From Clostridia bacterium (lineage in GTDB: Bacteria; Bacillota; Peptococcia; DRI-13; UBA5745), in the NCBI GenBank assembly GCA_018436095.1, contig JAHDMJ010000007.1:186001-250000 (forward strand): a DNA stretch of 64,000 nucleotides. Reading direction: 5' to 3'. A model generated the notes under the pieces. The model was not told where the DNA came from. It worked only from the letters and a program-made list of their open reading frames with translations, and did no database searches. This document shows positions 1 to 64,000 of the stretch, piece after piece; positions within the stretch are counted from its first letter, which is position 1; the number at the start of each line of letters is the position of its first letter. The position numbers and the translations under genes are program-made.

Positions 1-833
1 TGATAAGGTTTGCGCAGAGCACCGCTGGGCAGGCCCATCATCCGCAGTGCAGCCTTGATGCAAATGGGATTGGAGAAGTAGTACAAGGCTTTCATCAAAT
101 CATAGTATTTGAAGTAAGTATCCTTGCAGTTGTTAACCTGTTCGATGGTATCCCAGGGCTTAGACATTTCGACCATTTCCTCGGGGATGACGTTGCCGCA
201 GATATTGGCTGCACCCTGGCCGCCCATGGCCATGACAGGCAGCAGAATGGAATATTTGGGGAAATCGCAGACCATCAGGCTGACCCGGTCGCCAACCAAT
301 CTTTTGACGTCGCAAAGATGACCGACGCTGGGCATAGCTTCCTTATCCACCACAAAGTTGGGGCATTCGTCGGCAAACTGGCCGATAGTCGTAGCTTCCA
401 GCATAACGCCGGTACGGCTGGGGTTATTGTAGATACCTACGGGAATCTTCACGGACTGCATAGCAGTGATGAAGAATTCCTTGACTGCCGACTGGGAAGG
501 CAGCAGATAGTAAGGAGCGGCAAAAACCAGGCCATCGGCGCCTGCGGCCTCGGCATACTGGGCGAAATTAACAGTAGCCTCTGTAGAAGACATGGTTGCA
601 TTAAAGAAAGCAGGAATCTTGCCCTCGCAATACTTTGCCATCTCAGTGACAATAGCCTGACGCTCTTCCAGGCTAAGCATGGAAACCTCACCGGCGGAGC
701 CTGCAATAAAGAGCATCTTAGTGCCATGAGCAATATGAAACTCTACGAGTTCTTTAAAACCGCCAAAATCCACCTTATTATGAGAGTCAAAAGGTGTGGG
801 GATGGCTACCCATGAACCATTGGGCTTAAGCAT
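1..833 (-). CDS. DapA/NanA-family aldolase (dihydrodipicolinate synthase-like), 3' end cut by window
   Basis: Class I aldolase/lyase of the dihydrodipicolinate synthase superfamily, cytoplasmic. About 277 residues are visible; the C-terminal last few residues lie beyond base 1, since the family is usually near 290-300 residues. The N-terminal barrel begins with 'WVAIPTPFD'. The usual GTTGE pyruvate-carboxylate loop appears as 'GSAGE'. The 'YNNPSRTG' segment supplies the conserved Tyr and Arg, and 'VVDKEA' carries the likely Schiff-base Lys. The start at 833 is preceded by a strong AGGAGG at good spacing. Lysine-pathway DapA normally has GTTGE, and no lysine genes are adjacent, so the substrate may be another 2-keto-3-deoxy acid or related compound. 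The family is certain; the substrate is unknown. Confidence 0.85.
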   Translation of the reverse strand, partial: MLKPNGSWVAIPTPFDSHNKVDFGGFKELVEFHIAHGTKMLFIAGSAGEVSMLSLEERQAIVTEMAKYCEGKIPAFFNATMSSTEATVNFAQYAEAAGADGLVFAAPYYLLPSQSAVKEFFITAMQSVKIPVGIYNNPSRTGVMLEATTIGQFADECPNFVVDKEAMPSVGHLCDVKRLVGDRVSLMVCDFPKYSILLPVMAMGGQGAANICGNVIPEEMVEMSKPWDTIEQVNNCKDTYFKYYDLMKALYYFSNPICIKAALRMMGLPSGALRKPY

Positions 834-969
834 GAAAAATTCCTCCTCAAAGAAAATAATTATACAAACAAAGGATGTAAGCACACTTTTACAAAAATAT
901 TATATCAAGTTTTCAACAAAAGAAAAAGCCCTAAATCATTATAACTTTTAAGAAAGGTTCTTATCAAAT

Positions 970-2952
970 TTAAGAATTGGCTGAGAGAACAGAGGGTGAC
1001 ATGATTTCATTTATATTCAATATTTTTATGGGATAATTACCTAAAAAAGGCCTGGGCTGGCAATAGTCCGCCAATGCCACCTGAACCTGATCCCGGCCAT
1101 ATAGCAAGCCGAAACCGTAGCGCCGCCGGGTGCCTAAGGCAGGGTTGTGCATGACGCCTTTTTGTTTGTCCAGCCTCTCCAGAATACGGCTCACCTGGCC
1201 ATTGAGAGGGTCCTCTATTTGCAGGCAGCGGGGCAAAAGTCCCACATGGTTTGTTTGCAGCCAATCGATGACCAGGCAATCCCGCAAAATTGCTTTTTTT
1301 ACACCGGGAAGGCGGTGGCCGAATTCCAGGATGACTCCTATATAGTTTTCCAAGGCCATGCCTACGGAACTGCCGATAAAGCAGCCGATATCGCTGAAAA
1401 GCTGAAAAGGCCGGCTTTGGCTGGCCGCCAGCAAATAATTTAGGGTAGCGGGAAATCTGCCGCTGTTATACAGGCGGTCTAAAGCATCCTCACAAAGCTG
1501 CAAAGCCGCTAAATCATTCTCATTCAGCCAATTGGTACGCCGTACCGTATAGGGCGGCCGGGGGTCAAATTCTATGCCGTGCTGCAGGCTTTGCTTGCGC
1601 AGGCGGCTGCCGTGGAGCAGCTTTAGGAAGCCCAACTGCAGCATGTGGGGTTGCAAGTCGAAGGCCTGGTCAAAGGAATGGCCAAAGGTTTCGTAATCCT
1701 CCTCCGGTAAGCCGGCAATCAAATCCAAATGCAGATGGATATTGTTGCCCCTTCGCAACTGCCGGAAATTTTCTTTAACCTTGCGCAGATCGGTTTTGCG
1801 GCTAACGGCAGTCAACGTCTTTTCTTGAAAACTCTGCAATCCCACCTCCATCTGAAAAAGTCCCCGGGGGGCTTCTTTTAGCAGTTCAATGGTTTCCCCG
1901 TCAAAAAGATCCGCTGCCACTTCAAAATGAAAGCAAATATCCGGCGGTATTTGACCGCTATTTCTGCCAACCAGTAAAAAACGAATAATTTCCCGGCTGC
2001 GGCCAGGGTAGCAGTTGAAGGTCCGGTCCACCAGCTTTATGGTCCTGCTGCCGCTGCCGGCTAGCTTCAGCAAATTCTCTTTAGCTTTGTTTAAGTCAAA
2101 ATAACGGACATTGCCCCGGCGGCCGGAAAGACAAAAACCACAGCTAAAAGGGCAGCCTCTGGTGGTTTCCACATAGACCATCCGCCCCGCCACTTGCTCC
2201 ATATACTCCGGCAGAAAAGGATCGGGAGGCTCTTCTTTCGCCTCTTTTATGGAGTTTTGCTGGGCAATGCCTTCCTTTCGCCAGGCCAGGCCCGGTATGG
2301 CCGCCAAAGCAGCGGCTTCAAGCCCGGCTTTTGCATAGCCAATGGACCCGGTATGCCTGATATGCCCGGTATGCCCAGTGAGCAACGATAATAGCTCTAC
2401 AAAAGGCCCCTCGCCTTCACCGCAGACCACATAATCCACCATAGGCAACTGGTTGAGCCGCTCCCTGGCATTGAAGGAAACCTCCGGCCCTCCCAGGACA
2501 ATAAGACAATCCGGCAGCAGACGGGGCAATTCCGCCAAAAGCTCTTCGACCAGGGTCATGTTCCAAATGTAGCAGCAAATGGCCAGCAGCTCAGGTTGAC
2601 GCTGCTGTATTTGTTTGAGAATCTCTGCCGCCGGCCGGTTGATGTTGGTCTCCAGTATCTCCGGCTCTGCCAGCAGCCCCGCCCTTGATTGGGAAGAGCG
2701 CAACGGCTTAGCGAGTGACGCAGACGCCTCATTATAACGCCTCAGTTGAAAATTTTTCGATTGTAGAAAAATTTTCTTACTTCTGTGCGTTTCAATGAGG
2801 CGAAAGACTGGTGATGACGGAGAAGAGCGCAATGGCTTAGCGAGTGACGCAGACGCCTCATTATATGCCCGCACTGCTGCTTTCAGATACCAGGGGGCCA
2901 AGGCAGCATGAATATATTTTGCATTTATGGTAAGAATCAATGTTTTCATCAT
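970..2952 (-). CDS. B12-binding domain radical SAM protein (DUF4080 type) with in-frame repeat insertion
   Basis: Of 660 residues, the N-terminal half resembles a cobalamin-binding Rossmann domain (start 'LILTINAKYIHAALA', later 'LIVLGGPEVSF' and 'VVCGEGEGPF'). A radical SAM domain follows with the CxxxCxxC cluster in 'TTRGCPFSCGFCLSGR', then a C-terminal region typical of DUF4080 proteins. The family is expected to bind a 4Fe-4S cluster and SAM; its substrate is not known. Residues about 31-87 are not family-like. They contain the word 'YNEASASLAKPLRSS' twice, encoded by two 43-bp direct repeats 129 bp apart, and read as a DNA insertion that kept the frame. A second oddity is a short tandem stretch 'TGHTGHIRHTG' encoded by repeated ATGCCCGGT-like units. 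Start ATG at 2952 or 2949, with AAAGGA about 12 bases upstream. Confidence 0.85.
   Translation of the reverse strand: MMKTLILTINAKYIHAALAPWYLKAAVRAYNEASASLAKPLRSSPSSPVFRLIETHRSKKIFLQSKNFQLRRYNEASASLAKPLRSSQSRAGLLAEPEILETNINRPAAEILKQIQQRQPELLAICCYIWNMTLVEELLAELPRLLPDCLIVLGGPEVSFNARERLNQLPMVDYVVCGEGEGPFVELLSLLTGHTGHIRHTGSIGYAKAGLEAAALAAIPGLAWRKEGIAQQNSIKEAKEEPPDPFLPEYMEQVAGRMVYVETTRGCPFSCGFCLSGRRGNVRYFDLNKAKENLLKLAGSGSRTIKLVDRTFNCYPGRSREIIRFLLVGRNSGQIPPDICFHFEVAADLFDGETIELLKEAPRGLFQMEVGLQSFQEKTLTAVSRKTDLRKVKENFRQLRRGNNIHLHLDLIAGLPEEDYETFGHSFDQAFDLQPHMLQLGFLKLLHGSRLRKQSLQHGIEFDPRPPYTVRRTNWLNENDLAALQLCEDALDRLYNSGRFPATLNYLLAASQSRPFQLFSDIGCFIGSSVGMALENYIGVILEFGHRLPGVKKAILRDCLVIDWLQTNHVGLLPRCLQIEDPLNGQVSRILERLDKQKGVMHNPALGTRRRYGFGLLYGRDQVQVALADYCQPRPFLGNYPIKILNINEIMSPSVLSANS
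2693..2864. repeat. Insertion made of two 43-bp direct repeats (129-bp spacing) around a hairpin, inside a CDS
   Basis: Copies lie at 2693-2735 and 2822-2864 and differ at one base. They are exactly 129 bp apart, so both are read in the same frame. Between them, 2748-2758 and 2766-2776 are perfect 11-bp inverted repeats with a 7-base loop, nested inside a looser palindrome bounded by CGCCTCA (2738) and TGAGGCG (2796). No other copy was noticed in the window. Confidence 0.85.
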
Positions 2953-3185
2953 AATACGAGGGATTCCTTTGATTTATTTAGAGATCGGCCTTATTTCAGG
3001 TTTGCTTTTACAATTCTAGCATTTCAGCCGCCTTTTTTCAAATTATGCTCAACTACTTTTACAGCTCACAAAACAGTTACTCAATCTGTCCATATAAAAT
3101 ATTTCATTTTTATCCATTTTAATATGATCAGAAATGAGCTATGCTAATAAAAGCCTAGGTCAAAATACATATTTGGAGAAAAAAC

Positions 3186-3731
3186 ATGAAAAAACTTACC
3201 ATAAAAGAAGTAACCCGTATTGGCATCATGACGGCGGCAGTGTATGTGGCCTCCGCCTTCCTGCAAATTTCCATTCCCACCGCCATTGATAATACCCGTC
3301 TCCATATGGGCAATGTCATGTGCCTGCTGGCCGGCTTTCTTCTAGGTCCGCTGCAAGGCGGTCTGGCAGCCGGTATGGGCTCCATGCTCTTTGATTTAAC
3401 GAATCCCGCTTACATCATATCCGCTCCTTTTACCTTTGCTTTTAAATTTGCCATGGCTTGGATCTGTGGCAAAATAGCCGGCCGCCAAACCCCCGGCTTG
3501 AAAAGCCATTATATATTCGGCGCAGCAGCAGGAGCCTTTGCCTATGTGATTCTCTATCTGACCAAAAGCTTTATCGAGCACCGCTTTGTCTATGGCTTTC
3601 CTTTGGAGGCCGTGGTGCTTACCGTAGCCCAAAAGGCGGCAGTATCCACTGTCAACGCTGTGGTAGCCGTTATTGTAGCTGTGCCCCTGGGCCTGGCTTT
3701 GCGGCCTGCCCTCAAAAAAGTAATGGCGTAA
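3186..3731 (+). CDS. ECF transporter S component (ECF-ribofla_trS-like), substrate unknown
   Basis: A 181-residue membrane protein with about five or six hydrophobic segments, the usual size of an ECF S component. The stretch 'RLHMGNVMCLLAGFLLGP' followed by 'GGLAAGMGSMLFDL' and 'APFTFAFKFAMAWICGKI' matches the PF07155-type S components that bind a vitamin-like substrate. It must pair with a shared energizing module, and one is encoded in this window at 48988-51441 (ecfT, ecfA2, ecfA1). The start has GGAG at proper spacing. The gene stands alone, followed by a strong terminator, and no riboswitch is obvious in the 230 bases upstream. Substrate cannot be told from sequence. Confidence 0.85.
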   Translation: MKKLTIKEVTRIGIMTAAVYVASAFLQISIPTAIDNTRLHMGNVMCLLAGFLLGPLQGGLAAGMGSMLFDLTNPAYIISAPFTFAFKFAMAWICGKIAGRQTPGLKSHYIFGAAAGAFAYVILYLTKSFIEHRFVYGFPLEAVVLTVAQKAAVSTVNAVVAVIVAVPLGLALRPALKKVMA

Positions 3732-3836
3732 GCTTTCACCTGTTTTCAGAACGCTCCGTAAGCCTGTCCAAAATTTTCGGTTGCAGGCAGATTTCAGGCT
3801 AAATCGGGGTTGCATTTTGCCTACAGCTGAAGAGCC

Positions 3837-3868
3837 AAAAACGGTGAGGAAAAATCCTCACCGTTTTT
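3837..3868. terminator. Rho-independent terminator, bidirectional
   Basis: A perfect 14-bp stem (3837-3850 with 3855-3868) with an AAAA loop, A5 at one end and T5 at the other. It lies between the S-component gene and the convergent acetyltransferase and can serve both. Confidence 0.9.
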
Positions 3869-3928
3869 ATATACAGCTATACTGTGACCGCGAATCTGTG
3901 CTATTTGGTCCATTGGGACAAAGACTGA

Positions 3929-4393
3929 TTATCGGAAAGTGTGTTTCATGGGAGTAAAACGAAGTCCATTCACTGTTTGCTCTGTGCCCATATCAACAAA
4001 GCCAAATTTATGATAGATTTCTATGGCGTAGGGTGATGAATTAACAGTCATTTCATCATAGGAGCTGTTTTCAGTATAGAAATCGAGCACCGTGCGGTAT
4101 AGTTTTTTTGCAATACCCCTGCGATGGTATTCTCTATCCACGAATAAAAGTGAGATATGGCAGGGAGGCCGTGTAGCAATCGTCCCAACAAGTTTATTCT
4201 CGTCCCAATAACCCCACAATAACAGTTCCTTGTTTTTCATGCGCTCTTTCACTGTGTCTAGCGCTATGAAATCTTGAAACTCCTGTATTCCTTCACTGGA
4301 ATATTCCGGCGCTTCAAACTCCTTGAAGACATGCCAAACCAAATCCAATACGCCAGATTTCTCCACCATATCTACAGTAATTGTCTTTATCAT
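3929..4393 (-). CDS. GNAT family N-acetyltransferase
   Basis: 154 residues from the chosen start. The acetyl-CoA binding motif A is visible as 'LLFVDREYHRRGIAKKLYR' (R-R-G-I-A pattern) after the beta-strand, and the C-terminal 'NSSPYAIEIYHKFGFVDMG' is the usual motif B. The open frame extends to 4486, but that would overlap the upstream gene. ATG 4393 is preceded by GGGGTG and removes the overlap, so it is preferred. Substrate unknown; small-molecule or peptide amine acetylation is typical of the family. Confidence 0.85.
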   Translation of the reverse strand: MIKTITVDMVEKSGVLDLVWHVFKEFEAPEYSSEGIQEFQDFIALDTVKERMKNKELLLWGYWDENKLVGTIATRPPCHISLLFVDREYHRRGIAKKLYRTVLDFYTENSSYDEMTVNSSPYAIEIYHKFGFVDMGTEQTVNGLRFTPMKHTFR

Positions 4394-4448
4394 TTGGCAC
4401 CCCATAATTTGTCTTCTATATCTAAAGTGTATCAGCTTAAACAAAGTT

Positions 4449-4799
4449 TTATTTATTTTTGTCGCATTGGCTGTGCACAGCTTCAAACTTATCCAACTGA
4501 TCCCCTAAAGACTCCAGGTCTTCTTTTTCGAGATTGAGTTTTAGAAAATTATCTTCTGCATTAATTTCAGGCTCTGATTCTAACTTGGCAAGGCTCTCAC
4601 AACGGCCCAGTAACCTTTCGAACCCCGACACTACTGCGTCGCTGCTCAATACTGCTCCTTTGTAGTTATAATAATCTTGTATGGTGCTATGATCGGTACA
4701 TGTTTTACAGACTCCTTGTCCAAGAATGTAACAGTCGCCCTTAACCTCGTAAATGAACGGTTTTTTGGAGAAAATCTTTTTAATGCGGTCAGTGATCAT
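4449..4799 (-). CDS. Hypothetical protein, 116 aa
   Basis: Soluble, no family recognised. The N-terminal half contains 'YILGQGVCKTCTD', a possible short CxxC site; the C-terminal half is acidic and likely helical ('EINAEDNFLKLNLEKEDLESLG'). Preceded by GAGGAGGGGAATTAG, a very good ribosome binding site for ATG 4799. It lies 55 bases upstream of the acetyltransferase on the same strand and may be co-transcribed with it. Confidence 0.6.
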   Translation of the reverse strand: MITDRIKKIFSKKPFIYEVKGDCYILGQGVCKTCTDHSTIQDYYNYKGAVLSSDAVVSGFERLLGRCESLAKLESEPEINAEDNFLKLNLEKEDLESLGDQLDKFEAVHSQCDKNK

Positions 4800-4925
4800 C
4801 TAATTCCCCTCCTCTTTCATTTTTCCCACAATATTCGGCAACATTTACAAATATCCTGCCGAATCCCGCAATAAAAACGGCTGCCGCTTAGCCTGTGTAA
4901 TAGGGCCCCTTTATTTTCATGCAAC

Positions 4926-4981
4926 AAAAATAAAAAGGGAAGAGGCTCCCCACAAGTTCAGCGAACTCATGAAAAGCCTCT
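4926..4981 (-). terminator. groEL transcript terminator
   Basis: On the minus strand, stem AGAGGCT...AGCCTCT (4981-4975 with 4947-4941) encloses an inner AGTTC/GAACT pairing and is followed by a T-rich tract at 4940-4926, about 85 bases after the groEL stop. Confidence 0.75.
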
Positions 4982-5065
4982 AAGGAATTTTCCGTCACAG
5001 GTCCGGCACAAATGCTCGAGTTAGTGCCAGATTTTCTTTTTTTTAGCCATTTCTGCGTTTAGGGC

Positions 5066-6703
<1,638 letters not shown>

Positions 6704-6803
6704 TCAATCCTTTCGACATATAAGGTATTTTTATCTGTTGCATCGATAAGCCTCTTATCCGGACCTCAGGCAATCAGCCTTCCGCTTCCGGAACAGCAGC
6801 GGT

Positions 6804-7094
6804 TTACAGGATAGCGTGGACGTCCCGTTCGTTGAGAATGAGAACTTCTTCCTCGTCAATTTTAATCTCGGTGCCGCCGTATTTGCTGTAAAGCACCTTG
6901 TCCCCTACTTTGACTTCCATAGGAATTCTGGTACCGTTGTCCAATACCCGGCCGCTGCCTACTGCCAGAACTTCGCCCTGCTGGGGTTTTTCTTTGGCTG
7001 TATCGGGCAGCACAATGCCGCTAGCCAATTTCTGCTCAGCGCTGATGGGTTTTACCACCAATTTGTCACCAAGGGGCTTGATCTTCAGGTTCAT
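6804..7094 (-). CDS. groES: Co-chaperonin GroES (10 kDa)
   Basis: 96 residues, the lid of the GroEL chamber. '[16 protein letters not shown]' is the typical beginning; the region '[20 protein letters not shown]' is the mobile GroEL-binding loop, followed by '[15 protein letters not shown]' and '[20 protein letters not shown]'. AAGGAGG precedes the start. First gene of the CIRCE-controlled operon. Confidence 0.98.
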
Positions 7095-7143
7095 TAAAAT
7101 ACCTCCTTAAAATAATAAATTATTATTATATACGTTTCGGTTA

Positions 7144-7170
7144 TTAGCACTCATCTAAGTCGAGTGCTAA
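7144..7170. promoter_or_regulatory. CIRCE operator (HrcA binding site)
   Basis: TTAGCACTC - 9 bases - GAGTGCTAA, a perfect match to the CIRCE consensus, 50 bases upstream of groES. HrcA is known to repress groESL through this element in Bacillota. hrcA itself is not in the window. Confidence 0.97.
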
Positions 7171-7413
7171 TACAGCTTCTATGATAGCTTTTCGACCTGA
7201 AATTGTAAAGAGTTAATTTTAGTCAAAATCGACGGTTTTTGTGCAATAATCATCGATTATCTCCGTTTTTCTTTCATTTTGATCAGCTTTGCTTTTCCAG
7301 CCTTTGGGTCCATGGGCTATCCGGTGCTTTATGACTTTGGAATTGCATAGTACTCGCCTAGTTTAGCCATTTTTGTTGATTTGGATACTGTTTCCTGCCG
7401 CTGCTGTCAAAAT

Positions 7414-7446
7414 AAAAAGCTGCTCTCATTAACGAAAGCAGCTTTT
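7414..7446 (-). terminator. Terminator after ridA
   Basis: AAAAAGCTGCT (7414) and AGCAGCTTTT (7437-7446) form a stem about 25 bases after the RidA stop. Minus-strand transcripts end in a T run. The rest of the gap between ridA and groES (7171-7413) shows nothing else clear. Confidence 0.8.
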
Positions 7447-7471
7447 ATAATAAATTATGGAATTAAAATAC

Positions 7472-7933
7472 TTATTTAACCTTAACGATCATTTCCACTT
7501 CGCAAGGTACATTCAGAGGCAGCTCATTGACGCCCACAGCGCTTCTGGCATGAACGCCTTTATCGCCGAAGAGCTGGCCCAGGAACTCGGAAGCGCCGTT
7601 GATAACTTTGGGCTGGCCATTGAAGCCGGGGGCGCTGCTGACGAAACCGACAACTTTAACGATCTGCTCTACATTGTCCAGGTCGCCGGCCAGGTCTTTA
7701 ACGATGGCCAAGCAGTTGAGAGCACAGATTTTAGCAGCTTCATAAGCGTCCTCGGGGGAGCATTCGCCGCCAACATGGCCTTCGTAAGCCAGTTTGCCGT
7801 CAACAAAGGGAACCTGACCGGAAGTATAAATGTAATTGCCGTCTTTCACGCCGGGTACGTAAGCAGCCACGGGTTTGGCAACGCTGGGAAGTTTGAGGCC
7901 CATTTCAGCAAGTTTGTTTTCAATCTGAGACAT
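7472..7933 (-). CDS. RidA family protein (enamine/imine deaminase)
   Basis: 153 residues, of the longer RidA subtype. It hydrolyses reactive enamines/imines released by amino-acid-processing enzymes. Visible family features: 'YIYTSGQVPFVDGK', 'AYEAAKICALNCLAIVKD', 'KVVGFVSSAPGF' and the C-terminal 'ARSAVGVNELPLNVPCEVE', whose Arg holds the substrate carboxylate. The frame opens at 7942, but that ATG overlaps the Shine-Dalgarno AAAGGA; ATG 7933 has 8-base spacing. It lies downstream of a FAD-dependent oxidoreductase on the same strand, which could be the source of an imine (inference). Confidence 0.93.
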   Translation of the reverse strand: MSQIENKLAEMGLKLPSVAKPVAAYVPGVKDGNYIYTSGQVPFVDGKLAYEGHVGGECSPEDAYEAAKICALNCLAIVKDLAGDLDNVEQIVKVVGFVSSAPGFNGQPKVINGASEFLGQLFGDKGVHARSAVGVNELPLNVPCEVEMIVKVK

Positions 7934-8080
7934 GGTAATCATCCTTTCAAGAATAAAATTTATCGGGTAAGCTTGTACACAAAATAGTGATAAGCTCTTG
8001 CCAACTAAGATTCATTTTACCTTTGATGCAAGGTTTCGTCAACCTCTTGAGGCAAGAATACTGGATTTTTGTGGGCATCT

Positions 8081-8111
8081 CAAGGGGCTGCCCGATTGAG
8101 ACAGCCCCTTG
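8081..8111. terminator. Hairpin downstream of the FAD oxidoreductase gene
   Basis: CAAGGGGCTG (8081-8090) pairs with CAGCCCCTTG (8102-8111) just after the stop of the minus-strand gene. The T-rich run is on the plus-strand side, so the polarity is unclear; it may act as an RNA-end stabilizing or terminating hairpin. Confidence 0.55.
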
Positions 8112-8124
8112 GAATCCTTTTTAT

Positions 8125-9405
8125 TTAGCAAATCTTTTGATCGTAGACGCCTTCCAGGCCGGCTTCTTTAACTTTGGCTTTGATAGCAGCCACATCGGTA
8201 GTATAAAGACCCAGCTCCTGCATTCTCTTGAAGTAAACGGAACCGGAGAAGGTGTATTTCAGAGTGATGCCTTCTTCAGTACGCATCTGCTTGCCTACAT
8301 GGTCAATGGCATCGCCGATGGCCAAATTGGTAGGAATCTCGATGAGCTCTTTGCCGCAGATGAAACGTACGGCATTGGCGCCGGCCAACTGACCGGTAAC
8401 GATGGCTTCCGTATGACCTACCAGCAGACCGGCTTTCTCGCCGCCGCAGAAAAGGTTGTCTACGCCTTCCACTTTCAGGTTGTTGTCCCGGTGGGAAACT
8501 GCCATGTAACGCATGGAGTTGCCTTTGCCGCCGCTGTAGGGATCTTCAAAACGGGCGGTTTCAAAGCCGGGGATCTGACGCAGATTGTCAATGGGGTAGT
8601 AAGGAGTCATCAATTTGGCATGGCCGGTATCCAACAGAATCACGTTCTGCTCAAACTCAGGCAAAGCGTACTGCTGGCAAGCTTTTTTGCCCAGGACGCC
8701 GGATTTACGCAGATGCTCGGGAATGGGGATAACAGCTACGCCTTTGGCATTCAGTTCATTGCAAATCTCATCGGACAGAGATTCTTTGAACAGCTTGCAG
8801 GAGCCGGACATGGCGCCAAAGGAACCGTCGCCTTTTTTGCCCATGAATTCTTTAGCGCCGGCTTTGCCAGCCAGGCTGACACGGGGACCGTAGGAGGGGC
8901 AGCGCAGTACGCACATAGCGCAGCCGTTGCCGTATTTGGAGCAATTGCCCTGAGGACCGGCAGTACCGGTACAATCAACGAATACGTCGCCTTCATAAAC
9001 TGTGCCATCTTCAGTCTTTACGGCTTTGATGGTCTGACCATCCATCACTACATCGGAAAAACGGGCTTCCAGATGAAATTTCACACCGGCCTCGGTCAGC
9101 TTCTGCTGCACGGCAGGCTCGATTTTAGCTATATCATAAAGACTGGCATGCTTATGACCGGGGAATTCCATGTTGCGATGACGGGAGCAAGCATCGGTAG
9201 CATCAAACAGCTCGTTGCCACCCATAGCGATAGCTTCTTCTGTAGCAGTGAAACGGCCGTTGTTTCTCATGATGCCGCCTACCAGGCCTGTACCCAGCAG
9301 CATGTCGCATCTTTCCAGCAATGTAACTTCAGCGCCGGCCTTTTTTGCCGTAATAGCAGCCGCACAACCGGACCATCCACCACCAACAACTACAACCTTA
9401 ACCAT
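8125..9405 (-). CDS. FAD-dependent oxidoreductase
   Basis: 426 residues. An N-terminal Rossmann fold 'VVVVGGGWSGCAAAITAKKAG' (GxGxxG-like) with 'LLERCDMLLGTG' marks the FAD ADP-binding region. The end has 'LFCGGEKAGLLVGHTEAI', the second FAD contact typical of GidA/TrmFO-like flavoproteins. Middle cysteines ('GNGCAMCVLRCPSYGP') could be redox-active or metal-binding. Preceded by AAGGATGG. It sits between an unrecognised 146-aa protein and RidA, all on the same strand. Substrate unknown; an amine or amino-acid oxidation that makes an imine would suit the RidA neighbour, but this is inference. The GidA-like fold also leaves tRNA modification possible. Confidence 0.85.
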   Translation of the reverse strand: MVKVVVVGGGWSGCAAAITAKKAGAEVTLLERCDMLLGTGLVGGIMRNNGRFTATEEAIAMGGNELFDATDACSRHRNMEFPGHKHASLYDIAKIEPAVQQKLTEAGVKFHLEARFSDVVMDGQTIKAVKTEDGTVYEGDVFVDCTGTAGPQGNCSKYGNGCAMCVLRCPSYGPRVSLAGKAGAKEFMGKKGDGSFGAMSGSCKLFKESLSDEICNELNAKGVAVIPIPEHLRKSGVLGKKACQQYALPEFEQNVILLDTGHAKLMTPYYPIDNLRQIPGFETARFEDPYSGGKGNSMRYMAVSHRDNNLKVEGVDNLFCGGEKAGLLVGHTEAIVTGQLAGANAVRFICGKELIEIPTNLAIGDAIDHVGKQMRTEEGITLKYTFSGSVYFKRMQELGLYTTDVAAIKAKVKEAGLEGVYDQKIC

Positions 9406-9463
9406 TTTAGAACCATCCTTTCGTTACCCTTAAACTTTGCATTATGATTTTATCAATTAAACC

Positions 9464-9904
9464 CTATGCCTTCTTAACAATCCGTACCTTGTCCCCCAGC
9501 TCCAGCCCCAGCTCAGCGCCGGGTACCCTCTCTTCCGCTTTAATGACAACATTCAGGTGATTGGGCATATGAGTTTCATCGAACCCGGCAATACGTCCTA
9601 CGCATTTGTCACCAATGGTGATCTCATCGTTGACGGCCACCACTGTGGCTTTGGTTACCTCGAAGAACCCCCAGTAAGCAATTTGATTTACTTCGGCGCC
9701 AGGCTTGGCATCCTGCTCGTCAGTAACGATCAGCTCATGAATATCGCCAACCAAAAAAGCCCGGGAAGGCGGCGTCATCAATTGCAGTCCCCGGTTTTCA
9801 AATTTGCCGTCCAATACGACACAGAGCTCACCTTCGCATTCTTTCTTTTTAAAGTACGGATCTTTTTTGAACATACCGGTTTTGTAAGGATCAACTACAG
9901 CCAT
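9464..9904 (-). CDS. Conserved-looking protein of unknown function, 146 aa
   Basis: Soluble, beta-rich protein without signal peptide. Visible segments: 'KKECEGELCVVLDGKFENRG', 'MTPPSRAFLVGDIHELIVTD', 'ITIGDKCVGRIAGFDETHMP'. The paired short strands and 'GDKVRIVKK' end suggest a beta-barrel-like fold, but no family could be named with certainty. Good AAGGAGG before ATG 9904. First of three same-strand genes with the FAD oxidoreductase (58 bases downstream) and RidA, so probably part of the same function. Confidence 0.75.
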   Translation of the reverse strand: MAVVDPYKTGMFKKDPYFKKKECEGELCVVLDGKFENRGLQLMTPPSRAFLVGDIHELIVTDEQDAKPGAEVNQIAYWGFFEVTKATVVAVNDEITIGDKCVGRIAGFDETHMPNHLNVVIKAEERVPGAELGLELGDKVRIVKKA

Positions 9905-9925
9905 TTTCGCTTCCTCCTTTATTTT

Positions 9926-9952
9926 CTCCTCATCAATGATGAGGAGCTTTTT
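9926..9952. other. Perfect hairpin in the leader of the 9464-9904 gene
   Basis: CTCCTCATC (9926-9934) and GATGAGGAG (9938-9946) pair perfectly. On the plus strand a CTTTTT follows (terminator-like). On the minus strand the hairpin lies in the 5' leader, just before the AAGGAGG of the downstream gene, and contains its own GAGGAG/CTCCTC. The remaining gap 9953-10240 shows no gene. Confidence 0.6.
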
Positions 9953-10242
9953 ATCTCTAAACGTGTATATTCTTTTTTTTAAACCAGAATCCTGCTTTTG
10001 TATACATTATGCGAGTAAAAAAATCTCTGTGGGCCGATATCAATATTTAATGCTCAAAATTAAGCATTTCTATACGCAATACCCACCGAATTATGGCCAT
10101 TGCAAATGAAATGCAACTACACTTCTCCCTGAATTATGCCGAAAAAACGAAAAAAATGCATTAACGCATGTTATGAAATGCACAAGATGGATGTTAATGG
10201 AGTAGCTTTATATCCGGCAGCATTATTCTGCCCAAAGAATTG

Positions 10243-10266
10243 AAAAAGACACCCTTAAGGATGTCT
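10243..10266 (-). terminator. Terminator after the 180-aa hypothetical gene
   Basis: Minus-strand AGACATCC-TTAA-GGGTGTCT followed by TTTTT, 70 bases past the stop at 10336. Confidence 0.7.
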
Positions 10267-10335
10267 GTCGTAGAACAATATATTTTTAAGAGAGTTTGGT
10301 AAATCAGAATATTATGTGGAATAGATAAAGCCTAA

Positions 10336-10878
10336 TCACTTAACAAAATTATTTATTATCCCCTGTATTGAGTATTTCGTTTGAATGAGTTGTGATGACA
10401 ATCCAAACATATCGCTAACAATATTGTAACTACATTTCATAAGGTCAAATCTTTTATATTTTAATGCATAACTAGCATAAAGATCAGGTAAGGAACCAAC
10501 TTCGATAACTACTGCCATACCAGGGCTTAATACGCTGTTATTAAAGAAACTATCTTCAATTAGATTTTTATTTGAAATCTTATAGGTAGATAGTGTTTCA
10601 TCATCATATTCTATATTATATATCCCGAAATCAAAGACCGGTTGGGAAGGTATAAATATTACGCGCACATCACCGCCATTATTAGGTAAACTGCAATCAA
10701 CAGCAATACCGCTTGATTTTTCTATAACATTATGGTAATCCTCATCGCCATAACAAATATATATACTCTCATAGATTATTTTCATGGACTGTACCATACT
10801 TATCAACCTGCCTATAAAATATAGAATGAATAAAAAAAGAGTAGCAATGGCTGATGCTCCGCTTATAATATTAAGCAT
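10336..10878 (-). CDS. Hypothetical membrane-anchored protein, 180 aa
   Basis: One N-terminal membrane segment ('IATLFLFILYFIGRLI') and then a soluble domain of about 150 residues with several aromatic-rich strands ('VFDFGIYNIEYDDE', 'LYASYALKYKRFD'). No family recognised. AT-rich compared with its neighbours, has its own GGAG site and terminator, and stands alone downstream of tsaD, so it may be an acquired accessory gene. Membrane topology cannot be settled. Confidence 0.55.
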   Translation of the reverse strand: MLNIISGASAIATLFLFILYFIGRLISMVQSMKIIYESIYICYGDEDYHNVIEKSSGIAVDCSLPNNGGDVRVIFIPSQPVFDFGIYNIEYDDETLSTYKISNKNLIEDSFFNNSVLSPGMAVVIEVGSLPDLYASYALKYKRFDLMKCSYNIVSDMFGLSSQLIQTKYSIQGIINNFVK

Positions 10879-11034
10879 ACTTTTCTCATCTCCAAATTCA
10901 TTCTGTAAAATATAAACTGAAATCTACTATGAAACAAGTCGCACAATGTTCAAAACTGACCTTGTGATATTTTAGAGAAAATGTGCCAATTATCCAAGGT
11001 TGTATGCAACAATCTAAGCGTATCTAATTTCATT

Positions 11035-12078
11035 TTATTCGGCAGTGCCTAAAGCAGGCTCCGCATTCAGCGTCAGTTCGTCCCGAAAACCGGCCTGCAA
11101 ACGGTAATAACCGGCACAGGCAATCATAGCCGCATTATCGGTGCAATATTTGAGTTGAGGCAGATATAGCTTAATGCCGGCTTCCTCGCAGGCCAACCTC
11201 ATTTTTTGACGCAGGCCGCTGTTGGCTGCTACTCCCCCCGCCAGCAGAATGCTGTTTATGCCATAGGCCTTGGCTGCAGTCAAAGCTTTTTCCGTCAGGG
11301 TTTCTGTCACATTTTCTTGAAAAGCGGCGGCCAAATCTGCCTTATTAACTTCTTCGCCTTTTAATACCTTTTGGTTCAACAGATTCAACACTGCGGTTTT
11401 CAGGCCGCTGAAGCTAAAGCCCCAGGAATCATCCTTAAGCTGCACCTTGGGCAGAATATAGCTACCGGCTTGTCCTGTCTGGGCCAGCCCGTCGATGACG
11501 GGGCCGCCGGGATAACCCAGACCCATGGCCCTGGCCACTTTATCGTAAGCCTCGCCGGCCGCATCATCCCGGGTCTGGCCTAAAAGCTTGTATCTGCCGT
11601 GGCCCTCCAGTATCATCAATGCGGTATGGCCGCCGGAAACGATAAGCCCCAGCAAGGGAAAATCAATATCGCCATGGTTCAACCAGTTGGCATAAATATG
11701 GCCTTCCATATGATTAAGGCCTAAAAAGGGTATACCCAGACTATAGGCCAGGGCTTTGGCCGTACTGATGCCCACCAAAAGAGCCCCTACCAAACCGGGG
11801 CCTTTCGACACCACAATGCCGTCCAAATCCTGCAAGGTGATTCCCGCCTGACCCATAGCCTGATCGATCAAGTAATTGATGACTTCCATATGCTGCCGGG
11901 AAGCCAGTTCCGGCACTACACCGCCGTAAGCTTGATGCAGGTCGATTTGGGAAGCTACCAAATCCGCCGCCAAAGTCTTGCCTTCATGCAATATAGCCAC
12001 AGCCGTTTCGTCACAGCTGCTTTCAATACCCAAAACCCATTGGAATCTATCGGTTTTCAGTGTTGTATCTTCCCTCAT
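11035..12078 (-). CDS. tsaD: tRNA N6-adenosine threonylcarbamoyltransferase TsaD
   Basis: 347 residues. With TsaB and TsaE it transfers the threonylcarbamoyl group to A37 of ANN-decoding tRNAs. ASKHA-fold signs: 'VLGIESSCDETAVAIL' (nucleotide-binding), the metal ligands in 'LNHMEGHIYANW' (HxxxH) and a late Asp in 'YCTDNAAMIA', 'GLIVSGGHTALM', 'ILLAGGVAANSGLR'. The frame runs open to 12240, but ATG 12078 has GGAAGGG upstream and gives the usual N-terminus. Its usual partners tsaB and rimI lie upstream on the same strand, separated by an inserted two-gene cassette; tsaE is further up. Confidence 0.97.
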   Translation of the reverse strand: MREDTTLKTDRFQWVLGIESSCDETAVAILHEGKTLAADLVASQIDLHQAYGGVVPELASRQHMEVINYLIDQAMGQAGITLQDLDGIVVSKGPGLVGALLVGISTAKALAYSLGIPFLGLNHMEGHIYANWLNHGDIDFPLLGLIVSGGHTALMILEGHGRYKLLGQTRDDAAGEAYDKVARAMGLGYPGGPVIDGLAQTGQAGSYILPKVQLKDDSWGFSFSGLKTAVLNLLNQKVLKGEEVNKADLAAAFQENVTETLTEKALTAAKAYGINSILLAGGVAANSGLRQKMRLACEEAGIKLYLPQLKYCTDNAAMIACAGYYRLQAGFRDELTLNAEPALGTAE

Positions 12079-12121
12079 CCGTATTGTCCCTTCCGTCTCC
12101 ATCTTAGATCCCGGTCTTCTT

Positions 12122-12883
12122 TTATGATGCAGATAGTAAAGCAAGATTGTCAGCCTTCCCACGTTCACTCCAACGGATAACTTTGGCCTCATAATTTTGA
12201 AATGCATCTTCAATCCCGCGGGCAATATTGTTCTGATCATTTAATATGACTATAAGCTGACTACCATCTCTTCTTGCCGGTTTAGTATCATTCCATGCAA
12301 ATAAAATATTTCCCATACTAGATTTATTTGGATTATTGACTGCTTGACATAAACGCTCCGGTTTTGTCCGGCTTCTTTGCAGAAGAAAATCATAATTATG
12401 CGCAAAACCCGATGTGCCTGTGAACTGTACATTATCCGAATAAAAAATATCTTTTTGATCAAAGAATTCTCGGATATCATCCAAAAAAAACGATGCGACT
12501 TTAGATTTTGAAATTGCAAACATATCATCAATGCGCAGCATCGCTTGAATAAACAAATGTTTTTTCTGTGCGAAGCCATTTAATGGTGCTTTCGCTACTA
12601 ACTCATCATTGTTTAATCTAACACCACACTGATACAATATTTTTTGTAAATGTTCTTTCCTATGGGATGTAAATTGGACACCAGCCATTTTCAGACCGTG
12701 GATTATTGCACCATCGTCTGTAAAATGAATATCGTTTCCCTCTTGCCTAACGTAAATCTGTAAATAGTCATTTGCATTATCCATATAGGGAGTAGTAATC
12801 TCGTAATACTCTCCAACCTTTTCAAATGTTATTTCGCTTTTTAACCATAACGTATAATCATCAATCAATTTTTGAATATCCAA
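12122..12883 (-). CDS. DUF1828/DUF1829 domain protein
   Basis: 253 residues. The N-terminal part ('YYEITTPYMDNANDYLQIYV' then 'DGAIIHGLKMAG') matches DUF1828 and the C-terminal part ('DFLLQRSRTKPERLCQAVN', 'DTKPARRDGSQLIVILND') matches DUF1829. Both are uncharacterised domains usually found together in Bacillota and phage-related DNA. Start is TTG 12883 with GGAGG at 7-base spacing. AT-rich relative to the tsa genes around it. It lies 31 bases downstream of the 151-aa gene and 43 bases upstream of tsaD, so the pair is inserted in a housekeeping operon. A toxin-antitoxin or defence role is possible but only inferred. Confidence 0.8.
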   Translation of the reverse strand: MDIQKLIDDYTLWLKSEITFEKVGEYYEITTPYMDNANDYLQIYVRQEGNDIHFTDDGAIIHGLKMAGVQFTSHRKEHLQKILYQCGVRLNNDELVAKAPLNGFAQKKHLFIQAMLRIDDMFAISKSKVASFFLDDIREFFDQKDIFYSDNVQFTGTSGFAHNYDFLLQRSRTKPERLCQAVNNPNKSSMGNILFAWNDTKPARRDGSQLIVILNDQNNIARGIEDAFQNYEAKVIRWSERGKADNLALLSAS

Positions 12884-12914
12884 GATTACACCTCCAATCG
12901 CTCAAATACTCTAT

Positions 12915-13370
12915 TTAATAATTATTGAAACAGCTCGTTTGCTCAATTATAGCTGGTTTATCAACGACATTAAACTTTATTAAAAAAGACATTGTATTTT
13001 CTTTAAAACTCTCACTTTTTATATCCTCAGCCGGGAAAGCAAAACTCCTGTCATATTTTTCGGTGTATATATGCCAGTGGCTACCTATGATTTTTTTGCC
13101 ATCCGGGTTGAGATGGACATTTGATGGATTAAGATGAAGTTCTAATAGCAGAATACCATTTTTCTTTATTCGGGCGCCAATATTACATTTAAACGGATTA
13201 ATTTTTGCCCGGTATATATTTATAGAAAATATATCCTTTTTAGTATCTCCAATAACATCGAATTCTTTCGTCTCGCCTCTGTCTGGTAAATTAATTGCAG
13301 TAATCAGAGAACGCTTCACCATTTCCAACAGTCTATTTGCTTCAACTTGCGTTAATTTTACATCACTCAT
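12915..13370 (-). CDS. Uncharacterised protein (DUF6978-like), partner of the DUF1828 gene
   Basis: 151 residues, soluble. The core has 'KKDIFSINIYRAKINPFKC' and 'GILLLELHLNPSNVHLNPDG' followed by 'GSHWHIYTEKYDRSFAFP', a pattern I associate with small proteins encoded directly before DUF1828 genes (DUF6978); the name is from memory. GGGAGG precedes ATG 13370. AT-rich. Together with the downstream gene it forms a likely co-translated two-gene unit between rimI and tsaD. Confidence 0.7.
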   Translation of the reverse strand: MSDVKLTQVEANRLLEMVKRSLITAINLPDRGETKEFDVIGDTKKDIFSINIYRAKINPFKCNIGARIKKNGILLLELHLNPSNVHLNPDGKKIIGSHWHIYTEKYDRSFAFPAEDIKSESFKENTMSFLIKFNVVDKPAIIEQTSCFNNY

Positions 13371-13463
13371 CCAATACCTCCCAATGAGCTAAGTCAACAG
13401 TCTATATTCTTCCTCTTTACATTATATCAAATTAAGCGTCACTTGCCGACTGTCTTTATCCCC

Positions 13464-13928
13464 TTACTGGCCCTCCCGGTGCAGCCACATGATCAGAGCA
13501 TCCTCGTGATTTTCTTCATAATAGCCCGGCCGGAGGCCCACTTCCCGGAAGCCGGCCCGCTTGTATAAATCGATGGCCCTTAGGTTGCTCTGCCGCACCT
13601 CCAGGGTCATATGGCTAAGGCCTTGGGACCAAGACCACTGGATCATGGCATGAACCAAAAGCCGGCCCAACTGCTGGCCCTGAGCCTTGGGATGGACGGC
13701 TATATTCGTAATATGCCCTTCGTCAAAGATTTTCCATAAGCCGCCGTAGGCTAAAACCTCCTGGGGCTCCTTTTCCGTCACTAAAACGAGATACTGAGCC
13801 ATGGCATTGTCCTCCAACTCGCTGCGGAAAGCCGCCTCGGACCAAGGTGTGGGAAAGACCAGTTTCTCGATAGCTGCTATTTGGGGAATGTCTTCTTGCC
13901 TCATGCCACGGATTTCATAAGAGACCAT
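13464..13928 (-). CDS. rimI: Ribosomal protein bS18 N-terminal acetyltransferase RimI
   Basis: 154-residue GNAT enzyme. Visible: 'FPTPWSEAAFRSEL' (typical RimI), 'ITNIAVHPKAQGQQLGRLLV' (acetyl-CoA motif Q-x-x-G-x-G/L) and 'LEVRQSNLRAIDLYKRAGF' with 'YYEENHEDALIMW'. RimI acetylates the N-terminus of bS18 in well-studied bacteria. Begins one base after the tsaB stop, so translation is coupled within the tsa operon. Confidence 0.93.
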   Translation of the reverse strand: MVSYEIRGMRQEDIPQIAAIEKLVFPTPWSEAAFRSELEDNAMAQYLVLVTEKEPQEVLAYGGLWKIFDEGHITNIAVHPKAQGQQLGRLLVHAMIQWSWSQGLSHMTLEVRQSNLRAIDLYKRAGFREVGLRPGYYEENHEDALIMWLHREGQ

Positions 13929-13929
13929 C

Positions 13930-14718
13930 TCATATCCCCCGTAAATAAATAGGCTTCATGCTGTAAAAATCCTGTTTTTCGCCCCGATGGAGCCTTTCTG
14001 CGGCGGCTAAAGCTACAAAGCTGCCCCGGGCCAGGCCTAAAACCGGCGGCAGGCATTTAGCCAGAGAGCATAAATCCCTCTGCCAGATTTCTTTGTACAT
14101 ACCGACGCCATCCCCTAAAAGGCATACGGATTGTCCAATCTCCTTCAACCGTTCGGACCAGGCTTCAGGGCTTGAGGCCATAGGGGGAATAAGGCAATCC
14201 AGCACCCAATGATGATAACGGACACCGGCTTCCACTCTTTCTTTTTTGCCCCTTTGGCGCAAGGCAAAGATCTTTTGCAGATCCTGGCCTTCCTGCCCTT
14301 TGTCCGCAGCGCTCTCTTCTATTTCCTCTTCCCGCCAGCGGTACAAGCCTGTATAGATCTGTTCTCTTCTGGCATTTTGCATGGGGGAGACCAGGATAGG
14401 TTGTCCCATCATTTGATAAGCCATAGCTTCCAATGTGGGAATAGCAAAAAGCTCAAGGCCGCCGCCTTGGGCCAAGCCCTTAGCGGTGGCCATACCGATG
14501 CGCAGGCCCGTAAAAGAACCCGGCCCGGCGGAAACGCCTATAGCCGTTATGTCTTTAAAACTCTTACGGCACTGCCGCAACAGATCATCAATCATCGGCA
14601 GCAGTTGCTCCGAATGGGTTAATCCTACATTCAGCAAGGATTCCCCCAAAAGCCCCTTGTCGTCCACCAGGGCAACGGAGGCCACCGGGGTGGCGCTTTC
14701 TATCCCCAAGATCAGCAT
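13930..14718 (-). CDS. tsaB: tRNA threonylcarbamoyladenosine biosynthesis protein TsaB
   Basis: 262 residues, an inactive TsaD paralogue that scaffolds the t6A complex. 'LGIESATPVASVALVDDKG' and 'GVSAGPGSFTGLRIGMATAKGLA' are the family signatures. The frame opens at 14754, but ATG 14718 has GAGGAG at 6 bases and begins directly with the conserved strand. The segment around residues 135-165 ('EEEIEESAADKGQEGQDLQ') is a charged insertion. First gene after the break caused by the opposite-strand secreted-protein pseudogene; normally tsaE would precede it directly. Confidence 0.95.
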   Translation of the reverse strand: MLILGIESATPVASVALVDDKGLLGESLLNVGLTHSEQLLPMIDDLLRQCRKSFKDITAIGVSAGPGSFTGLRIGMATAKGLAQGGGLELFAIPTLEAMAYQMMGQPILVSPMQNARREQIYTGLYRWREEEIEESAADKGQEGQDLQKIFALRQRGKKERVEAGVRYHHWVLDCLIPPMASSPEAWSERLKEIGQSVCLLGDGVGMYKEIWQRDLCSLAKCLPPVLGLARGSFVALAAAERLHRGEKQDFYSMKPIYLRGI

Positions 14719-15026
14719 ACGTATCTCCTCAATTATATAGATTCCCGGCAGCAATAAGCCAGGCTTCCTTAATCCTAAATAAATTTACTATTATGAGGCA
14801 TTTAGGTAATTATAGCTTCTTTTATTTCGTTACCTATTATAGAAGGTAAAACTTCCTATGAAAAGACAAAAATTTTCTTTGTAACAAAATCATGATCTAG
14901 AGAGATATATAAGGTAAAGGAGGAATTATCAGAAACACTCTAAAAGGAGGAGTATCCAATGGTATAATAAGATATGTAAAACAACAGATTAGGCACCGTT
15001 TCGAAATAATGAGGAGGTATTTAATA

Positions 15027-16074
15027 ATGAAGAAGTTCCAACTAATTTTTTTAGTATCCTTAATAATCACCTTATTAATTCCTAGTCTTATGATTGCAGA
15101 TGCAAATGATGGTCCGGTCACGCCAGGAAAATACACTTATAAAATAACTCCTGATTCAGAAGAATGGGGAGATTATTCCCCACCTGAGCTAAGAAATATT
15201 TTAGACATCCCTCTTGAATTTGTGCGTGAAATGGATACGGATTTTTTGATTGCAACGGTTTTGGATTATCCATACATCGGAGATATCCTGGCTTTTAGTA
15301 CCTATGAACAAGGAATTGAAGTTGTAAGCAGTAGATTTTCCGGCCTAGATGAGCTATTAAAAAGAAAAGATGCCCCCCAAGCTCTTTGTAAAGAATATAG
15401 TAATCTATGCAGTAAACTTGGTACTGATGCTTTGAAAGATAATCAAGAACCGTTTGGATTTGTTAAGCACCGGGTCTTAGAAGCCATTCTTATGCAACCA
15501 TTTATTTATAATTACCTAAGTCAAACGGAAATCAACTCCGTAATAGAATCTTCCATAGGCTTAGCCAAAAGTGAAAATATTTTACCTATTCATTTTAGAT
15601 CCGAAACCCCTTACTCACAGGAGGCTATGGATCAAGACTTATTGCGTGCTCTAGTCTTTACGCCAAACGGAAGTCCTGTAATTGTAGGTTCGAAGGGAGA
15701 GCTACTTAGTCCAGCACAAAAAAGCAATATGGATAATTATATGGCTTTAATATATCCTAATGCTACCAGATTAAGAAGCGCTACAACTATGTACAATTGT
15801 CATTCATATGCCTGGTATAGCACATCAGCTTCAAATTCTTATTGGCTGGAATGATGGAAGTTATACTTCTGTTGGGATGTATCCCACTGCAATTGGTCAA
15901 ATCCTTAATTACAGTGGAACCATTCATTCTGGGATTGTAAGATCTACTTCTTCAAGTATTTGGCAAGTTTTGTTAGATTCTAAATGGGGAGATTATGGAC
16001 TATATAGGCATACTTACGGACATGACCCTTACGGGGTAGGCGCACTTGTGTTAAATAGCTACAAACTATCTTAA
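15027..16074 (+). pseudogene. Frameshifted secreted protein with an amidase/peptidase-like 'NCHSYAW' domain
   Basis: Starts at ATG 15027 (AGGAGG at 9 bases) with a signal peptide 'KKFQLIFLVSLIITLLIPSL'. The first frame runs to a TGA at 15852 right after 'YNCHSYAWYSTSASNSYWLE'. The homologous continuation ('WNDGSYTSVGMYP', 'HSGIVRS', 'SKWGDYGLYRHTYG') is in the next frame through 16074. Family members known to me have an uninterrupted chain with a Cys-His-containing 'NCHSYAW' motif and a late 'SKWG...LYxH' motif, so this looks like one gene broken by a small deletion near 15840-15855. A sequencing error would give the same picture. AT-rich, plus strand, inserted between tsaE and tsaB. Confidence 0.75.
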
Positions 16075-16097
16075 TCAGTATTTTCTATATGCTTTAG

Positions 16098-16123
16098 TGA
16101 GGTGGGAGGTGTCTCCCACCTCA
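16098..16123. terminator. Hairpin terminator after the secreted-protein pseudogene
   Basis: TGAGGTGGGAG - GTGT - CTCCCACCTCA, a perfect 11-bp stem 24 bases past the stop at 16074, followed by a weak T run. Confidence 0.75.
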
Positions 16124-16177
16124 TTGTTTATAAAGGGATTGAAGAGTTCCTGATTTTAAATTATTGGCTAATCATGC

Positions 16178-16738
16178 TTATTCTTCAACCCCATAGCTCT
16201 TAAGTAAACAGGCAAACTGCTGCAGCCGGCGCTGCCGCCAATCCTCCCGGCTCCCCAGCACCCTCAGGGCGATGCGGCGCTGGTCCTGAGATGCTCCGGC
16301 CGAAAGCTTCAGCTCTATCCGGTTGGCCGGCAGGTAGGCCGCCGTCTCATTGCTCCATTCTACCGCCGCAACGCCCTCGCCGTAGAAATAATCTTCATAG
16401 CCGATATCCTCCAGCTCCTCGGGACGCTTCAGGCGGTAGACGTCAAAATGATACAGGGGCAGACGGCCCCCTTCATATAATTGCAGCAGGCTGAAAGTAG
16501 GGCTGGTTACCGGCCCGGCATAGCCCAGGCCGGCGGCCAGTCCTTTGACCAGGCTGGTCTTGCCTGCCGCCAGATCGCCTTCTAAAGCAATAAAGTCTCC
16601 GGCCTCCAGGCCTTGGGCCAGCAAAGCGCCGAAAGCCCCGGTGGCTGCCGGACTATCCGTTTGAAAAACTATGCTTTCTAGGTCTTTTAAAGCCTGCTCA
16701 CTCTCTTTGATTTTTTTGCTGCTGCCTTGCCCTGTCAT
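16178..16738 (-). CDS. tsaE: tRNA t6A biosynthesis ATPase TsaE
   Basis: 186 residues. P-loop 'LEGDLAAGKTSLVKGLAAGL' (Walker A), 'VTSPTFSLLQLYEG', and 'LYHFDVYRL' with a conserved Asp-x-Tyr-Arg, all TsaE signatures. It drives the TsaBD complex through ATP hydrolysis. ATG 16738 overlaps the amidohydrolase stop by ATGA; a TTG-initiated longer form from 16753 is less likely. The C-terminus is longer than average, with a basic helix. Followed by opposite-strand inserted DNA instead of tsaB. Confidence 0.95.
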   Translation of the reverse strand: MTGQGSSKKIKESEQALKDLESIVFQTDSPAATGAFGALLAQGLEAGDFIALEGDLAAGKTSLVKGLAAGLGYAGPVTSPTFSLLQLYEGGRLPLYHFDVYRLKRPEELEDIGYEDYFYGEGVAAVEWSNETAAYLPANRIELKLSAGASQDQRRIALRVLGSREDWRQRRLQQFACLLKSYGVEE

Positions 16739-17916
16739 CGCCCTAACTCCCAAACCCGCCGGCCATCCACATAAGTGGCTACACAGCGGCTGTTGTAATG
16801 AAAAGGATCGCCGTTAAAGACAGCAAAGTCGGCATCCTTGCCGGGGACCAGGGAACCCAGGCGATGGGAAAGCCCCAATATCTTGGCAGGATTGATGGTG
16901 ATGGCGGCCAGAGCCTGCTCCCAGGTAAGGCCGTGGCGCACAGCCATGGCGGCACACAGGGTCAGATACTGAATAGGCGTGCAGCCATGGTCGGTGATCA
17001 AAGATACCAGCACACCGGCATCCACCAGGGATTTCACCACCTGCCAGCCGATTTGCTCCATTTCAACCTTGGCCCGATTGGCAAAACTGGGACCCACCAC
17101 CACAGGAATATTCTCTTTTTGCAGCACGGGAATCAGCCGGGCCGCTTCCGTGCCATGCTCTAAAATCAATTTTAAATTAAACTCTTTGGCAATCCGGATA
17201 GCCGTATATAAATCATCGGCCCGGTGGGCATGGGCCCTGAGAGGAATCTCCCGGCGCAAAAGCCTTCCCAAAAGTTCAAGGCCTAAGTCCCTTTCGTGGA
17301 CATCCCCTTCTTCGATGCTTTTTTGCTTTTTCAACTCATAATCCTGGGCGTTGATCAAGGTCTGGCGCAACAAAGCGGCAATGCCCATCCGGCTGGCGGG
17401 CGTCTTTTTTTGTTCGCCATAAACCCGTTTAGGATTTTCACCAAAGGCAACTTTCACACCGGCCTCGGGATCCAAAATCATTTTGTCCAGATCCGGTCCC
17501 AGAGTTTTCAGTACGCAAACAGAACCCCCGATCACGTTAGCGCTGCCGGGGGCAATCATTACCGTGGTAACACCGCCGGAAAGGGCATCCCGGAAAGCCA
17601 GGTCATAAGGATTAATACCGTCAATGGCCCGCATCTCCGGCGTTACGGCAGATTCTCCCGTTTCATTAAGATCATCGCCTTCCAGCTCATAAATCTCTTC
17701 CTGAATACCGATATGGGTATGAGCGTCAATTAAACCCGGCGTAACCACCATACCGCTGCCTTCTATCTGCTCCGCCCCGGCTGGTAAATCGATTTTGCCT
17801 TGTTCGCCCAAGGCCAGGATCTTGCCGCCCTGCCATAGAAGTATACCTTTTTTTATCCTTTTACCCTCAACGGGATGGATTTCCGCCCCTATGAGGGCAT
17901 AAAGCTTTTCTGTCAT
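16735..17916 (-). CDS. Amidohydrolase (imidazolonepropionase-like)
   Basis: 393 residues, metal-dependent hydrolase of the amidohydrolase superfamily. Visible: 'VTPGLIDAHTHIG' (HxH), 'HAHRADD' and 'EHGTEA' (single His ligands), 'ITDHGCTPIQ' (catalytic Asp), and C-terminal 'SLVPGKDADFAVFNGDP', the typical second beta-domain. No signal peptide. Four-base overlaps with nnr upstream and tsaE downstream make it a member of the same operon. Substrate unknown. Confidence 0.9.
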   Translation of the reverse strand: MTEKLYALIGAEIHPVEGKRIKKGILLWQGGKILALGEQGKIDLPAGAEQIEGSGMVVTPGLIDAHTHIGIQEEIYELEGDDLNETGESAVTPEMRAIDGINPYDLAFRDALSGGVTTVMIAPGSANVIGGSVCVLKTLGPDLDKMILDPEAGVKVAFGENPKRVYGEQKKTPASRMGIAALLRQTLINAQDYELKKQKSIEEGDVHERDLGLELLGRLLRREIPLRAHAHRADDLYTAIRIAKEFNLKLILEHGTEAARLIPVLQKENIPVVVGPSFANRAKVEMEQIGWQVVKSLVDAGVLVSLITDHGCTPIQYLTLCAAMAVRHGLTWEQALAAITINPAKILGLSHRLGSLVPGKDADFAVFNGDPFHYNSRCVATYVDGRRVWELGR

Positions 17917-19468
17917 TCTTTCACCAATTCCTTTAATGCTAATGGTAAGTATTCCGCCACATCCCCTGCCAGGCCTCCCCGTTCTCCCCAGGCCTCCCGC
18001 AGGTAATCGCCGGCCCGGCCATGAAGATAAACGGCCAAAACGGCGGCTTCCCTGGGAGGTAAGCCTTGAGCAATCCAGGCTGCCAAAGCGCCGGCCAGCA
18101 CATCGCCGCTGCCGGCAGTAGCCAGGCTGGCGTTGCCTGTAGAGTTGATGTACAGCCGGCCCTGGGCATCGGCCACCAACGAAGAGGAGCCTTTCAATAC
18201 GACGATGGCGCCGTACTCTTTGGCGGCTTTGCGGGCGGCAGCCGGACGGTCCTTTTGGATTTCTTCTGTTGTTGTATCAAGAAGCATGGCCAATTCTCCG
18301 GGATGGGGAGTCAATACCAAATCCCCGGCAAAATTAAGGGCAGCCTCTCTGTTTTGAGCCAATGCCCACAAACCGCCGGCATCCAGCACCACCGGTTTTT
18401 GCCAGTGGGACAGCACTTCTTCCAATAATAAAGGTATGGCCTCTTCTCTGGCCAGACCGGGGCCGAAGAGCAAAACGCTTTTCTTTTCTTCCCGGCTGAT
18501 GATTTCCCCGGCGGCGGCCACTGACAAATAACCCGGCTTAGCCTCGTCTTCCGGCAAGCCCAGAGTCATGCCTTCGGCAAAAGCCAAATCAAAACCGTCA
18601 GCCAGGGAATCGGGCAAAGCCGAGGTCACCAGGCCGGTGCCGCTGCGCATAGCGCTGCGGGCAGCAAGCATTGCCGCTCCCGTCATACCCCGGGAACCGG
18701 CTACAATAAAAACATGACCGTAGCTGCCCTTATGGCTATCCTCCTTGATTTCCGGCAATAAAGCCCGGGCATAAGCCTTGTCCACCCATTCCGCCGGCTC
18801 CTCCAGCAGCTCCGCAGCCTCCCGGGGAATGGATATATCTTCTACCCTTACCTGGCCGGCATGACGGCGGCCGGGATGGATATACAGCCCTTGCTTGCCG
18901 TAAGCGAAGGTCACCGTCTCCTGAGCCATTACGGCAACATTGCCTATCTGGCCCGTGCTGGCGTCAATGCCCGAGGGCACATCTACGGCTATCACCCTGG
19001 CCCGGCCTTTATTAAGGGCTTCCACCGCCAGCAAATAATTGTCCTGCAAGCTGCCCCGAAAACCGTTGCCCAAAACGGCGTCTACAGCTACCGCCGCCGT
19101 TTCCAGACAGAGCTTTAAGGGATAAAAACTGTTTTTATCCTTCAGCACATACCAGCGAACCTCGGAGCTTTCGATAAAGCCCCAGTTGTCTCTGGCGGAG
19201 CCTTGAAAATCCTCTGGATTGCACAGCAAGAAAAGCCGCACATCGGCACCCCACTGGTGCAGGTGGCGGGCGGCCACCAGGCCGTCGCCGCCGTTGTTGC
19301 CTTTGCCGGCTACAATTACCACTTGATTTTTGTCTTTATCCAGATGACGCCAGGCTGCGGCTGCCACAGCCCGGCCCGCATTTTCCATAAGCAAAAGCTG
19401 GGGAATGCGCCGCTCTTCTATGGCCCATTTATCCATTTTGGCCATATCGGCGCCGCTTACGACCTTCA

Positions 19469-19469
<1 letters not shown>
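17913..19469 (-). CDS. nnr: Bifunctional NAD(P)H-hydrate epimerase / ADP-dependent dehydratase
   Basis: 518 residues, a full two-domain fusion. The N-terminal YjeF_N epimerase has 'VAGKGNNGGDGLVAARHL' and 'IAVDVPSGIDASTG'. The C-terminal ribokinase-like dehydratase has 'GSRGMTGAAMLAARSAMRSG', 'LTPHPGELAMLL' and 'NASLATAGSGDVLAGALAAW' with the catalytic Asp. It repairs damaged NADHX/NADPHX. The start codon overlaps the glmM stop (TAATG); the end overlaps the amidohydrolase by four bases. Confidence 0.97.
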
Positions 19470-20809
<1,340 letters not shown>

Positions 20810-20822
20810 ATTCATCCTCCTT

Positions 20823-22034
20823 TTAATTTGAATAAAGCCTGATCGTCTGCGGGCTGACTTCTACAACCTGATATTCTGCCGGATATTCCAGCATAACGGT
20901 ATAATCCCGGGTATCGGCAGGCTGGCCGGCCAGGTCCACATATGCCTTGATGTCGATCCTGTACTCTCCGCCGCTGGAGGCATTGGCAAAGACCTGGGGG
21001 TAAGCGGCTAACGTAACGTCCACAGTAGGTGGAATGGTGCCGTAATTCCTGTCGTCAGGCCCATTGCGCACTTCAACCGGAATATCTTCAAAGGTACGCC
21101 GGGCCAGGTTTTCTTCGATTTTGATGGTGATTTCCACTTCATCACCGTCCAGCACCTCCACATTGGAGGGCACCAGAAGCTTGACAAAGCCGTGGAAGCT
21201 TTCCGTCAAGGCCGCCAAATCAATAGGCTCCGTGGTCAGGGAATCGATCTTGCTGATTACCGCATAAGACCCGGTGATTTTGACGGTGGAGGGCTGCACC
21301 TCTACACCGGCTACCACATATTTTTCATCTATGGTGCCGGAGAGGGCGGTACGAACGGAAACGCTTTTTGATGACAGGCTTTCCGTAATTACCACATGAA
21401 CCGCCACATCCTCTGCCGAAAGGCTGAGCCGGCTATCTTGAACCTCCTGCTGCTCTTTATCCAAAAGCACTACCGGCAGCCTGCCCTGAAAATCGCTGTT
21501 TCTGCCGGCCAGGTCAAGGCTGACCTGGGCAGACTCCACCCGGTCCAGAGCTTTTTGGGGGCCGGATAATACTATAGTGGAAGGGGTTACCACCGGCTCC
21601 AGGCTGCCGTAGCCTTCCGGCACTGCATTGAGGGTGCGGCAGGTCACCGGCACCGTCTTATTGCCCAGCTCATCTACCGTCAGCTCGATATACTCCGGCT
21701 TAACGTAGACTAAGCTGAGGCCGCTGGGCAGAGAATACTGCACCTTGTAAGTAGCAGCTCCCGGCTCGGCCGCCCGCAGGTCCACCGATGCCTTCACATC
21801 CCGGCTGAAGACGGTATTAAGGGCAGAACGGTAGCCGTTGACCCGTATTTCTACAGGGCCCGGTTCCTTTTCCAGAAGCAGACCTTCCGGCAGACCGCTG
21901 ACGGTAACGTTTACATTGTTGAAGGTTTTCTCCGACACCGGGTTTTCCGAGCTATCTACATAGAACAGCAGGAAGATAGCCATCACCAGCGCCAATATGC
22001 CGTAAAATATGTTGCTGTCAAGAAATTTTTTCAT
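20823..22034 (-). CDS. cdaR: CdaA regulatory protein CdaR (YbbR domains)
   Basis: 403 residues. One N-terminal membrane helix ('IFYGILALVMAIFLLFYV') followed by an extracytoplasmic part of about four YbbR-type beta repeats (each with the 'P..I.v.G....i..i' pattern, e.g. 'TPSTIVLSGPQKALDRVES', 'QPSTVKITGSYAVISKIDS'). CdaR is known to bind and modulate the diadenylate cyclase CdaA. Starts nine bases after the cdaA stop and ends 13 bases before glmM. Confidence 0.94.
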   Translation of the reverse strand: MKKFLDSNIFYGILALVMAIFLLFYVDSSENPVSEKTFNNVNVTVSGLPEGLLLEKEPGPVEIRVNGYRSALNTVFSRDVKASVDLRAAEPGAATYKVQYSLPSGLSLVYVKPEYIELTVDELGNKTVPVTCRTLNAVPEGYGSLEPVVTPSTIVLSGPQKALDRVESAQVSLDLAGRNSDFQGRLPVVLLDKEQQEVQDSRLSLSAEDVAVHVVITESLSSKSVSVRTALSGTIDEKYVVAGVEVQPSTVKITGSYAVISKIDSLTTEPIDLAALTESFHGFVKLLVPSNVEVLDGDEVEITIKIEENLARRTFEDIPVEVRNGPDDRNYGTIPPTVDVTLAAYPQVFANASSGGEYRIDIKAYVDLAGQPADTRDYTVMLEYPAEYQVVEVSPQTIRLYSN

Positions 22035-22043
22035 CGTTTTGTC

Positions 22044-22865
22044 CTATTTCTTCTTAATACTTTTATGCACAAAGGATAAGAAAGAAAAAGCATTGGCATT
22101 CCTGGGGGTTTGAAAGCGCTCCAGCAGCATATCCCGCAAGGTGCTGTCACTGAGATAGCGGGTCATTCTGCCTTCTTCCACCACGCTGATTACGCCGGTT
22201 TCTTCCGATACTACAATGATAAAAGCGTCGGATTGCTCCGACAGGCCCAAGGCCGCCCGGTGTCTGGTGCCCAGACTCTTGCTGATATTGGGGTTTTCCG
22301 ATAAAGGCAGAAAACAGCCGGCAGCGTAAATCTTATCGCCCCGGATAATGGTGGCCCCATCATGCAAAGAGGCTTTGGGGAAAAAGATATTTTCCAAAAG
22401 TTCGCAAGAAATATCGGCATTGACCAAAACGCCGGTATCGCCGTAATCGCTGAGCCCCGTTTCCCGTTCCAGCACCAGCAGCACGCCCACCTGATTTTTG
22501 GCCATAATTCTGACGGCCCGGATGATCTCTTCCACCATCCGCTCAAAGGTGGCCCGGTCGATGACCTGATGGCCAAAAATACTGCCCTGGCCCAGCCGCT
22601 CCAGAGCCTTCCTGAGCTCCGGCTGAAAAACAATGGGCAAAGCCACAATCAATACGGTCTGCAATTGGGAAAGCAGCCAGCTAACGGTCTGCAACTGCAT
22701 TTCATTGCTGATAAAAGCCACAACCAGCAGAACCAGAACGCCTTTTAATAGCTGGATCGCTCTGGTTTGGCGGATCATCATCATCATTTTATAAAAAACA
22801 TAAGAAACAATGACAATATCAACGGCATTTCTTATGGTGATGAAATCCATAATCCTGTCGAACAT
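22044..22865 (-). CDS. cdaA: Diadenylate cyclase CdaA (c-di-AMP synthase)
   Basis: 273 residues. About three N-terminal membrane helices ('AVDIVIVSYVFYKMMMMI', 'GVLVLLVVAFISNEM', 'QLQTVLIVALPIVF'), then the DAC domain with the two active-site motifs: D-G-A in 'SLHDGATIIRGDKI' and R-H-R in 'GTRHRAALGLSE'. Produces c-di-AMP from two ATP. GAGGAG precedes ATG 22865. Operon cdaA-cdaR-glmM-nnr-amidohydrolase-tsaE reads as one minus-strand unit. Confidence 0.97.
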   Translation of the reverse strand: MFDRIMDFITIRNAVDIVIVSYVFYKMMMMIRQTRAIQLLKGVLVLLVVAFISNEMQLQTVSWLLSQLQTVLIVALPIVFQPELRKALERLGQGSIFGHQVIDRATFERMVEEIIRAVRIMAKNQVGVLLVLERETGLSDYGDTGVLVNADISCELLENIFFPKASLHDGATIIRGDKIYAAGCFLPLSENPNISKSLGTRHRAALGLSEQSDAFIIVVSEETGVISVVEEGRMTRYLSDSTLRDMLLERFQTPRNANAFSFLSFVHKSIKKK

Positions 22866-22952
22866 AAATCGGTCTCCTCAACGTCCTATCATCTGCATTC
22901 ATTTTAACATATTTTATCAGTTTTATCTCTTATTTTTATTTTAACCATATGC

Positions 22953-22958
22953 TATAAT
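22953..22958 (+). promoter_or_regulatory. Candidate extended -10 element
   Basis: TGCTATAAT about 60 bases upstream of the DUF881 gene in the cdaA/DUF881 divergent region. No good -35 was found, so this is tentative. Confidence 0.3.
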
Positions 22959-23018
22959 CTATACTATAATATAGTTTATTGAGCGAATCGTAAAGTCATG
23001 TTTTTTGTGAGGTTTGCC

Positions 23019-23729
23019 TTGAAGAAAAAATTAACAGCTATACTGACGCTGACCATAGCCTGCTTTCTCATCGGCTGCCTGTTTTCTTTGCATCAGCGCA
23101 CCGTTTCCGGCAGCAATCAAAGCGCGGCCCTCAGCGAGCGCATGGATAACCTGGTCTCCACTATCTCCGATCTGGAAAGGGAGATTGCCGCTTATGAGGG
23201 CTTGATTGAACAATACCGGGCGGAGCTGGCGGCTTTGGACAACGGCCATCAGACCGCAGCCATCCAGGCCCTCCAGGAGGATTTGAAGATGGCGCAGTTG
23301 AGAGCCGGCCTGACGCAAGTTACCGGCAAAGGCATCGAAATCATCCTGGACGATAATTATGAAGGCCTGCGGGAAAACCCCGGCGGCGACCCCAATAATT
23401 ACATCATTCATTATGAAGATTTGCTGTCCATCGTCTCCGACTTGAAATCCGCCGGCGCCGAAGCCATTGCTATCAATGACCAGCGGCTCATCGGCACTAC
23501 GGAGCTGCGCTGTGTAGGCAATGTGATTCTGGTCAATACTACCCGCCTGGCGCCGCCCTTTGTCATCCAGGCTATCGGCAATCCAGCCATCCTTTGGGAT
23601 ATTGTGGCCCATGGCCGCTATGATTATTTGCGGCTCAACCATTTCCCCGTAAGCCTGGAGGTTGGAGACAGCCTGGTTCTGCCCGCTTACAAAGGCGAAT
23701 TGCAATTTGTCCACGCCAAATTGCTGTAG
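23019..23729 (+). CDS. DUF881 family membrane-anchored protein (first copy)
   Basis: About 236 residues: an N-terminal membrane anchor ('LTAILTLTIACFLIGCLFSL'), a coiled-coil ('RMDNLVSTISDLEREIAAYEGL') and the DUF881 domain ('DLLSIVSDLKSAGAEAIAIN', 'IQAIGNPAILWDIV'). The frame opens at ATG 22998, which lacks a ribosome site. TTG 23019 with GTGAGG at 7 bases gives the usual short N-terminus, so it is preferred. DUF881 proteins occur in pairs around sbp in Bacillota, often near division genes; molecular role unknown. Divergent from cdaA. Confidence 0.88.
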   Translation: MKKKLTAILTLTIACFLIGCLFSLHQRTVSGSNQSAALSERMDNLVSTISDLEREIAAYEGLIEQYRAELAALDNGHQTAAIQALQEDLKMAQLRAGLTQVTGKGIEIILDDNYEGLRENPGGDPNNYIIHYEDLLSIVSDLKSAGAEAIAINDQRLIGTTELRCVGNVILVNTTRLAPPFVIQAIGNPAILWDIVAHGRYDYLRLNHFPVSLEVGDSLVLPAYKGELQFVHAKLL

Positions 23730-23783
23730 AGGCAGATACTTAGGGCGCAGGGCAGTGACCGACCGGCGGATCTGTTCCGTTTT

Positions 23784-24080
23784 TTCGGTTGTATGTGTTT
23801 TCAGGGTTAGGCCTGCTCAAAAATTTCGGTTGTATGCACTTTTGGCACCTGGCCTGCTCAAAAATTTCGGTTGTATGCACTTTTGGCATCTGGCCTGTTC
23901 AATTTTTTCGGCTGTATGTAAAATGCAGAGCCTGAAACAACAATTTCAGCCCAAATCGGAGCATTTTTTTCGAGTGTATGCCGTTTTGAGGCCAAATTGA
24001 GGTCACATTTTACATACAAACGCAATTTTTGCTCATCTGGATTAGCCAATTTACATACAAACGCAATTTTTGTACAGACG
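23784..24080. repeat. Inverted-repeat element, locus A: arms repeated with a 41-bp period
   Basis: Left side: 41-bp units beginning at 23810, 23851 and 23892 (first two nearly identical, third diverged), each with GCTCAAAAATTTCGGTTGTA, and a degenerate copy near 23779. Right side: units at 24012 and 24053, also 41 bp apart, with ACATACAAACGCAATTTTTG, roughly the reverse complement of the left arm (about 20 of 25 matches). The middle holds TTTCAGCCCAAATCGG (23944) and GAGGCCAAATTGA (23988). No coding potential. Confidence 0.8.
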
Positions 24081-24136
24081 GCCTGCTCCGGCGAACATCC
24101 ATAGGTTCACGACCTTTTTTCCTAAAATGACATCCG

Positions 24137-24284
24137 CCAAAGGGTCCTACGGACTCAATCCTGCGGATACAATCTGCTATCCTTAGCCGCTTGGGGCGCA
24201 GATGTTCTGCTATCCTTAAATACTTAGTGCGCAAATGGTCCTACAGACTCAATTTGCTATCCTTAAATACTTAGTGCGCAAATG
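24137..24284 (+). repeat. Tandem repeats in the leader of sbp
   Basis: CTGCTATCCTTA-type units recur three times, two of them with CTTAAATACTTAGTGCGCAAATG, and a GGTCCTAC(G/A)GACTCAAT word occurs twice. The last unit ends just before the AGGAGG of sbp, so the array is likely in its 5' untranslated region. Confidence 0.7.
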
Positions 24285-24300
24285 TAGGAGGTTTTTCGGA

Positions 24301-24726
24301 ATGTGGTGGCTTATCCCCATTATTGGGTTGGCTCTCGGCATCTATTCAGGACAGTTTTTACATATTGAGATACCGGCGGAAATGGTCAAATATCTGTCCA
24401 TTGCCATTATGGCGGCTTTGGATTCCGTTTTTGGCGGTATACGTTCTCTTTACGAGAAAAAGTTCGACGGTCTGATGATGATGACCGGCTTTTTTACGAA
24501 TGCCCTTCTGGCTGCGGCTCTGGCCTACATCGGCGATATGCTGGGCGTAGATCTATATTATGCGGCAGTCTTTGCTTTTGGTGTCCGGCTTTTCAGCAAT
24601 CTTTCAATGATCCGCCATTATATTATTAGCGGCCTGCGGGAAAAAGACCGCTTGTACCGCCTGGCCCGCCAGGAAAAAAAAGCCGCCGCCAAGCCTGACC
24701 TCACCAATGGGGAGGGTGAACTGTGA
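24301..24726 (+). CDS. sbp: Small basic protein Sbp (DUF1290)
   Basis: 141 residues with three or four membrane helices ('WLIPIIGLALGIYSGQFL', 'YLSIAIMAALDSVFGGIRSL', 'MMTGFFTNALLAAALAYIGD') and a basic cytoplasmic tail ('REKDRLYRLARQEKKAAAK'), typical of DUF1290. ATG 24301 has AGGAGG at 9 bases; the frame upstream is repeat DNA. Its stop overlaps the next DUF881 start (GTGA). Function unknown; flanked by DUF881 genes as in many Bacillota. Confidence 0.93.
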   Translation: MWWLIPIIGLALGIYSGQFLHIEIPAEMVKYLSIAIMAALDSVFGGIRSLYEKKFDGLMMMTGFFTNALLAAALAYIGDMLGVDLYYAAVFAFGVRLFSNLSMIRHYIISGLREKDRLYRLARQEKKAAAKPDLTNGEGEL

Positions 24727-25454
24727 GCACCGCATTAAGAAATATGCTGGCTTTTTTCTGCGCTATGGCAGTCTTGGGCCTTTCTCTCTCCGTCCAGTTT
24801 AAAGCCCAGAACTCTCCTGACCGGGAGCTTTACCAACAAAGACAGGAGAATCTTATCGTCATGGTCAAAAACCTCACGGAAAAACGGCAGCGCCTGGGCC
24901 AAGAAATGTCGGACCTCTCTTCCCAGCTTTATGACCGCCGCAATGCCTTTGAGGACGAATCCTTGACCATTAAATCTTTAGAGCAGCAACTGGCCCGTTT
25001 AGAAATCGCCAATGGCACCAGGCCCGTTTCCGGCCAAGGATTGGAAATTCAGTTTCAGGCCACTTCCGCTGTGCAGTACACCGACCTGATCGTTCTGGTC
25101 AACGAGCTTTGGGCTGCCGGCGCCGAAGCTATCGCCGTAGGCGGCTACCGCCTTAATGCCAATAGCTACATTTTTTACAGTGACTCACCGGAAGGCCGTC
25201 TCATTTCCGTTAACAACAGCCCTGTTCCACTGCCTCTGCGGGTCCAGGCCATCGGCAGCGCCGGCAGCCTGGAAAGAGGCCTTACCCTGCCCGGCGGCTT
25301 TATGGATATCATGATGTACAATAAGATCTATCCCACATTGCGCCAAAAGGAAAGTCTGGAGTTGCCGGCAGTCACCAGTCCTCCCTTATATTATTATTTA
25401 AGCGCTTATTCCCCTGCAGCGGCTGCCAACCAGACCACAGAATCCACCCGCTGA
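24723..25454 (+). CDS. DUF881 family membrane-anchored protein (second copy)
   Basis: 243 residues: N-terminal helix ('MLAFFCAMAVLGLSLSVQF'), long coiled coil ('TIKSLEQQLARLEIANG') and DUF881 domain ('DLIVLVNELWAAGAEAIAVG', 'QAIGSAGSLERGLTLPGG'). GTG start inside the sbp stop, so translation is coupled. A short Ala/Thr-rich tail ends the protein. Forms a DUF881-sbp-DUF881 cluster with the copy at 23019. Confidence 0.9.
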   Translation: MSTALRNMLAFFCAMAVLGLSLSVQFKAQNSPDRELYQQRQENLIVMVKNLTEKRQRLGQEMSDLSSQLYDRRNAFEDESLTIKSLEQQLARLEIANGTRPVSGQGLEIQFQATSAVQYTDLIVLVNELWAAGAEAIAVGGYRLNANSYIFYSDSPEGRLISVNNSPVPLPLRVQAIGSAGSLERGLTLPGGFMDIMMYNKIYPTLRQKESLELPAVTSPPLYYYLSAYSPAAAANQTTESTR

Positions 25455-25519
25455 CTTTGCTGCCGGCGGGTGATTTGCATACAAACGGTAAAAAGAGCAG
25501 GTACGGACAAGACAAACCG

Positions 25520-25870
25520 AAGTCACTGAAAAAGTCGCGTAAGCTAATCTCGTCATCTAAATCCGAAAAAATTTGAACGACTTTTCAGGCTCCTCATCTG
25601 GGTGGTCTATTTTGTGCAAAAATGCAGGTTTGTATCATCAACTCAAGTGTTTTGCTCAAAATTGCAAGTTTGTAGAATGCATTTTGGTCTGGAAATATGG
25701 TTTCACCCCATTTATGGGGCCAAATTTGTTCCAAAGCAGGAATTTAGAGGTATACAAACCTGCATTTTTGCTCAGTTAGCTAAAGCGAATGATGACAAAC
25801 CTGCATTTTTGCTCAGTTAGCCTATGCGAATGATGACAAACCTGCATTTTTGAGCAGTCAGGCCCGACAG
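25520..25870. repeat. Inverted-repeat element, locus B: three 41-bp units opposite two inverted copies
   Basis: Right side: 41-bp units start at 25754, 25795 and 25836 (third partial), each with ACAAACCTGCATTTTTG. Left side: inverted copies at 25616-25634 and about 25655-25674 (40-bp step). The 19-bp arm 25616-25634 is a perfect reverse complement of 25753-25771. Core GGGGCCAAATTTG at 25717. Upstream, TGAAAAAGTCG (25528) and CGACTTTTCA (25578) form another inverted pair. Downstream, AAGCTGACCGTCGT near 25877 resembles locus C. Confidence 0.82.
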
Positions 25871-25927
25871 AGGGGTAAGCTGACCGTCGTGGGCTGAAAT
25901 GTACAAGGCCTGTGATTTGCCGCCAAC

Positions 25928-25983
25928 TTTTTCACTGGCCCTTTTTCAGTGCCCTTTTTCAGTGCCCCTTTTCAGTGCCCTCA
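25928..25983. repeat. Short tandem array, about four 13-14 bp units
   Basis: TTTTTCAGTGCCC-like units repeated four times between locus B and the DUF3343 gene. The stretch 25455-26104 contains only repeat DNA and no gene. Confidence 0.75.
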
Positions 25984-26104
25984 GACAAACCCGGATTTTT
26001 GAGCCGTTAATTAAAGCCAATAACAGGGGCGGCCCCTTTTCTGCGTCGGGCAGAAGGGGGCCGTCTCGTCTGTTTTGGGTTTTTACAGGTTTTACCGCTC
26101 CGCC

Positions 26105-26371
26105 TCACATCGGGTTAGCGATAGGTTTGCCATCTACCATGCGGACAAAGTAGAAGCGGTATTGATCCCGGGACACCGGTCCCGACTCCACCGCCCAACG
26201 CACAGCCGCCAAATCCGCTTGGGGTATGCGCAGTGATGTGCTGCAACTGGTGCTCAATATCCGCAAAGTGGGCATTGGCCGCAAAGAAAAGCCTTTCTCT
26301 GCCAAGTACTTTTGCATAACTGCCGCTCCGTGGCCGCTATAAAACACAAGAGCATAGAAGCGTTCTTCCAT
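26105..26371 (-). CDS. DUF3343 family small protein (putative Se/S carrier-like)
   Basis: 88 residues from ATG 26371. The layout 'ALVFYSGHGAAVMQKYLAEKG' then 'STSCSTSLRIPQADLAAV' follows the DUF3343 pattern, whose family usually shows 'SSCGLALR' at that spot; the conserved Cys is present. DUF3343 proteins are annotated as putative selenium/sulfur carriers on context only. The frame opens further up at 26419, but MEERF is the natural start. Divergent from the ECF sigma gene. Confidence 0.65.
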   Translation of the reverse strand: MEERFYALVFYSGHGAAVMQKYLAEKGFSLRPMPTLRILSTSCSTSLRIPQADLAAVRWAVESGPVSRDQYRFYFVRMVDGKPIANPM

Positions 26372-26553
26372 TGAGGTTTTCTCGTCCCTTTCCTTATTCC
26401 TTTTGGGAGGTCCTCCCAAATTACTCTATGCTGATAAAAGGCATTTGGCTATTGTTTTTACAAAAAGATGATGCTATAGTGAATCTATCTCTCAATTTTT
26501 GCCACAATACGACAACCTGCTATTGTCACTCGTTGCAAAGGCGGTGTTATATA

Positions 26554-27114
26554 TTGGATTTTGCGGAATTGTACAGAAGTCATTTTATGACTGTCTATAG
26601 GCTTTGTTTGGCCCATTTTAAGAAATCGGATTTAGCAATGGAAGTAACCCAGGAGGCTTTCGTCAGGTCTCTGGAAAAATTACAGGATTTGCGAAATGAG
26701 GAAAGCTTTCTTGCCTGGGTCTCCTCTATAGCGATTAATTACGGCCGCAACAAGATAAAGCTGGATAATATGAGATATAACGAGCTGCCACCTTTGGAGC
26801 TCATGGAGCAGGGTTGGGATTCCTTCGATCCGGAGGAGCTGGACATTGAAGACGTCAATTTCATCCGCCGTTGGATCTTGACTCTTCAGGAATCGGATCA
26901 GCAGTTGCTTCTTATGAAATTTTACTACAATATGAGTGATAAAGAAATCAGCGAGCAGGCGGAAAGGCCCGTAGGCTCCATCAAACGCCGCTTATATCAT
27001 CTGAAGCAAAAGCTGGAGCAAGCTATGACCCAGGAGCTATATGGCGAATACCTGCTGCCGCCCCAAAAAGACAGCAGAATAAGCCATACCCAGGATTTAA
27101 AAGGGCTGCTATAG
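26554..27114 (+). CDS. ECF-type RNA polymerase sigma factor
   Basis: 186 residues from TTG 26554, which has AAAGGCGG upstream; the longer frame from 26371 adds non-family sequence. Region 2: 'HFKKSDLAMEVTQEAFVRSL' and 'NEESFLAWVSSIAINYGRNK'. Region 4: 'LTLQESDQQLLLMKFYYNMS' and 'DKEISEQAERPVGSIKRRLY', the helix-turn-helix contacting -35. No anti-sigma gene lies next to it; downstream is a terminator and the convergent D-cysteine desulfhydrase-like gene. Confidence 0.85.
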   Translation: MDFAELYRSHFMTVYRLCLAHFKKSDLAMEVTQEAFVRSLEKLQDLRNEESFLAWVSSIAINYGRNKIKLDNMRYNELPPLELMEQGWDSFDPEELDIEDVNFIRRWILTLQESDQQLLLMKFYYNMSDKEISEQAERPVGSIKRRLYHLKQKLEQAMTQELYGEYLLPPQKDSRISHTQDLKGLL

Positions 27115-27119
27115 ACAGG

Positions 27120-27148
27120 CCAGCAGGCAGATTCGCCTACTGGTTTTT
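27120..27148 (+). terminator. Terminator after the ECF sigma gene
   Basis: CCAGCAGGC - AGATTC - GCCTACTGG then TTTTT, immediately after the sigma factor stop. Overlaps the 3' end of the convergent gene. Confidence 0.8.
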
Positions 27149-28174
27149 CTCACCCAGCCAGAGGCCAACCTCTTTTAAGAAGAGCAGGGGAAGTCCGCCG
27201 GTATGAAAGAAAATTACGGTTTCATCCTTACGAAAAGCGCCTTTAGCCAATAAATCCAAATAGCCGGCCATGGCTTTCCCCGTATATACAGGATCAAGTA
27301 AAATGCCTTCCGTTTCAGCAAATAAACGGATGGCATTTTTTCCTGCCTCGGTCATTATTCCGTAACCGGCGCCAATATACTCCCCGTATAAATTAATCTC
27401 TTCTTGTTTTATACGGTAAGGGTAACCCATAGCCGCCGCATCATGATTAAACTCTTCCTCGATCATTTCTTTCCCCTCCTCTGCAGAGCGGGACAGGGCT
27501 ATACCATGAAATTTCGCCTGCATTTCACAAATCCGGCCCCCTAATAAGACACCGCCAAATGTACTGCCGGAAGCAACGGGAACGATCACATGACCGGCAT
27601 GAATATCCTGTTCTTCAAGCTGCTGTTGCAACTCCAGCATAGCCTGACAATAGCTGGCGGTGCCTTGCAGGGAACGGCCGGCCCGGGGAATGAGATAGGG
27701 CTTTTTCCCTGCCCGGCGCAACTCATCCATGACTTGCGCAATTTTTGCATCCCCTGCCCGAAGCTGTTCTTTGGCAAGCTTTTCCGGAGCAACACTATAG
27801 TCTACATCGGCAAATACTTGTTTGGCGCCGAAAAGCTCCTGCAAAATCCGGTTGGCTTCATAATACCCGCAGTCGGCTTCTGTCATTACCAGGATGCAAT
27901 CCAAGCCCAGTTTGGCACAGGCGGCTGCCGTCAGCCTGCCATGATTCGTTTGCATTACTCCGGAAGTAACAACGGTATCCGCCCCCCGGGCTAAAGCATC
28001 TCCCAACAAATATTCCAATTTGCGCAGTTTATTGCCGCCTAAACCCAGCCCCGTTTGGTCGTCTCTTTTTAAGAACAGCCTGGGCCCTCCGATACGCTTC
28101 CTGGCTTGTTTCATTTCCTCCAAGGGCGTGGGCAAATAGGCAAGCTTTACCTTTGGCAACGATTCAAAGCCCAT
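27137..28174 (-). CDS. PLP-dependent D-cysteine desulfhydrase / ACC deaminase family protein
   Basis: 345 residues, fold type II PLP enzyme. PLP Lys in 'GLGLGGNKLRKLEYLL', the cofactor/substrate loop 'SGVMQTNHGRLTAAACAKLG' (family usually SNH; here T-N-H), phosphate-binding 'VASGSTFGGVLLG'. D-cysteine desulfhydrase breaks D-cysteine to pyruvate, sulfide and ammonia; related members act on other D-amino acids. Frame opens at 28216, but ATG 28174 with AAGGAGGGAG is the start. Follows an NhaC gene and a PrpR-type activator, so amino-acid use may be involved (inference). Confidence 0.85.
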   Translation of the reverse strand: MGFESLPKVKLAYLPTPLEEMKQARKRIGGPRLFLKRDDQTGLGLGGNKLRKLEYLLGDALARGADTVVTSGVMQTNHGRLTAAACAKLGLDCILVMTEADCGYYEANRILQELFGAKQVFADVDYSVAPEKLAKEQLRAGDAKIAQVMDELRRAGKKPYLIPRAGRSLQGTASYCQAMLELQQQLEEQDIHAGHVIVPVASGSTFGGVLLGGRICEMQAKFHGIALSRSAEEGKEMIEEEFNHDAAAMGYPYRIKQEEINLYGEYIGAGYGIMTEAGKNAIRLFAETEGILLDPVYTGKAMAGYLDLLAKGAFRKDETVIFFHTGGLPLLFLKEVGLWLGEKNQ

Positions 28175-28206
28175 GGTCTCCCTCCTTCTCTTTCTCATGG
28201 AGATGC

Positions 28207-28236
28207 CGCAAAACATTTGATCTCAAACATTTTGCG
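28207..28236. other. Imperfect palindrome upstream of the PLP enzyme gene
   Basis: CGCAAAACATTTGA (28207-28220) and TCAAACATTTTGCG (28223-28236) pair except at two central positions. It lies between nhaC and the PLP enzyme and could be an operator or an RNA processing hairpin. Confidence 0.45.
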
Positions 28237-28295
28237 ACACCTCCTGATACGATAAGCCTGAGCTGTCCCAGGCTGCCCTTATTTAATTTTTTACT

Positions 28296-29732
28296 TTAAG
28301 CGTCCAGATGAATAGGCGCTTTTTCTTTGGAAATATATTCACCGGTTTCCGGATCCACATATTTAATACTTATCCCTGTATAGGCAAAAATCAGGGAGAT
28401 TATAGGGCAGAGATAGCACAAGAAAACAAAAGGAATGTATTGACCGTAGGTTACGCCCAAGGTACCGGCAAAAAATACGGCGTTTGTATGCCAGGGCATC
28501 AAGGTGCCTCCCATAGTACTGGTATCTTCCATGGTCCGGGAAAGGATCTCAGGAGCAACTCCCTTTTCTCTGTATAAAGGAGCCATCAGTTTACCGGTAA
28601 TAACCTGAGCCATAGACATGGTACTGCCTACAGCGCTGGATAAATAGGACACGCCCATGGTTGCCCAGGTCAAACGGGGTAAGGTAGTTATCTTTTTTAC
28701 CATTATCTTTAAGAAATTACCCAGAACACCCATCTTTTCCAGCATACCGCCCAGTCCCATGCCAAAAATCATAATATATACAACGTCCATCATGCTGCTG
28801 GCGCCGCCCCGGTTCAGCAGCCTCTCAATGAGAAAGATTTCGGACTTAATGCTAAACCCTTTGTGCATAGCGTTAATAACCTCTTTGATTCCGGCTCCCT
28901 GGGTAATCATGGCCAGAATACCGCCGAATATGGCGCCGATCAAAATCGTCGGCAGGGCCGGCATTCTAAACACTAGCAAAACAATGATAAGAATAACCGG
29001 CAACAGAGCAATGAAACCAATATTGAAAATATCCTGAAGCCCTGCTAAATATTCTGTAATTACCGAGGGATCATAAGCGCTTGCAGAGTAACGCATACCC
29101 AAAACATAATACAAAACCATACAAATAAGCCAGGCCGGGATGGTATTCCACATCATCGCGCCGATATGCTTGAATAATTCACCGCCGGCCATAGCCGGGC
29201 ACAAGTTGGTGGTGTCGGAGAAGGGCGACATTTTATCACCGAATAAAGCGCCGGAAATTACAGCTCCGGCAATCAGCCCCGGGGGAAATCCCATACTCAT
29301 GCCGATTCCCATCATGGCAAGACCGGCAGAACCGGCGGAACCATAAGACGTACCGGTGGCCAGAGAAAGCAGGGAGCACAGGACCAAGGTGGCGGGCAAA
29401 AAGATTGCAGGGCTGATAATTTTCAGTCCATAATAAATAATGCTTGGAACGGTTCCCGAAAGTATCCATGTGCCAATTAATGCCCCTACGGCGACGACAA
29501 TCAATACGGAGCCAAAGCCGTCCTTTATAGCCTCAACCGCATAATTTTGAAGAGTTTGCCACTTGATTTTACGAATTAATGAGTATAGAAAAAGTACAAA
29601 CCAGCATAGCAACAAAGGGATAACCAAAGATAAGCCCAGGCGCACGCAAACCACAATGATTGCGATGATTGCCAACATAATAGCAATAGAATCGGCAAAA
29701 GAAACCTGCATGCTATCAGTATGATCCTTCAT
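28296..29732 (-). CDS. nhaC: Na+/H+ antiporter, NhaC family
   Basis: 478 residues with about eleven to twelve membrane helices. Typical NhaC stretches: 'AVGALIGTWILSGTVPSIIYYG', 'LLSLATGTSYGSAGSAGLAM', 'AGAVISGALFGDKMSPFSDTT' (conserved D-K-M-S-P), 'TMEDTSTMGGTLMPWHTNAV'. AGGAGG before ATG 29732. Same strand as, and 35 bases downstream of, the sigma-54 activator. Some NhaC-family proteins exchange organic acids with Na+, so the substrate could be other than protons. Confidence 0.92.
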   Translation of the reverse strand: MKDHTDSMQVSFADSIAIMLAIIAIIVVCVRLGLSLVIPLLLCWFVLFLYSLIRKIKWQTLQNYAVEAIKDGFGSVLIVVAVGALIGTWILSGTVPSIIYYGLKIISPAIFLPATLVLCSLLSLATGTSYGSAGSAGLAMMGIGMSMGFPPGLIAGAVISGALFGDKMSPFSDTTNLCPAMAGGELFKHIGAMMWNTIPAWLICMVLYYVLGMRYSASAYDPSVITEYLAGLQDIFNIGFIALLPVILIIVLLVFRMPALPTILIGAIFGGILAMITQGAGIKEVINAMHKGFSIKSEIFLIERLLNRGGASSMMDVVYIMIFGMGLGGMLEKMGVLGNFLKIMVKKITTLPRLTWATMGVSYLSSAVGSTMSMAQVITGKLMAPLYREKGVAPEILSRTMEDTSTMGGTLMPWHTNAVFFAGTLGVTYGQYIPFVFLCYLCPIISLIFAYTGISIKYVDPETGEYISKEKAPIHLDA

Positions 29733-29767
29733 AACGTCCTCCTTCGTTTTTTTTAAACTTTTCCAAC

Positions 29768-31894
29768 TTAAGATACACTAGCGGAGCTCCTTCCAGGTTT
29801 TTGATTGCGCAGATACTGTAATCCGGATTCCGTCAGGCTGGTACCCCGGCCAACTACCGATTCCACCATTTTCAAGGCCTGCAGTCCATTGAGAATGCTT
29901 TTGATCCGGTAAGCCGTATATTCTCTGCCCCATTGGCGGCAGTATGCCTGCAAGTGCTGCTGACTAATCAGCCTGCCTTCTAAAGACAACTGATAAAGAG
30001 CCTCCAGAATAAAACGTCCCTCACGGCTGACTATTTTTTCTTCCATAGCGCAGGTTAAAGGTTTATCCTCAAGAGGCATAAGATCGGGGATTTGCTTTTG
30101 ATCGATTGCCGCAAGCTCCCCGAAAAGGCCCTGACTTTGGCGCATCATATACCCACGGATTTTATCCGTCAGTAAAGGTTTTTTTCCATGAAGAATATGG
30201 TTAGTCAGGTACTCGCAAAGATTTTGCAGCTCTCTTACATTGCCGGGCCATTCGTAGCTTTGCAAAAGTTCATTAACTTCCTGGCTAATATTAACCATGG
30301 CACAATCATGCAGAGCCAGATGCTTCTTTAAAAAGAAGTGAAAAAGCAAAGGAATATCGGCTTTACGTTGCCTCAAGGCGGGAAGATGAACAAAAAGTAC
30401 GTTCAGCCGGTAATATAAGTCGTTACGAAACCGTTTTTCTTTGATCAGTGCCGGCAAATCCTGATTGGTAGCGGCAATGATTCTGATATTGACATGAATA
30501 GGCTGGCGGCCGGCTACCCGGAGAATAGTTTTTTCCTGAATGACCCTCAAAAGCTTTTGCTGGATGGAGAGCGGAGCATCGCCGATCTCATCCAAAAATA
30601 AGGTGCCATTATGGGCCAGCTCAATAAGTCCGATCTTACCGTGGCGGCAGGCTCCGGTAAAAGCTCCCTCATCGTAGCCAAAAAGCTCGCTTTCCAGCAG
30701 CGACTCGCTGATGGCCCCGCAATTAAAGGCTACAAAGGGGCCCCGGCAAAAAGGAGACTCGTTATGGATTGCCTGGGCCATGATTTCTTTGCCCGTACCG
30801 CTTTCACCGGTGATTAAAATATTGGATAAGCTGTTTGCCATTTGCCGGGCGCTTTCGATTACCTGCTGCATGTTTTTATCTATGCATAAAATATCTTGAA
30901 AAGTGTGGTTGGTACTGTGGCCTTGAGCCTTCTGATACGTGCAGTAGTTCACATCTATTTTGCGAATCAAAGCAATATCTTTTAGAATCAAAAGCCTGAC
31001 CTTTCTATTGCCGTCGTAAATTTTACGAACCTCCACCTGCAGCTCCCGGTTTTCCTGCTGCAGGAAGAATACTCCGTTTTCTTTCCCTTTAATTGCTTCG
31101 GTAAGCCAATCCGGCAGAGATTCTTTCAGCGGGTCCTTTTGCAGAACCTGCCGAACCATATCGTTACAAAAAGCGACTTTAAAGTTGGCTGCCCCTTTCC
31201 CCTGGTACTCCAAAACCAAAACCCCGTCGTCAAAGCCTTCCACTATTGCTGCCAACTGGGCCTGCAATACACTGTTCTTGTACCTTTCACCATTTAAATT
31301 CATAATGGTTTGCACGCTGGTTTTTACATAGCGGCTGGTGATCAGCTCATCCACGATAATCCGCCCCGTAAAAAAATGCAGGATCTCCGCCACCGTCAAC
31401 AGATTGATTTGACGGGTGCCGATGTCGTAGACGTGAGGAATCCGTTCCAAGACGGGATCAAACTCCCCCAGCGTAATGGCATACCGAAATTCCCGGGAAA
31501 GAGGCTCATGAGGATTATAGGGGAAAAAATGATATTGATTAATGCCGAAAGTGGCAAGCTCCGTTATTACCTCCCGGGCATTTTCATAAATATTATTGAC
31601 AACAAGAACATCGTTGCCTTCCGGTATTTCCATGAGTAAATGGATATAGGATAAGTCCAAATTCCGCTTAGCCACAAGGCAGGGGCAATCCGGCGCCAAT
31701 AAGGGCCGGCAGCGGGCCTCAATAAAACTGGTGGTGATCAGCACAAGATCATCCCGGAAGTTGCCGCCGGAGGGCATTTCTTCGTAGCAATAAGAGGTGA
31801 TCCGAACCTGGTGGCCGATTAGATCGGTAAGTTGCCTAAAAGCATCCTCCTTGGCTTTTGCGCTGATGGATATGGTGGTAATGGAGCCTAACAC
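29768..31894 (-). CDS. Sigma-54-dependent transcriptional activator with PrpR_N sensor
   Basis: 708 residues. PrpR_N-like sensor (about 1-200), a PAS-like segment (about 215-310: 'AAIVEGFDDGVLVLEYQG'), AAA+ domain with Walker A 'GESGTGKE', the sigma-54 contact loop 'GAFTGA', Walker B 'GTLFLDEIGD' and the arginine-finger region. Unusually, the C-terminus ('YRIKSILNGLQALKMVESVVG') looks like a winged helix rather than the common Fis-type helix-turn-helix. GTG start at 31894 with AGGAGG at 7 bases. Divergent from the SDR operon that carries a sigma-54 promoter, which it most likely controls. Confidence 0.93.
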   Translation of the reverse strand: MLGSITTISISAKAKEDAFRQLTDLIGHQVRITSYCYEEMPSGGNFRDDLVLITTSFIEARCRPLLAPDCPCLVAKRNLDLSYIHLLMEIPEGNDVLVVNNIYENAREVITELATFGINQYHFFPYNPHEPLSREFRYAITLGEFDPVLERIPHVYDIGTRQINLLTVAEILHFFTGRIIVDELITSRYVKTSVQTIMNLNGERYKNSVLQAQLAAIVEGFDDGVLVLEYQGKGAANFKVAFCNDMVRQVLQKDPLKESLPDWLTEAIKGKENGVFFLQQENRELQVEVRKIYDGNRKVRLLILKDIALIRKIDVNYCTYQKAQGHSTNHTFQDILCIDKNMQQVIESARQMANSLSNILITGESGTGKEIMAQAIHNESPFCRGPFVAFNCGAISESLLESELFGYDEGAFTGACRHGKIGLIELAHNGTLFLDEIGDAPLSIQQKLLRVIQEKTILRVAGRQPIHVNIRIIAATNQDLPALIKEKRFRNDLYYRLNVLFVHLPALRQRKADIPLLFHFFLKKHLALHDCAMVNISQEVNELLQSYEWPGNVRELQNLCEYLTNHILHGKKPLLTDKIRGYMMRQSQGLFGELAAIDQKQIPDLMPLEDKPLTCAMEEKIVSREGRFILEALYQLSLEGRLISQQHLQAYCRQWGREYTAYRIKSILNGLQALKMVESVVGRGTSLTESGLQYLRNQKPGRSSASVS

Positions 31895-32022
31895 AAAATC
31901 TCCTCCTATGGCGACATTGATGGCTCTGCCTTAACTTAATTAGCAATAATCGTGCCAAAATCAAGAGAGGCCAAGTGACGAGGTTTCCGGGAAATCAATA
32001 CCGGCATTCACTTTAAAATAGC

Positions 32023-32062
32023 TTCAATTTCGCCTAAATTTATTTTCAATTTGCCTAATTTA
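32023..32062 (+). promoter_or_regulatory. Candidate activator binding sites (two direct repeats, 21 bp apart)
   Basis: TTCAATTTCGCCTAAATTTA (from 32023) and TTCAATTTGCCTAATTTA (from 32045); the GCCTAA cores are 21 bp apart, two helical turns. They lie about 130-160 bp before the -12 element, a usual enhancer distance. Assignment to the PrpR-type activator is inference. Confidence 0.55.
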
Positions 32063-32096
32063 TATTATGAATTTTTGTCTATCTCAAGACATAAAT

Positions 32097-32128
32097 AAAA
32101 AGCTCTGATCAATCAATCAGAGCTTTTT
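32097..32128. terminator. Perfect hairpin with A5/T5 ends in the divergent region
   Basis: AAAAAGCTCTGAT and ATCAGAGCTTTTT pair over 13 bp. Terminator shape, yet it sits upstream of the sigma-54 promoter, where it may insulate the SDR operon from read-through. Confidence 0.7.
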
Positions 32129-32188
32129 GCCTGACCGGATAATGGTTGGAGAAAAAGACGACGGGTATTTTTCGGCCGCCCAAAATGG

Positions 32189-32204
32189 TGGCACGATATT
32201 TGCA
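32189..32204 (+). promoter_or_regulatory. Sigma-54 promoter (-24/-12)
   Basis: TGGCAC - GATAT - TTGCA, a full match to the TGGCAC-N5-TTGCA consensus, about 45 bases before the SDR start. The divergent activator gene with GAFTGA supports it. Confidence 0.92.
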
Positions 32205-32247
32205 TTTAACACGGGCGAGAGAAATATGTGGCAAGGAGGCAGGCGGG

Positions 32248-33051
32248 TTGGGCAAGGAAATGAAAGGAAAAGTGGTAGCAATCACCGGCGGCGGTTCCGG
32301 CATCGGCAAAGCAATGGCCTTAGAATATGCTGCTGCCGGAGCTGATTTGGCTATCTGCGGCAGGACCGGGGAGAAACTGCGGCTGTCAGCAGAGCAAATC
32401 AAAGCCCTGGGCGTCAGAACATATTGGCAAACCGTAAATGTGGCTAATATTAAAGAAATAAATAGCTTTGCGCAAAATATTATTAAAAATTTGGGTTCTC
32501 TTGACGTCTGGGTAAATAATGCCGGTATAGACACGCCGGGGCTGGTAGGCTGGCAAAGTGTTACCGAAGAACTTTGGGATGAGATGATGGCCATCGACCT
32601 TAAAGCCGTTTTCTTTGGCTGTCAGGCGGCGGCAAAGGAAATGAGCCATAAAGGGGGCGTCATCATTAATATATCTTCTTTTGCTTCTCAAATCCCCACT
32701 GCCGGCCGGGCAGTTTATTCCTGCGCCAAGGCGGCTGTCAATAATCTAACGAAAACCCTGGCGGGGGAAATGGCTCCTTACGGCATCCGGGTTTTATCTA
32801 TTATTCCCGGCTATATCAAAACAGAAATGACCTCCGAAGGAATAAAAACACGATACGAAGAACTGGTAAGCGCCATTGCCGCCGGCAGGCTGGGCGAAGC
32901 GGAAGACTTGACAAAAACGGCGGTTTTTCTCTCCGGGGAGGGGGCTTCTTACATTACCGGCGTTAATATTGAGATCAGCGGCGGCAAATTTTCAGTTCAA
33001 AATCCTCTTTGGAGCTGGCAGCAGAAAGAAAAATATTTAAGATCTAATTAA
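32248..33051 (+). CDS. SDR family oxidoreductase
   Basis: 267 residues. NAD(P) site 'VVAITGGGSGIGKAMALEYA', 'VWVNNAGIDTPG', catalytic Ser in 'IINISSFASQIPT', and Y-x-x-x-K in 'AVYSCAKAAVNNL'. TTG 32248 has AAGGAGG at 8 bases and lies downstream of the sigma-54 start site; the longer frame from 32146 would begin upstream of the promoter. Stop is followed closely by the 2-hydroxyacid dehydrogenase gene. Substrate unknown; likely a hydroxy or keto acid/alcohol handled with the next gene. Confidence 0.9.
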   Translation: MGKEMKGKVVAITGGGSGIGKAMALEYAAAGADLAICGRTGEKLRLSAEQIKALGVRTYWQTVNVANIKEINSFAQNIIKNLGSLDVWVNNAGIDTPGLVGWQSVTEELWDEMMAIDLKAVFFGCQAAAKEMSHKGGVIINISSFASQIPTAGRAVYSCAKAAVNNLTKTLAGEMAPYGIRVLSIIPGYIKTEMTSEGIKTRYEELVSAIAAGRLGEAEDLTKTAVFLSGEGASYITGVNIEISGGKFSVQNPLWSWQQKEKYLRSN

Positions 33052-33077
33052 TGCTTGCGTCGAAAGGAGACAGGATA

Positions 33078-34058
33078 ATGGCAGAAAAAATAAAGGTTTT
33101 GCTGACGGAGCCAATCAGGCCTGCGGGTATGGCATATCTGACGAAAGAGGCGGAGGTTGTTATCGCTCCTGATCCCTCTGCGGCAAGCGCCGCTGCTTTG
33201 GCATACGATTGCCAGGCTATTATCAGCCGCAATACCAAGGTGGATAAGCAGATTTTTTCCCGTTCACCAAAGCTTAAAGTAGTGGCCTCCCATGGTGTGG
33301 GTACAGATCACATCGACGTACAGGAGGCTACCCAGCGGGGTATCTGCGTGGTAAACACCCCCGGCGCTAACGCCGAATCCGTAGCTGAGCTGACAGCCGG
33401 CTTTATGCTGATGCTGAGCAGAAAAATACGGGATGCAGACCTGGCCCTGCGGTTAGAACGGGACTACTATTCCCGCAATCAATGGATCGGCAAAGATTTG
33501 TACGGCAAATCAGTGTTCATCGTAGGAATGGGCGCCATCGGCCGAAAGCTGGCCAGAATCTGCAAATTGGGTTTTGGTATGGAGGCCTTCGGCTATGATC
33601 CTTTTTTGAATAAAGATCAGATGGCTCAGACAGGCGTAATAAAAGCGGAAACTTTAGAAGAGGGTTTGGCCCTGGCCGATTTCGTATCTTTAAATTGTCC
33701 TTATACCGATGACATGTATCATATGATAGATAGCCGCCGTTTGGCATTGATGAAAAAAACAGCCTGCCTGATTAATTGTGCCCGGGGTCCTTTGGTAGAC
33801 GAGAAAGCGCTGATTGCGGCACTCAGCGATGGCGCCATCGCCGGAGCGGCAGTGGACGTTTTTGAAAAAGAACCACCCAATCGGGATAATCCTTTGTTTG
33901 ATTGCCCCAACCTCATCGCTACGCCCCATATTGGCGCTAATGCCGAAGACAGTATAGACAATATGTCTTTATACTCTTCTATGGATGTTATTGCCGTAAT
34001 CAGAAAAGAGTACGATAAAGCCCGTATTGTTAATCCTCAGGCTATTTCTATAGAATAA
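33078..34058 (+). CDS. D-isomer 2-hydroxyacid dehydrogenase (SerA-like)
   Basis: 326 residues. Substrate-domain 'VVASHGVGTDHIDVQEATQR', NAD site 'IVGMGAIGRKLARICKLGFG', catalytic Arg in 'LINCARGPLVDEKAL', Glu in 'VDVFEKEPP', His in 'IATPHIGANAEDS'. It lacks the ACT/ASB regulatory domains of long SerA forms. ATG 33078 with AAAGGAG. Second gene of the sigma-54 operon, so a catabolic or alternative role is more likely than serine synthesis (inference). Confidence 0.9.
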   Translation: MAEKIKVLLTEPIRPAGMAYLTKEAEVVIAPDPSAASAAALAYDCQAIISRNTKVDKQIFSRSPKLKVVASHGVGTDHIDVQEATQRGICVVNTPGANAESVAELTAGFMLMLSRKIRDADLALRLERDYYSRNQWIGKDLYGKSVFIVGMGAIGRKLARICKLGFGMEAFGYDPFLNKDQMAQTGVIKAETLEEGLALADFVSLNCPYTDDMYHMIDSRRLALMKKTACLINCARGPLVDEKALIAALSDGAIAGAAVDVFEKEPPNRDNPLFDCPNLIATPHIGANAEDSIDNMSLYSSMDVIAVIRKEYDKARIVNPQAISIE

Positions 34059-34089
34059 TAATATTGCTTAATGGATTTCCGCCAAAAAA

Positions 34090-34141
34090 TGCGCTCTCCA
34101 CACCGTTTGCAGTATACTGTACTGCCGGCTTGAAGAGCGCA
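34090..34141 (-). terminator. Terminator after the second acetolactate synthase gene
   Basis: TGCGCTCT (34090-34097) and AGAGCGCA (34134-34141) pair; on the minus strand TTTTTT follows. It serves the ilv operon and may also stop the convergent dehydrogenase transcript. Confidence 0.7.
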
Positions 34142-34161
34142 CTTTGTTTGTTCTTATGGCT

Positions 34162-35859
34162 TTATAGGTTTTCTTCTATCCCTTCCATCTGGCTCAGGCA
34201 ATTGCCGCCTAAAACCATAGGCAAGACGTTTTCCTCATAGGCCACCCGGGCTTCCAGTACGGCCATGCCGGGATCGGCCAGGAAATCAGCCAGAGCCTGG
34301 CTCAAGTCCTCTTCCCGGGTAACCAGGTAATGACTGCCGCCATAAGCTTTCATCAGGCAGCCGAAATCCGGATTGTCCGTAAATTGAACGGCAGCGTACC
34401 GCTGGCCGCAGTAAAAGTCTTGCAACTGTTTAACCATTCCTAAGTAGGAATTGTTCAGCAAGAGAATCTTAATGGGCAGTTTTTGCTCTTTGGCAGTGCC
34501 CAGCTCCGGCAATCCCATCTGGAAGCTGCCGTCGCCGGTGACGGCTACCACCAAATCCTTGGGGCAAGCCATCTGAGCGCCGATAGCCGCAGGAATTCCA
34601 TAACCCATGGCTCCCAGGCCGCCGGAGGAAATGAAGCCTCGAGGCCGCCGGTGGGACAGCCGCTGGGCCGCCCAAAGCTGGTGCTGGCCCACATCGGTGG
34701 TCACAATAGCCTGAGCCGGCAAAACCTTAGCCAGAGACTCCATGACGGTGATGGGCGACAGCCCTTCCGCCCGGCAGGCCGGCGCCTTCACGGCCTTAAG
34801 CTGGGCTATCTCCGCCAGCCACTCCTGATGCTGAACCGGCTCCAGTTTTTCTAAAATCTGATTGAGAACGATTTTTAAATCCCCCACCAAAGGTATATCC
34901 ACCCGGAGATTTTTGCCGATTTCCGCCGGATCTACGTCGATGTGAATGATTTTGGCATTGGGAGCAAAACCTTCCACATCGCAGCTCAAGCGGTCGCTGA
35001 ACCGGGTACCCAGGCCAACCAGCAAATCCGCCCTTTGAATAGCCAGATTAGCCGCCGGCAAACCGTGAACTCCTGCCAAGCCCAAGGCCAAAGGATGATC
35101 GAGAGAAATACTGCTCAGGCCCATCAGCGTATTGGCCACAGGAGTCTGCTGGCTTTCCGCCAACTGCCGCAGCTCATCCCAGCTTTCCGAGCCTAAGATA
35201 CCACCGCCGGCCAGGATCAGCGGTCTTTTGGCTTCCGCCAATAGCCGTATCACCTGCTTGATCTGGCCCGTATGGCCTTTCAAGTTTGGCTTGTAGCCCC
35301 GGAGATCTATGGAAGCCACTTCTTTGATTTTTGAAGAGGCCTTAGCCACATCCCTGGGAAAATCCAACACCACCGGCCCCGGCCGGCCGGCGGAGGCAAC
35401 ATAAAAAGCCTCTTTGACCGTCTGGGCCACAGCATTAACATCTTTAATCAGGTAGTTATGCTTGGTAATGGGATCGGTGATACCGGTGACGTCTACCTCC
35501 TGAAAGGCATCTGTTCCCACCATGCTGGTGGCTACCTGACCGGTGATCGCAATCAGCGGGATAGAGTCCATGCTGGCGGCGGCGATGCCAGTGACTAAGT
35601 TTGTAGCACCGGGGCCGGAGGTCACCAGGCAAACGCCGGGCTTACCGGTTATTCTGGCATAGCCGCTTGCTTCATGGGCTGCTCCCTGCTCATGGCGCAC
35701 CAATACCGTCTTGATAGAAGACTTTTTCAGATAGTCCAATATCTCCAAATTGGCGCCGCCGGGGTAGCTGAACACCATTTCTACATTTTCTCTTTCCAAT
35801 GCTTTTACCAAAATTTCTGCTCCGGTATGCACACCATCACCCGTCCTTATATATCGCAT
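34162..35859 (-). CDS. ilvB: Acetolactate synthase large subunit, second paralogue
   Basis: 565 residues, ThDP enzyme condensing two 2-keto acids. Catalytic Glu in 'LVRHEQGAAHEASGYAR', ThDP/Mg site 'VAVTGDGSFQMGLPELGTA' with 'NNSYLGM', FAD-domain 'LVGLGTRFSDRLS'. At the site where the first paralogue has 'MIHQWQ', this one reads 'MVKQLQ': the Trp known in E. coli AHAS to select 2-ketobutyrate is Leu. So it may prefer pyruvate plus pyruvate (acetolactate). Last gene of ilvD-ilvB-ilvN-ilvC-ilvB; 12 bases after ilvC. Confidence 0.93.
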   Translation of the reverse strand: MRYIRTGDGVHTGAEILVKALERENVEMVFSYPGGANLEILDYLKKSSIKTVLVRHEQGAAHEASGYARITGKPGVCLVTSGPGATNLVTGIAAASMDSIPLIAITGQVATSMVGTDAFQEVDVTGITDPITKHNYLIKDVNAVAQTVKEAFYVASAGRPGPVVLDFPRDVAKASSKIKEVASIDLRGYKPNLKGHTGQIKQVIRLLAEAKRPLILAGGGILGSESWDELRQLAESQQTPVANTLMGLSSISLDHPLALGLAGVHGLPAANLAIQRADLLVGLGTRFSDRLSCDVEGFAPNAKIIHIDVDPAEIGKNLRVDIPLVGDLKIVLNQILEKLEPVQHQEWLAEIAQLKAVKAPACRAEGLSPITVMESLAKVLPAQAIVTTDVGQHQLWAAQRLSHRRPRGFISSGGLGAMGYGIPAAIGAQMACPKDLVVAVTGDGSFQMGLPELGTAKEQKLPIKILLLNNSYLGMVKQLQDFYCGQRYAAVQFTDNPDFGCLMKAYGGSHYLVTREEDLSQALADFLADPGMAVLEARVAYEENVLPMVLGGNCLSQMEGIEENL

Positions 35860-35871
35860 TTGAGCGGCTGC

Positions 35872-36879
35872 TTAAGCCAGCCCTTTTTTGTTTTTCAGCC
35901 AAGGCATATGAGCCCGCAGCTCTTTGCCCACTTGCTCGATCTGATGCTCTTCGCCCATGCGGCGCAAGCTGTTGAGCCTGGGCCGGCCGGCCTGGTTTTC
36001 CAGAATCCATTCTTTGGCGAAGGTGCCGTCCTGAATATCTCTCAGCACGCCTTTCAGCTCTTTCTTTACCGCATCATTGATCAGCCTGGGCCCGGTGATC
36101 AAGTCGCCAAACTCAGCAGTGTCGCTGATGGAGTAGCGCATACCGGAAATACCGTGCTCATAAATCAGATCAGCAATCAGTTTTACTTCATGGAGGCACT
36201 CAAAATAAGCGCTTTCCGGCTGGTAACCGGCTTCCACCAGCGTCTCAAAGGCAGCGGTGATCAAAGCAGTCATACCGCCGCACAAAATGGTCTGTTCGCC
36301 AAAGAGGTCTGTTTCTGTCTCTTCTTTGAAGGTGGTCATCAAAACGCCGGCTTTCGTGGAGCCGATGCCTTTGGCATAAGCCAGACCGATCTGCAAGGCC
36401 TTGCCGGAAGGATCTTGATATACCGCTACCAAAGCGGGCATGCCGACGCCTTCCACATAAACCCGGCGCAGCATATGGCCGGGGCCTTTGGGAGCCACCA
36501 TGATGACATTGACATTTTCCGGGGCAATGATCTGTTTGAAATGAATGGAGAAACCGTGAGAGAACATGATGGTATCGCCGGCTTCCAGATTGGGGGCGAT
36601 ATCTTTTTCGTAGATCTCCTTCTGCTTTTCGTCAGGAGTCAGTATCTGAATGACCTGGGCCTTTTTGGAGGCCTCGGCGGGCTCATATACTTCAAAACCA
36701 TCGGCTTTGGCCACTTCCCAGCGCTTGCTGTCCCGGCGCAATCCGACGATAACATTTAAACCGCTGTCCTTCAGGTTCTGAGCCTGGGCATGGCCCTGGC
36801 TGCCGTAACCGATTACCGCTACCGTCTTACCCTCCAGATAACTGAGATCCGCATCCTGATCATAAAACATTTTTACCAT
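35872..36879 (-). CDS. ilvC: Ketol-acid reductoisomerase
   Basis: 335 residues, class I short form. NADPH site '[19 protein letters not shown]' with 'GLRRDSKRW', catalytic block 'FSHGFSIHF', '[13 protein letters not shown]', and C-terminal Glu-rich substrate residues '[18 protein letters not shown]'. Converts acetolactate and acetohydroxybutyrate to dihydroxy acids. Between ilvN and the second ilvB. Confidence 0.98.
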
Positions 36880-36942
36880 TTTTCCATACTTCCTTTCTTA
36901 CTCTATGTGTTTATTTATTACTTTGTTCGATAACCCTTGCCG

Positions 36943-37434
36943 TCATTTGCCCTTATTCCGCTCGCCCCGCACCATGGCTACTTTACCGGTGCGCACCAGC
37001 TCCATAATGCCAAAGGGCCACAGGGAACGGATAATTGCCTGCATCTTTGCTTCGTCACCGGTGGCTTCCACAATCAGAGATTTGCGGCCGATATCTACAA
37101 CCCGGCAGCGGAAAACCTCGGTGATCTGCAGTACCTCCTGACGGGTGCTCTGGTCTGCCGATACCCGGATCAGGCAAAGCTGCCGCTCCACTGTCTCCTC
37201 GTTGGTGATGTCATTGACCTTAATAACATCCACCTGCTTATTTAGCTGCTTACCCACCTGCTCCAGAACCCGGTTGTCCCCTTCCACCACAATGGTCATC
37301 CGCGAAGTGGAACTATCCTCGGTCTCACTGACCACCAGGCTTTCGATGTTGAAGCCCCGGCGGGAAAACAGGCCTGCTACTTTTGACAAAACACCCGGAC
37401 TATTTTCGACTAAAACTGCGAAGGTGTGTTTCAC
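36943..37434 (-). CDS. ilvN: Acetolactate synthase regulatory (small) subunit
   Basis: 163 residues. N-terminal ACT domain 'FAVLVENSPGVLSKVAGLFS' and 'RRGFNIESLVVSETED' (valine-binding), then the second small-subunit domain. GTG 37434 with GGGAGG; its start overlaps the end of the upstream ilvB by 35 bases, so the pair is co-translated. The only small subunit here, possibly shared by both ilvB paralogues. Confidence 0.96.
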   Translation of the reverse strand: MKHTFAVLVENSPGVLSKVAGLFSRRGFNIESLVVSETEDSSTSRMTIVVEGDNRVLEQVGKQLNKQVDVIKVNDITNEETVERQLCLIRVSADQSTRQEVLQITEVFRCRVVDIGRKSLIVEATGDEAKMQAIIRSLWPFGIMELVRTGKVAMVRGERNKGK

Positions 37435-39109
37435 CCTGCCACCTCCCTAACATATCTTCCGGCTTGCCCCCCGGCAATATAAAAGGCAAAACCATTTCTT
37501 CCTTATCCACCCGGAAATCCGCGATTACAGGACCTTCTGTCTTTAATACGAACTCCATAGCCTGGCTCAGTTCCTCCCTTGTGGCAGCTATGACGGCAGG
37601 TATATCGTAAGCCGCCGCCAGCTTCACAAAATCCGGCAAGGGCGGCAGATTGGAAGCCACATAGTGTTTTTTGAAAACCACATCTTGCCATTGATGGATC
37701 ATGCCCAAAGTACTGTTGTTCAAAATGATGACTTTTACCGGCAAATTATGCTCCCGGATGGTGGCCAGCTCCTGGAGGGTCATTTGGAAACCGCCGTCCC
37801 CCACAAAAAGCAGCACATCCTCGCCGGGCCGGCCAAAAGCGGCGCCCATGGCTGCCGGCAAGCCAAAGCCCATGGCCCCAAGTCCTCCCGAGGTCAGGAA
37901 GTTGCGGCAGCGGCTGATGGGGTAATACTGAGCCACAAACATCTGATGCTGGCCTACGTCGGTCACTACAATGGCTTTGCTGCCGGCCTGGCGGGCCGCT
38001 TCCAGGATAACCTCCTGGGGCTTAATCAGTCCGCTGAAATCAGTGGGTAAGGGATGTTCCTGCTGCCACCGGTCAATCTGCTGATGCCATTGGGCAATAT
38101 CGCCGTTTTTCTTAAAATGGCCTTCATCCAAAATCCGCTGCAAAAATAAACGGGCATCCAACTGTAAACAGTAGTTAGCGTCTACGTTTTTTTGGAGCTC
38201 GGCGGCGTCCACATCCACATGGATGATGCAGGCTTTCTCCAGAAACTGCCGGCGGTTGCCGGTAACCCGGTCGCTGAGCCGGGTACCCAGGCAAAGCAGG
38301 AGGTCGCAGTTGCTTAAAGCCAGATTGGCGGCAGCGACGCCGTGCATACCCACCATGCCAAGAGCCAAAGGATGATCCGCCGGAAAAGCGCTTTTGCCCA
38401 TTAGGGTGTTGACTACAGGAATTCCCGTTTCCTCGGCCAGCTTAATCAGCAAATCGCAAGCCCCGGCAGTAACCACACCGCCGCCGGTCAGGATTAAAGG
38501 CTGTTTAGCTTTGCTTAATGCCTCCGTGATTTTGGGCATCAACTCTTCGGTCCGGTCGGCTTTTTTGACTTTCCGGGTATGCAAAGTCTGACGGCTATCG
38601 GCGATTTCCCCTTCGGCCAGAAACAGGTTTTTCGGTACGTCGATGAGCACCGGCCCCGGCCGGCCGCCGGTGGCCACCTGCCAGGCTTCATCCAAAATCT
38701 CCGGCAAAGTGTCCAGGCTTTCCAGCAGGTAACTGTGCTTCGTCACCGGCGTGACGATTCCCGTAATATCCGCTTCCTGAAAGGAGTCTTTGCCGATATC
38801 GTTAAGATTAACCTGGCCGGTAATGGCCAAAAGGGGAATGGAGTCCAGATAAGCGTCGGCAATGCCGGTAACCAGGTTTGTGGCTCCCGGCCCGGAAGTG
38901 GCCAGGCAGACCCCGGGCTTGCCGGTAGCTCTGGCATAGCCGCAAGCCGCATGGGCTCCCCCTTGCTCATGGCGTACCAGTACATGCTTAAGCGGGGATT
39001 TGCCCAGGTATTCATAGAAGTTAAGAATCTGGCCGCCGGGATAACCGAAAACCATTTCCACTTCTTTTTTTAATAAAAAATCTATGATGTATTGCGCACC
39101 GTTTTTCAT
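37400..39109 (-). CDS. ilvB: Acetolactate synthase large subunit, first paralogue
   Basis: 569 residues. Catalytic Glu in 'LVRHEQGGAHAACGYARA', FAD-domain 'LLCLGTRLSDRVTGN', ThDP/Mg 'LLFVGDGGFQMTLQELATI' with 'NNSTLGMIHQWQDVVF'. The Trp in 'HQWQ' is the residue known to favour 2-ketobutyrate, so this copy fits isoleucine as well as valine/leucine synthesis. Directly coupled to ilvN. Confidence 0.96.
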   Translation of the reverse strand: MKNGAQYIIDFLLKKEVEMVFGYPGGQILNFYEYLGKSPLKHVLVRHEQGGAHAACGYARATGKPGVCLATSGPGATNLVTGIADAYLDSIPLLAITGQVNLNDIGKDSFQEADITGIVTPVTKHSYLLESLDTLPEILDEAWQVATGGRPGPVLIDVPKNLFLAEGEIADSRQTLHTRKVKKADRTEELMPKITEALSKAKQPLILTGGGVVTAGACDLLIKLAEETGIPVVNTLMGKSAFPADHPLALGMVGMHGVAAANLALSNCDLLLCLGTRLSDRVTGNRRQFLEKACIIHVDVDAAELQKNVDANYCLQLDARLFLQRILDEGHFKKNGDIAQWHQQIDRWQQEHPLPTDFSGLIKPQEVILEAARQAGSKAIVVTDVGQHQMFVAQYYPISRCRNFLTSGGLGAMGFGLPAAMGAAFGRPGEDVLLFVGDGGFQMTLQELATIREHNLPVKVIILNNSTLGMIHQWQDVVFKKHYVASNLPPLPDFVKLAAAYDIPAVIAATREELSQAMEFVLKTEGPVIADFRVDKEEMVLPFILPGGKPEDMLGRWQGETHLRSFSRK

Positions 39110-39154
39110 GATGGCTGCATTCCTTATACTTTATTTATTTGCCGGGCCTTTTGC

Positions 39155-40831
39155 TTAGGCTTGGCCCGGTTTCTTAAACACCGCGCCCTGGGCGGCGGAG
39201 GTCACTTGAGCGGCGTAGCGGGCCAGGTAACCGGTAACACCCCGGTTAGGCGGTCCGGCCCAGGCTTGGCGGCGTATTTCGATCTCTGCTTCATCGACCA
39301 GAAGCTCAAGCTGCCGGGCGGGAATATTGATGCTGATAATATCCCCGTCCTCTACCAGACCGATCAAACCGCCTGCCGCTGCTTCCGGTGAAATATGGCC
39401 GATGGATGCCCCCCGGGTAGCGCCGGAGAAGCGGCCGTCGGTGATCAGAGCTACAGAAGAGCCTAAGCCCTGGCCCATAATCGTAGCCGTAGGCGTCAGC
39501 ATTTCTTGCATGCCCGGTCCGCCTTTAGGGCCCTCATAACGGATAACCACTACGTCGCCGGCTTTGATTTTGCCCGCCATAATGGCGGCGGTGCCTTCTT
39601 CCTCACTATTAAATACCCTGGCAGGGCCTTTGTGCACCATCATTTCCGGCAATACCGCCCCTTGCTTTACTACGGCGCCGTCGGGAGCCAGGTTGCCCCG
39701 GAGGACCGCAATGCCCCCTTCCGGCCGGTAAGGCTTGTCGAAATGCCGGATCAGCTCACCGTCAGCCCCTTGATACCGGTCTAATATGGCAGCCAGGCAA
39801 TCGGCTCCTACGGCTTTGACGCTGCCGTCAATGAGGCCGTTATCCGCCAATTCCTTCATCACTGCCATAATGCCGCCTTTTTTGGCCAAATCTTCAATAA
39901 AGGTAGGCCCCGCCGGATTCAGCACGCAAAGCTGAGGCGTAGTATGGCTGATTTCATCGATCATGGCCAAATCCACCGGTACGCCGGCTTCATGGGCAAT
40001 TGCCGGCAGGTGCAAAGCCGTATTGGAGGAGCAGCCTAAGGCCATCTCCATCCGCAAAGCATTTTTAAATGAGGCAGGTACCAGAATATCGCTGGGACGC
40101 CGGTTTTCTTTCAGCAAGTCCATAACCCGCTCGCCGGCAGTCTTGGCCAAGCGCTTTCTGGCGCCGCTGATGGCGGGAATGGTGCCGTTGCCCGGCAAGC
40201 CCATGCCTAAAGCTTCCGTCAGGCAATTCATAGAATTGGCCGTATACATGCCGGAGCAGGAGCCGCAGCCGGGGCAGGCTTTTTCTTCGATCTCGCACAA
40301 GGCTTCGTCCGTCATTTTGCCGATGCTATGCTGGCCCACCGCTTCAAAGACTTCATTGAGGCCCAATCTGGTGCCGTCAGACAACTGGCCTGCCATCATG
40401 GGGCCGCCGCTGACAAAGATGCAGGGCAGGTTGAGCCGGCAAGCAGCCATCAGCATACCGGGCACTACTTTATCACAATTAGGAATAAAGACCAGGGCAT
40501 CCATAGGATGAGCGCTGATCATCACTTCGATGGAATCGGCAATCAGTTCCCGGCTGGCCAGGGAATACTTCATGCCTCTATGATTCATGGCAATGCCGTC
40601 ACAAACGGCAATGGTCTGAAACTCGAAGGGCACACCGCCGGCGTTACGGATGCCGGCTTTGACAGCGTCACCAATATCCCTTAAATGCTGGTGGCCGGGT
40701 ACGTAATCGTTGTGTGAATTGACTACGCCAATAAAAGGCCTGCCCATTTCCTGATCTGTAATGCCAAGAGCTCTCAGCAATGAACGGTGGGGCGCCTTGG
40801 CCGGCCCTTTCTTGATGGTATCGCTGCCCAT
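39155..40831 (-). CDS. ilvD: Dihydroxy-acid dehydratase
   Basis: 558 residues, full length. Fe-S cysteines in '[20 protein letters not shown]' and '[20 protein letters not shown]', C-terminal '[20 protein letters not shown]'. Makes 2-keto acids in Ile/Val/Leu synthesis. First gene of the ilv operon. AGGAGG before ATG 40831. No T-box leader is seen upstream, but a 4 x 12-bp array is. Confidence 0.98.
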
Positions 40832-40928
40832 ACTTATTCCTCCTATTATATCTATATTTAATTAATATAAGCTTTTTTGGCATAGCTTGTCAAATGTTTT
40901 TCAAAACATTTCCGAACATTTATAAACA

Positions 40929-40976
40929 TTTCTCGGAATATTTCTCGGAATACTTATCGGAATATTTCTCGATTAA
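40929..40976. repeat. Four 12-bp direct repeats upstream of ilvD
   Basis: TTTCTCGGAATA at 40929 and 40941, CTTATCGGAATA at 40953, TTTCTCGATTAA at 40965. On the minus strand the first two contain TTCCGAGAA, a small palindrome (TTCnnnGAA). It lies about 100 bases upstream of ilvD and may be a regulator array. Confidence 0.75.
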
Positions 40977-41045
40977 ATAATGCATAAGCGGCGTGTAAAC
41001 CGCCGGACCCGCCAAGGCCAAATCGTCTGCCTGTTTTCGCCAGGC

Positions 41046-41137
41046 TGCGATTAGCTGATATCCCACTATGCGATTGGCTCATATCCAATACTGCGATTGG
41101 CTCATATCCAATACTGCGATTGGCCTATATCCTATGC
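41046..41137. repeat. Four 23-bp direct repeats between ilvD and the ZIP gene
   Basis: Units at 41046, 41069, 41092 and 41115, consensus TGCGATTGGCTCATATCCAA plus TAC; units two and three are identical. No coding potential on either strand. Confidence 0.85.
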
Positions 41138-41207
41138 TGCGGCCGTCCGATACCTATCCCTATACATAAATCGCCTTTGCTCAGCATAATCTTTCTTGGG
41201 TGATAGC

Positions 41208-41960
41208 ATGATGAATTCGATTATATTAATGGAAAGTTTAGTGGCGGGAACCGCCACTTTGCTGGGAGCCGCCATGGTTTGCGGCTTTGGCCGGCCCCGG
41301 GTCAGGGTCTTGGCGGCCCTTATGGGTTTTGCCGCCGGCGTCATGGCCTGCGTCGTCGTTTTAGACCTGCTGCCTTATTCCTATAGCTTCGGCAGTCTGC
41401 TTTATACCTTCTGCGGCTTTTGGCTTGGCGTCCTGCTGATGGATACCTTGGAGAAATTGGTAGGCCATCTCACCAGAAAAAGACTGGACCAGGAAGAAAA
41501 GGACAAAGGGCTAAACCGCTATTTTCGCCTGGGCATTTTAGTGGCTATCGGCATCGCCCTTCATGACCTGCCGGAAGGCATGGCTATTGCCGCCGGGCAC
41601 ACGGCCCAAAAAGAAACGGGGCTGCTGCTGGCTATTGCCATCGGCCTCCACAATATTCCTGAAGGCATTGCCAGCGCCACTCCTTTCATAATGGCCGGCG
41701 TCAAACGCCGCTGGATTCTCCTGTTGATGCTGGGTATCAGTTTTTTCACGCCTTTAGGGGCCTGGCTTGGCATTTTGCTGATCTCCCTGGGAGACGGCCT
41801 GATCTCCCTTTTGCTGGCTTTAGCCGGCGGCGCGATGATCTCTTTGGTCATCCGCGATATGATCCCGGAAGCCTGGAAGCTAAACCGGCTGTTTGCCGCC
41901 GGCGGTTTTCTGTCCGGCTGTACTTTGCTGGCTCTGATGACCTTTTACTTTCATCATTGA
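41208..41960 (+). CDS. ZIP family metal transporter
   Basis: 250 residues with about eight membrane helices. Metal-site helices 'ALHDLPEGMAIAAGH' and 'GLHNIPEGIASATPF' (H-x-x-P-E-G twice) are the ZIP signature for zinc/iron-type divalent metals. Short charged loop 'KRLDQEEKDKG' between helices three and four. ATG 41208 preferred over TTG 41196. Divergent from ilvD and upstream of the TauE-like pair. Confidence 0.92.
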   Translation: MMNSIILMESLVAGTATLLGAAMVCGFGRPRVRVLAALMGFAAGVMACVVVLDLLPYSYSFGSLLYTFCGFWLGVLLMDTLEKLVGHLTRKRLDQEEKDKGLNRYFRLGILVAIGIALHDLPEGMAIAAGHTAQKETGLLLAIAIGLHNIPEGIASATPFIMAGVKRRWILLLMLGISFFTPLGAWLGILLISLGDGLISLLLALAGGAMISLVIRDMIPEAWKLNRLFAAGGFLSGCTLLALMTFYFHH

Positions 41961-42024
41961 GCCTCGCATGTAACCGTTGGAACCGTGAGTATAATCCCGA
42001 ACTGCCGGGATACTATATTAGGTA

Positions 42025-42423
42025 ATGAATAGACAAGCATCCGCCTCACAAAAAGGAAAACAAAAAAATATTCTTATAACCGGCTTGCCCACCGGCTTCA
42101 TCAACGGCCTTTTGGGCAGCGGCGGCGGCTCTTACCTGGTGCCCCAGCTTACCCGCAAGCTAAAACTGGAGCAGCAAATAGCCCACGCTACTTCCCTTAT
42201 CATTATCATGCCGACAACGCTTTTAAGCCTGGCCGTGTACCTTTTTAAACAGCCTCTGCCTTTGACCATGCTCCTTTATACCATTGCCGGCGGCTGCATT
42301 GGCGGCTTGGTCGGCGCTAAGCTGCTGACCAAAGTCCCCGGCTTATGGCTGGCCCTGATTTTCGGCTGCATATTGTTGATTTCCGGCTGTCGTATGGCCT
42401 GGGCCGGGTTTTTCGGCGGCTGA
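42025..42423 (+). CDS. Half-size TauE/SafE family membrane protein (first)
   Basis: 132 residues, about four helices, one TauE/SafE repeat only; typical family members have about 250 residues with two repeats. 'GFINGLLGSGGGSYLVPQL' is the conserved first-helix motif. Family members export sulfite/sulfonates or related organic anions. A partner half gene follows at 42600, so a two-chain transporter is likely. Ribosome site weak. Confidence 0.8.
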   Translation: MNRQASASQKGKQKNILITGLPTGFINGLLGSGGGSYLVPQLTRKLKLEQQIAHATSLIIIMPTTLLSLAVYLFKQPLPLTMLLYTIAGGCIGGLVGAKLLTKVPGLWLALIFGCILLISGCRMAWAGFFGG

Positions 42424-42480
42424 AAGCTGCCAAAGGTGGTTGAAAGCTGCCAAAATCGGCTGAAAGCTGCCAAAGACCGG
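42421..42480. repeat. Three 20-bp direct repeats between the TauE/SafE halves
   Basis: Units at 42421, 42441 and 42461 each begin TGAAAGCTGCCAAA. The first TGA is the stop codon of the upstream gene, so the array begins exactly at the gene end. Confidence 0.85.
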
Positions 42481-42599
42481 GACAGGCATTGCAAGACTCC
42501 GCTGTCTGCTTGCAAGACATTGTCTGCACTGAAAAATACGCTTGAGGTTTTGGCTTGTTGCAGTTGCTGAAAATACTTTGCAATTCTGGAGGCAGAGCA

Positions 42600-42971
42600 A
42601 TGATTGTTTTTATCGGCTCCATATTAGCCGGCATCATTACCGGCATGGGCATGGGCGGCGGTATTTTGCTGGTGCCCTTACTGGTATTTTTTTCGGACAC
42701 CTCCCAATTAGGGGCTCAAGGGCTATGTCTGGCTTTTTCTATACCCACCTCAGCCCTGGCGGCCTGGTCCTTGTATCGGCAAAAAAAGCTGGACGTGGCC
42801 TGTGCCAAAAAACTAGTTCCCTGGACCCTCTGCGGTGCTTTGCCCGGAGCCTTGCTGGCTTCCTGGCTTTCCTCTTCTGTACTGCAAGGGATTTTTGGGC
42901 TCTTTCTAATATTTTTAGGCGGGCGGGAAATTTATACCTTTTGGCAGAAAAAAGGGCAAAAAAAATCATGA
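42600..42971 (+). CDS. Half-size TauE/SafE family membrane protein (second)
   Basis: 123 residues, about four helices. 'GIITGMGMGGGILLVPLLVFF' is the repeat signature, with 'PWTLCGALPGALLASWL' and a basic tail. ATG 42600 has GGAGG at 7 bases. Pairs with the half gene at 42025. Confidence 0.8.
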   Translation: MIVFIGSILAGIITGMGMGGGILLVPLLVFFSDTSQLGAQGLCLAFSIPTSALAAWSLYRQKKLDVACAKKLVPWTLCGALPGALLASWLSSSVLQGIFGLFLIFLGGREIYTFWQKKGQKKS

Positions 42972-43020
42972 GTGCTAACTGCTCCCTATAATTTCAAGTT
43001 TACAGTACTTAACTATTGCC

Positions 43021-43330
43021 TTTTGGCCGATTTTAGCCTGAAAATGGACTGAAACCCCTATTTTGCAGGTAAAAACCTTTTATAAAATGAGGACACTGAA
43101 ACAGTCGTACAAGCTGACCGTCATAAAGCTGACCGTCATAAAGCTGACCGTCGTAAAGCTGAAATGTACAAAATTTGAGGTTTTGTGGCTGTTGTTCCTT
43201 TAGAATAGTAGATTTAAACTATGCCTACACTAAATATAGGGAGAAATCAGTGTTCAGTAGCGTAAAACTTGAAATTTTCAGCAGTTAGCTAATGCAAATA
43301 TCCATAAAACCTCATTTTTTGTACACACGG
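43021..43330. repeat. Inverted-repeat element, locus C
   Basis: Arms 43166-43188 and 43302-43324 are reverse complements at 20 of 23 positions (GTACAAAATTTGAGGTTTTG versus CAAAACCTCATTTTTTGTAC-like). The family core TTTTCAGGCTAAAATCGG is on the minus strand at about 43024-43044. Three 15-bp units AAGCTGACCGTCATA start at 43111, 43126 and 43141; a single relative is near 25877. Confidence 0.78.
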
Positions 43331-43390
43331 CAAGAAAAAGTGGTGAATCCATGGGGGCGTAAATTCGGATTGGATTGGGTGTGCCCGGCC

Positions 43391-43617
43391 GCTCAAAAAA
43401 CGAAGTTGTGTTGCAGCGAACATCAAATTTAGGCTAAAAGCAGAGGCTAACTGCACAAAAAACGAAGTTGTGTTGCACTATTTCCTTTAAATTTGGCTCA
43501 AATTACGAAAAACTACCCTCTAATCCGTCTACAACTTCGATTTTTGTGCATCTGGACCCGAAAAACGGTCAAATCCGCTGCCTGCCGGAACACAACCTCG
43601 ATTTTTGTGCAGTTAGT
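43391..43617. repeat. Inverted-repeat element, locus D: arms repeated with a 61-62 bp step
   Basis: Left arms at about 43391 and 43452 (CAAAAAACGAAGTTGTGTTG; 62-bp step). Right arms ACAACTTCGATTTTTGTGCA at 43531 and a variant ending at 43611 (61-bp step). 43452-43471 and 43531-43550 pair with one mismatch in 20. Core AAATTTGGCTCAAAT at about 43488. The whole stretch 42972-44028 has no supportable gene. Confidence 0.8.
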
Positions 43618-43679
43618 ATATACAGGCAACCAAAATCCTGGTCGCCGCCAGCTTATCACCTAATCCGGGCGTACAAAAA

Positions 43680-43718
43680 GGATGTCCCCTTATGGTTATA
43701 AACCACTTAAGGACATCC
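43680..43718 (-). terminator. Terminator downstream of the NYN gene
   Basis: GGATGTCC...GGACATCC with a TTTTT on the minus strand, about 310 bases past the NYN stop. The stem sequence resembles the terminator at 10247-10266. Confidence 0.65.
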
Positions 43719-43870
43719 CATTCGGGACATACTGACCGGCATCTCAAACGAGTAAAAGAAACGCCGGGGAAGATTCTGAACCAATTGTACTAAATCCTCC
43801 CTGGGTTTGTCAATCCGTCCCATCAACTGCCAAAAGACCTTTTCAATGTTTTTTTATCGAAGAAAAACTA

Positions 43871-43976
43871 TTTATTTCAATGCTGTCTTCTAAACTCTAA
43901 TCATCTGCTCATTTTATTTCAATGCTATCTTCTAAGCTCTAATCACCTGCTCATTTTATTTCAATATTATCTGCCA
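43871..43976. repeat. 42-bp direct repeats, two and a half copies
   Basis: Units beginning TTTATTTCAATGCT at 43871, 43913 and (partial) 43955, with TCTTCTAAACTCTAATCA-like interiors. Directly downstream of the NYN gene, and followed by two short GATTTTCAATGCT copies. Confidence 0.8.
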
Positions 43977-44028
43977 GGCCGGTTTCCTGCCAGGCTCGAA
44001 TTTTCAATGCTGACCCGGATTTTCAATG

Positions 44029-44586
44029 CTAGGCCCGGGTCATCTGCTGGATCATATCCTCCGTTAAAATCAGCCTCTGATCCATAACCTTCCAAAGCTC
44101 TTCATGGGGCGGATTCATGACGCCATGGCATAAGGTCATAATTACGCCTTCATTCTTAGCCATAAGGATGGCGGGTAAGAAATCGCTGTCGCCGGTAAAT
44201 ATGGCTGCATGAGTGATCCGCTGCTTGGCCGCCATCAGAACCAGATCCACCCCCAGCAGGATATCCACCCGCTTTTGGATAAACAGCGGAGTCCCGCCTT
44301 CTTTATATCCTCGAAATTCCAGCTTGCCCAACCGCACATCAAATTGCGATAAATTAGCTATCCTATTAAAGAAAGCTTGTTTCCTGGAAAATCTCTCTTT
44401 CTGCTCTTCTGTAGGGGGATTGCCCTGGTAAGGCAAGCAGTGATAATAATAGCTGCGAAATAAGGGGATCCCCTGAGTCATCCATTTAGCAAGCTTCTCA
44501 TAATCGATTCGCGGTGAATTAAATTCTTCCTGTAATACTTTATCCAGATAAGCTCCATCAATAAATACTGCCACTTTATCTGACAT
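44029..44586 (-). CDS. NYN domain protein (LabA/DUF88-like)
   Basis: 185 residues. PIN-like NYN nuclease fold: 'VAVFIDGAYLDKVLQ' (first acidic residue), 'DILLGVDLVLMAAK' (second Asp) and 'AAIFTGDSDFLPAILMAK' (acidic pair). Such proteins are predicted RNA-processing nucleases; no partner is beside it. Frame opens at 44628, but ATG 44586 with AAGGAGG is the start. Confidence 0.88.
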   Translation of the reverse strand: MSDKVAVFIDGAYLDKVLQEEFNSPRIDYEKLAKWMTQGIPLFRSYYYHCLPYQGNPPTEEQKERFSRKQAFFNRIANLSQFDVRLGKLEFRGYKEGGTPLFIQKRVDILLGVDLVLMAAKQRITHAAIFTGDSDFLPAILMAKNEGVIMTLCHGVMNPPHEELWKVMDQRLILTEDMIQQMTRA

Positions 44587-44693
44587 TTGTTTCCACCTCC
44601 TTGTCTCATCATACGATAGAAGAATCAAATTGTCAATATATGTTAAACTTAATATTTTTTGCCATTAATTATGAAAGCTTCATTATATAGCAT

Positions 44694-44722
44694 TTGCATT
44701 CTGCCGGGATTTATGCTATAAT
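44694..44722 (+). promoter_or_regulatory. SigmaA promoter with extended -10
   Basis: TTGCAT - 17 bases - TATAAT, with TGC before the -10. Start of transcription expected near 44730, just before a hairpin and about 170 bases before the 3D-domain gene. Confidence 0.75.
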
Positions 44723-44733
44723 GCGAAAAAGTT

Positions 44734-44776
44734 AAAGGGGTGCTCAATATTGATTGAGATACCCCTTTTGGCTTGC
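44734..44776 (+). other. Promoter-proximal hairpin (leader structure or tiny RNA)
   Basis: AAAGGGGT-G-CTCAAT pairs with ATTGAG-A-TACCCCTTTT, a long stem followed by a short T run. It would be the first thing transcribed from the 44694 promoter. Confidence 0.55.
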
Positions 44777-44901
44777 ACGGAAAGTGTTCCGCTTTTCCGT
44801 CAAAACAAAAGATTCATACAGAAATAAGATTTGCGTATATTTAGGATCATAATTAGGTAAACTATAGGATAAATATAGCAAATCCCACAGGAGGTTTTAA
44901 C

Positions 44902-45882
44902 GTGTTACGAGCCAAAATAAAAAAGCTGCCCTGGAGCTTGTTGGCCCTTGTCTCTCTCTTCCTTGTTATGATTGCCGGAGCATTCAAACCCGGTCTTCTT
45001 GAAGCAGAAGCATTAAGTGATTTTTTTGCCGATATCGGCACAAGCAATTCTGTTGTCGTCAGTGACGAAGCTTTAGCAAAAATGGAGGTTTTGGATACCG
45101 GATGGGAATGTGATGAGGAGGGCCGGTCTTGCACCCGGGTTCTGATCAATGGCAGCGAAAGCCTTATCTGCCTGCCCAGCGAGACCAAGGACGATCTTCT
45201 TATGGTTCCCCTGAAGCATTTCAGCTTGGTAGCCGGCTGTACTCTTGAGATTGGGGAAGACAAAAAAATTCATCTCACCAAAGACAATCAGACTTACGTC
45301 ATGGAGGCAAACTCCCCTTGGCTGATCAGCGGCGACGACATTTGGACCTTCCCCGCCCAGCCTTACGAAGCCCACGAAAATATTTATGTACCCCTTCGCT
45401 TTCTTTGCAGCATAATGAACATCAACGTTCAATGGCATGATAAGAGCGATACCGTCCTCCTGGACAGCCACGATGTGGAGGCTGAAGCTCTTGTCCCTTC
45501 CTTAGCCGCCGAAAACGCCAATCTGCTGGCCGCCTTGGAAGGGGAGGAAGGCCCCAAACTAGGCGAGCCTATAGAAATCACCATTACATTTTACTACTCT
45601 TCGGCCAAGCAAGCCTGGACCGCCTCCGGTAATGAGGCTGTTGCCGGCAGTATAGCGGCGGATTCCAGCGTCCCCTTCGGGACCCAATATTATATTCCCG
45701 GGCTGGATTTTATCCGGGAAGACTGCATCTTTACCGTCCATGACCGGGGCAGCGCCGTCAAGGGCAATGTGGTGGACGTCTATTTACCCTCTTCCGTGCG
45801 CGGTCTTTCTGAGACCAAGGCCGCCCTTAGAGTGGGCCGGTATACCACCACTGCCCAGCCCATCATTCCGGAAGCAGAGTAG
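44902..45882 (+). CDS. Exported protein: copper-amine-oxidase-N-like domain plus 3D domain
   Basis: 326 residues. Signal/anchor 'WSLLALVSLFLVMIAGAF', then a region like copper amine oxidase N-terminal repeats ('YVPLRFLCSIMNINVQWHD', 'VLLDS') as common in surface proteins, then a 3D-type domain ('ITFYYSSA', 'FTVHDRGSAVKGNVVDVYL', Asp-rich), the lytic-transglycosylase-like fold found in cell-wall enzymes. Starts at GTG 44902 with GGAGG at 7 bases. Likely acts on peptidoglycan outside the membrane. Confidence 0.82.
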   Translation: MLRAKIKKLPWSLLALVSLFLVMIAGAFKPGLLEAEALSDFFADIGTSNSVVVSDEALAKMEVLDTGWECDEEGRSCTRVLINGSESLICLPSETKDDLLMVPLKHFSLVAGCTLEIGEDKKIHLTKDNQTYVMEANSPWLISGDDIWTFPAQPYEAHENIYVPLRFLCSIMNINVQWHDKSDTVLLDSHDVEAEALVPSLAAENANLLAALEGEEGPKLGEPIEITITFYYSSAKQAWTASGNEAVAGSIAADSSVPFGTQYYIPGLDFIREDCIFTVHDRGSAVKGNVVDVYLPSSVRGLSETKAALRVGRYTTTAQPIIPEAE

Positions 45883-45958
45883 ACAATTTTTTCATAAGAT
45901 TTTCCACTGGGATGCTGCAAAAAAGCTTAGTCTTGTTTGTAGCATCCTTTCTTACTGT

Positions 45959-45987
45959 TTGCGTACTTGCTAAAAAAATGATATGAT
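45959..45987 (+). promoter_or_regulatory. Candidate sigmaA promoter of the lipoprotein gene
   Basis: TTGCGT - 17 bases - TATGAT. Transcription would begin near 45994, too close to ATG 45999 for a ribosome site, which favours TTG 46020 as the start. Confidence 0.5.
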
Positions 45988-46019
45988 AATGAAGAAAAAT
46001 GCAGAAAAGGAAGATGGCT

Positions 46020-47789
46020 TTGAGCAGATATTCTACTCGTATAATCACATGCTTGCTGCTCTCCCTGCTTTTATTGGGAAGCTGCGGCCAGGCCGGCGGC
46101 AAATCGGACCCTATTGCTTCTGTTTCTGCCGAAAAGACCCCTCTCCGTTTGGAAGAAGGCGTACTGCGCCCTTTGATTTTTGAGGGTGAGATTTCCAGTA
46201 CCCGTTATTCTCTGGAGGAGGGCAAAATCACCGCCGTAGCTAATGGCTTTTCTTTGGATTTGTATTTCAGCGACGAACTGGATCCCGCTTCCATCGAAAG
46301 CGCCATCCAGCTCAAAGGCCCGTCGGAGGTTCAGTACATTGCTATGCAGCAGGAATCCGCTCCTGCCGGCGGACAACACATCGTTAATATAAACGTTCCT
46401 GCCGCCCCTCCCGGCAATTATCAATTGACCATCACCAATGCCTTGGCCGGTAAAAATTCTTTGCCTTTAGGGGAATCCATTCCGATCAGCATTCACCTGG
46501 ACGCCCAGACGGAAGGAGAGTTCTTTCTGCTGGATTCCAGCGGCTTACCCCGGCCCATTACCTATGAAGAATGCCGGAACGGCCTGGCTTTATCCGATAC
46601 AGCCAAGACCTTTATCATCCATTTCGACCAGGAGGTCAATCAGGTTTCAGTAGAAGATTCCTTGAAATCCGGCCTCAAAGAACAACCGGTCATCACCGCT
46701 TTTTCCTGGCTGACCCCTCAGCAATTGCGGGTGAACCTGACTCAGCTGCAGACCGGCATGAGCTATCACCTTATCCTGGATCAGGGCATGGACAAAAAAG
46801 GCAACAGTATTTTAGGCTCCTGCTATTTCCGTACAGGCAAAGCCTCAAATGTCGGTGTGATTCAGCTAGCCACCGGTGAAATGAATATGCTGTATCAATT
46901 CAGCGAAGAACGCTTTTCCGGCGTCCGGTCTCAGCTAATCAACAATAAGATTCTTTTGCAAGCCGGCACCAGTCTCACCTGGAGCTTCGGCCTAGGAGCA
47001 AGGCAGCTCTTTTCCCTGCCCTCCCTCCGTTATGATCTGGCTCTGCCGCAGCATTACCGGGAACCGATTTGGCTGGATTACGACAATTTATTAGGCTATA
47101 ACAGCTCTTCCAAAACCCTTAACCTGGTTTCCGCACCGGAGGGCAAAGTAACTCCCCTTTATACTCTGCCCGATCGTCCCATTGAGTGCCGCTTGTCTCC
47201 CAACGGCCGCCTGCTGGCTGTTACCTGCAAAAACACCGCCGACAGCCAGAAAGTGGATCTGCTGCTCATCGACATCCAGAAAAAAACCTTGCTGCATCAG
47301 TTAGCAGCTTTTGCTCAGCCCTACAATACCCCTACCGGCTTGCCGACGATCAACCTGACCTGGAGCAGCAACGACGCCATTATTTACACCGACGGCAACC
47401 ATATTCTGCGGGCCTACCTGTCTTCCGAAGGCAAAATCATGGAAAAAACCAATACCATAGTCAAGGACGGCCGTATCCTGGATTATTATGGCGACCAGGC
47501 TTTGCTGCTTTACAGACCCGTTGGCGGCAACAGCGATTCTCTCTACTTGCTGCAAGACGACAAAAGCCGCCGCTTAAAAAACATTTCGGCCGAAGAGAAA
47601 AACTTTTATTGCGTCTTGGTTGACCCCGAAACCATTCTATACCAAAAGGGCGAAGAGATTTATCGTTACTCCATTGCCGGGCAAAGCTCCGAATTAATCG
47701 GCGGCGGCTTGCTGCTGGGTGTGTCCGCCAACCGGGATAAGGCATATTATATGGTCAATGCCGAAGATTACAGCCGCTCGGCGCCTTGA
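46020..47789 (+). CDS. Lipoprotein with Ig-like (Big_5/SbsA) and beta-propeller regions
   Basis: About 589 residues. Signal peptide with lipobox 'LLLLGSC', so it is membrane-anchored outside. Residues about 60-260 hold two Ig-like repeats ('DLYFSDELDPASIESAIQL', 'FIIHFDQEVNQVSVEDSL'), as in SbsA-type surface proteins. The rest has WD-like blades ('CRLSPNGRLLAVTCKNTAD', 'NLTWSSNDAIIYTDGNHI'). Start at TTG 46020 (AAGGA 7 bases upstream) is preferred over ATG 45999. Function unknown. Confidence 0.8.
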   Translation: MSRYSTRIITCLLLSLLLLGSCGQAGGKSDPIASVSAEKTPLRLEEGVLRPLIFEGEISSTRYSLEEGKITAVANGFSLDLYFSDELDPASIESAIQLKGPSEVQYIAMQQESAPAGGQHIVNINVPAAPPGNYQLTITNALAGKNSLPLGESIPISIHLDAQTEGEFFLLDSSGLPRPITYEECRNGLALSDTAKTFIIHFDQEVNQVSVEDSLKSGLKEQPVITAFSWLTPQQLRVNLTQLQTGMSYHLILDQGMDKKGNSILGSCYFRTGKASNVGVIQLATGEMNMLYQFSEERFSGVRSQLINNKILLQAGTSLTWSFGLGARQLFSLPSLRYDLALPQHYREPIWLDYDNLLGYNSSSKTLNLVSAPEGKVTPLYTLPDRPIECRLSPNGRLLAVTCKNTADSQKVDLLLIDIQKKTLLHQLAAFAQPYNTPTGLPTINLTWSSNDAIIYTDGNHILRAYLSSEGKIMEKTNTIVKDGRILDYYGDQALLLYRPVGGNSDSLYLLQDDKSRRLKNISAEEKNFYCVLVDPETILYQKGEEIYRYSIAGQSSELIGGGLLLGVSANRDKAYYMVNAEDYSRSAP

Positions 47790-47822
47790 TACAGTAAATA
47801 AACATTGACGACTTAATGATTT

Positions 47823-47853
47823 GGCTACCGGCTATATGCCGGTAGCCTTTTTT
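47823..47853 (+). terminator. Terminator of the lipoprotein gene
   Basis: GGCTACCGGC - TATAT - GCCGGTAGCC followed by TTTTTT. Confidence 0.93.
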
Positions 47854-47899
47854 CGCAGGCAAAAAATCATGGATTAATTCTATTCTCTATTGCTTGACG

Positions 47900-48193
47900 G
47901 CTCTTGCAGAAATTCTCAAAAGCTATTATAACGATGGAAACGTTAAGCCTCCCTTGTATTATTACCGGGACGCCGACAAAAACGGGATCGATCTATTGAT
48001 TGAAAACGGCGATACGCTGCACCCTGTTTAAGTAAAAATCAGCAGCGACCCGACAAAATCGATGATTAAGTCGTTCCGCTGCTTGAGTGCCAACAAGAGC
48101 AAAAAAGTCGGTACCGGCGCCGTAATTTGCCTGGCAAAAGAACGGCTGCCGCTGACAGAGGATGTCTGGATTTTGCCGGCAGGCATGATTTAG
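47900..48193 (+). pseudogene. C-terminal remnant of a DUF4143/AAA ATPase gene
   Basis: A plus-strand frame reads 'LAEILKSYYNDGNVKPPLYY', 'YRDADKNGIDLLIENGDTLH', an in-frame TAA at 48029, then 'VKISSDPTKSMIKSFRCLSA' and 'GAVICLAKERLPLTEDVWIL', ending with TAG 48191. This is the C-terminal part of ATP-binding DUF4143 proteins ('FYYRD.DKKEIDLLIE...K'). The ATPase half is missing and the frame is broken. It overlaps the last bases of the convergent truA. Confidence 0.8.
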
Positions 48194-48963
48194 TACTCCA
48201 GCAAGCTTCCGTACTCTACCTGCTGCAAGGTCAAGCCCTGGGGCGGTAGGGTAGCTCCCGTAAGCTTGCGGTCTCCCAGCCCCAAAAGCACGGGCATGTC
48301 TTGAGGACGCCGTTTGCCTGCTCCTACCTCCAGCAAGGTACCGGCAATAATTCTTACCATATTCCACAGGAAGCCGTTGCCCCTTACGAAAAGCCGCAAC
48401 AGCCGGCCTTCCTTTTCCAAGCGGCATTCGTAAATCTCCCGGACAAAGGTTTTTGTCTTGGCGCCGGCTGCGCAAAAAGCTCTGAAATCATGGCTGCCCT
48501 CCAGATAGGAAGCGGCTTCCTGCATGGCCGCCAAGTCCAAATCATAGGTAACATGATAGCTGTAGCGGCGGTGAAATGGGCTGGGTACGCAATGGCAGTA
48601 AAACTGGTAAACGTAGGTCTTCTCTTTGGCGGAAAACCTGGCATGAAAATCCGCCGCCGCCTGCCGGCTTTCCCGGATGACGATGGCTTCCGGCAGGTAA
48701 GGCACCAGAGCCAGCATCCAGCGCTCCGGCGGAATGGTGCTCTTCGTAAAGAAATTCACCACCTGGCCCCAGGCATGGACGCCGGTATCGGTACGGCCGG
48801 AGCCTTCAATCGTTATCGTCTCTCCCGTCAGCTTGTATATGGCCGTCTCCAGGGACTCCTGAATAGTGGGAAGACCTGTGCCTGCCTGGCTTTGAAAACC
48901 GAAGAAATCGGTGCCGTCATAGGCTACGGTGAGAACAATATTGCGGCCGTCTCTTTCGATCAT
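48190..48963 (-). CDS. truA: tRNA pseudouridine(38-40) synthase TruA
   Basis: 257 residues. Catalytic Asp in 'EGSGRTDTGVHAWGQVVNF', 'LTVAYDGTDFFGFQSQAG' N-terminus, 'FLWNMVRIIAGTLLEVG' conserved helix. ATG 48963 with AAGGAG; the frame from 48981 reads through the ribosome site. Follows ecfT by 24 bases, the classic order in Bacillota. Confidence 0.97.
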   Translation of the reverse strand: MIERDGRNIVLTVAYDGTDFFGFQSQAGTGLPTIQESLETAIYKLTGETITIEGSGRTDTGVHAWGQVVNFFTKSTIPPERWMLALVPYLPEAIVIRESRQAAADFHARFSAKEKTYVYQFYCHCVPSPFHRRYSYHVTYDLDLAAMQEAASYLEGSHDFRAFCAAGAKTKTFVREIYECRLEKEGRLLRLFVRGNGFLWNMVRIIAGTLLEVGAGKRRPQDMPVLLGLGDRKLTGATLPPQGLTLQQVEYGSLLEY

Positions 48964-48987
48964 TGATTTCTCCTTAAACAAATATGC

Positions 48988-49797
48988 TCAGACAAACAGC
49001 TTCAGCCACAGCCTGTCTACAATCACAAAAACCAAAAAGCAAATCACCGCAGCAAAGGCCCAACCGTCCCCTGCCCGGTAACGCAATTGCCGCATACGGG
49101 TCCGGCCTTCGCCCCCCCGGTAGCAGCGGGCTTCCATGGCCATGGCCAAGTCGTCGGCCCGGCGAAAGGCGCTGATAAACAAAGGAATCAGCAAAGGCAC
49201 CAGGCTTTTGGCTTTGGCCATCAGGCCGCCAGTCTCAAAGTCTGCCCCCCGGGCAATCTGGGCTTTCATAATCCGCTCCGTCTCCTCAATCAGCGTGGGA
49301 ATAAAACGCAAAGCAATGGTCATCATCATGGCCAGCTCATGGGCCATAGGGATGAAGCATCGTTTCATGATCCGCTCCAGCCCATCGGTCAAGAGAATCG
49401 GCGTGGTAGTCAGCGTCAGCAGAGCCGTCACATTCAAAAGCAAGGCTAATCTTACCACCATAAAAACACCCTTAAGAACGCCGCCCCCAGTGATCTTCAA
49501 AAACCGCCACTGCCAGAGAATTTCACCTTCCGCCGTCATAAAAAAGTTGAGGATCAGCGTCAGCACCATCAACAGCCACATGGGTTTAAGCCCCTTGGCC
49601 AGGGTTTTTAAAGGAACGCCGGAGAGGGCGATGATTACCGCCGTAAAGGCCAGCACATAGCCGAAGCTTTGCAGTTCCTTAACGGTAAAAAGGGCCACCA
49701 TATAAAGGAACAGGCAGATGATCTTCGTCCGGGGATCCAGCCGGTGCAAAAAAGACCGGCCGGGATAATATTGTCCGATGGTAATATCTCTAAGCAT
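48988..49797 (-). CDS. ecfT: ECF transporter T component EcfT
   Basis: 269 residues, about five membrane helices ('RTKIICLFLYMVALFTVK', 'GYVLAFTAVIIALSGV', 'LWLLMVLTLILNFF'-like) and the two coupling-helix motifs with A-R-G/A-R-C ('AQIARGADFETGG', 'MAMEARCYRGGEG'). Connects the ATPases to S components. Start overlaps ecfA2 by 8 bases. Confidence 0.96.
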   Translation of the reverse strand: MLRDITIGQYYPGRSFLHRLDPRTKIICLFLYMVALFTVKELQSFGYVLAFTAVIIALSGVPLKTLAKGLKPMWLLMVLTLILNFFMTAEGEILWQWRFLKITGGGVLKGVFMVVRLALLLNVTALLTLTTTPILLTDGLERIMKRCFIPMAHELAMMMTIALRFIPTLIEETERIMKAQIARGADFETGGLMAKAKSLVPLLIPLFISAFRRADDLAMAMEARCYRGGEGRTRMRQLRYRAGDGWAFAAVICFLVFVIVDRLWLKLFV

Positions 49798-50641
49798 GGC
49801 CTAACACCCGCAGGATTTCATCCTGCCCTTCTTCAATGGTCAGCACATCCTGATGAACGGCCAACCCTTTTTCTTTCAACCTCATCATCAGCTTCATCAC
49901 TTCCGGCACGTCAAGGCCCATGGCCTCCAATTCTTTGGCCTTGCCAAAAACCTGCCTCACCGCATCGTCATAAACGATATGCCCCTGATGGATCACCACC
50001 AGCCGCTGAGCCAGCCGGGCCACATCATCCATACTGTGGCTTACCAAAATAATGGCCAGGCCTTTTTCGTTCAGCCGCTTTAGCTGGTATAAAATCTCCT
50101 CCCGGCCTTTAGGATCAAGACCGGCGCAGGGCTCGTCCAAGATCAGATATTTAGGCTGCATAGCTAAGACGCCGGCAATGGCCACCCGCCGTTTTTCACC
50201 GCCGGATAAGCCGAAGGGCGACAGCTCTTTAAACTTTTCATAATCCAAATCCACCATTTTCATGGCCCAGCGTACCCGGCGCTGAATTTCCCCTTGGTCC
50301 AGCCCCAGGGTTTTGGGGCCAAAGGCGATATCCAAAGCCACCGTTTCTTCAAAAAGCTGATGCTCCGGATATTGAAACACCAGTCCCACCTTGCGGCGGA
50401 TTTCTTTGAGATCTTTGCTTTTGGGCAAAATGGCCATATTATCCACCATGGCCTGGCCGGCCATGGGAAATAACAGGCCGTTGCAATGCTGGATCAGTGT
50501 GGATTTGCCGCTGCCCGTATGGCCGATCAGGCCCACAAATTGCCCACTTTTGATGGTCAGATTCACATCGTGCAAAGCCGGCGATTCATAAGGGGTACCG
50601 GGCTGGTAGGTATAGGAGAGGTTTTGTAATACTATGGGCAT
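49790..50641 (-). CDS. ecfA2: ECF transporter ATPase EcfA2
   Basis: 283 residues. Walker A 'GLIGHTGSGKSTLIQHCNG', Q-loop 'LVFQYPEHQLFEETV', signature 'LSGGEKRRVAIAGVLAM', Walker B 'YLILDEPCAGLDPKGRE', H-loop 'ILVSHSMDD'. The 'EHQLFE' stretch is typical for EcfA2. Overlaps ecfA1 by 10 bases. Confidence 0.96.
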   Translation of the reverse strand: MPIVLQNLSYTYQPGTPYESPALHDVNLTIKSGQFVGLIGHTGSGKSTLIQHCNGLLFPMAGQAMVDNMAILPKSKDLKEIRRKVGLVFQYPEHQLFEETVALDIAFGPKTLGLDQGEIQRRVRWAMKMVDLDYEKFKELSPFGLSGGEKRRVAIAGVLAMQPKYLILDEPCAGLDPKGREEILYQLKRLNEKGLAIILVSHSMDDVARLAQRLVVIHQGHIVYDDAVRQVFGKAKELEAMGLDVPEVMKLMMRLKEKGLAVHQDVLTIEEGQDEILRVLGHA

Positions 50642-51441
50642 AAAGCCACCACCAATTCTTCAATGGTCAAAACCGATAGGGGCAGGGCAAAGCCCTGCTG
50701 CCGCAGCCGGTGGGCCATTTCCACCGCCAGAGGCACGTCAAGCCGCAGCTTCTTCAGCTCTTCCACTTGATTAAAAACTTCCTGAGGATTGCCGCTCATG
50801 ACGATTTTACCTTCCTCCATGACCACGATACGGTGGGCGGCTACGGCTTCCTCCATCATATGGGTTATATAAATAACGGTAATCTTCTCTTCCTGATTCA
50901 GCTTCTGCACCGCCGCCATTACCTCCCGGCGGCCCCGGGGATCCAGCATAGCCGTAGGCTCGTCCAAAACCAGCACCTTAGGCCGCATAGCCATGACGCC
51001 GGCAATGGCCACCCGCTGCTTTTGGCCGCCGGAAAGCAAATGCACCGCCCGGTCTTTGTATTCGCTCATACCCACTCCGGCCAAGGCCTCATCTACCTGC
51101 TTCCGGATCAAGGCCGGCTCTATTCCCAGGTTTTCCGGGCCGAAAGCCGTATCCTCCTCCACGGAAGTAGCGATCAGCTGATTATCGGGGTTTTGGAAAA
51201 CCATGCCCACCTGCTGCCGCAACGGCCAAAATTCCTCGGGATTTTGGCTGTCCAAACCGTTGACGGTCACTTTGCCGGCCGTAGGCAAAAGCAAGCCGTT
51301 GATATGTTTGGCTAATGTGGATTTGCCGGAGCCGTTATGGCCCAGGATTACTAAAAATTCGCCGTCAGACACCGTCAGATCGATGCCCTTCAGCGCTTCT
51401 TTGTTTTCATATTCGTAATGAAGATCCTTAATTTCGATCAA
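50632..51441 (-). CDS. ecfA1: ECF transporter ATPase EcfA1
   Basis: 269 residues. Walker A 'LGHNGSGKSTLAKHINGLLL', Q-loop 'MVFQNPDNQLIATSVEEDTA' (typical EcfA1), signature 'LLSGGQKQRVAIAGVMAM', Walker B 'VLVLDEPTAMLDPRG', H-loop 'YITHMMEEA'. First gene of the module; no ribosomal-protein genes precede it as they often do elsewhere. Confidence 0.97.
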   Translation of the reverse strand: MIEIKDLHYEYENKEALKGIDLTVSDGEFLVILGHNGSGKSTLAKHINGLLLPTAGKVTVNGLDSQNPEEFWPLRQQVGMVFQNPDNQLIATSVEEDTAFGPENLGIEPALIRKQVDEALAGVGMSEYKDRAVHLLSGGQKQRVAIAGVMAMRPKVLVLDEPTAMLDPRGRREVMAAVQKLNQEEKITVIYITHMMEEAVAAHRIVVMEEGKIVMSGNPQEVFNQVEELKKLRLDVPLAVEMAHRLRQQGFALPLSVLTIEELVVALCP

Positions 51442-51555
51442 CAGCTAAGCCTCCTGACCGCTTGTACATAATCTATTCGCTAAATAATCCGTAAAAATTA
51501 TTTTACCATGCAAAACCAAGTCTGTACAGTCATTGCTTAGGACAGGACAGTTAGC

Positions 51556-52806
51556 TTAATCGCCAAAAGCGTATGACTTGAATCCTGCGAGAAACAACAG
51601 CGAGACCAGCAAGGTAAGGGCTGTGAAACAGACCGCCGCCACATGAAGGTCCATTCGGTCCAACACGGCGCCGTACAGCAGTGCGCCAAAGGGCAGACCG
51701 CCCTTGGTAATGAGCCCCACTACGGAGAATACCCGAGATAAAAGCGGCTCCGGCGTCTGCCGCTGCATCACCGTTTGCAGGGGGACGTTGAGAAACATGA
51801 CTGCTGCACTAAGCACCCCCGCTGCTCCGGATATAAGGCCGAGATAAATAAGGGTATCAGTACCCAACACAGCCAGTATCCCCGGCATAACCAAGAATGC
51901 GGACAACACTGAGCTTCCCATTAACAGCATCAGCCCCAGCTTCAGTGCACCGCGTTCCTGCCCCGTTTTGCCGAAAAGCACGCCGGTCAGGACGCCGCCC
52001 AGCAGCGCCCCCAGCATAATCACAATTTGCAGCAAACCGTATTGGGTATCGCTATAAGAAAGCCGGGTACGGAACAGCAGGGGCAGCATTACCTGAAACA
52101 CCGGCATCACAAGGGCATAAATCGCCAGCAGAGACAGGCACAGGTTGCGGATGGCCGGTTGGCCCAGCACAAATCCTCCGCCCTCCCGCAAAGCTGACAA
52201 CATCCCCTGCTTTTCCTCCGCATTGCGGTGGCTGTATTGGATAAATATTTCGCTGATGCCAGACAGCAGAAAGGAAATCCCGTTGATGAAAAATAAGAGA
52301 GAAATTCCAAATGCGGCATAAAGCGTCGTTCCAATCACCGGGCCGGCCAGTCCGGAAAGCGTCCGCATGGAGTACAAGGCGGAATTGGCTCTGGAAAGCT
52401 GTTCTCTGCTGACCAGCTGGGGCAGGATCCCTTTGGTAGCCGGATCAAACAAGCCATTTAGAAGCGCAATTATCGCCTGTATGCACATCACCATCCCCAG
52501 AGACATCCTGCCCATTTGAGACAAAAGAGCCAGGAGCAGAATAGCCCCGCCGCTAAGGAGGTCGGTCAGTACCATGATGGTTTTCCGGTTCCACCAGTCC
52601 CCCAGCACCCCGGCCAGGGGATAGATGAGCAGTGCCGGAACAATGGACAAAAAAGTAAACAGTCCAACTGTGGCGGCGGAGCCTCCCATGTCCAGAATAT
52701 AAAGGGGGATGACAATCATCTGTACCCGGGAACCGGTATCGGAGACCATCCGGCCCCATAACAGGAGCAGCAGATTTCTGCCCGGGGAAGTTTGCCTCTT
52801 GTTCAC
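51556..52806 (-). CDS. MFS transporter (drug-exporter-like)
   Basis: 416 residues with about twelve helices. 'GRMVSDTGSRVQMIVIPLYI' opening and 'LAGVLGDWWNRKTIMVLTD' (motif A, G-x-x-D-x-x-x-R) show the MFS_3/EntS-like group. GTG 52806 has AAGGAG at 8 bases and avoids overlapping the upstream gene; the longer frame starts inside it. Downstream of the rifampicin-phosphotransferase-like gene and its TetR regulator, so a resistance cassette is likely. Confidence 0.85.
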   Translation of the reverse strand: MNKRQTSPGRNLLLLLWGRMVSDTGSRVQMIVIPLYILDMGGSAATVGLFTFLSIVPALLIYPLAGVLGDWWNRKTIMVLTDLLSGGAILLLALLSQMGRMSLGMVMCIQAIIALLNGLFDPATKGILPQLVSREQLSRANSALYSMRTLSGLAGPVIGTTLYAAFGISLLFFINGISFLLSGISEIFIQYSHRNAEEKQGMLSALREGGGFVLGQPAIRNLCLSLLAIYALVMPVFQVMLPLLFRTRLSYSDTQYGLLQIVIMLGALLGGVLTGVLFGKTGQERGALKLGLMLLMGSSVLSAFLVMPGILAVLGTDTLIYLGLISGAAGVLSAAVMFLNVPLQTVMQRQTPEPLLSRVFSVVGLITKGGLPFGALLYGAVLDRMDLHVAAVCFTALTLLVSLLFLAGFKSYAFGD

Positions 52807-52831
52807 ATCTGCCGCTCCTTGCTCTTTTGAT

Positions 52832-55348
52832 TTAAAGGATTTCCACATAGCCTTCGTCACCGTTCACTCGAATGCGGTCGCCGTCCCGGATGAGCCTGGT
52901 TGCGCCGACAATGCCCACCACGGCGGGCAGGCCGTATTCCCGGGTAATAACCGCACCGTGGGTCATCATACCGCCCACCTCGGTGACCAGCCCTGTGATG
53001 GAGACGAACACCGGCGTCCAACTGGGGTCGGTGAAGGAGGTAACCAAAATATCCCCTTTTTCCATCACCGCATCCTCGATGGACCGCACCACACGGGCGC
53101 GGCCCTCCACCACACCGGAGGAAACGCCCAGGCCGGGCAAAGCCCCGGCGGGAATCTCCTTCTGATAGGCCATCTCCGGCACCTCACCATCCGAGAACAT
53201 GACCCGGGGCGGAGTAAGACTGCCAAAGTGGACATAGTCCTTTTTCCGGCGGTCGATGGCGGCATAATCCACCCGGCCGGTTCGGAGAGCCTCCTGGAGC
53301 TCCTCCAGATACAGGTAAAAGATATCACCGGGCACTGACAGGACCCCCTGCCGGGCCAGGCGCTCCGCCTCTCGCATCATCGTTCGCTTATATACATCGT
53401 AACGGCAGACCCAGAAGTACTTGGGATATTCCCGGGTGCCCACATAATTTCGAAAAAAGGAAATGTAGCGACGCAGTTTATTTGCTTTGCGGGCTCCCAG
53501 CTTTTGCCGGGCCAGCAGCACCAGCGCCTCTGTAAGCGCCTCCATCTCCCTGCGGCCCTGTTCAAAGGAAGCTTTACCGTGCCCCTTTGGCAGAGTACGC
53601 AGATTGGTGAGGATGGTACCCACCAACTCGGCGGGATTTTCCCGGAAGCGGGTTTTGGTGATGTCGATTTCACCGGTAGCCCGCATCCCATACTGTCGTA
53701 AAAAAGCCTCAAAGGCAGCTGCCACCGGGTTCCCCCCCTCCACCTGACGCAGGTCCTCCAGCCGGAACCCTTCCCCCGCATCTGCCAAATACTGCACCAC
53801 AGCAGGGTAGTCACGGGCCAGATCGGCTACCTCGCTCAGGGCAAGCCCCATTTCGGAGGTGGGATTGTGGTCCACTGATTTGGACAGGCAGTTGCTGATA
53901 GTCTCCTCACCGGTGAGCTTCTTGCCCATAGCGTCAATTTTTTTGAGAATAAACTGGGCAGACAGCACCATGCCGTAGCCGGTGGCATCGTAGATCACCT
54001 TGGAGAGCTCTTTTTGATCCTCCAGGATGGCCTGGATGGCCGCCATCCCTGCAAGAGGCTCCAACCGCCGCTCCAGTTGGTCCACCAGGCCCTGCATCCG
54101 GTGAATATAGCGGTCAATATCGGCGGGATCGTTATGCCGGTAAACCCGGATTCCCTCCCGAATAATGGGCAGCCAGCCGTTAAAAGAAGAGAAGCTGCCG
54201 GGGCCCTTGGGGATGCTGTCAATATACTCCTTACGTGACAGCACATCTTCAATAGCGGCATGGGTCAGGGGGTCGGTAGCCGCCAGCTTGGTGCGAATCA
54301 TTTGCTTACCGTAGGCTGATTTGGCGTCATGGGTGATATCGATATATAACCGCCCGCCTACCTCCTCCATCCGGAACAGAGAAATCAGTTGCATAAAGGA
54401 TATGCCCAGGGGCAGCATTACATCGGTCATCATTTGCATATGGCCCGCCGATACAAAAACGCGTTTGAAGCCATCCCTGCTGGCGGGAAGGGGATACAGC
54501 GTGGTAATGGCCCGGGACTGCACGATAGAGAATCTCCCCTCCGCCCAGCACCATTCAATGTCCTGAGATGCGCCAAAGGCAGCTTCGATACGCTTACCAA
54601 TAGCGGCAAGCTCCCGCAATTGGTCCTCTGTAAGGAGCGTAACGGCCTTGCTGTCCGTTTTAATGTCTTTGCCCCGCAGCCGCCAGGTAATGGGGGTTTT
54701 ACGCCCGGACACCAGCTCTTCGCCCAATCCCTCAACCGCCTCGACGACACAGGTAAACCGGTCGGAGGTCATGGGATCGGCGGTAAACAGCACGCCGGAA
54801 AACTGGGCGGGCGCCATCTCCTGCACCACTACGGCAATGGCTACATCCTCATGACAGTAGCCATTTTTTATGCGATACGCAACCGCCCTGTCGTTGTACA
54901 GCGAGGCAAAGCAGTTCATTACCGCCCGGGGAATATCGGCAACCCCCACATTCAAGTAGCTATCCTGTTGACCTGCAAAGGATGCCTCCGGCAGGTCCTC
55001 CGCCGTGGCAGAGGAGCGAACGGCAAAAAGGGTGTTCGGGGGGTAGGATGCCAGCATTGTCTCAAGCTCCTGCAAAAAGCTCTCTGGGATGGAGAGATTC
55101 CCAATCACCTGCCGGATTTCCGCACTGGCCCGGATTAGTGCCTCCTGGGTGGATGCCGTCTGCAGCCCTTTGCTCCGAGATCTGATCACATCGGCACAAA
55201 GCGCCCGAAAGGCATGGGTGGTAACGACAAAGCCACCGGGCACATTGATGCCGTCCATGGCCGACAGCCTGCTTAGATTTGCTCCTTTGCCGCCGCTCAG
55301 GACAAACTCACCGGCAGCAGTATCAGTCAACTTCAGCAACATGCTCAT
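52832..55348 (-). CDS. PEP-synthase/PPDK-type phosphotransferase, rifampicin phosphotransferase-like
   Basis: 838 residues. ATP-grasp N-terminal domain ('AVRSSATAEDLPEASFAGQQ', 'GVLFTADPMTSD', 'DIEWCWAEGRFSIVQSRAI'), a long middle domain, and a C-terminal swivelling His domain ('GGMMTHGAVITREYGLPAVV', His near residue 797). This order matches rifampicin phosphotransferase (RPH, about 870 residues), which also keeps a middle drug-binding domain; PEP synthase instead has a C-terminal TIM barrel, which is absent here. Start overlaps the TetR stop (ATGA). Substrate not proven. Confidence 0.85.
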   Translation of the reverse strand: MSMLLKLTDTAAGEFVLSGGKGANLSRLSAMDGINVPGGFVVTTHAFRALCADVIRSRSKGLQTASTQEALIRASAEIRQVIGNLSIPESFLQELETMLASYPPNTLFAVRSSATAEDLPEASFAGQQDSYLNVGVADIPRAVMNCFASLYNDRAVAYRIKNGYCHEDVAIAVVVQEMAPAQFSGVLFTADPMTSDRFTCVVEAVEGLGEELVSGRKTPITWRLRGKDIKTDSKAVTLLTEDQLRELAAIGKRIEAAFGASQDIEWCWAEGRFSIVQSRAITTLYPLPASRDGFKRVFVSAGHMQMMTDVMLPLGISFMQLISLFRMEEVGGRLYIDITHDAKSAYGKQMIRTKLAATDPLTHAAIEDVLSRKEYIDSIPKGPGSFSSFNGWLPIIREGIRVYRHNDPADIDRYIHRMQGLVDQLERRLEPLAGMAAIQAILEDQKELSKVIYDATGYGMVLSAQFILKKIDAMGKKLTGEETISNCLSKSVDHNPTSEMGLALSEVADLARDYPAVVQYLADAGEGFRLEDLRQVEGGNPVAAAFEAFLRQYGMRATGEIDITKTRFRENPAELVGTILTNLRTLPKGHGKASFEQGRREMEALTEALVLLARQKLGARKANKLRRYISFFRNYVGTREYPKYFWVCRYDVYKRTMMREAERLARQGVLSVPGDIFYLYLEELQEALRTGRVDYAAIDRRKKDYVHFGSLTPPRVMFSDGEVPEMAYQKEIPAGALPGLGVSSGVVEGRARVVRSIEDAVMEKGDILVTSFTDPSWTPVFVSITGLVTEVGGMMTHGAVITREYGLPAVVGIVGATRLIRDGDRIRVNGDEGYVEIL

Positions 55349-55944
55349 TGATACTCCTCCTTATAAAACGCCTTGCGCATCTGGGCAAGGTATTCATCCA
55401 TCTCCGCAAAGACTTCTTCCAGCACAAAACCATCTTTGTGCTCCTTTAACAGCCCGTCGGTAGCCCAGGAAATAATTTTTATCACTTTCTCCAGGTCGAT
55501 GCCCTCCCGTAGCCGAGAGGCGTCCAGCCCCGGCAAAAAGTTCTCCTTCCACGGCGGGAAGCGGTCTACCTTGACCTGGGTAATGGCCTCTTGCAGTTGT
55601 TCGTCCGTCTCCTTGCGCACTGACATGAGAAAGTCCAGCACATAGGGGTACTCGTTTACTACAGCCAGCTTAATCCGCTCCGACTCGCGAATGCGGTCAA
55701 ACAAATCTGCCTGCTCGAAAGACTTTACAATGCGGTCATACACAAGGCCGTAGGCAAATTCATAGAGATAGAGAAAGAGTTTTTTCTTATTGCCAAAATA
55801 GTGAAAAATCAAACCTTTGGAGATACCCGCCGCCGCGATGATTTCATCCACGGTCGCTTTTTTGTAGCCATTCTTGGCGAAGTGCTCCATGGCCGCACGG
55901 ATAATTCGCTGCTTTTTATCCTCAGGCATATGAATCTCTTGCAT
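55345..55944 (-). CDS. TetR/AcrR family regulator of the phosphotransferase/MFS cassette
   Basis: 199 residues. Helix-turn-helix 'KKATVDEIIAAAGISKGLIF' followed by 'HYFGNKKKLFLYLYEF'. Start ATG 55944 with GAGGTGAT; the open frame to 56007 translates the operator and is unlikely to be protein. Two palindromic sites upstream suggest autorepression and control of the operon. Confidence 0.92.
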   Translation of the reverse strand: MQEIHMPEDKKQRIIRAAMEHFAKNGYKKATVDEIIAAAGISKGLIFHYFGNKKKLFLYLYEFAYGLVYDRIVKSFEQADLFDRIRESERIKLAVVNEYPYVLDFLMSVRKETDEQLQEAITQVKVDRFPPWKENFLPGLDASRLREGIDLEKVIKIISWATDGLLKEHKDGFVLEEVFAEMDEYLAQMRKAFYKEEYQ

Positions 55945-55957
55945 CGTCATCACCTCA

Positions 55958-56007
55958 TTGACTGATTTAGTCAATTCCACTGTAACATAGTTGACCAATT
56001 TAGTCAA
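55958..56007. promoter_or_regulatory. Double TetR operator
   Basis: TTGACT-GATTT-AGTCAA (55958-55974) and TTGACC-AATTT-AGTCAA (55991-56007), 33 bp centre to centre, three helical turns, just before the TetR start. Confidence 0.88.
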
Positions 56008-56042
56008 CAGCGAGCTGCACAGATGCTTAGGAAACCTTTCAA

Positions 56043-56083
56043 TGCAAAAGCAGGGCGGGCTATTATCTCCCGTCCTGCTTCTG
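56043..56083 (-). terminator. Hairpin terminator after the ABC permease gene
   Basis: GCAAAAGCAGGGCGGG and CCCGTCCTGCTTCTGC (with small mismatches) form a long stem 24 bases past the permease stop. Confidence 0.7.
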
Positions 56084-56106
56084 CATTCCTGATTTGGCTG
56101 TTATAT

Positions 56107-57687
56107 TTATATGGCTGCGTCCCGCTGCCGGAACAAGATCACTCCCCCGCCGGCCAGCAGCAGGGCGGCAATGCTCAGCACCAGAGGCGCTGCCGCCGGC
56201 TGAACTGCCTTCAAGGGTGTAATCCATGAAAAAGGGGAAAGTGCGTAGAGCACCTCGGGAATCTGCTGCTGCTCCCAAAGAATCTCCATCAGGACAAACA
56301 GGATGAGCAAACCGTAGCTAATCCCGGTCATCCATCTGGGCAGCCCGCCGAAGAGCAGCAGAGCGATACCGCCAATAACCCAAAGGGCCGGAATCATTTT
56401 AGCCATCTCAAAGAAGAGACGAGAAAGCGCACTGCCGTCTCCCGTACCCACCACCGCACCCAGACCTACGCAGAAGCCGGACATCAGCAAAACAGCCGCC
56501 GTACCGCCGAAAATATAAACCGTATGGCTGAGCAGCAGACTCTCCCGACGCACCGGCATGGACAACAGCGTCTCTCCCTTGGCAGCCTCCTCCCTGCCCA
56601 AAATGCCTGCCGACATTATGACATAGACTGAAATCAGGAGTCCCAAAACATATAGCATCAACGACAAAAATGCCCCTTCGATACCACCCAGCCGTTCAAT
56701 GAGCCCTGCCAAAGCCTCCGCCGAGCTGACGGCGCTCACCATCAGATAGCTGGCGTATCCCAGCGCAAAGGAAAAGATGGCGTAAAAGCAAAACCACGAG
56801 AGAAAGGGGCCTTTTTGGGTGCGCCAGGCAAGGGCTTGAAGATTGCGGAGACCCGGCTTTGCAAAGGCCGGGCCTGCTCGCTGGGGCACAAGTCCCGCCC
56901 CCAAATCCCGCCGCGCCATCAGCCACAGGGAAAGGGCCGTCAGCACGGCGCCCAATGTCAACGGAATCAGCAACAGCGAAAACCGTTCCCCGGCAAAGGG
57001 ACGAATGAGCAGCGGCCACTCCAGCGGATTGAAGTAGGCGAGGCGATTTTCTCCCCCACTCACATTCCATAGGATATGCAGGCCGAACAGCACTCCCAGC
57101 ATTCCAAAACTCGCTCCCCGTGCTGCTGTGGCGCTTACAAAGAGCTGAGCGGCCACTGCCGCCAACAGCCCCAGTACACAGGATGCCGCCAAAAAGCCCA
57201 AGCAGTGGGCCAGCGAACCCATAAGACCCAGGCCAAGAGCTGCCATGGCCAATAGGGCCAATATCGCCGCCGCGGCATTGATGAGGGCCATATTCGCAAC
57301 CCCTGCCGCAAGGGGAGCAAGACTGCCGGCAACATTGGCCCCCAGCAGTTCCCCCTTGCCCTGTTCCTCGGCCAGCCGCGTATGGCGGATCATGTGGATA
57401 ATGCTAAAAATCCCGCCCAACAGCACCAAAAACACCTTAGTGCGCCAGGTGACAAATCCGGCAATAGAAACCTCCAGCAGCGGGCCGTGCATGGCCTCGG
57501 TCAGCGGATCAATAAGGCTGACCCCCATCTCTACCAACGACTCCTGAGTGGGGAACAACACCAGCGACGACACCGTATTGATGGCCACCCATACCCCCGG
57601 CGCCAGCAGCCAAAAGAGGGTAAAGATACGGTTTTGCCGCAGGTATAACCCCATGAGGGAAAGCGTTGCGTGAAAATACCGCTTCAA
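56107..57687 (-). CDS. ABC exporter permease (polyketide antibiotic exporter-like)
   Basis: 526 residues, about twelve helices with two six-helix halves ('[20 protein letters not shown]', '[20 protein letters not shown]', '[18 protein letters not shown]'). It resembles the permease pairs of tetronasin-type ABC exporters. Start overlaps the ATPase stop (ATGA), so the two are co-translated. Substrate unknown. Confidence 0.85.
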
Positions 57688-58424
57688 CCTAAGCCCTCCT
57701 CTCGCTGTCCTTTTTTGTAGTAGTTTAGGAAGAGCGCCTCCAGGGTGGGAGGCTCCTGTTGGAGGATCAGGGCTCTCAGCTCCTCCATGTTGCCCTCTTT
57801 AATGATTTTGCCCCCGCGGATCACGCCGATCTGATCGCAGACGGCCTCCACCTGTGAGAGGATATGGCTGGAGAGAAACACCGTTTTTCCTGCCTTCCGC
57901 GCCTCTTTTATACATTGCTGGAACACGCCCTCCATCAGCGGGTCCAGCCCGGTGGAGGGCTCGTCGAGAATCAGCAGTTCCACATCGGATACAAAGGCCG
58001 AGATAAGCGCCACCTTCTGCCGGTTGCCTTTGGAGTAAGTTTTGCACTTCTTGGTAGGATCCAGGTCGAAGCGTTCTATGAATTCCGCCCGGCGCTCCTT
58101 GGAATAGCTGCCCCGCAGCCGTCCGAGAAAGTCGATGACCTCGCCGCCGGTCATGTTGTCCCAGAGCTGCACATCGCTGGGAACATAGGCCAGGCGGCGG
58201 TGCAGTTCCACATTTTCCCGCCAGGGATCGCCGCCCAGCAAATGGACCTCTCCCTCGTCCTTTTTCAAAAGGCCCAGAAGAATGCGGATGGTGGTGGACT
58301 TGCCCGCGCCGTTTGGCCCAATAAAACCGTAGATGCTTCCCTCCGGCACCTTCAGGTCCACGCCCTCCAGAGCAAAGGTTTTGCCAAACCGCTTGATTAA
58401 ACCGCGAATCTCAATGGCAGACAT
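57684..58424 (-). CDS. ABC exporter ATP-binding protein
   Basis: 246 residues. Walker A '[20 protein letters not shown]', signature '[15 protein letters not shown]' (S-K-G-N rather than S-G-G-Q), Walker B '[13 protein letters not shown]', H-loop 'FLSSHILSQ'. Typical of drug or lantibiotic-type exporters. ATG 58424 with AAGGAGG. Lies between its TetR regulator (13-bp gap) and permease. Confidence 0.93.
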
Positions 58425-58437
58425 ACAAATCCCCTCC

Positions 58438-59064
58438 TTACTGCTTGTAAAAACACCTGCGCAGCACATCCAAATACTGGGCGAAGTCGGTGTTCAGAGC
58501 CTCCAGATCAATCTCTTCCACCCTTTGGTCTCCAATGAGCTCCATGGATCGGTTGCCGTAGTTCTCCAGCGCCCAGATGGTCAGGTCCCGGATTTTATCG
58601 GCCGGTACATCTTGACGGAACAAAGAGGTGTCCAAATTGCCCAGCAGACACTGGTAGCCATAGGCCATCATCTTTACAAGCCGCTCTTTTAGCTGGTCTT
58701 CAATCTTTGGAGACTTTTCCACCGATATCCGTTTAATGAATTCAAACATGGGGGGATAGCGCTGGTAGACCGCACCCTTTAGCATAGCGGCCCGGCCATA
58801 GCGGATGAGCAAATCACCGTCACAGTGGCCGATCTGCTCGTAGAATTCCTGGCTGACCACCTTAAACACATAGTCGCAGAGGAACAGGAACAACTCTTTC
58901 TTGCTGGCAAAGTAGTGAAACAGCGCTCCTTTTGAAATGCCCGCCGCCTTGACCATCTCATTGGTGGAAGCCAGTTCATAGCCCTTTGTGGCGAACTCCG
59001 TCAAAGCTGCATTGATAATGGAATCCCGTTTGTCCTCCTTAAGGCCCGTGAAATTTTCGTGCAT
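58438..59064 (-). CDS. TetR/AcrR family regulator of the ABC exporter
   Basis: 208 residues. Helix-turn-helix '[20 protein letters not shown]' and '[19 protein letters not shown]'. ATG 59064 is preceded by AAAGGGCGTGGTG; the frame upstream runs into the operator. First gene of the regulator-ATPase-permease operon. Confidence 0.92.
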
Positions 59065-59087
59065 TTTCACCACGCCCTTTCCATGAA

Positions 59088-59140
59088 TTGACCACCTTGG
59101 TCGGTAATTGCAGTATAGCACGACCGCCCAGGGTGGTCAA
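59088..59140. promoter_or_regulatory. TetR operator of the ABC exporter operon
   Basis: TTGACCACCTTGGTCGG (59088-59104) and CGACCGCCCAGGGTGGTCAA (59121-59140) each hold GACC...GGTC palindromes and mirror one another across the region. Confidence 0.8.
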
Positions 59141-59159
59141 TATTAAAAAGCGTTCTTTG

Positions 59160-59264
59160 TCATTTGGGCTGGCCGAAAATCATGTTGGGATCGGCAAAAA
59201 TCGCCACCTCATTGGTAGTGCCGTCCCGGCAGGTGATGACAATCCGTTCAATATTTTCCGGCAT
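59160..59264 (-). CDS. Possible small protein or gene remnant, 34 aa
   Basis: Reads 'MPENIERIVITCRDGTTNEV' then 'AIFADPNMIFGQPK'. The sequence has ordinary protein-like composition, but the ribosome site is poor. It could be the leftover of a longer gene. Low confidence. The rest of 59141-59345 shows nothing else. Confidence 0.3.
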   Translation of the reverse strand: MPENIERIVITCRDGTTNEVAIFADPNMIFGQPK

Positions 59265-59345
59265 CTATTTGCAGTGGGGCTAAGCCAGAACTCCACCTTG
59301 CAGGAAGTTGTGCGGTGGCAGACACCGGATTTGGGTGGAAATATA

Positions 59346-59391
59346 GATGGGCGTAGTATCCATCCCGCCGGATAGGTTTACTACGCCCATC
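59346..59391 (-). terminator. Terminator after the TAXI gene
   Basis: GATGGGCGTAGTA (59346) and TACTACGCCCATC (59379) form a perfect 13-bp stem with a 20-base loop, about 50 bases past the stop. Confidence 0.75.
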
Positions 59392-59438
59392 TTCATTCAA
59401 AAAATCAATACGTTAGGAGACGCATCTCCCGGGAATCT

Positions 59439-60488
59439 TTACTTAGCTTCCGGCGGAATCAGATGATCCGGCACCTGAATACCTTTTTCAACATAATACC
59501 GGTAAGCGCCATTATGCAGGGGTACCGTCTGATTGAGCCCTGCTTCCAAACTGGTTGCGGCAGCCACCGCCGAAGCATCTATCAGCATATCCCGGTTTTC
59601 CATAACGGCTTTCGTGATGTTATAAATCACATCGTCATCAATGTCTTTCGGGGAATAGACGCACTGCCAAATGCCGAAGGACTCATAATCCTCACCATTA
59701 AATCCCTTGTACATATCGCCATCAAGGGAGGCCTTTGCATAATAAGGCCACTCGGCCAACACTTTGTCAATTTGCTCCTCAGTAAAACGTATCCAGTTAA
59801 TGTCCATCTTGGTTTCCGCTTCAAAAATCGCAGCGGTGGGATGTCCGGAGCAGCCGGAGTAGCCATAGGCGTTACCTTCTGCCACTGCGGTAAAAGACTG
59901 GTCAAAATCCATATTGACAAATTCTTTTGGCTCAACGCCCAACAGTGGTAAAACTTTTCTGGAGGTAATATCCGGTGAACCGCCCAAGGGCCCTACGACG
60001 ATGATTTTTCCGTCATAATCCGTAATATTGCTGGCCTTGGGATCTTTGGTTGTGATGATAAATGTGTTGACATAACTGCCGAAAAGGCAGCGAAGGTCCT
60101 TATAGGGATCTGTCTCGGAGTAATAGGCGTCGTGGGTGGCGTCGGCAGTCATCATGCAAAACTGCATGTCGCCGCTGCGCATCATGGCCAGCTCGGTAGC
60201 GGCGCCGGCCGACGCTTCGCCTACCAGCTCCACGCCCTCCACGAACTGATCAACAATCTTGGCGATGCCGCCCATATAGAAGCTTTTGGCGCCGCCGGTG
60301 CCGCCAATACCCATGGAGAGCTTTAACTTCTTCCCTCCGGTATTGGATGCGGAGTCGGCAGCGGTACTGCTTTCCGTGGCGGAATTACTGCCGCCTGTGG
60401 CGGAGTTATTGCCTGCGGTGGATCCGCAGCCGGACAAAATAAGAATCCCTGATAGTGCCATTGCCAAAAAAACCGATTTCTTTTTCAT
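59439..60488 (-). CDS. TAXI family TRAP transporter solute-binding lipoprotein
   Basis: 349 residues. Lipobox 'LILSGC' then a Ser/Asn/Thr-rich linker. 'KLSMGIGGTGGAKSFYMGGI' and 'IVGPLGGSPDITSRKVLPLL' are TAXI binding-protein features. Binds an organic acid or amino acid outside the membrane for the fused permease upstream. AAGGGAAG ribosome site. Confidence 0.94.
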   Translation of the reverse strand: MKKKSVFLAMALSGILILSGCGSTAGNNSATGGSNSATESSTAADSASNTGGKKLKLSMGIGGTGGAKSFYMGGIAKIVDQFVEGVELVGEASAGAATELAMMRSGDMQFCMMTADATHDAYYSETDPYKDLRCLFGSYVNTFIITTKDPKASNITDYDGKIIVVGPLGGSPDITSRKVLPLLGVEPKEFVNMDFDQSFTAVAEGNAYGYSGCSGHPTAAIFEAETKMDINWIRFTEEQIDKVLAEWPYYAKASLDGDMYKGFNGEDYESFGIWQCVYSPKDIDDDVIYNITKAVMENRDMLIDASAVAAATSLEAGLNQTVPLHNGAYRYYVEKGIQVPDHLIPPEAK

Positions 60489-60576
60489 GTGTTTTCTTCC
60501 CTTCTTTCTTTTTTGTACGTAAATGCTTATCTGGAGCTTTAACCAGCGGACCTTTATTATTCTTCCTTATAACTCC

Positions 60577-62613
60577 TTATGCTGCTTTTCTCATAAGCAC
60601 TAAGTCCCGGACAGGCTTATGCATCAGCATACCGATGACGATACCCACAAAACCGATTAAATCGGTGACGGCTCCCGGAATAACCATACACAAGGCAGAA
60701 ACCATCAATAATACGCGGCTTATCATATTGATATAGTCCCCGCGGAAAAAGCCGAATTGGGCTACCGTAAAACAGAATACGCCGATCACTGCCGTCACGG
60801 CGGCCAAGGCGATTTCCGAACCGCTGCCCACACCCAGCAAAGCGGGACCATAGACGAAGAAGAAGGGCAGGAAAAAGGCAACCAAGCCTAAGCGAACAGC
60901 TGTAAAACCCACGGCGTTAGGATTAGCCGAGGCAATATTGCCCGCAGCATAAGCCGCCAAGGCAACCGGCGGGGTAATTTGAGACAGTATGGAAAAATAG
61001 AACAAGAAGAAGTGGGCCACCAAAGGCGGAATACCAAGCTGCACCAGGGAGCCGGCCAACACCGATGCGCTGACCACATAAGCCGCTACAGTGGGAAGGC
61101 CCATGCCCAATATAATGGTGGCCAGGGCCGAAAACAGCAAAGCCAGGATCAGGCTGTTACCAGCCATGCTGCTTACCACGATGCTGATTTTGAGGCCCAA
61201 ACCGGTTAAAGTAATAGCTGCAATAGCAATGCCGGCGCAGGCGCAAGCAGCGATAATGGACAGGGATCGCATAAAACCTAATTCCAGTGCCCGGAGGATT
61301 TCCTTGAGGCTAAGACGGGTTTCCTTTTTAAAAGAGCTGGCCAGGATACAGGAAACACTAGCCAGCAGTGCTGCCCTGGTAATGGTCATACGAAAAACGG
61401 CAAGGCATATGACCAGAACAAGTACTGGAAACAGCTGATACCAGCCTTTTTTGATGATTTGGGAAGCCTTTTCCAGGGTGCTGGTGTCCATGCGCCGGAG
61501 ATCGCAGCGGGCCGCCTCGCAGTCCACCGCCACATACAGCCCAAAGTAGTAAAGCAGTGCGGGAAGCAAGGCTGCCAGCGCAACACTGCCGTAGCTTACA
61601 CCCAGCATCTCCGCCATGATGAAAGCGCCGCTGCCCATGACCGGGGGCATGATCTGGCCGCCGGTAGAGGCCACCGCTTCCACTGCTGCTGCAAATTCTG
61701 GGCGGTAGCCGGTTTTTTTCATTAAGGGAATGGTGAAGATACCTGTGCCCACAACATTGGCCACGGCGCTGCCGGAGATACTGCCGAAAAGGCCACTGCC
61801 AATAATAGAAATTTTCGCCGGCCCCCCCCGCCTGCTGCCGAAAGCGGAGGCCGCAAAACGCATAAACATGTCGCCGGTGCCGCATACATACAAAAAAGCC
61901 CCGAACAAGGTCAACATGAATATCTGTACGGCGGACATCTTGATGGCAGTACCAAATAACCCGTCAAGGCTGAAGGTGTGACTGATCACCCGGATCAGGC
62001 TGTAGCCTTTGCTGGCCCAGAAGTCGGGCAGATGTTGGCCAAACATTGCATAAGCCAAGAGCCCGATAGAAACCAGGGGCAGACCCCAGCCAATGGTTCT
62101 GCGCCCCGCCTCCAGGGAAGCAAATATCGCAAAGCCGCCAAGTATAATGTCAAGCTGGGATGGCTGAAAGTACACGTGACGAGTATCCAGGCCAACAGGG
62201 TCCTGCAAGACGTAGACTGCTGCAGCCAAAACACCGGCCATCAACAAAACGTCAAATAGATTGATTCTCTTTCTGCTGCTCTTAGCCGACGTCGGATAAA
62301 AGATGAAAATCAGTACCAAACCTATAGCCCAGTGAATGGTATAAATAACCATTGGTTTAGTAAAAGTTAAAACCAAAGCATAAATATGGTACAGCGAGGT
62401 GAGAATTGCCACTATCGAAAGAGTCAGCATGACTTTGGAGGAGGTAAATACCCGCAGCTTGGCTCCATCCTCGTCCGCTTCCAACTCCTCGTCGGCGACG
62501 CTTTCCTCCTTCTCCTCAATCAATTTAAAAAGCTCTTGATCGATTTCTATTTGTTCCTGGCAAACATTCTGTTCGGCTTTAGAGAGATCTTTTTTACTCT
62601 CTTGATCGGACAT
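60577..62613 (-). CDS. TRAP transporter permease, fused small and large subunits
   Basis: 678 residues, about sixteen or more helices. The TAXI class uses this single fused DctQM protein. Visible: acidic N-tail, then the small-subunit helices, then 'GGPAKISIIGSGLFGSISGS', 'ANVVGTGIFTIPLMKKTGYR', 'GGQIMPPVMGSGAFIMAEML' and 'LGMGLPTVAAYVVSASVLAG', all typical DctM-type motifs. AGGAGTG before ATG 62613. Works with the TAXI binding protein; sodium-driven uptake is usual. Confidence 0.95.
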   Translation of the reverse strand: MSDQESKKDLSKAEQNVCQEQIEIDQELFKLIEEKEESVADEELEADEDGAKLRVFTSSKVMLTLSIVAILTSLYHIYALVLTFTKPMVIYTIHWAIGLVLIFIFYPTSAKSSRKRINLFDVLLMAGVLAAAVYVLQDPVGLDTRHVYFQPSQLDIILGGFAIFASLEAGRRTIGWGLPLVSIGLLAYAMFGQHLPDFWASKGYSLIRVISHTFSLDGLFGTAIKMSAVQIFMLTLFGAFLYVCGTGDMFMRFAASAFGSRRGGPAKISIIGSGLFGSISGSAVANVVGTGIFTIPLMKKTGYRPEFAAAVEAVASTGGQIMPPVMGSGAFIMAEMLGVSYGSVALAALLPALLYYFGLYVAVDCEAARCDLRRMDTSTLEKASQIIKKGWYQLFPVLVLVICLAVFRMTITRAALLASVSCILASSFKKETRLSLKEILRALELGFMRSLSIIAACACAGIAIAAITLTGLGLKISIVVSSMAGNSLILALLFSALATIILGMGLPTVAAYVVSASVLAGSLVQLGIPPLVAHFFLFYFSILSQITPPVALAAYAAGNIASANPNAVGFTAVRLGLVAFFLPFFFVYGPALLGVGSGSEIALAAVTAVIGVFCFTVAQFGFFRGDYINMISRVLLMVSALCMVIPGAVTDLIGFVGIVIGMLMHKPVRDLVLMRKAA

Positions 62614-62630
62614 ATGGTCACACTCCTAGA

Positions 62631-63440
62631 TTAAAATTTTTGCTGCCGGAGCGGTTTAACAATATTAGCTGCAAGCTCCTGAACCATATTTTTAAAATTG
62701 GATATATCATTCTTTAGGATTAATATTCTCACCCCCTGTTTTGCCATCTCCCAGGCTTTTTCAAAGGTAAGGGGAGCAATGGTACAAACTAAGGGAATTC
62801 CTTTCTCCCCGGCTTTTTGGGATAAAATTTCAAATTTTTGGCGTATTTGAGGATTATCAATCTGATACAGCTTTTGAATTCCCATGGCCATGGACAAATC
62901 TGTGGAGCCGAACAGAATTGCCGAAATTCCCGGAACCTCCAGAATCTCGTCAATATTATCAAAAAATTCCGGATCCTCACACATGGGAATCAGCATAGTA
63001 TTCTCGTTGCTGTGCCTGATGTATTCAGCCCAGTCAAAGTCTTCCGCCGCGCAGTAATTGGAGGCTCTGACATCGGAAGCCACCCCCCGCTTGCCCATTG
63101 GCGGAAACTTCACCGCCTCCACCATTTTGCGGACGTCCTTAGCAGTCTTAATATGGGGTACGGCTACGGCGGCGGCGCCAAACTCAAAACACTTGCGGAT
63201 TGCCACCTCATCGTTGTGGGCTATGCGCACCACTGCCGATATTCCTACGGCGTCTGCCGCCCGGATTAAGTTTTCCAAATCCCGGTCTTGTCCAAAGGGT
63301 GTATGCTCCGTATCGATGAACACAAAGTCAAGACCGCAATGGCCTATGATTTCCAAAAAAACAGGGTCCCCGGAAAACAAGCCCATGCCCGCCGCTGCTT
63401 TGCCCTCATCCATTAATTGTTTCAGCTTATTGATACGCAT
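62631..63440 (-). CDS. HpcH/HpaI family aldolase
   Basis: 269 residues, class II metal-dependent aldolase. 'LDFVFIDTEHTPF' (D-x-E-H), 'RIAHNDEVAIRKCFEFGAAA' (substrate Arg and helix), 'MCEDPEFFDNIDEILEVPG' and 'AILFGSTDLSMAMG' (metal-site Glu/Asp). Splits 4-hydroxy-2-keto acids into pyruvate and an aldehyde. Next to the TRAP transporter, so it likely breaks down the imported acid. Confidence 0.93.
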   Translation of the reverse strand: MRINKLKQLMDEGKAAAGMGLFSGDPVFLEIIGHCGLDFVFIDTEHTPFGQDRDLENLIRAADAVGISAVVRIAHNDEVAIRKCFEFGAAAVAVPHIKTAKDVRKMVEAVKFPPMGKRGVASDVRASNYCAAEDFDWAEYIRHSNENTMLIPMCEDPEFFDNIDEILEVPGISAILFGSTDLSMAMGIQKLYQIDNPQIRQKFEILSQKAGEKGIPLVCTIAPLTFEKAWEMAKQGVRILILKNDISNFKNMVQELAANIVKPLRQQKF

Positions 63441-63458
63441 ATCTTTTTACCTTTCTCG

Positions 63459-64000
63459 TTATATTAGCCTCAGGGTTTTCAGCATGAAGGTGAACAACAC
63501 AAAAGTAAAAGAGGATAATACGGTGGTAGCCGTAATAACCTGGGCCACAAGCTGGAAATCGCCGCCATATTGCCGGGTCATGGTAAAACTGGCAATTGCA
63601 GTGGGCGAAGCAAGAGCGACCATAATCGCAGCCAGCTCAACACCGCGAAATCCCAGCAGGGCCGCAACCGTTAGCCCCACCAAAGGCACCGCAAGCAACT
63701 TAAATCCTACACAAGCGGCGATCAAGCCTTTATTCCTGATGCCGGCAAAAGACAGGGAACCTCCCAGAGTGATGAAGCACAGGGTTGTGGGAATCAAAGA
63801 CATGTCTCTGATGGTCCGTACAACAAGCCCGGGCAAGGAAATCTCAAAGAATTGGCAGAGCAGCCCCAGCACAGCCGCAATAATCAAGGGGTTTTTTAAA
63901 ACCTGGACAACAATGAGCCTTAGCGTCAGAGAAGCTTGCCTGCCTTTACGGTAATATTCGCATACGATGACGGCCAGCGTATTGATAAGGGGCGAGAGAA
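63459..64000 (-). CDS. AEC family transporter, N-terminus cut by window
   Basis: About 180 C-terminal residues are visible; the frame continues past base 64000. Helices 'LIPTTLCFITLGGSLSFAG', 'GFKLLAVPLVGLTVAALLGF' and 'AAIMVALASPTAIASFTMTR' are typical of auxin-efflux-carrier-type transporters, some of which carry malate or other organic acids. Same strand as, and upstream of, the aldolase (18-base gap). Confidence 0.87.
   Translation of the reverse strand, partial: LSPLINTLAVIVCEYYRKGRQASLTLRLIVVQVLKNPLIIAAVLGLLCQFFEISLPGLVVRTIRDMSLIPTTLCFITLGGSLSFAGIRNKGLIAACVGFKLLAVPLVGLTVAALLGFRGVELAAIMVALASPTAIASFTMTRQYGGDFQLVAQVITATTVLSSFTFVLFTFMLKTLRLI

Follow-up and report, generated by a model that had tools for sequence, protein, structure and literature searches.

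Arrays of inverted repeat units on a common helical grid within MITE-like elements of a Clostridia bacterium

In the gap that separates two plus-strand genes, one for DUF881 and one for DUF1290, the window analysed here (64,000 nucleotides, positions 186001-250000 of contig C17 in G000, a 3.7-Mb assembly of 38 contigs) carries a set of repeats, designated locus A, whose two sides are mutually inverted. The earlier note had described units stepping by 41 bp with arms complementary at about 80%, and took the pairing kept within each locus as a sign of selection on structure or of repeated gene conversion. The stepping and the inversion are confirmed: locus A (23784-24080) has three left and two right units in 41-bp steps, the left units in register at 23783, 23824 and 23865 with a period of 41 bp and the right units at 24006 and 24047, 41 bp apart, and complementarity between the arms of its two sides is 74-85%. 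Tandem Repeats Finder reports a repeat at 23810-23918 with a period of 41. All five units belong to the class designated I below. The outermost left unit lies at 23815-23833 on the minus strand (genome position C17:209815) and is followed, at 41-bp steps on the same strand, by a second at 23856-23874 and a diverged third at 23897-23915; the right units lie on the plus strand at 24016-24034 and, 41 bp on, at 24057-24075. A putative right terminal repeat of the beta type (TIR-beta; CCTAAAATGACAT, two mismatches) was found on the minus strand at 24121-24134, and no left TIR is recognisable at this locus. Beside locus A, at 24144-24285, a dispersed repeat of ~33 bp (TGCTATCCTTAAATACTTAGTGCGCAAATG) stands in tandem; it recurs at other places in the genome, and related copies stand at the orthologous place in L068.

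The same design is present at sister loci, and the window holds in total three array loci, one of them made of two adjacent elements, and one relic. Locus C (25610-25865) has a left TIR-alpha (GAAGTCACTGAAAAAGTC) at 25519-25536 on the plus strand, two class IV units on the minus strand (left, 25613-25635; left inner, 25653-25673) and three on the plus strand at 25754-25774, 25795-25815 and 25836-25856, each of the last two 41 bp on from its predecessor. A 13-bp tandem array (CTTTTTCAGTGCC) at 25927-25981 resembles repeated TIR-alpha ends. Locus D comprises the two adjacent elements, with arrays at 43165-43325 and 43391-43614. The first, of class V, has a left TIR-alpha (GAGGACACTGAAACAGTC) at 43089-43106 on the plus strand, a left unit at 43165-43185 (minus) and a right unit at 43306-43325 (plus); a 15-bp tandem array (AAGCTGACCGTCATA) lies within it at 43111-43162, and other class V copies have shorter versions of this array. 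The second, of class II, has left outer and inner units on the minus strand at 43391-43410 and, 62 bp on, at 43453-43472, and right inner and outer units on the plus strand at 43531-43550 and, 61 bp on, at 43592-43611. Locus B, near 3766-3835 on the plus strand, is a short, truncated class I relic with a TTTCAGGCTAAATCGG interior.

Searched across G000, the unit pattern ACAANCNNNATTTTTGNNC (at most one mismatch) gave 228 matches against 11 for the reversed control, and a stricter pattern gave 144 against 0, with 45 against 0 in the congener G004. The TTTTTGnnCA end pointed out in the earlier note is thus real, lying far above chance, and the loci of the window belong to a genome-wide family. 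The "core" words proposed together with it were rejected as a family-defining motif, being near or at chance or specific to class I: TTTCAGNCNAAATCGG occurs five times in the genome, and GRGGCCAAATTTG eight times in the window against 8.6 expected. Among 46 genomes of the class, G000 and G004 alone rose above background; arrays are absent from the other 44, all at background, which include three congeners of lower completeness. Searches of plasmids, phages and viral contigs, with one class or one pattern each, returned no copies. Loci around the matches were taken from both G000 and G004, and the counts that follow refer to this sampled sequence. It contains 154 arrays, 13 of which are overlapped over more than half their length by an open reading frame of at least 120 aa, and the family is mostly intergenic.

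The units are ~22 bp long, with the outward consensus (C)ANACAA(C/A)C..(A/T)6TTG..CA, and sort into at least four word classes, the unit words being ACAAACGnAAnTTTTGnnCA in class I, ACAAC(C/T)TCGATTTTTGTGCA in classes II and III, ACAAACCTGCATTTTTGCnCA in class IV and AAAACCTCAAATTTTGTACA in class V. The idea that arm words differ between loci therefore holds in part: distinct word sets exist, but they are specific to a class and not to a locus. Class I arrays usually have five units (L2-41-L1-73-L0, then R1-41-R2), class II arrays have four, with 62, 78 and 62 bp between pattern starts, and those of classes III and V mostly have one inverted pair each. Class II copies are ~91% identical per column, as would be expected of a recent expansion. 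The unit ACAA..(A/T)6TTG is an imperfect palindrome with an interchangeable A/T tract; in class I this tract is ~90-100% A/T, with A and T replacing one another, and a tract that is nearly pure A/T yet tolerates such interchange suggests a groove- or shape-like requirement.

The conserved property of the arrays is their helical phase, a grid of 10.3 bp or one turn of the DNA helix, and not the pairing of their arms. For the 154 arrays, which cover four unit-word classes, the distances from a unit to one of opposite orientation cluster at 66, 76, 87, 97, 107, 118, 128, 139, 149, 160, 169, 180, 190, 201, 210, 221, 231, 242, 251, 261 and 270 bp, and the 580 distances give a Rayleigh resultant of R = 0.84 for a period of 10.32 bp. 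When each class-distance value is counted once (n = 132), R is 0.66, against 0.28 for the 99.9th percentile of the null. Copies share ancestry and are thus partly dependent, as are distances inside one array, so the test relied on is that in which each cluster of similar interiors contributes one modal span; this gave R = 0.76 at a period of 10.34 bp (n = 33) and was matched by 0 of 2000 random sets, with the proviso that the clusters may hide distant common ancestry. Same-orientation spacings also fall on the grid (R = 0.92; unique values, R = 0.75). The overall span is mostly 220-221 bp in both class I and class II arrays despite their differing internal spacing, length variants lie one helical turn apart (137/147/158 and 210/220/231/242), and the locus A unit span (23815-24075, 261 bp) falls on the 10.3-bp comb. 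The noise is greatest in class IV, where the best period of 10.20 bp gives R = 0.73, and the distances of class V taken by itself are too few to define a period. As a negative control, TIR-to-TIR lengths were unphased (R = 0.20, p = 0.4); from TIR-alpha to the nearest unit, phasing was weak at most (R = 0.52, p = 0.01).

Kept pairing, by comparison, found no support. Covariation was assessed in 23 oriented copies of class II, the best-conserved class, over the helices L2-R2 and L1-R1. Paired cells made up 93.6% against 93.4% in shuffles, and doubly changed pairs numbered 4 against 3.2, so that compensatory changes between the arms do not rise above the shuffled level. Outer arms of class II are no more alike within a locus than between loci (identity 0.847 and 0.842, p = 0.17). 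Class I has a small within-locus excess of 0.01-0.03 (p = 0.016, 0.002, 0.060 and 0.002), which subfamily ancestry can explain. It is precisely in the A/T tract that many class I units differ from one side to the other: in the class I arrays of G004, the three central A/T positions are complementary between the two sides in 0 of 17, and the hairpin or covariation model was rejected on this non-complementary tract together with the class II pair counts. Locus A itself folds moderately better than its shuffles (z = -2.5 as RNA, -3.0 as DNA). Searches of the window against Rfam gave no match, and no tRNA match was found.

The arrays lie inside elements of ~190-580 bp between terminal repeats. TIR-alpha (GAGGGCACTGAAAAAGTC; 63 copies against 2 in the control) ends most class II and class V elements, and direct repeats of 7-9 bp lie just outside it in 18 of 35 candidate pairs against a mean of 1.9 in shuffled pairings, in a test that permitted one-base offsets and in which some candidate pairs overlap. 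Several alpha elements have exact 9-bp duplications (CGATGAACC, CTTTGCCGC, ACTTTGCAC, GATAGTGCA, GGCTGGGTC and GACTTTTCG). TIR-beta (AATGTCATTTAG) ends many class I elements, and two elements of G000 have exact 11-bp duplications with it, C38:78017 (GGGGATAATGC) and C30:54979 (AGCTTATGGGC), a small sample in which one of the two elements encloses a class II array; in the congener, beta duplications are imperfect and likewise few. For nine elements of G000, the two flanks were joined and the result was compared with G004. At C30:54979 the alignment is contiguous across the junction and the element is missing; at C37:89058 and C38:78017 both flanks align and the element is missing, with small deletions near the junction; the remaining six have no orthologous match on both sides. 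The orthologous region of L068 lacks both locus A and locus C, although its intergenic sequence corresponding to locus A is otherwise too changed for a clean empty site. The flanks of four alpha elements of G000 (C34:82149, C6:37022, C19:41667 and C37:11963; L148, L053, L108 and L153) contain class III or IV units; elements are often nested in this way, so that arrays serve as insertion targets for each other. Outside the outer units there is no consistent direct repeat of 8 bp or more, and these units are thus probably not the cut ends. Short, non-coding and present in many copies, with TIRs, target-site duplications and orthologous empty sites, the elements are MITE-like, non-autonomous and mobile.

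The reading favoured here, at a probability of about 0.7, is that these are MITE-like non-autonomous elements whose interiors carry arrays of ~22-bp candidate sites for a multimeric DNA-binding protein. The constraint on helical phase, the indifference to A or T and the lack of covariation together point to double-stranded DNA bound on one face by such a protein. Each array would present one to three sites in one orientation, an interior, and one to three sites in the opposite orientation, all on a common helical face with a period of 10.3 bp; the protein would dock on them cooperatively, looping or wrapping the short DNA. The element might benefit through synapsis of its ends or regulation of transposition, while transposases supplied in trans would act at the terminal repeats and so move the array. 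The mobility of the elements makes a transposition protein the natural candidate, as at the ends of IS21, Tn7 and Mu with their multiple sites. Most likely, the docking protein belongs to an autonomous relative, now lost or unassembled, and is its transposase or an accessory in its transposition. Among the matches listed, no TIR pair surrounds a gene as in an autonomous copy, in draft assemblies that break at repeats. A candidate docking protein was not found; the transposase profile search of the genome covered PF01609 and gave a single match, a frameshifted relic at L194 ~1280-2500 in which the DUF772 part is read in another frame than DDE_Tnp_1. As one dead relic with unrelated ends, IS4/DDE_Tnp_1 was rejected as the source of the elements. 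Should the phasing be the work of a protein complex, more than 100 natural variants would reveal which site words, orientations and spacings that complex tolerates. It could then be tested how a short transposable DNA meets the helical constraint of joining two ends, and uncultured Clostridia would be shown to harbour a new class of mobile element built on arrays of sites.

In plasmid iterons and looping operators, which are single-locus systems, binding sites are likewise repeated in a fixed helical phase; the arrays described here share the phasing but are mobile and dispersed. Like the bacterial MITEs Correia/NEMIS (PMC2229807), the elements are small, non-coding, mostly intergenic and multicopy, with TIRs and target-site duplications. 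The 155-bp Correia element has an internal IHF site (PMC2229807), whereas the interior here is a phased array in which one site is present several times and in both orientations, its design is shared by two TIR types, and no autonomous partner was seen. BIME/REP sequences, proposed to be non-autonomous mobile elements served by RAYT transposases, and of which BIMEs bind IHF and gyrase (PMC2817692), likewise consist of dispersed intergenic units with an inverted layout and regular spacing. The present units differ in being weak palindromes with an interchangeable A/T tract that do not look like stable hairpins, and the elements in having TIRs at their ends and duplications of 9-11 bp, which would be expected from DDE-type transposition and not from the hairpin-recognising Y1 type. 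Ends of the IS21 family, Tn7 and Mu have at least two direct copies of the transposase site each (L1/L2, R1/R2), and a tetramer synapses them (PMC10122671). The arrays resemble these in their several direct site copies; unlike the repeats at the very ends of IS21, which produces 5-bp duplications on insertion (PMC10122671), they are internal to other TIRs, with duplications of 9 or 11 bp outside alpha or beta. MITEs with an internal protein site are already known; in the literature searched, subscription papers being out of its reach, neither a mobile array with all its sites on a common helical grid nor any other bacterial element with helically phased internal repeats is described.

Since arrays occur with two unrelated terminal-repeat types, there is room for a host protein or for an independent module. 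The main alternative for the docking protein is accordingly a host DNA-architectural protein or regulator, the arrays being mobile operators or loop anchors carried along in MITEs and serving the host by DNA looping or by insulating neighbouring transcription; this is possible, though clearly less probable than a transposition function. Looping regulators typically show helical phasing, and the arrays lie mostly between genes, with divergent settings under-represented (43 convergent, 70 co-directional and 15 divergent), but purifying selection on insertions would equally deplete divergent intergenic regions. An architectural protein would usually also be older than a family missing from the rest of the class, the less complete congeners included, and at the sites compared the congener does not share the array positions. 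About equally tentative is the proposal of a selfish module in its own right: the array would be a helically phased platform on which one dedicated multimeric protein docks, would have been taken up by two or more unrelated families of transposon ends, and would have split into classes that differ in recognition words and share an identical geometry. The occurrence of one kind of array in two TIR families with different duplication lengths means that a single transposase for array and ends is not the simplest arrangement.

It is unlikely that the elements are ordinary MITEs with no role for a protein, their interior repeats being remnants of gene conversion and duplication in place and the regular spacing an inheritance from one ancestor. 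Tandem duplication can produce 41-bp steps, and the similarity of class II copies fits a recent expansion, but one helical phase is common to the spans of 33 interior clusters, variants differ by single turns where unconstrained indels would give all lengths, and the TIR-to-TIR lengths of the same elements are unphased. Least probable are RNA or single-stranded DNA hairpins selected for pairing, such as attC-like or REP-like folded sites, which would suit the inverted arms and the fold of locus A but give no reason to expect total spans on a 10.3-bp comb, and which are opposed by the class II copies without covariation, the nil or slight matching of arms within loci, the central tract non-complementary in 17 of 17 congener arrays and the empty Rfam search.

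Further tandem repeats were observed in the part of the window around locus D. A 42-bp repeat (TTTATTTCAATGCTATCTTCTAAACTCTAATCACCTGCTCAT) is present in 2.4 copies at 43871-43972, and a 23-bp repeat (TGCGATTGGCTCATATCCAATAC) at 41045-41141 lies directly upstream of a ZIP transporter gene. An open reading frame at 42025-42475, with a 20-bp tandem repeat (GGCGGCTGAAAGCTGCCAAA) at its end, matches just the latter half of the TauE/SafE profile and is possibly a gene remnant.

What the first reader, a model, noticed from the sequence alone, without database searches (positions are those of the whole stretch)
25520..25870. Locus B: perfect 19-bp arm pairing plus three 41-bp units
25616-25634 is an exact reverse complement of 25753-25771, while the right side repeats every 41 bp three times with GTTAGCnnAnGCGAATGATG linkers. 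The same 41-bp step as locus A, with a different arm word (TGCAGGTTTGTA), argues that the step itself is conserved, not the sequence. The linker words also match bits of locus C (CAGTTAGCTAATGCAAAT).
Basis: seen in the sequence. Interest (0 to 1): 0.72.

Follow-up and report, generated by a model that had tools for sequence, protein, structure and literature searches.

The report
Mobile palindromic repeat with helix-timed spacing
The repeat is one copy of a large family of short non-coding DNA elements scattered between the genes of an uncultured Clostridia species and one close relative; their paired words sit whole DNA-helix turns apart around bend-prone centres whose sequence varies, which suggests that an unknown protein grips them like transposon ends.

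Summary
The 19-bp arm pairing and the three 41-bp units are present, but only two of the three linkers match. The locus is one copy of an intergenic family: 420 word copies in this genome, 100 in a sister species with its own word version, none in three other congeners. Elements have inverted arrays of a 21-bp word, usually 2-3 per side at 40/41-bp steps, around a core. The sister species has no element at this site, so it most likely inserted.

Neighbouring units on one side do resemble each other (P about 0.001 or less). What is conserved is geometry. Between 95 and 145 bp, the inner inverted pair occurs only at spacings 98-101, 109-111, 118-121, 129-131 and 139-141, about 10.3-bp steps. A/T tracts in cores that do not align with each other repeat at 10.3 bp (z about 12; controls about 2). 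This is not tandem copying.

I read it as a MITE-like mobile element (TG...CA ends, apparent 3-bp target duplication) whose short, curved, helix-phased body lets a recombinase bring its ends together. No cognate transposase was found, and no bench evidence exists.

The parts
25455..26029 (.). Intergenic DNA largely absent from the sister species (about 575 bp here, about 130 bp there); contains the inserted element
   Evidence: Synteny with G004:C55; conserved blocks end at 25409 and resume at 26030
25613..25633 (-). Left word 2 (outer), ACAAACCTGCATTTTTGCACA read on -
25653..25673 (-). Left word 1 (inner), ACAAACTTGCAATTTTGAGCA read on -
25674..25753 (+). Core: imperfect inverted repeat (ATTTTGGTCTGGAAATATGG...CCCCATTTATGGGGCCAAAT) with A/T tracts about 10 bp apart; inner-pair spacing 101
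25754..25774 (+). Right word 1 (inner); 41-bp unit 25754-25794
25795..25815 (+). Right word 2; 41-bp unit 25795-25835
25836..25856 (+). Right word 3 (outermost), with the GAGCA tip enriched in outermost words
25510..25518 (+). AGACAAACC, left flank of an outer inverted pair GAAGTCACTGAAAA (25519-25532); possible 9-bp duplication or a fragment of a word
   Evidence: (pair I5)
25969..25991 (+). Outer inverted-repeat end TTTTCAGTGCCCTC (25969-25982) followed by AGACAAACC (25983-25991)
   Evidence: a similar outer segment is seen in L002
25985..26005 (+). Degenerate outlying word ACAAACCCGGATTTTTGAGCC
23773..24076 (.). Locus A: sister element, four left words and two right words at 41-bp steps, word CATACAACCGAAATTTTTGAGCA / CATACAAACGCAATTTTTGCTCA
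43165..43616 (.). Locus C: two more elements with other words (TGTACAAAATTTGAGGTTTT; CTAACTGCACAAAAAACGAAGTTGTGTT)

Best explanation
The locus is one copy of a non-coding, MITE-like mobile element family that has spread through the intergenic DNA of two sister species. Shown: many dispersed copies, empty orthologous sites, inverted 21-bp words with TG...CA tips, an apparent 3-bp A/T-rich duplication at the ends in the sister species, and words duplicated in tandem on each side at 40/41 bp. Also shown: spacing of the inner inverted pair in whole helical turns (about 10.3 bp), and A/T tracts with the same period in cores that share no sequence. Inferred: a recombinase, or a partner protein, binds the words on one face of the helix and brings the two ends of a body shorter than the DNA persistence length together. 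Only curved, in-phase bodies can close that loop, so copying selects for phase and curvature instead of core sequence. Extra words on each side would act as additional binding sites, as in elements with multi-repeat ends.
For: Copy number: 420 and 100 word copies in two sister species, 0 in three other congeners, reversed-pattern control 0; 365 and 191 with a second pattern, at most 1 in each of 44 other genomes of the class. Insertion: at this locus the sister species has conserved flanks and no element; most of 17 other sites have no element in the sister; about 12 of about 20 resolvable sister-species elements have no element in this genome. Ends: 2- and 3-bp flanks match beyond shuffles (29/49 vs 17.5, P<2e-4; 21/49 vs 13.2, P=0.001), 4 bp do not. 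Geometry: inner spacings occupy 17 of 51 values in five bands; Rayleigh Z 75 for 101 elements, best period 10.25; Z 19.0 for 26 cluster representatives, no null replicate of 20,000 reached it. Cores: A/T-tract power at 10.3 bp is 4.77 vs 1.42 in shuffles for 19 representatives, z 11.9; controls z 1.5 and 2.2. At 10-11-bp lag, A/T-versus-G/C class agrees (0.60 against 0.41-0.44 at half turns in the main family) while base identity among G/C pairs stays at chance. The outermost word has a distinct tip (Fisher 5.5e-7).
Against: No autonomous copy and no transposase with these ends was found: one rve (IS3-like layout) gene without matching ends, no Y1 transposase in this genome, one DDE_Tnp_1 match. 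Other transposase families were not searched. The 3-bp duplication is A/T homopolymer and could partly reflect a target preference. Empty-site flanks are scrambled, so exact junctions could not be read. About 10 of 37 sites hold an element in both species, more than I would expect from independent random insertion, so some copies may be ancestral or sites may be reused. Phase data say that some protein complex matters, not that it is a recombinase.
Confidence: 0.55

Rival explanations
1. A host DNA-binding or nucleoid protein uses the arrays as a bending or looping platform (a BIME-like chromosomal site). The protein binds the words in phase around a curved core; spread is a by-product.
For: Phase and curvature are kept in cores with unrelated sequence. 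Words carry a dyad-like GCAAWWTTGC centre (read from sequence). Divergent gene pairs seem to be avoided: 6 of 89 placed elements against 18 of 78 baseline gaps (crude gene calling). Phased words are what a cooperative binder would need.
Against: Most sites are not shared between sister species, which is hard for a conserved host function. Three congeners lack the words. The 3-bp flank signal fits insertion. No candidate protein was identified.
Confidence: 0.25
2. A structured RNA or single-stranded hairpin: the arms pair as a long stem and act as a terminator, an RNA processing site or a hairpin substrate.
For: Arms are inverted repeats and the core folds; 31 consensus pairs, 3 with a double change. 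A compensatory-looking change in one core (GGCC/GGCC to GACC/GGTC in L010).
Against: Covariation term is only -1.1 of -20.4 kcal/mol. Left and right words do not co-vary within elements (P=0.79). No Rfam match in the window. A stem does not require 10.3-bp phasing of its two arms.
Confidence: 0.08
3. Neutral satellite growth: the arrays and the 10-11-bp ladder arise only by replication slippage on short tandem repeats, with no selection on geometry.
For: Same-side neighbours are homogenised. Some cores contain 10-11-bp near-repeats such as CAAATACAGC, and some longer cores gain such units.
Against: The period is in A/T versus G/C class, not in base identity. Non-alignable cores share it. Insertions of about 10 bp occur at several different places in aligned cores. 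Slippage does not explain hundreds of dispersed copies with conserved words.
Confidence: 0.1

Closest known systems
MITEs of bacteria, in particular BrickBuilt of Porphyromonas gingivalis (PMC4596501)
   Same: Short, non-coding, intergenic, multi-copy, inverted-repeat ends, internal tandem units
   Different: BrickBuilt has one 23-bp minisatellite between a leader and a tail; here tandem units form both inverted ends, with helix-phased spacing and a curved core
Foldback-like elements and Galileo of Drosophila (PMC3688188)
   Same: Long terminal inverted repeats made of tandem subrepeats; in Galileo the subrepeats contain transposase-binding sites
   Different: Eukaryotic, far larger, known P-superfamily transposase for Galileo; helical quantisation of the body was not among the features I read
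IS21 / Tn7 / Mu type transposon ends (PMC10122671)
   Same: Several direct copies of the binding site at each end, terminal CA; IS21 repeat spacing is linked to wrapped, supercoiled ends
   Different: IS21 insertions have 5-bp duplications and 23-bp repeat separation; here 3 bp and 40/41 bp, and no IstA/TnsB-like gene was found with the rve model
REP / BIME / REPIN elements with RAYT transposases (PMC2817692, PMC3116915)
   Same: Abundant, intergenic, opposed copies of one word, species-specific versions, bound by host proteins in E. coli
   Different: No GTAG-type tag, no Y1 transposase in this genome, units are not single hairpins
BOX elements of Streptococcus pneumoniae (PMC3049150)
   Same: Modular intergenic repeat with a variable number of internal units, enriched between convergent genes
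   Different: BOX is boxA-boxBn-boxC in one direction; here the array is mirrored around a core

Membership tests
MITE (non-autonomous DNA transposon) | Terminal inverted repeats | tested here: met
   Inverted word pair in the G004 elements examined and in the 48 G000 elements
MITE (non-autonomous DNA transposon) | Short, without a coding sequence | tested here: met
   About 120-310 bp; nearly all intergenic (3 of 49 in G004 and 2 of 48 in G000 called inside an ORF by crude gene calling)
MITE (non-autonomous DNA transposon) | Target-site duplication | tested here: inconclusive
   3-bp match above shuffles (P=0.001) but A/T homopolymer; not tested for G000 multi-unit elements
MITE (non-autonomous DNA transposon) | Presence/absence at orthologous sites | tested here: met
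MITE (non-autonomous DNA transposon) | Autonomous relative with the same ends | tested here: not met
   All inspected word copies are short pairs; three transposase families searched, none with these ends. Other families not searched
REP/BIME/REPIN (RAYT system) | Cognate Y1 (RAYT) transposase | tested here: not met
   PF01797: none in G000, one in G004
REP/BIME/REPIN (RAYT system) | REP-type hairpin with a conserved tag such as GTAG | tested here: not met
   Word consensus ACAAACYTGCAWTTTTGCNCA
IS21/Tn7/Mu-type ends | Multiple direct binding-site repeats at both ends, terminal CA | tested here: met
   Words at 40/41-bp steps on both sides, tips TGNNCA; protein binding not tested
IS21/Tn7/Mu-type ends | rve-type transposase (IstA/TnsB/MuA) | tested here: not met
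   Only an IS3-like gene and a decayed relative found with PF00665
Foldback-like element | Long terminal inverted repeats composed of tandem subrepeats | tested here: met
Foldback-like element | Known foldback transposase | not tested
   No bacterial foldback transposase model to search with
Structured RNA family | Rfam match or strong covariation | tested here: not met

The most novel reading that the evidence does not exclude
A new class of bacterial dispersed element in which DNA geometry, not sequence, is the selected feature: inverted word arrays set whole helical turns apart around intrinsically curved cores of unrelated sequence, mobilised and read by a recombinase or architectural protein that belongs to no family I could search.
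Probability: 0.3. Interest if true: 0.82.

Novelty: new variant of a known kind. Interest (0 to 1): 0.6.

Why it matters
If true, this is a natural collection of about a hundred variants of one nucleoprotein design in which spacing may change only by whole helical turns. It would make testable how very short transposons bring their ends together, and why some elements carry tandem copies of their end sites. It would also give a sequence-only way to find elements that are selected for shape.

Tried and rejected
Phage and plasmid collections: no match. Rfam: none. Arm-arm co-evolution: rejected. IS3-like element as the parent: its flanks show no matching ends. RAYT as the driver: no Y1 gene in this genome. 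An autonomous 6-kb element suggested by words at G004:C29:3824 and 9824: rejected, each is half of its own short pair. Tandem copying as the source of the 10-bp period: rejected by base identity at chance. Literature: no paper found in five searches that describes helically quantised MITE bodies, but the library is open-access only.

Full report
WHAT WAS CLAIMED.

OBSERVATION. The pair and units are real. The left side is itself an array of two words 40 bp apart (25613, 25653), so the element is [left words, inverted]-core-[right words, direct]. Only two of the three right units carry the quoted linker. Locus A has the same layout with another word and exact 41-bp steps, and locus C holds two further inverted-pair elements.

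IT IS A DISPERSED FAMILY. The element matches 62 places in its own genome. The word pattern with up to two mismatches occurs 420 times in this genome (G000), 100 times in the sister species G004, and not at all in three other congeners; the reversed pattern gives zero. In the listed G004 copies the word nearly always starts TTAAAC instead of ACAAAC. A second pattern gave 365 and 191 copies and at most one in each of the other 44 genomes of the class searched. G004 matches the public record JAHDPO01, Clostridia bacterium isolate SM1-B15.1 (contig length and identity). The other named relatives carry MAG titles; I read their isolate codes as termite-gut samples from memory, not from a test.

IT INSERTS, OR AT LEAST COMES AND GOES. 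Around the window locus the sister species keeps both flanks (about 87% identity) but has only about 130 bp where G000 has about 575 bp. Mapping flanks of 17 other G000 elements to G004 showed no element at most sites and a G004-type element at three or four. The reverse mapping of G004 elements found about 12 sites without and about 7 with a G000 element among roughly 20 resolvable ones. Shared sites with unlike cores (L093/L110, L034/L125, L032/L111) suggest reuse or replacement; L097/L128 and L040/L136 may be ancestral. Counts of shared and empty sites are my reading of block positions, not a formal test. In G004, the 2- and 3-bp flanks match more often than shuffled flanks (29/49 and 21/49; P<2e-4 and P=0.001), and 4 bp or more do not. 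All are A/T homopolymers, so a target preference could contribute.

In 22 G000 elements of one subfamily, left and right inner words are no more alike within an element than across elements (P=0.79; second words P=0.997). Neighbouring words on one side are more alike (P=0.0013 left, P<1e-4 right). Words agree between sides only by subfamily. So local duplication is supported and arm-arm matching is not. The outermost word of an array has its own tip (GA.. in 25 of 69 outermost against 8 of 120 inner words, Fisher 5.5e-7), so arrays are not simply cut at random.

GEOMETRY. The distance between the innermost left and right words takes only the values 98-101, 109-111, 118-121, 129-131 and 139-141 between 95 and 145 bp; outside that range single elements lie at 76, 90, 150, 151, 172, 173 and 180. 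The best period is 10.25 bp for all 101 elements (Rayleigh Z 75) and 10.3 for 26 core clusters, one value each (Z 19; no null of 20,000 reached it). The cluster values were typed in. Same-side steps are 40-42 in the great majority, with a weak tendency for longer ones near 51, 59 and 70 (Z about 4, n=15). In the cores, A/T tracts recur at 10-10.5 bp. For 19 representatives that do not align with each other, power at 10.3 bp is 4.77 against 1.42 in dinucleotide shuffles (z 11.9); control windows from the same genome give z 1.5 and 2.2. At lag 10-11, A/T-versus-G/C class agrees but the bases at G/C pairs match only at chance. This points to phased A/T tracts, the known sequence basis of intrinsic DNA curvature, and not to tandem copying. 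I did not measure or model curvature itself. The cores are related within families, so the full-set z values overstate independence; the representative values are the ones to rely on.

MECHANISM. Shown: mobility in the sense of presence and absence, mirrored words, phase, phased A/T tracts. Inferred: a protein binds the words on one face and the short body closes into a loop; for a recombinase this is end synapsis. The body (about 120-160 bp) is at or below the DNA persistence length (textbook value, about 150 bp), so curvature and phase would matter. TG...CA tips and several direct binding sites at each end are also found in IS21-type transposons (PMC10122671), and long terminal repeats built of tandem binding sites are known from Galileo (PMC3688188). 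I found no transposase with these ends: PF00665 gives one IS3-like gene here, PF01797 none here, PF01609 one match here. That is the main weakness, and only three families were searched.

CONTEXT. By crude ORF calling, elements lie mostly in tandem or convergent gaps (55 and 28 of 89) and seldom in divergent ones (6 of 89, against 18 of 78 gaps in two reference stretches).

RNA. A consensus fold exists but its covariation term is small, and word pairs do not co-vary.

LIMITS. One genome per species; draft assemblies in which several contigs end at these repeats; no strain data; metagenome scans not available. Function is not shown by any experiment.

Noticed in passing
window 25873-25905 and 43111-43165: The right flank of locus B (AAGCTGACCGTCGTGGGCTGAAATGTACAA) resembles the left flank of locus C, where a 15-bp version (AAGCTGACCGTCATA) is repeated 3.5 times; L002 has it too. 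A shared border module.
   Followed up: no
window 25927-25981: A 13-bp tandem repeat (CTTTTTCAGTGCC, 4.2 copies) at the outer right end, built on the outer inverted-repeat word CACTGAAAAAG.
   Followed up: no
G000, e.g. C1:42399-42628, C7:60959-61187, C2:42126-42354: A second MITE-like family of about 229 bp with ends GGGCACTGAAAAAGTC (60 end copies with up to one mismatch), often next to the word arrays and carrying its own words (TAAAACCTCAAATTTTGTACA).
   Followed up: partly
G000 contigs C4, C5, C12, C20: Several contigs of the draft assembly end within or close to these elements, so the true copy number may be higher.
   Followed up: no
window 43871-43972: A 42-bp tandem repeat (2.4 copies, TTTATTTCAATGCTATCTTCTAAACTCTAATCACCTGCTCAT), again close to four helical turns.
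   Followed up: no
L130:5139-5418, L137, L138, L142: Mixed elements: an inner TTAAAC word pair (spacing 109 or 120) with ACAAAC words added outside, most at about 41 bp (one at 32 bp in L130), linking the two subfamilies.
   Followed up: partly
G004:C65:1332 (L158): A broken IS3-like transposase gene split across several reading frames.
   Followed up: no
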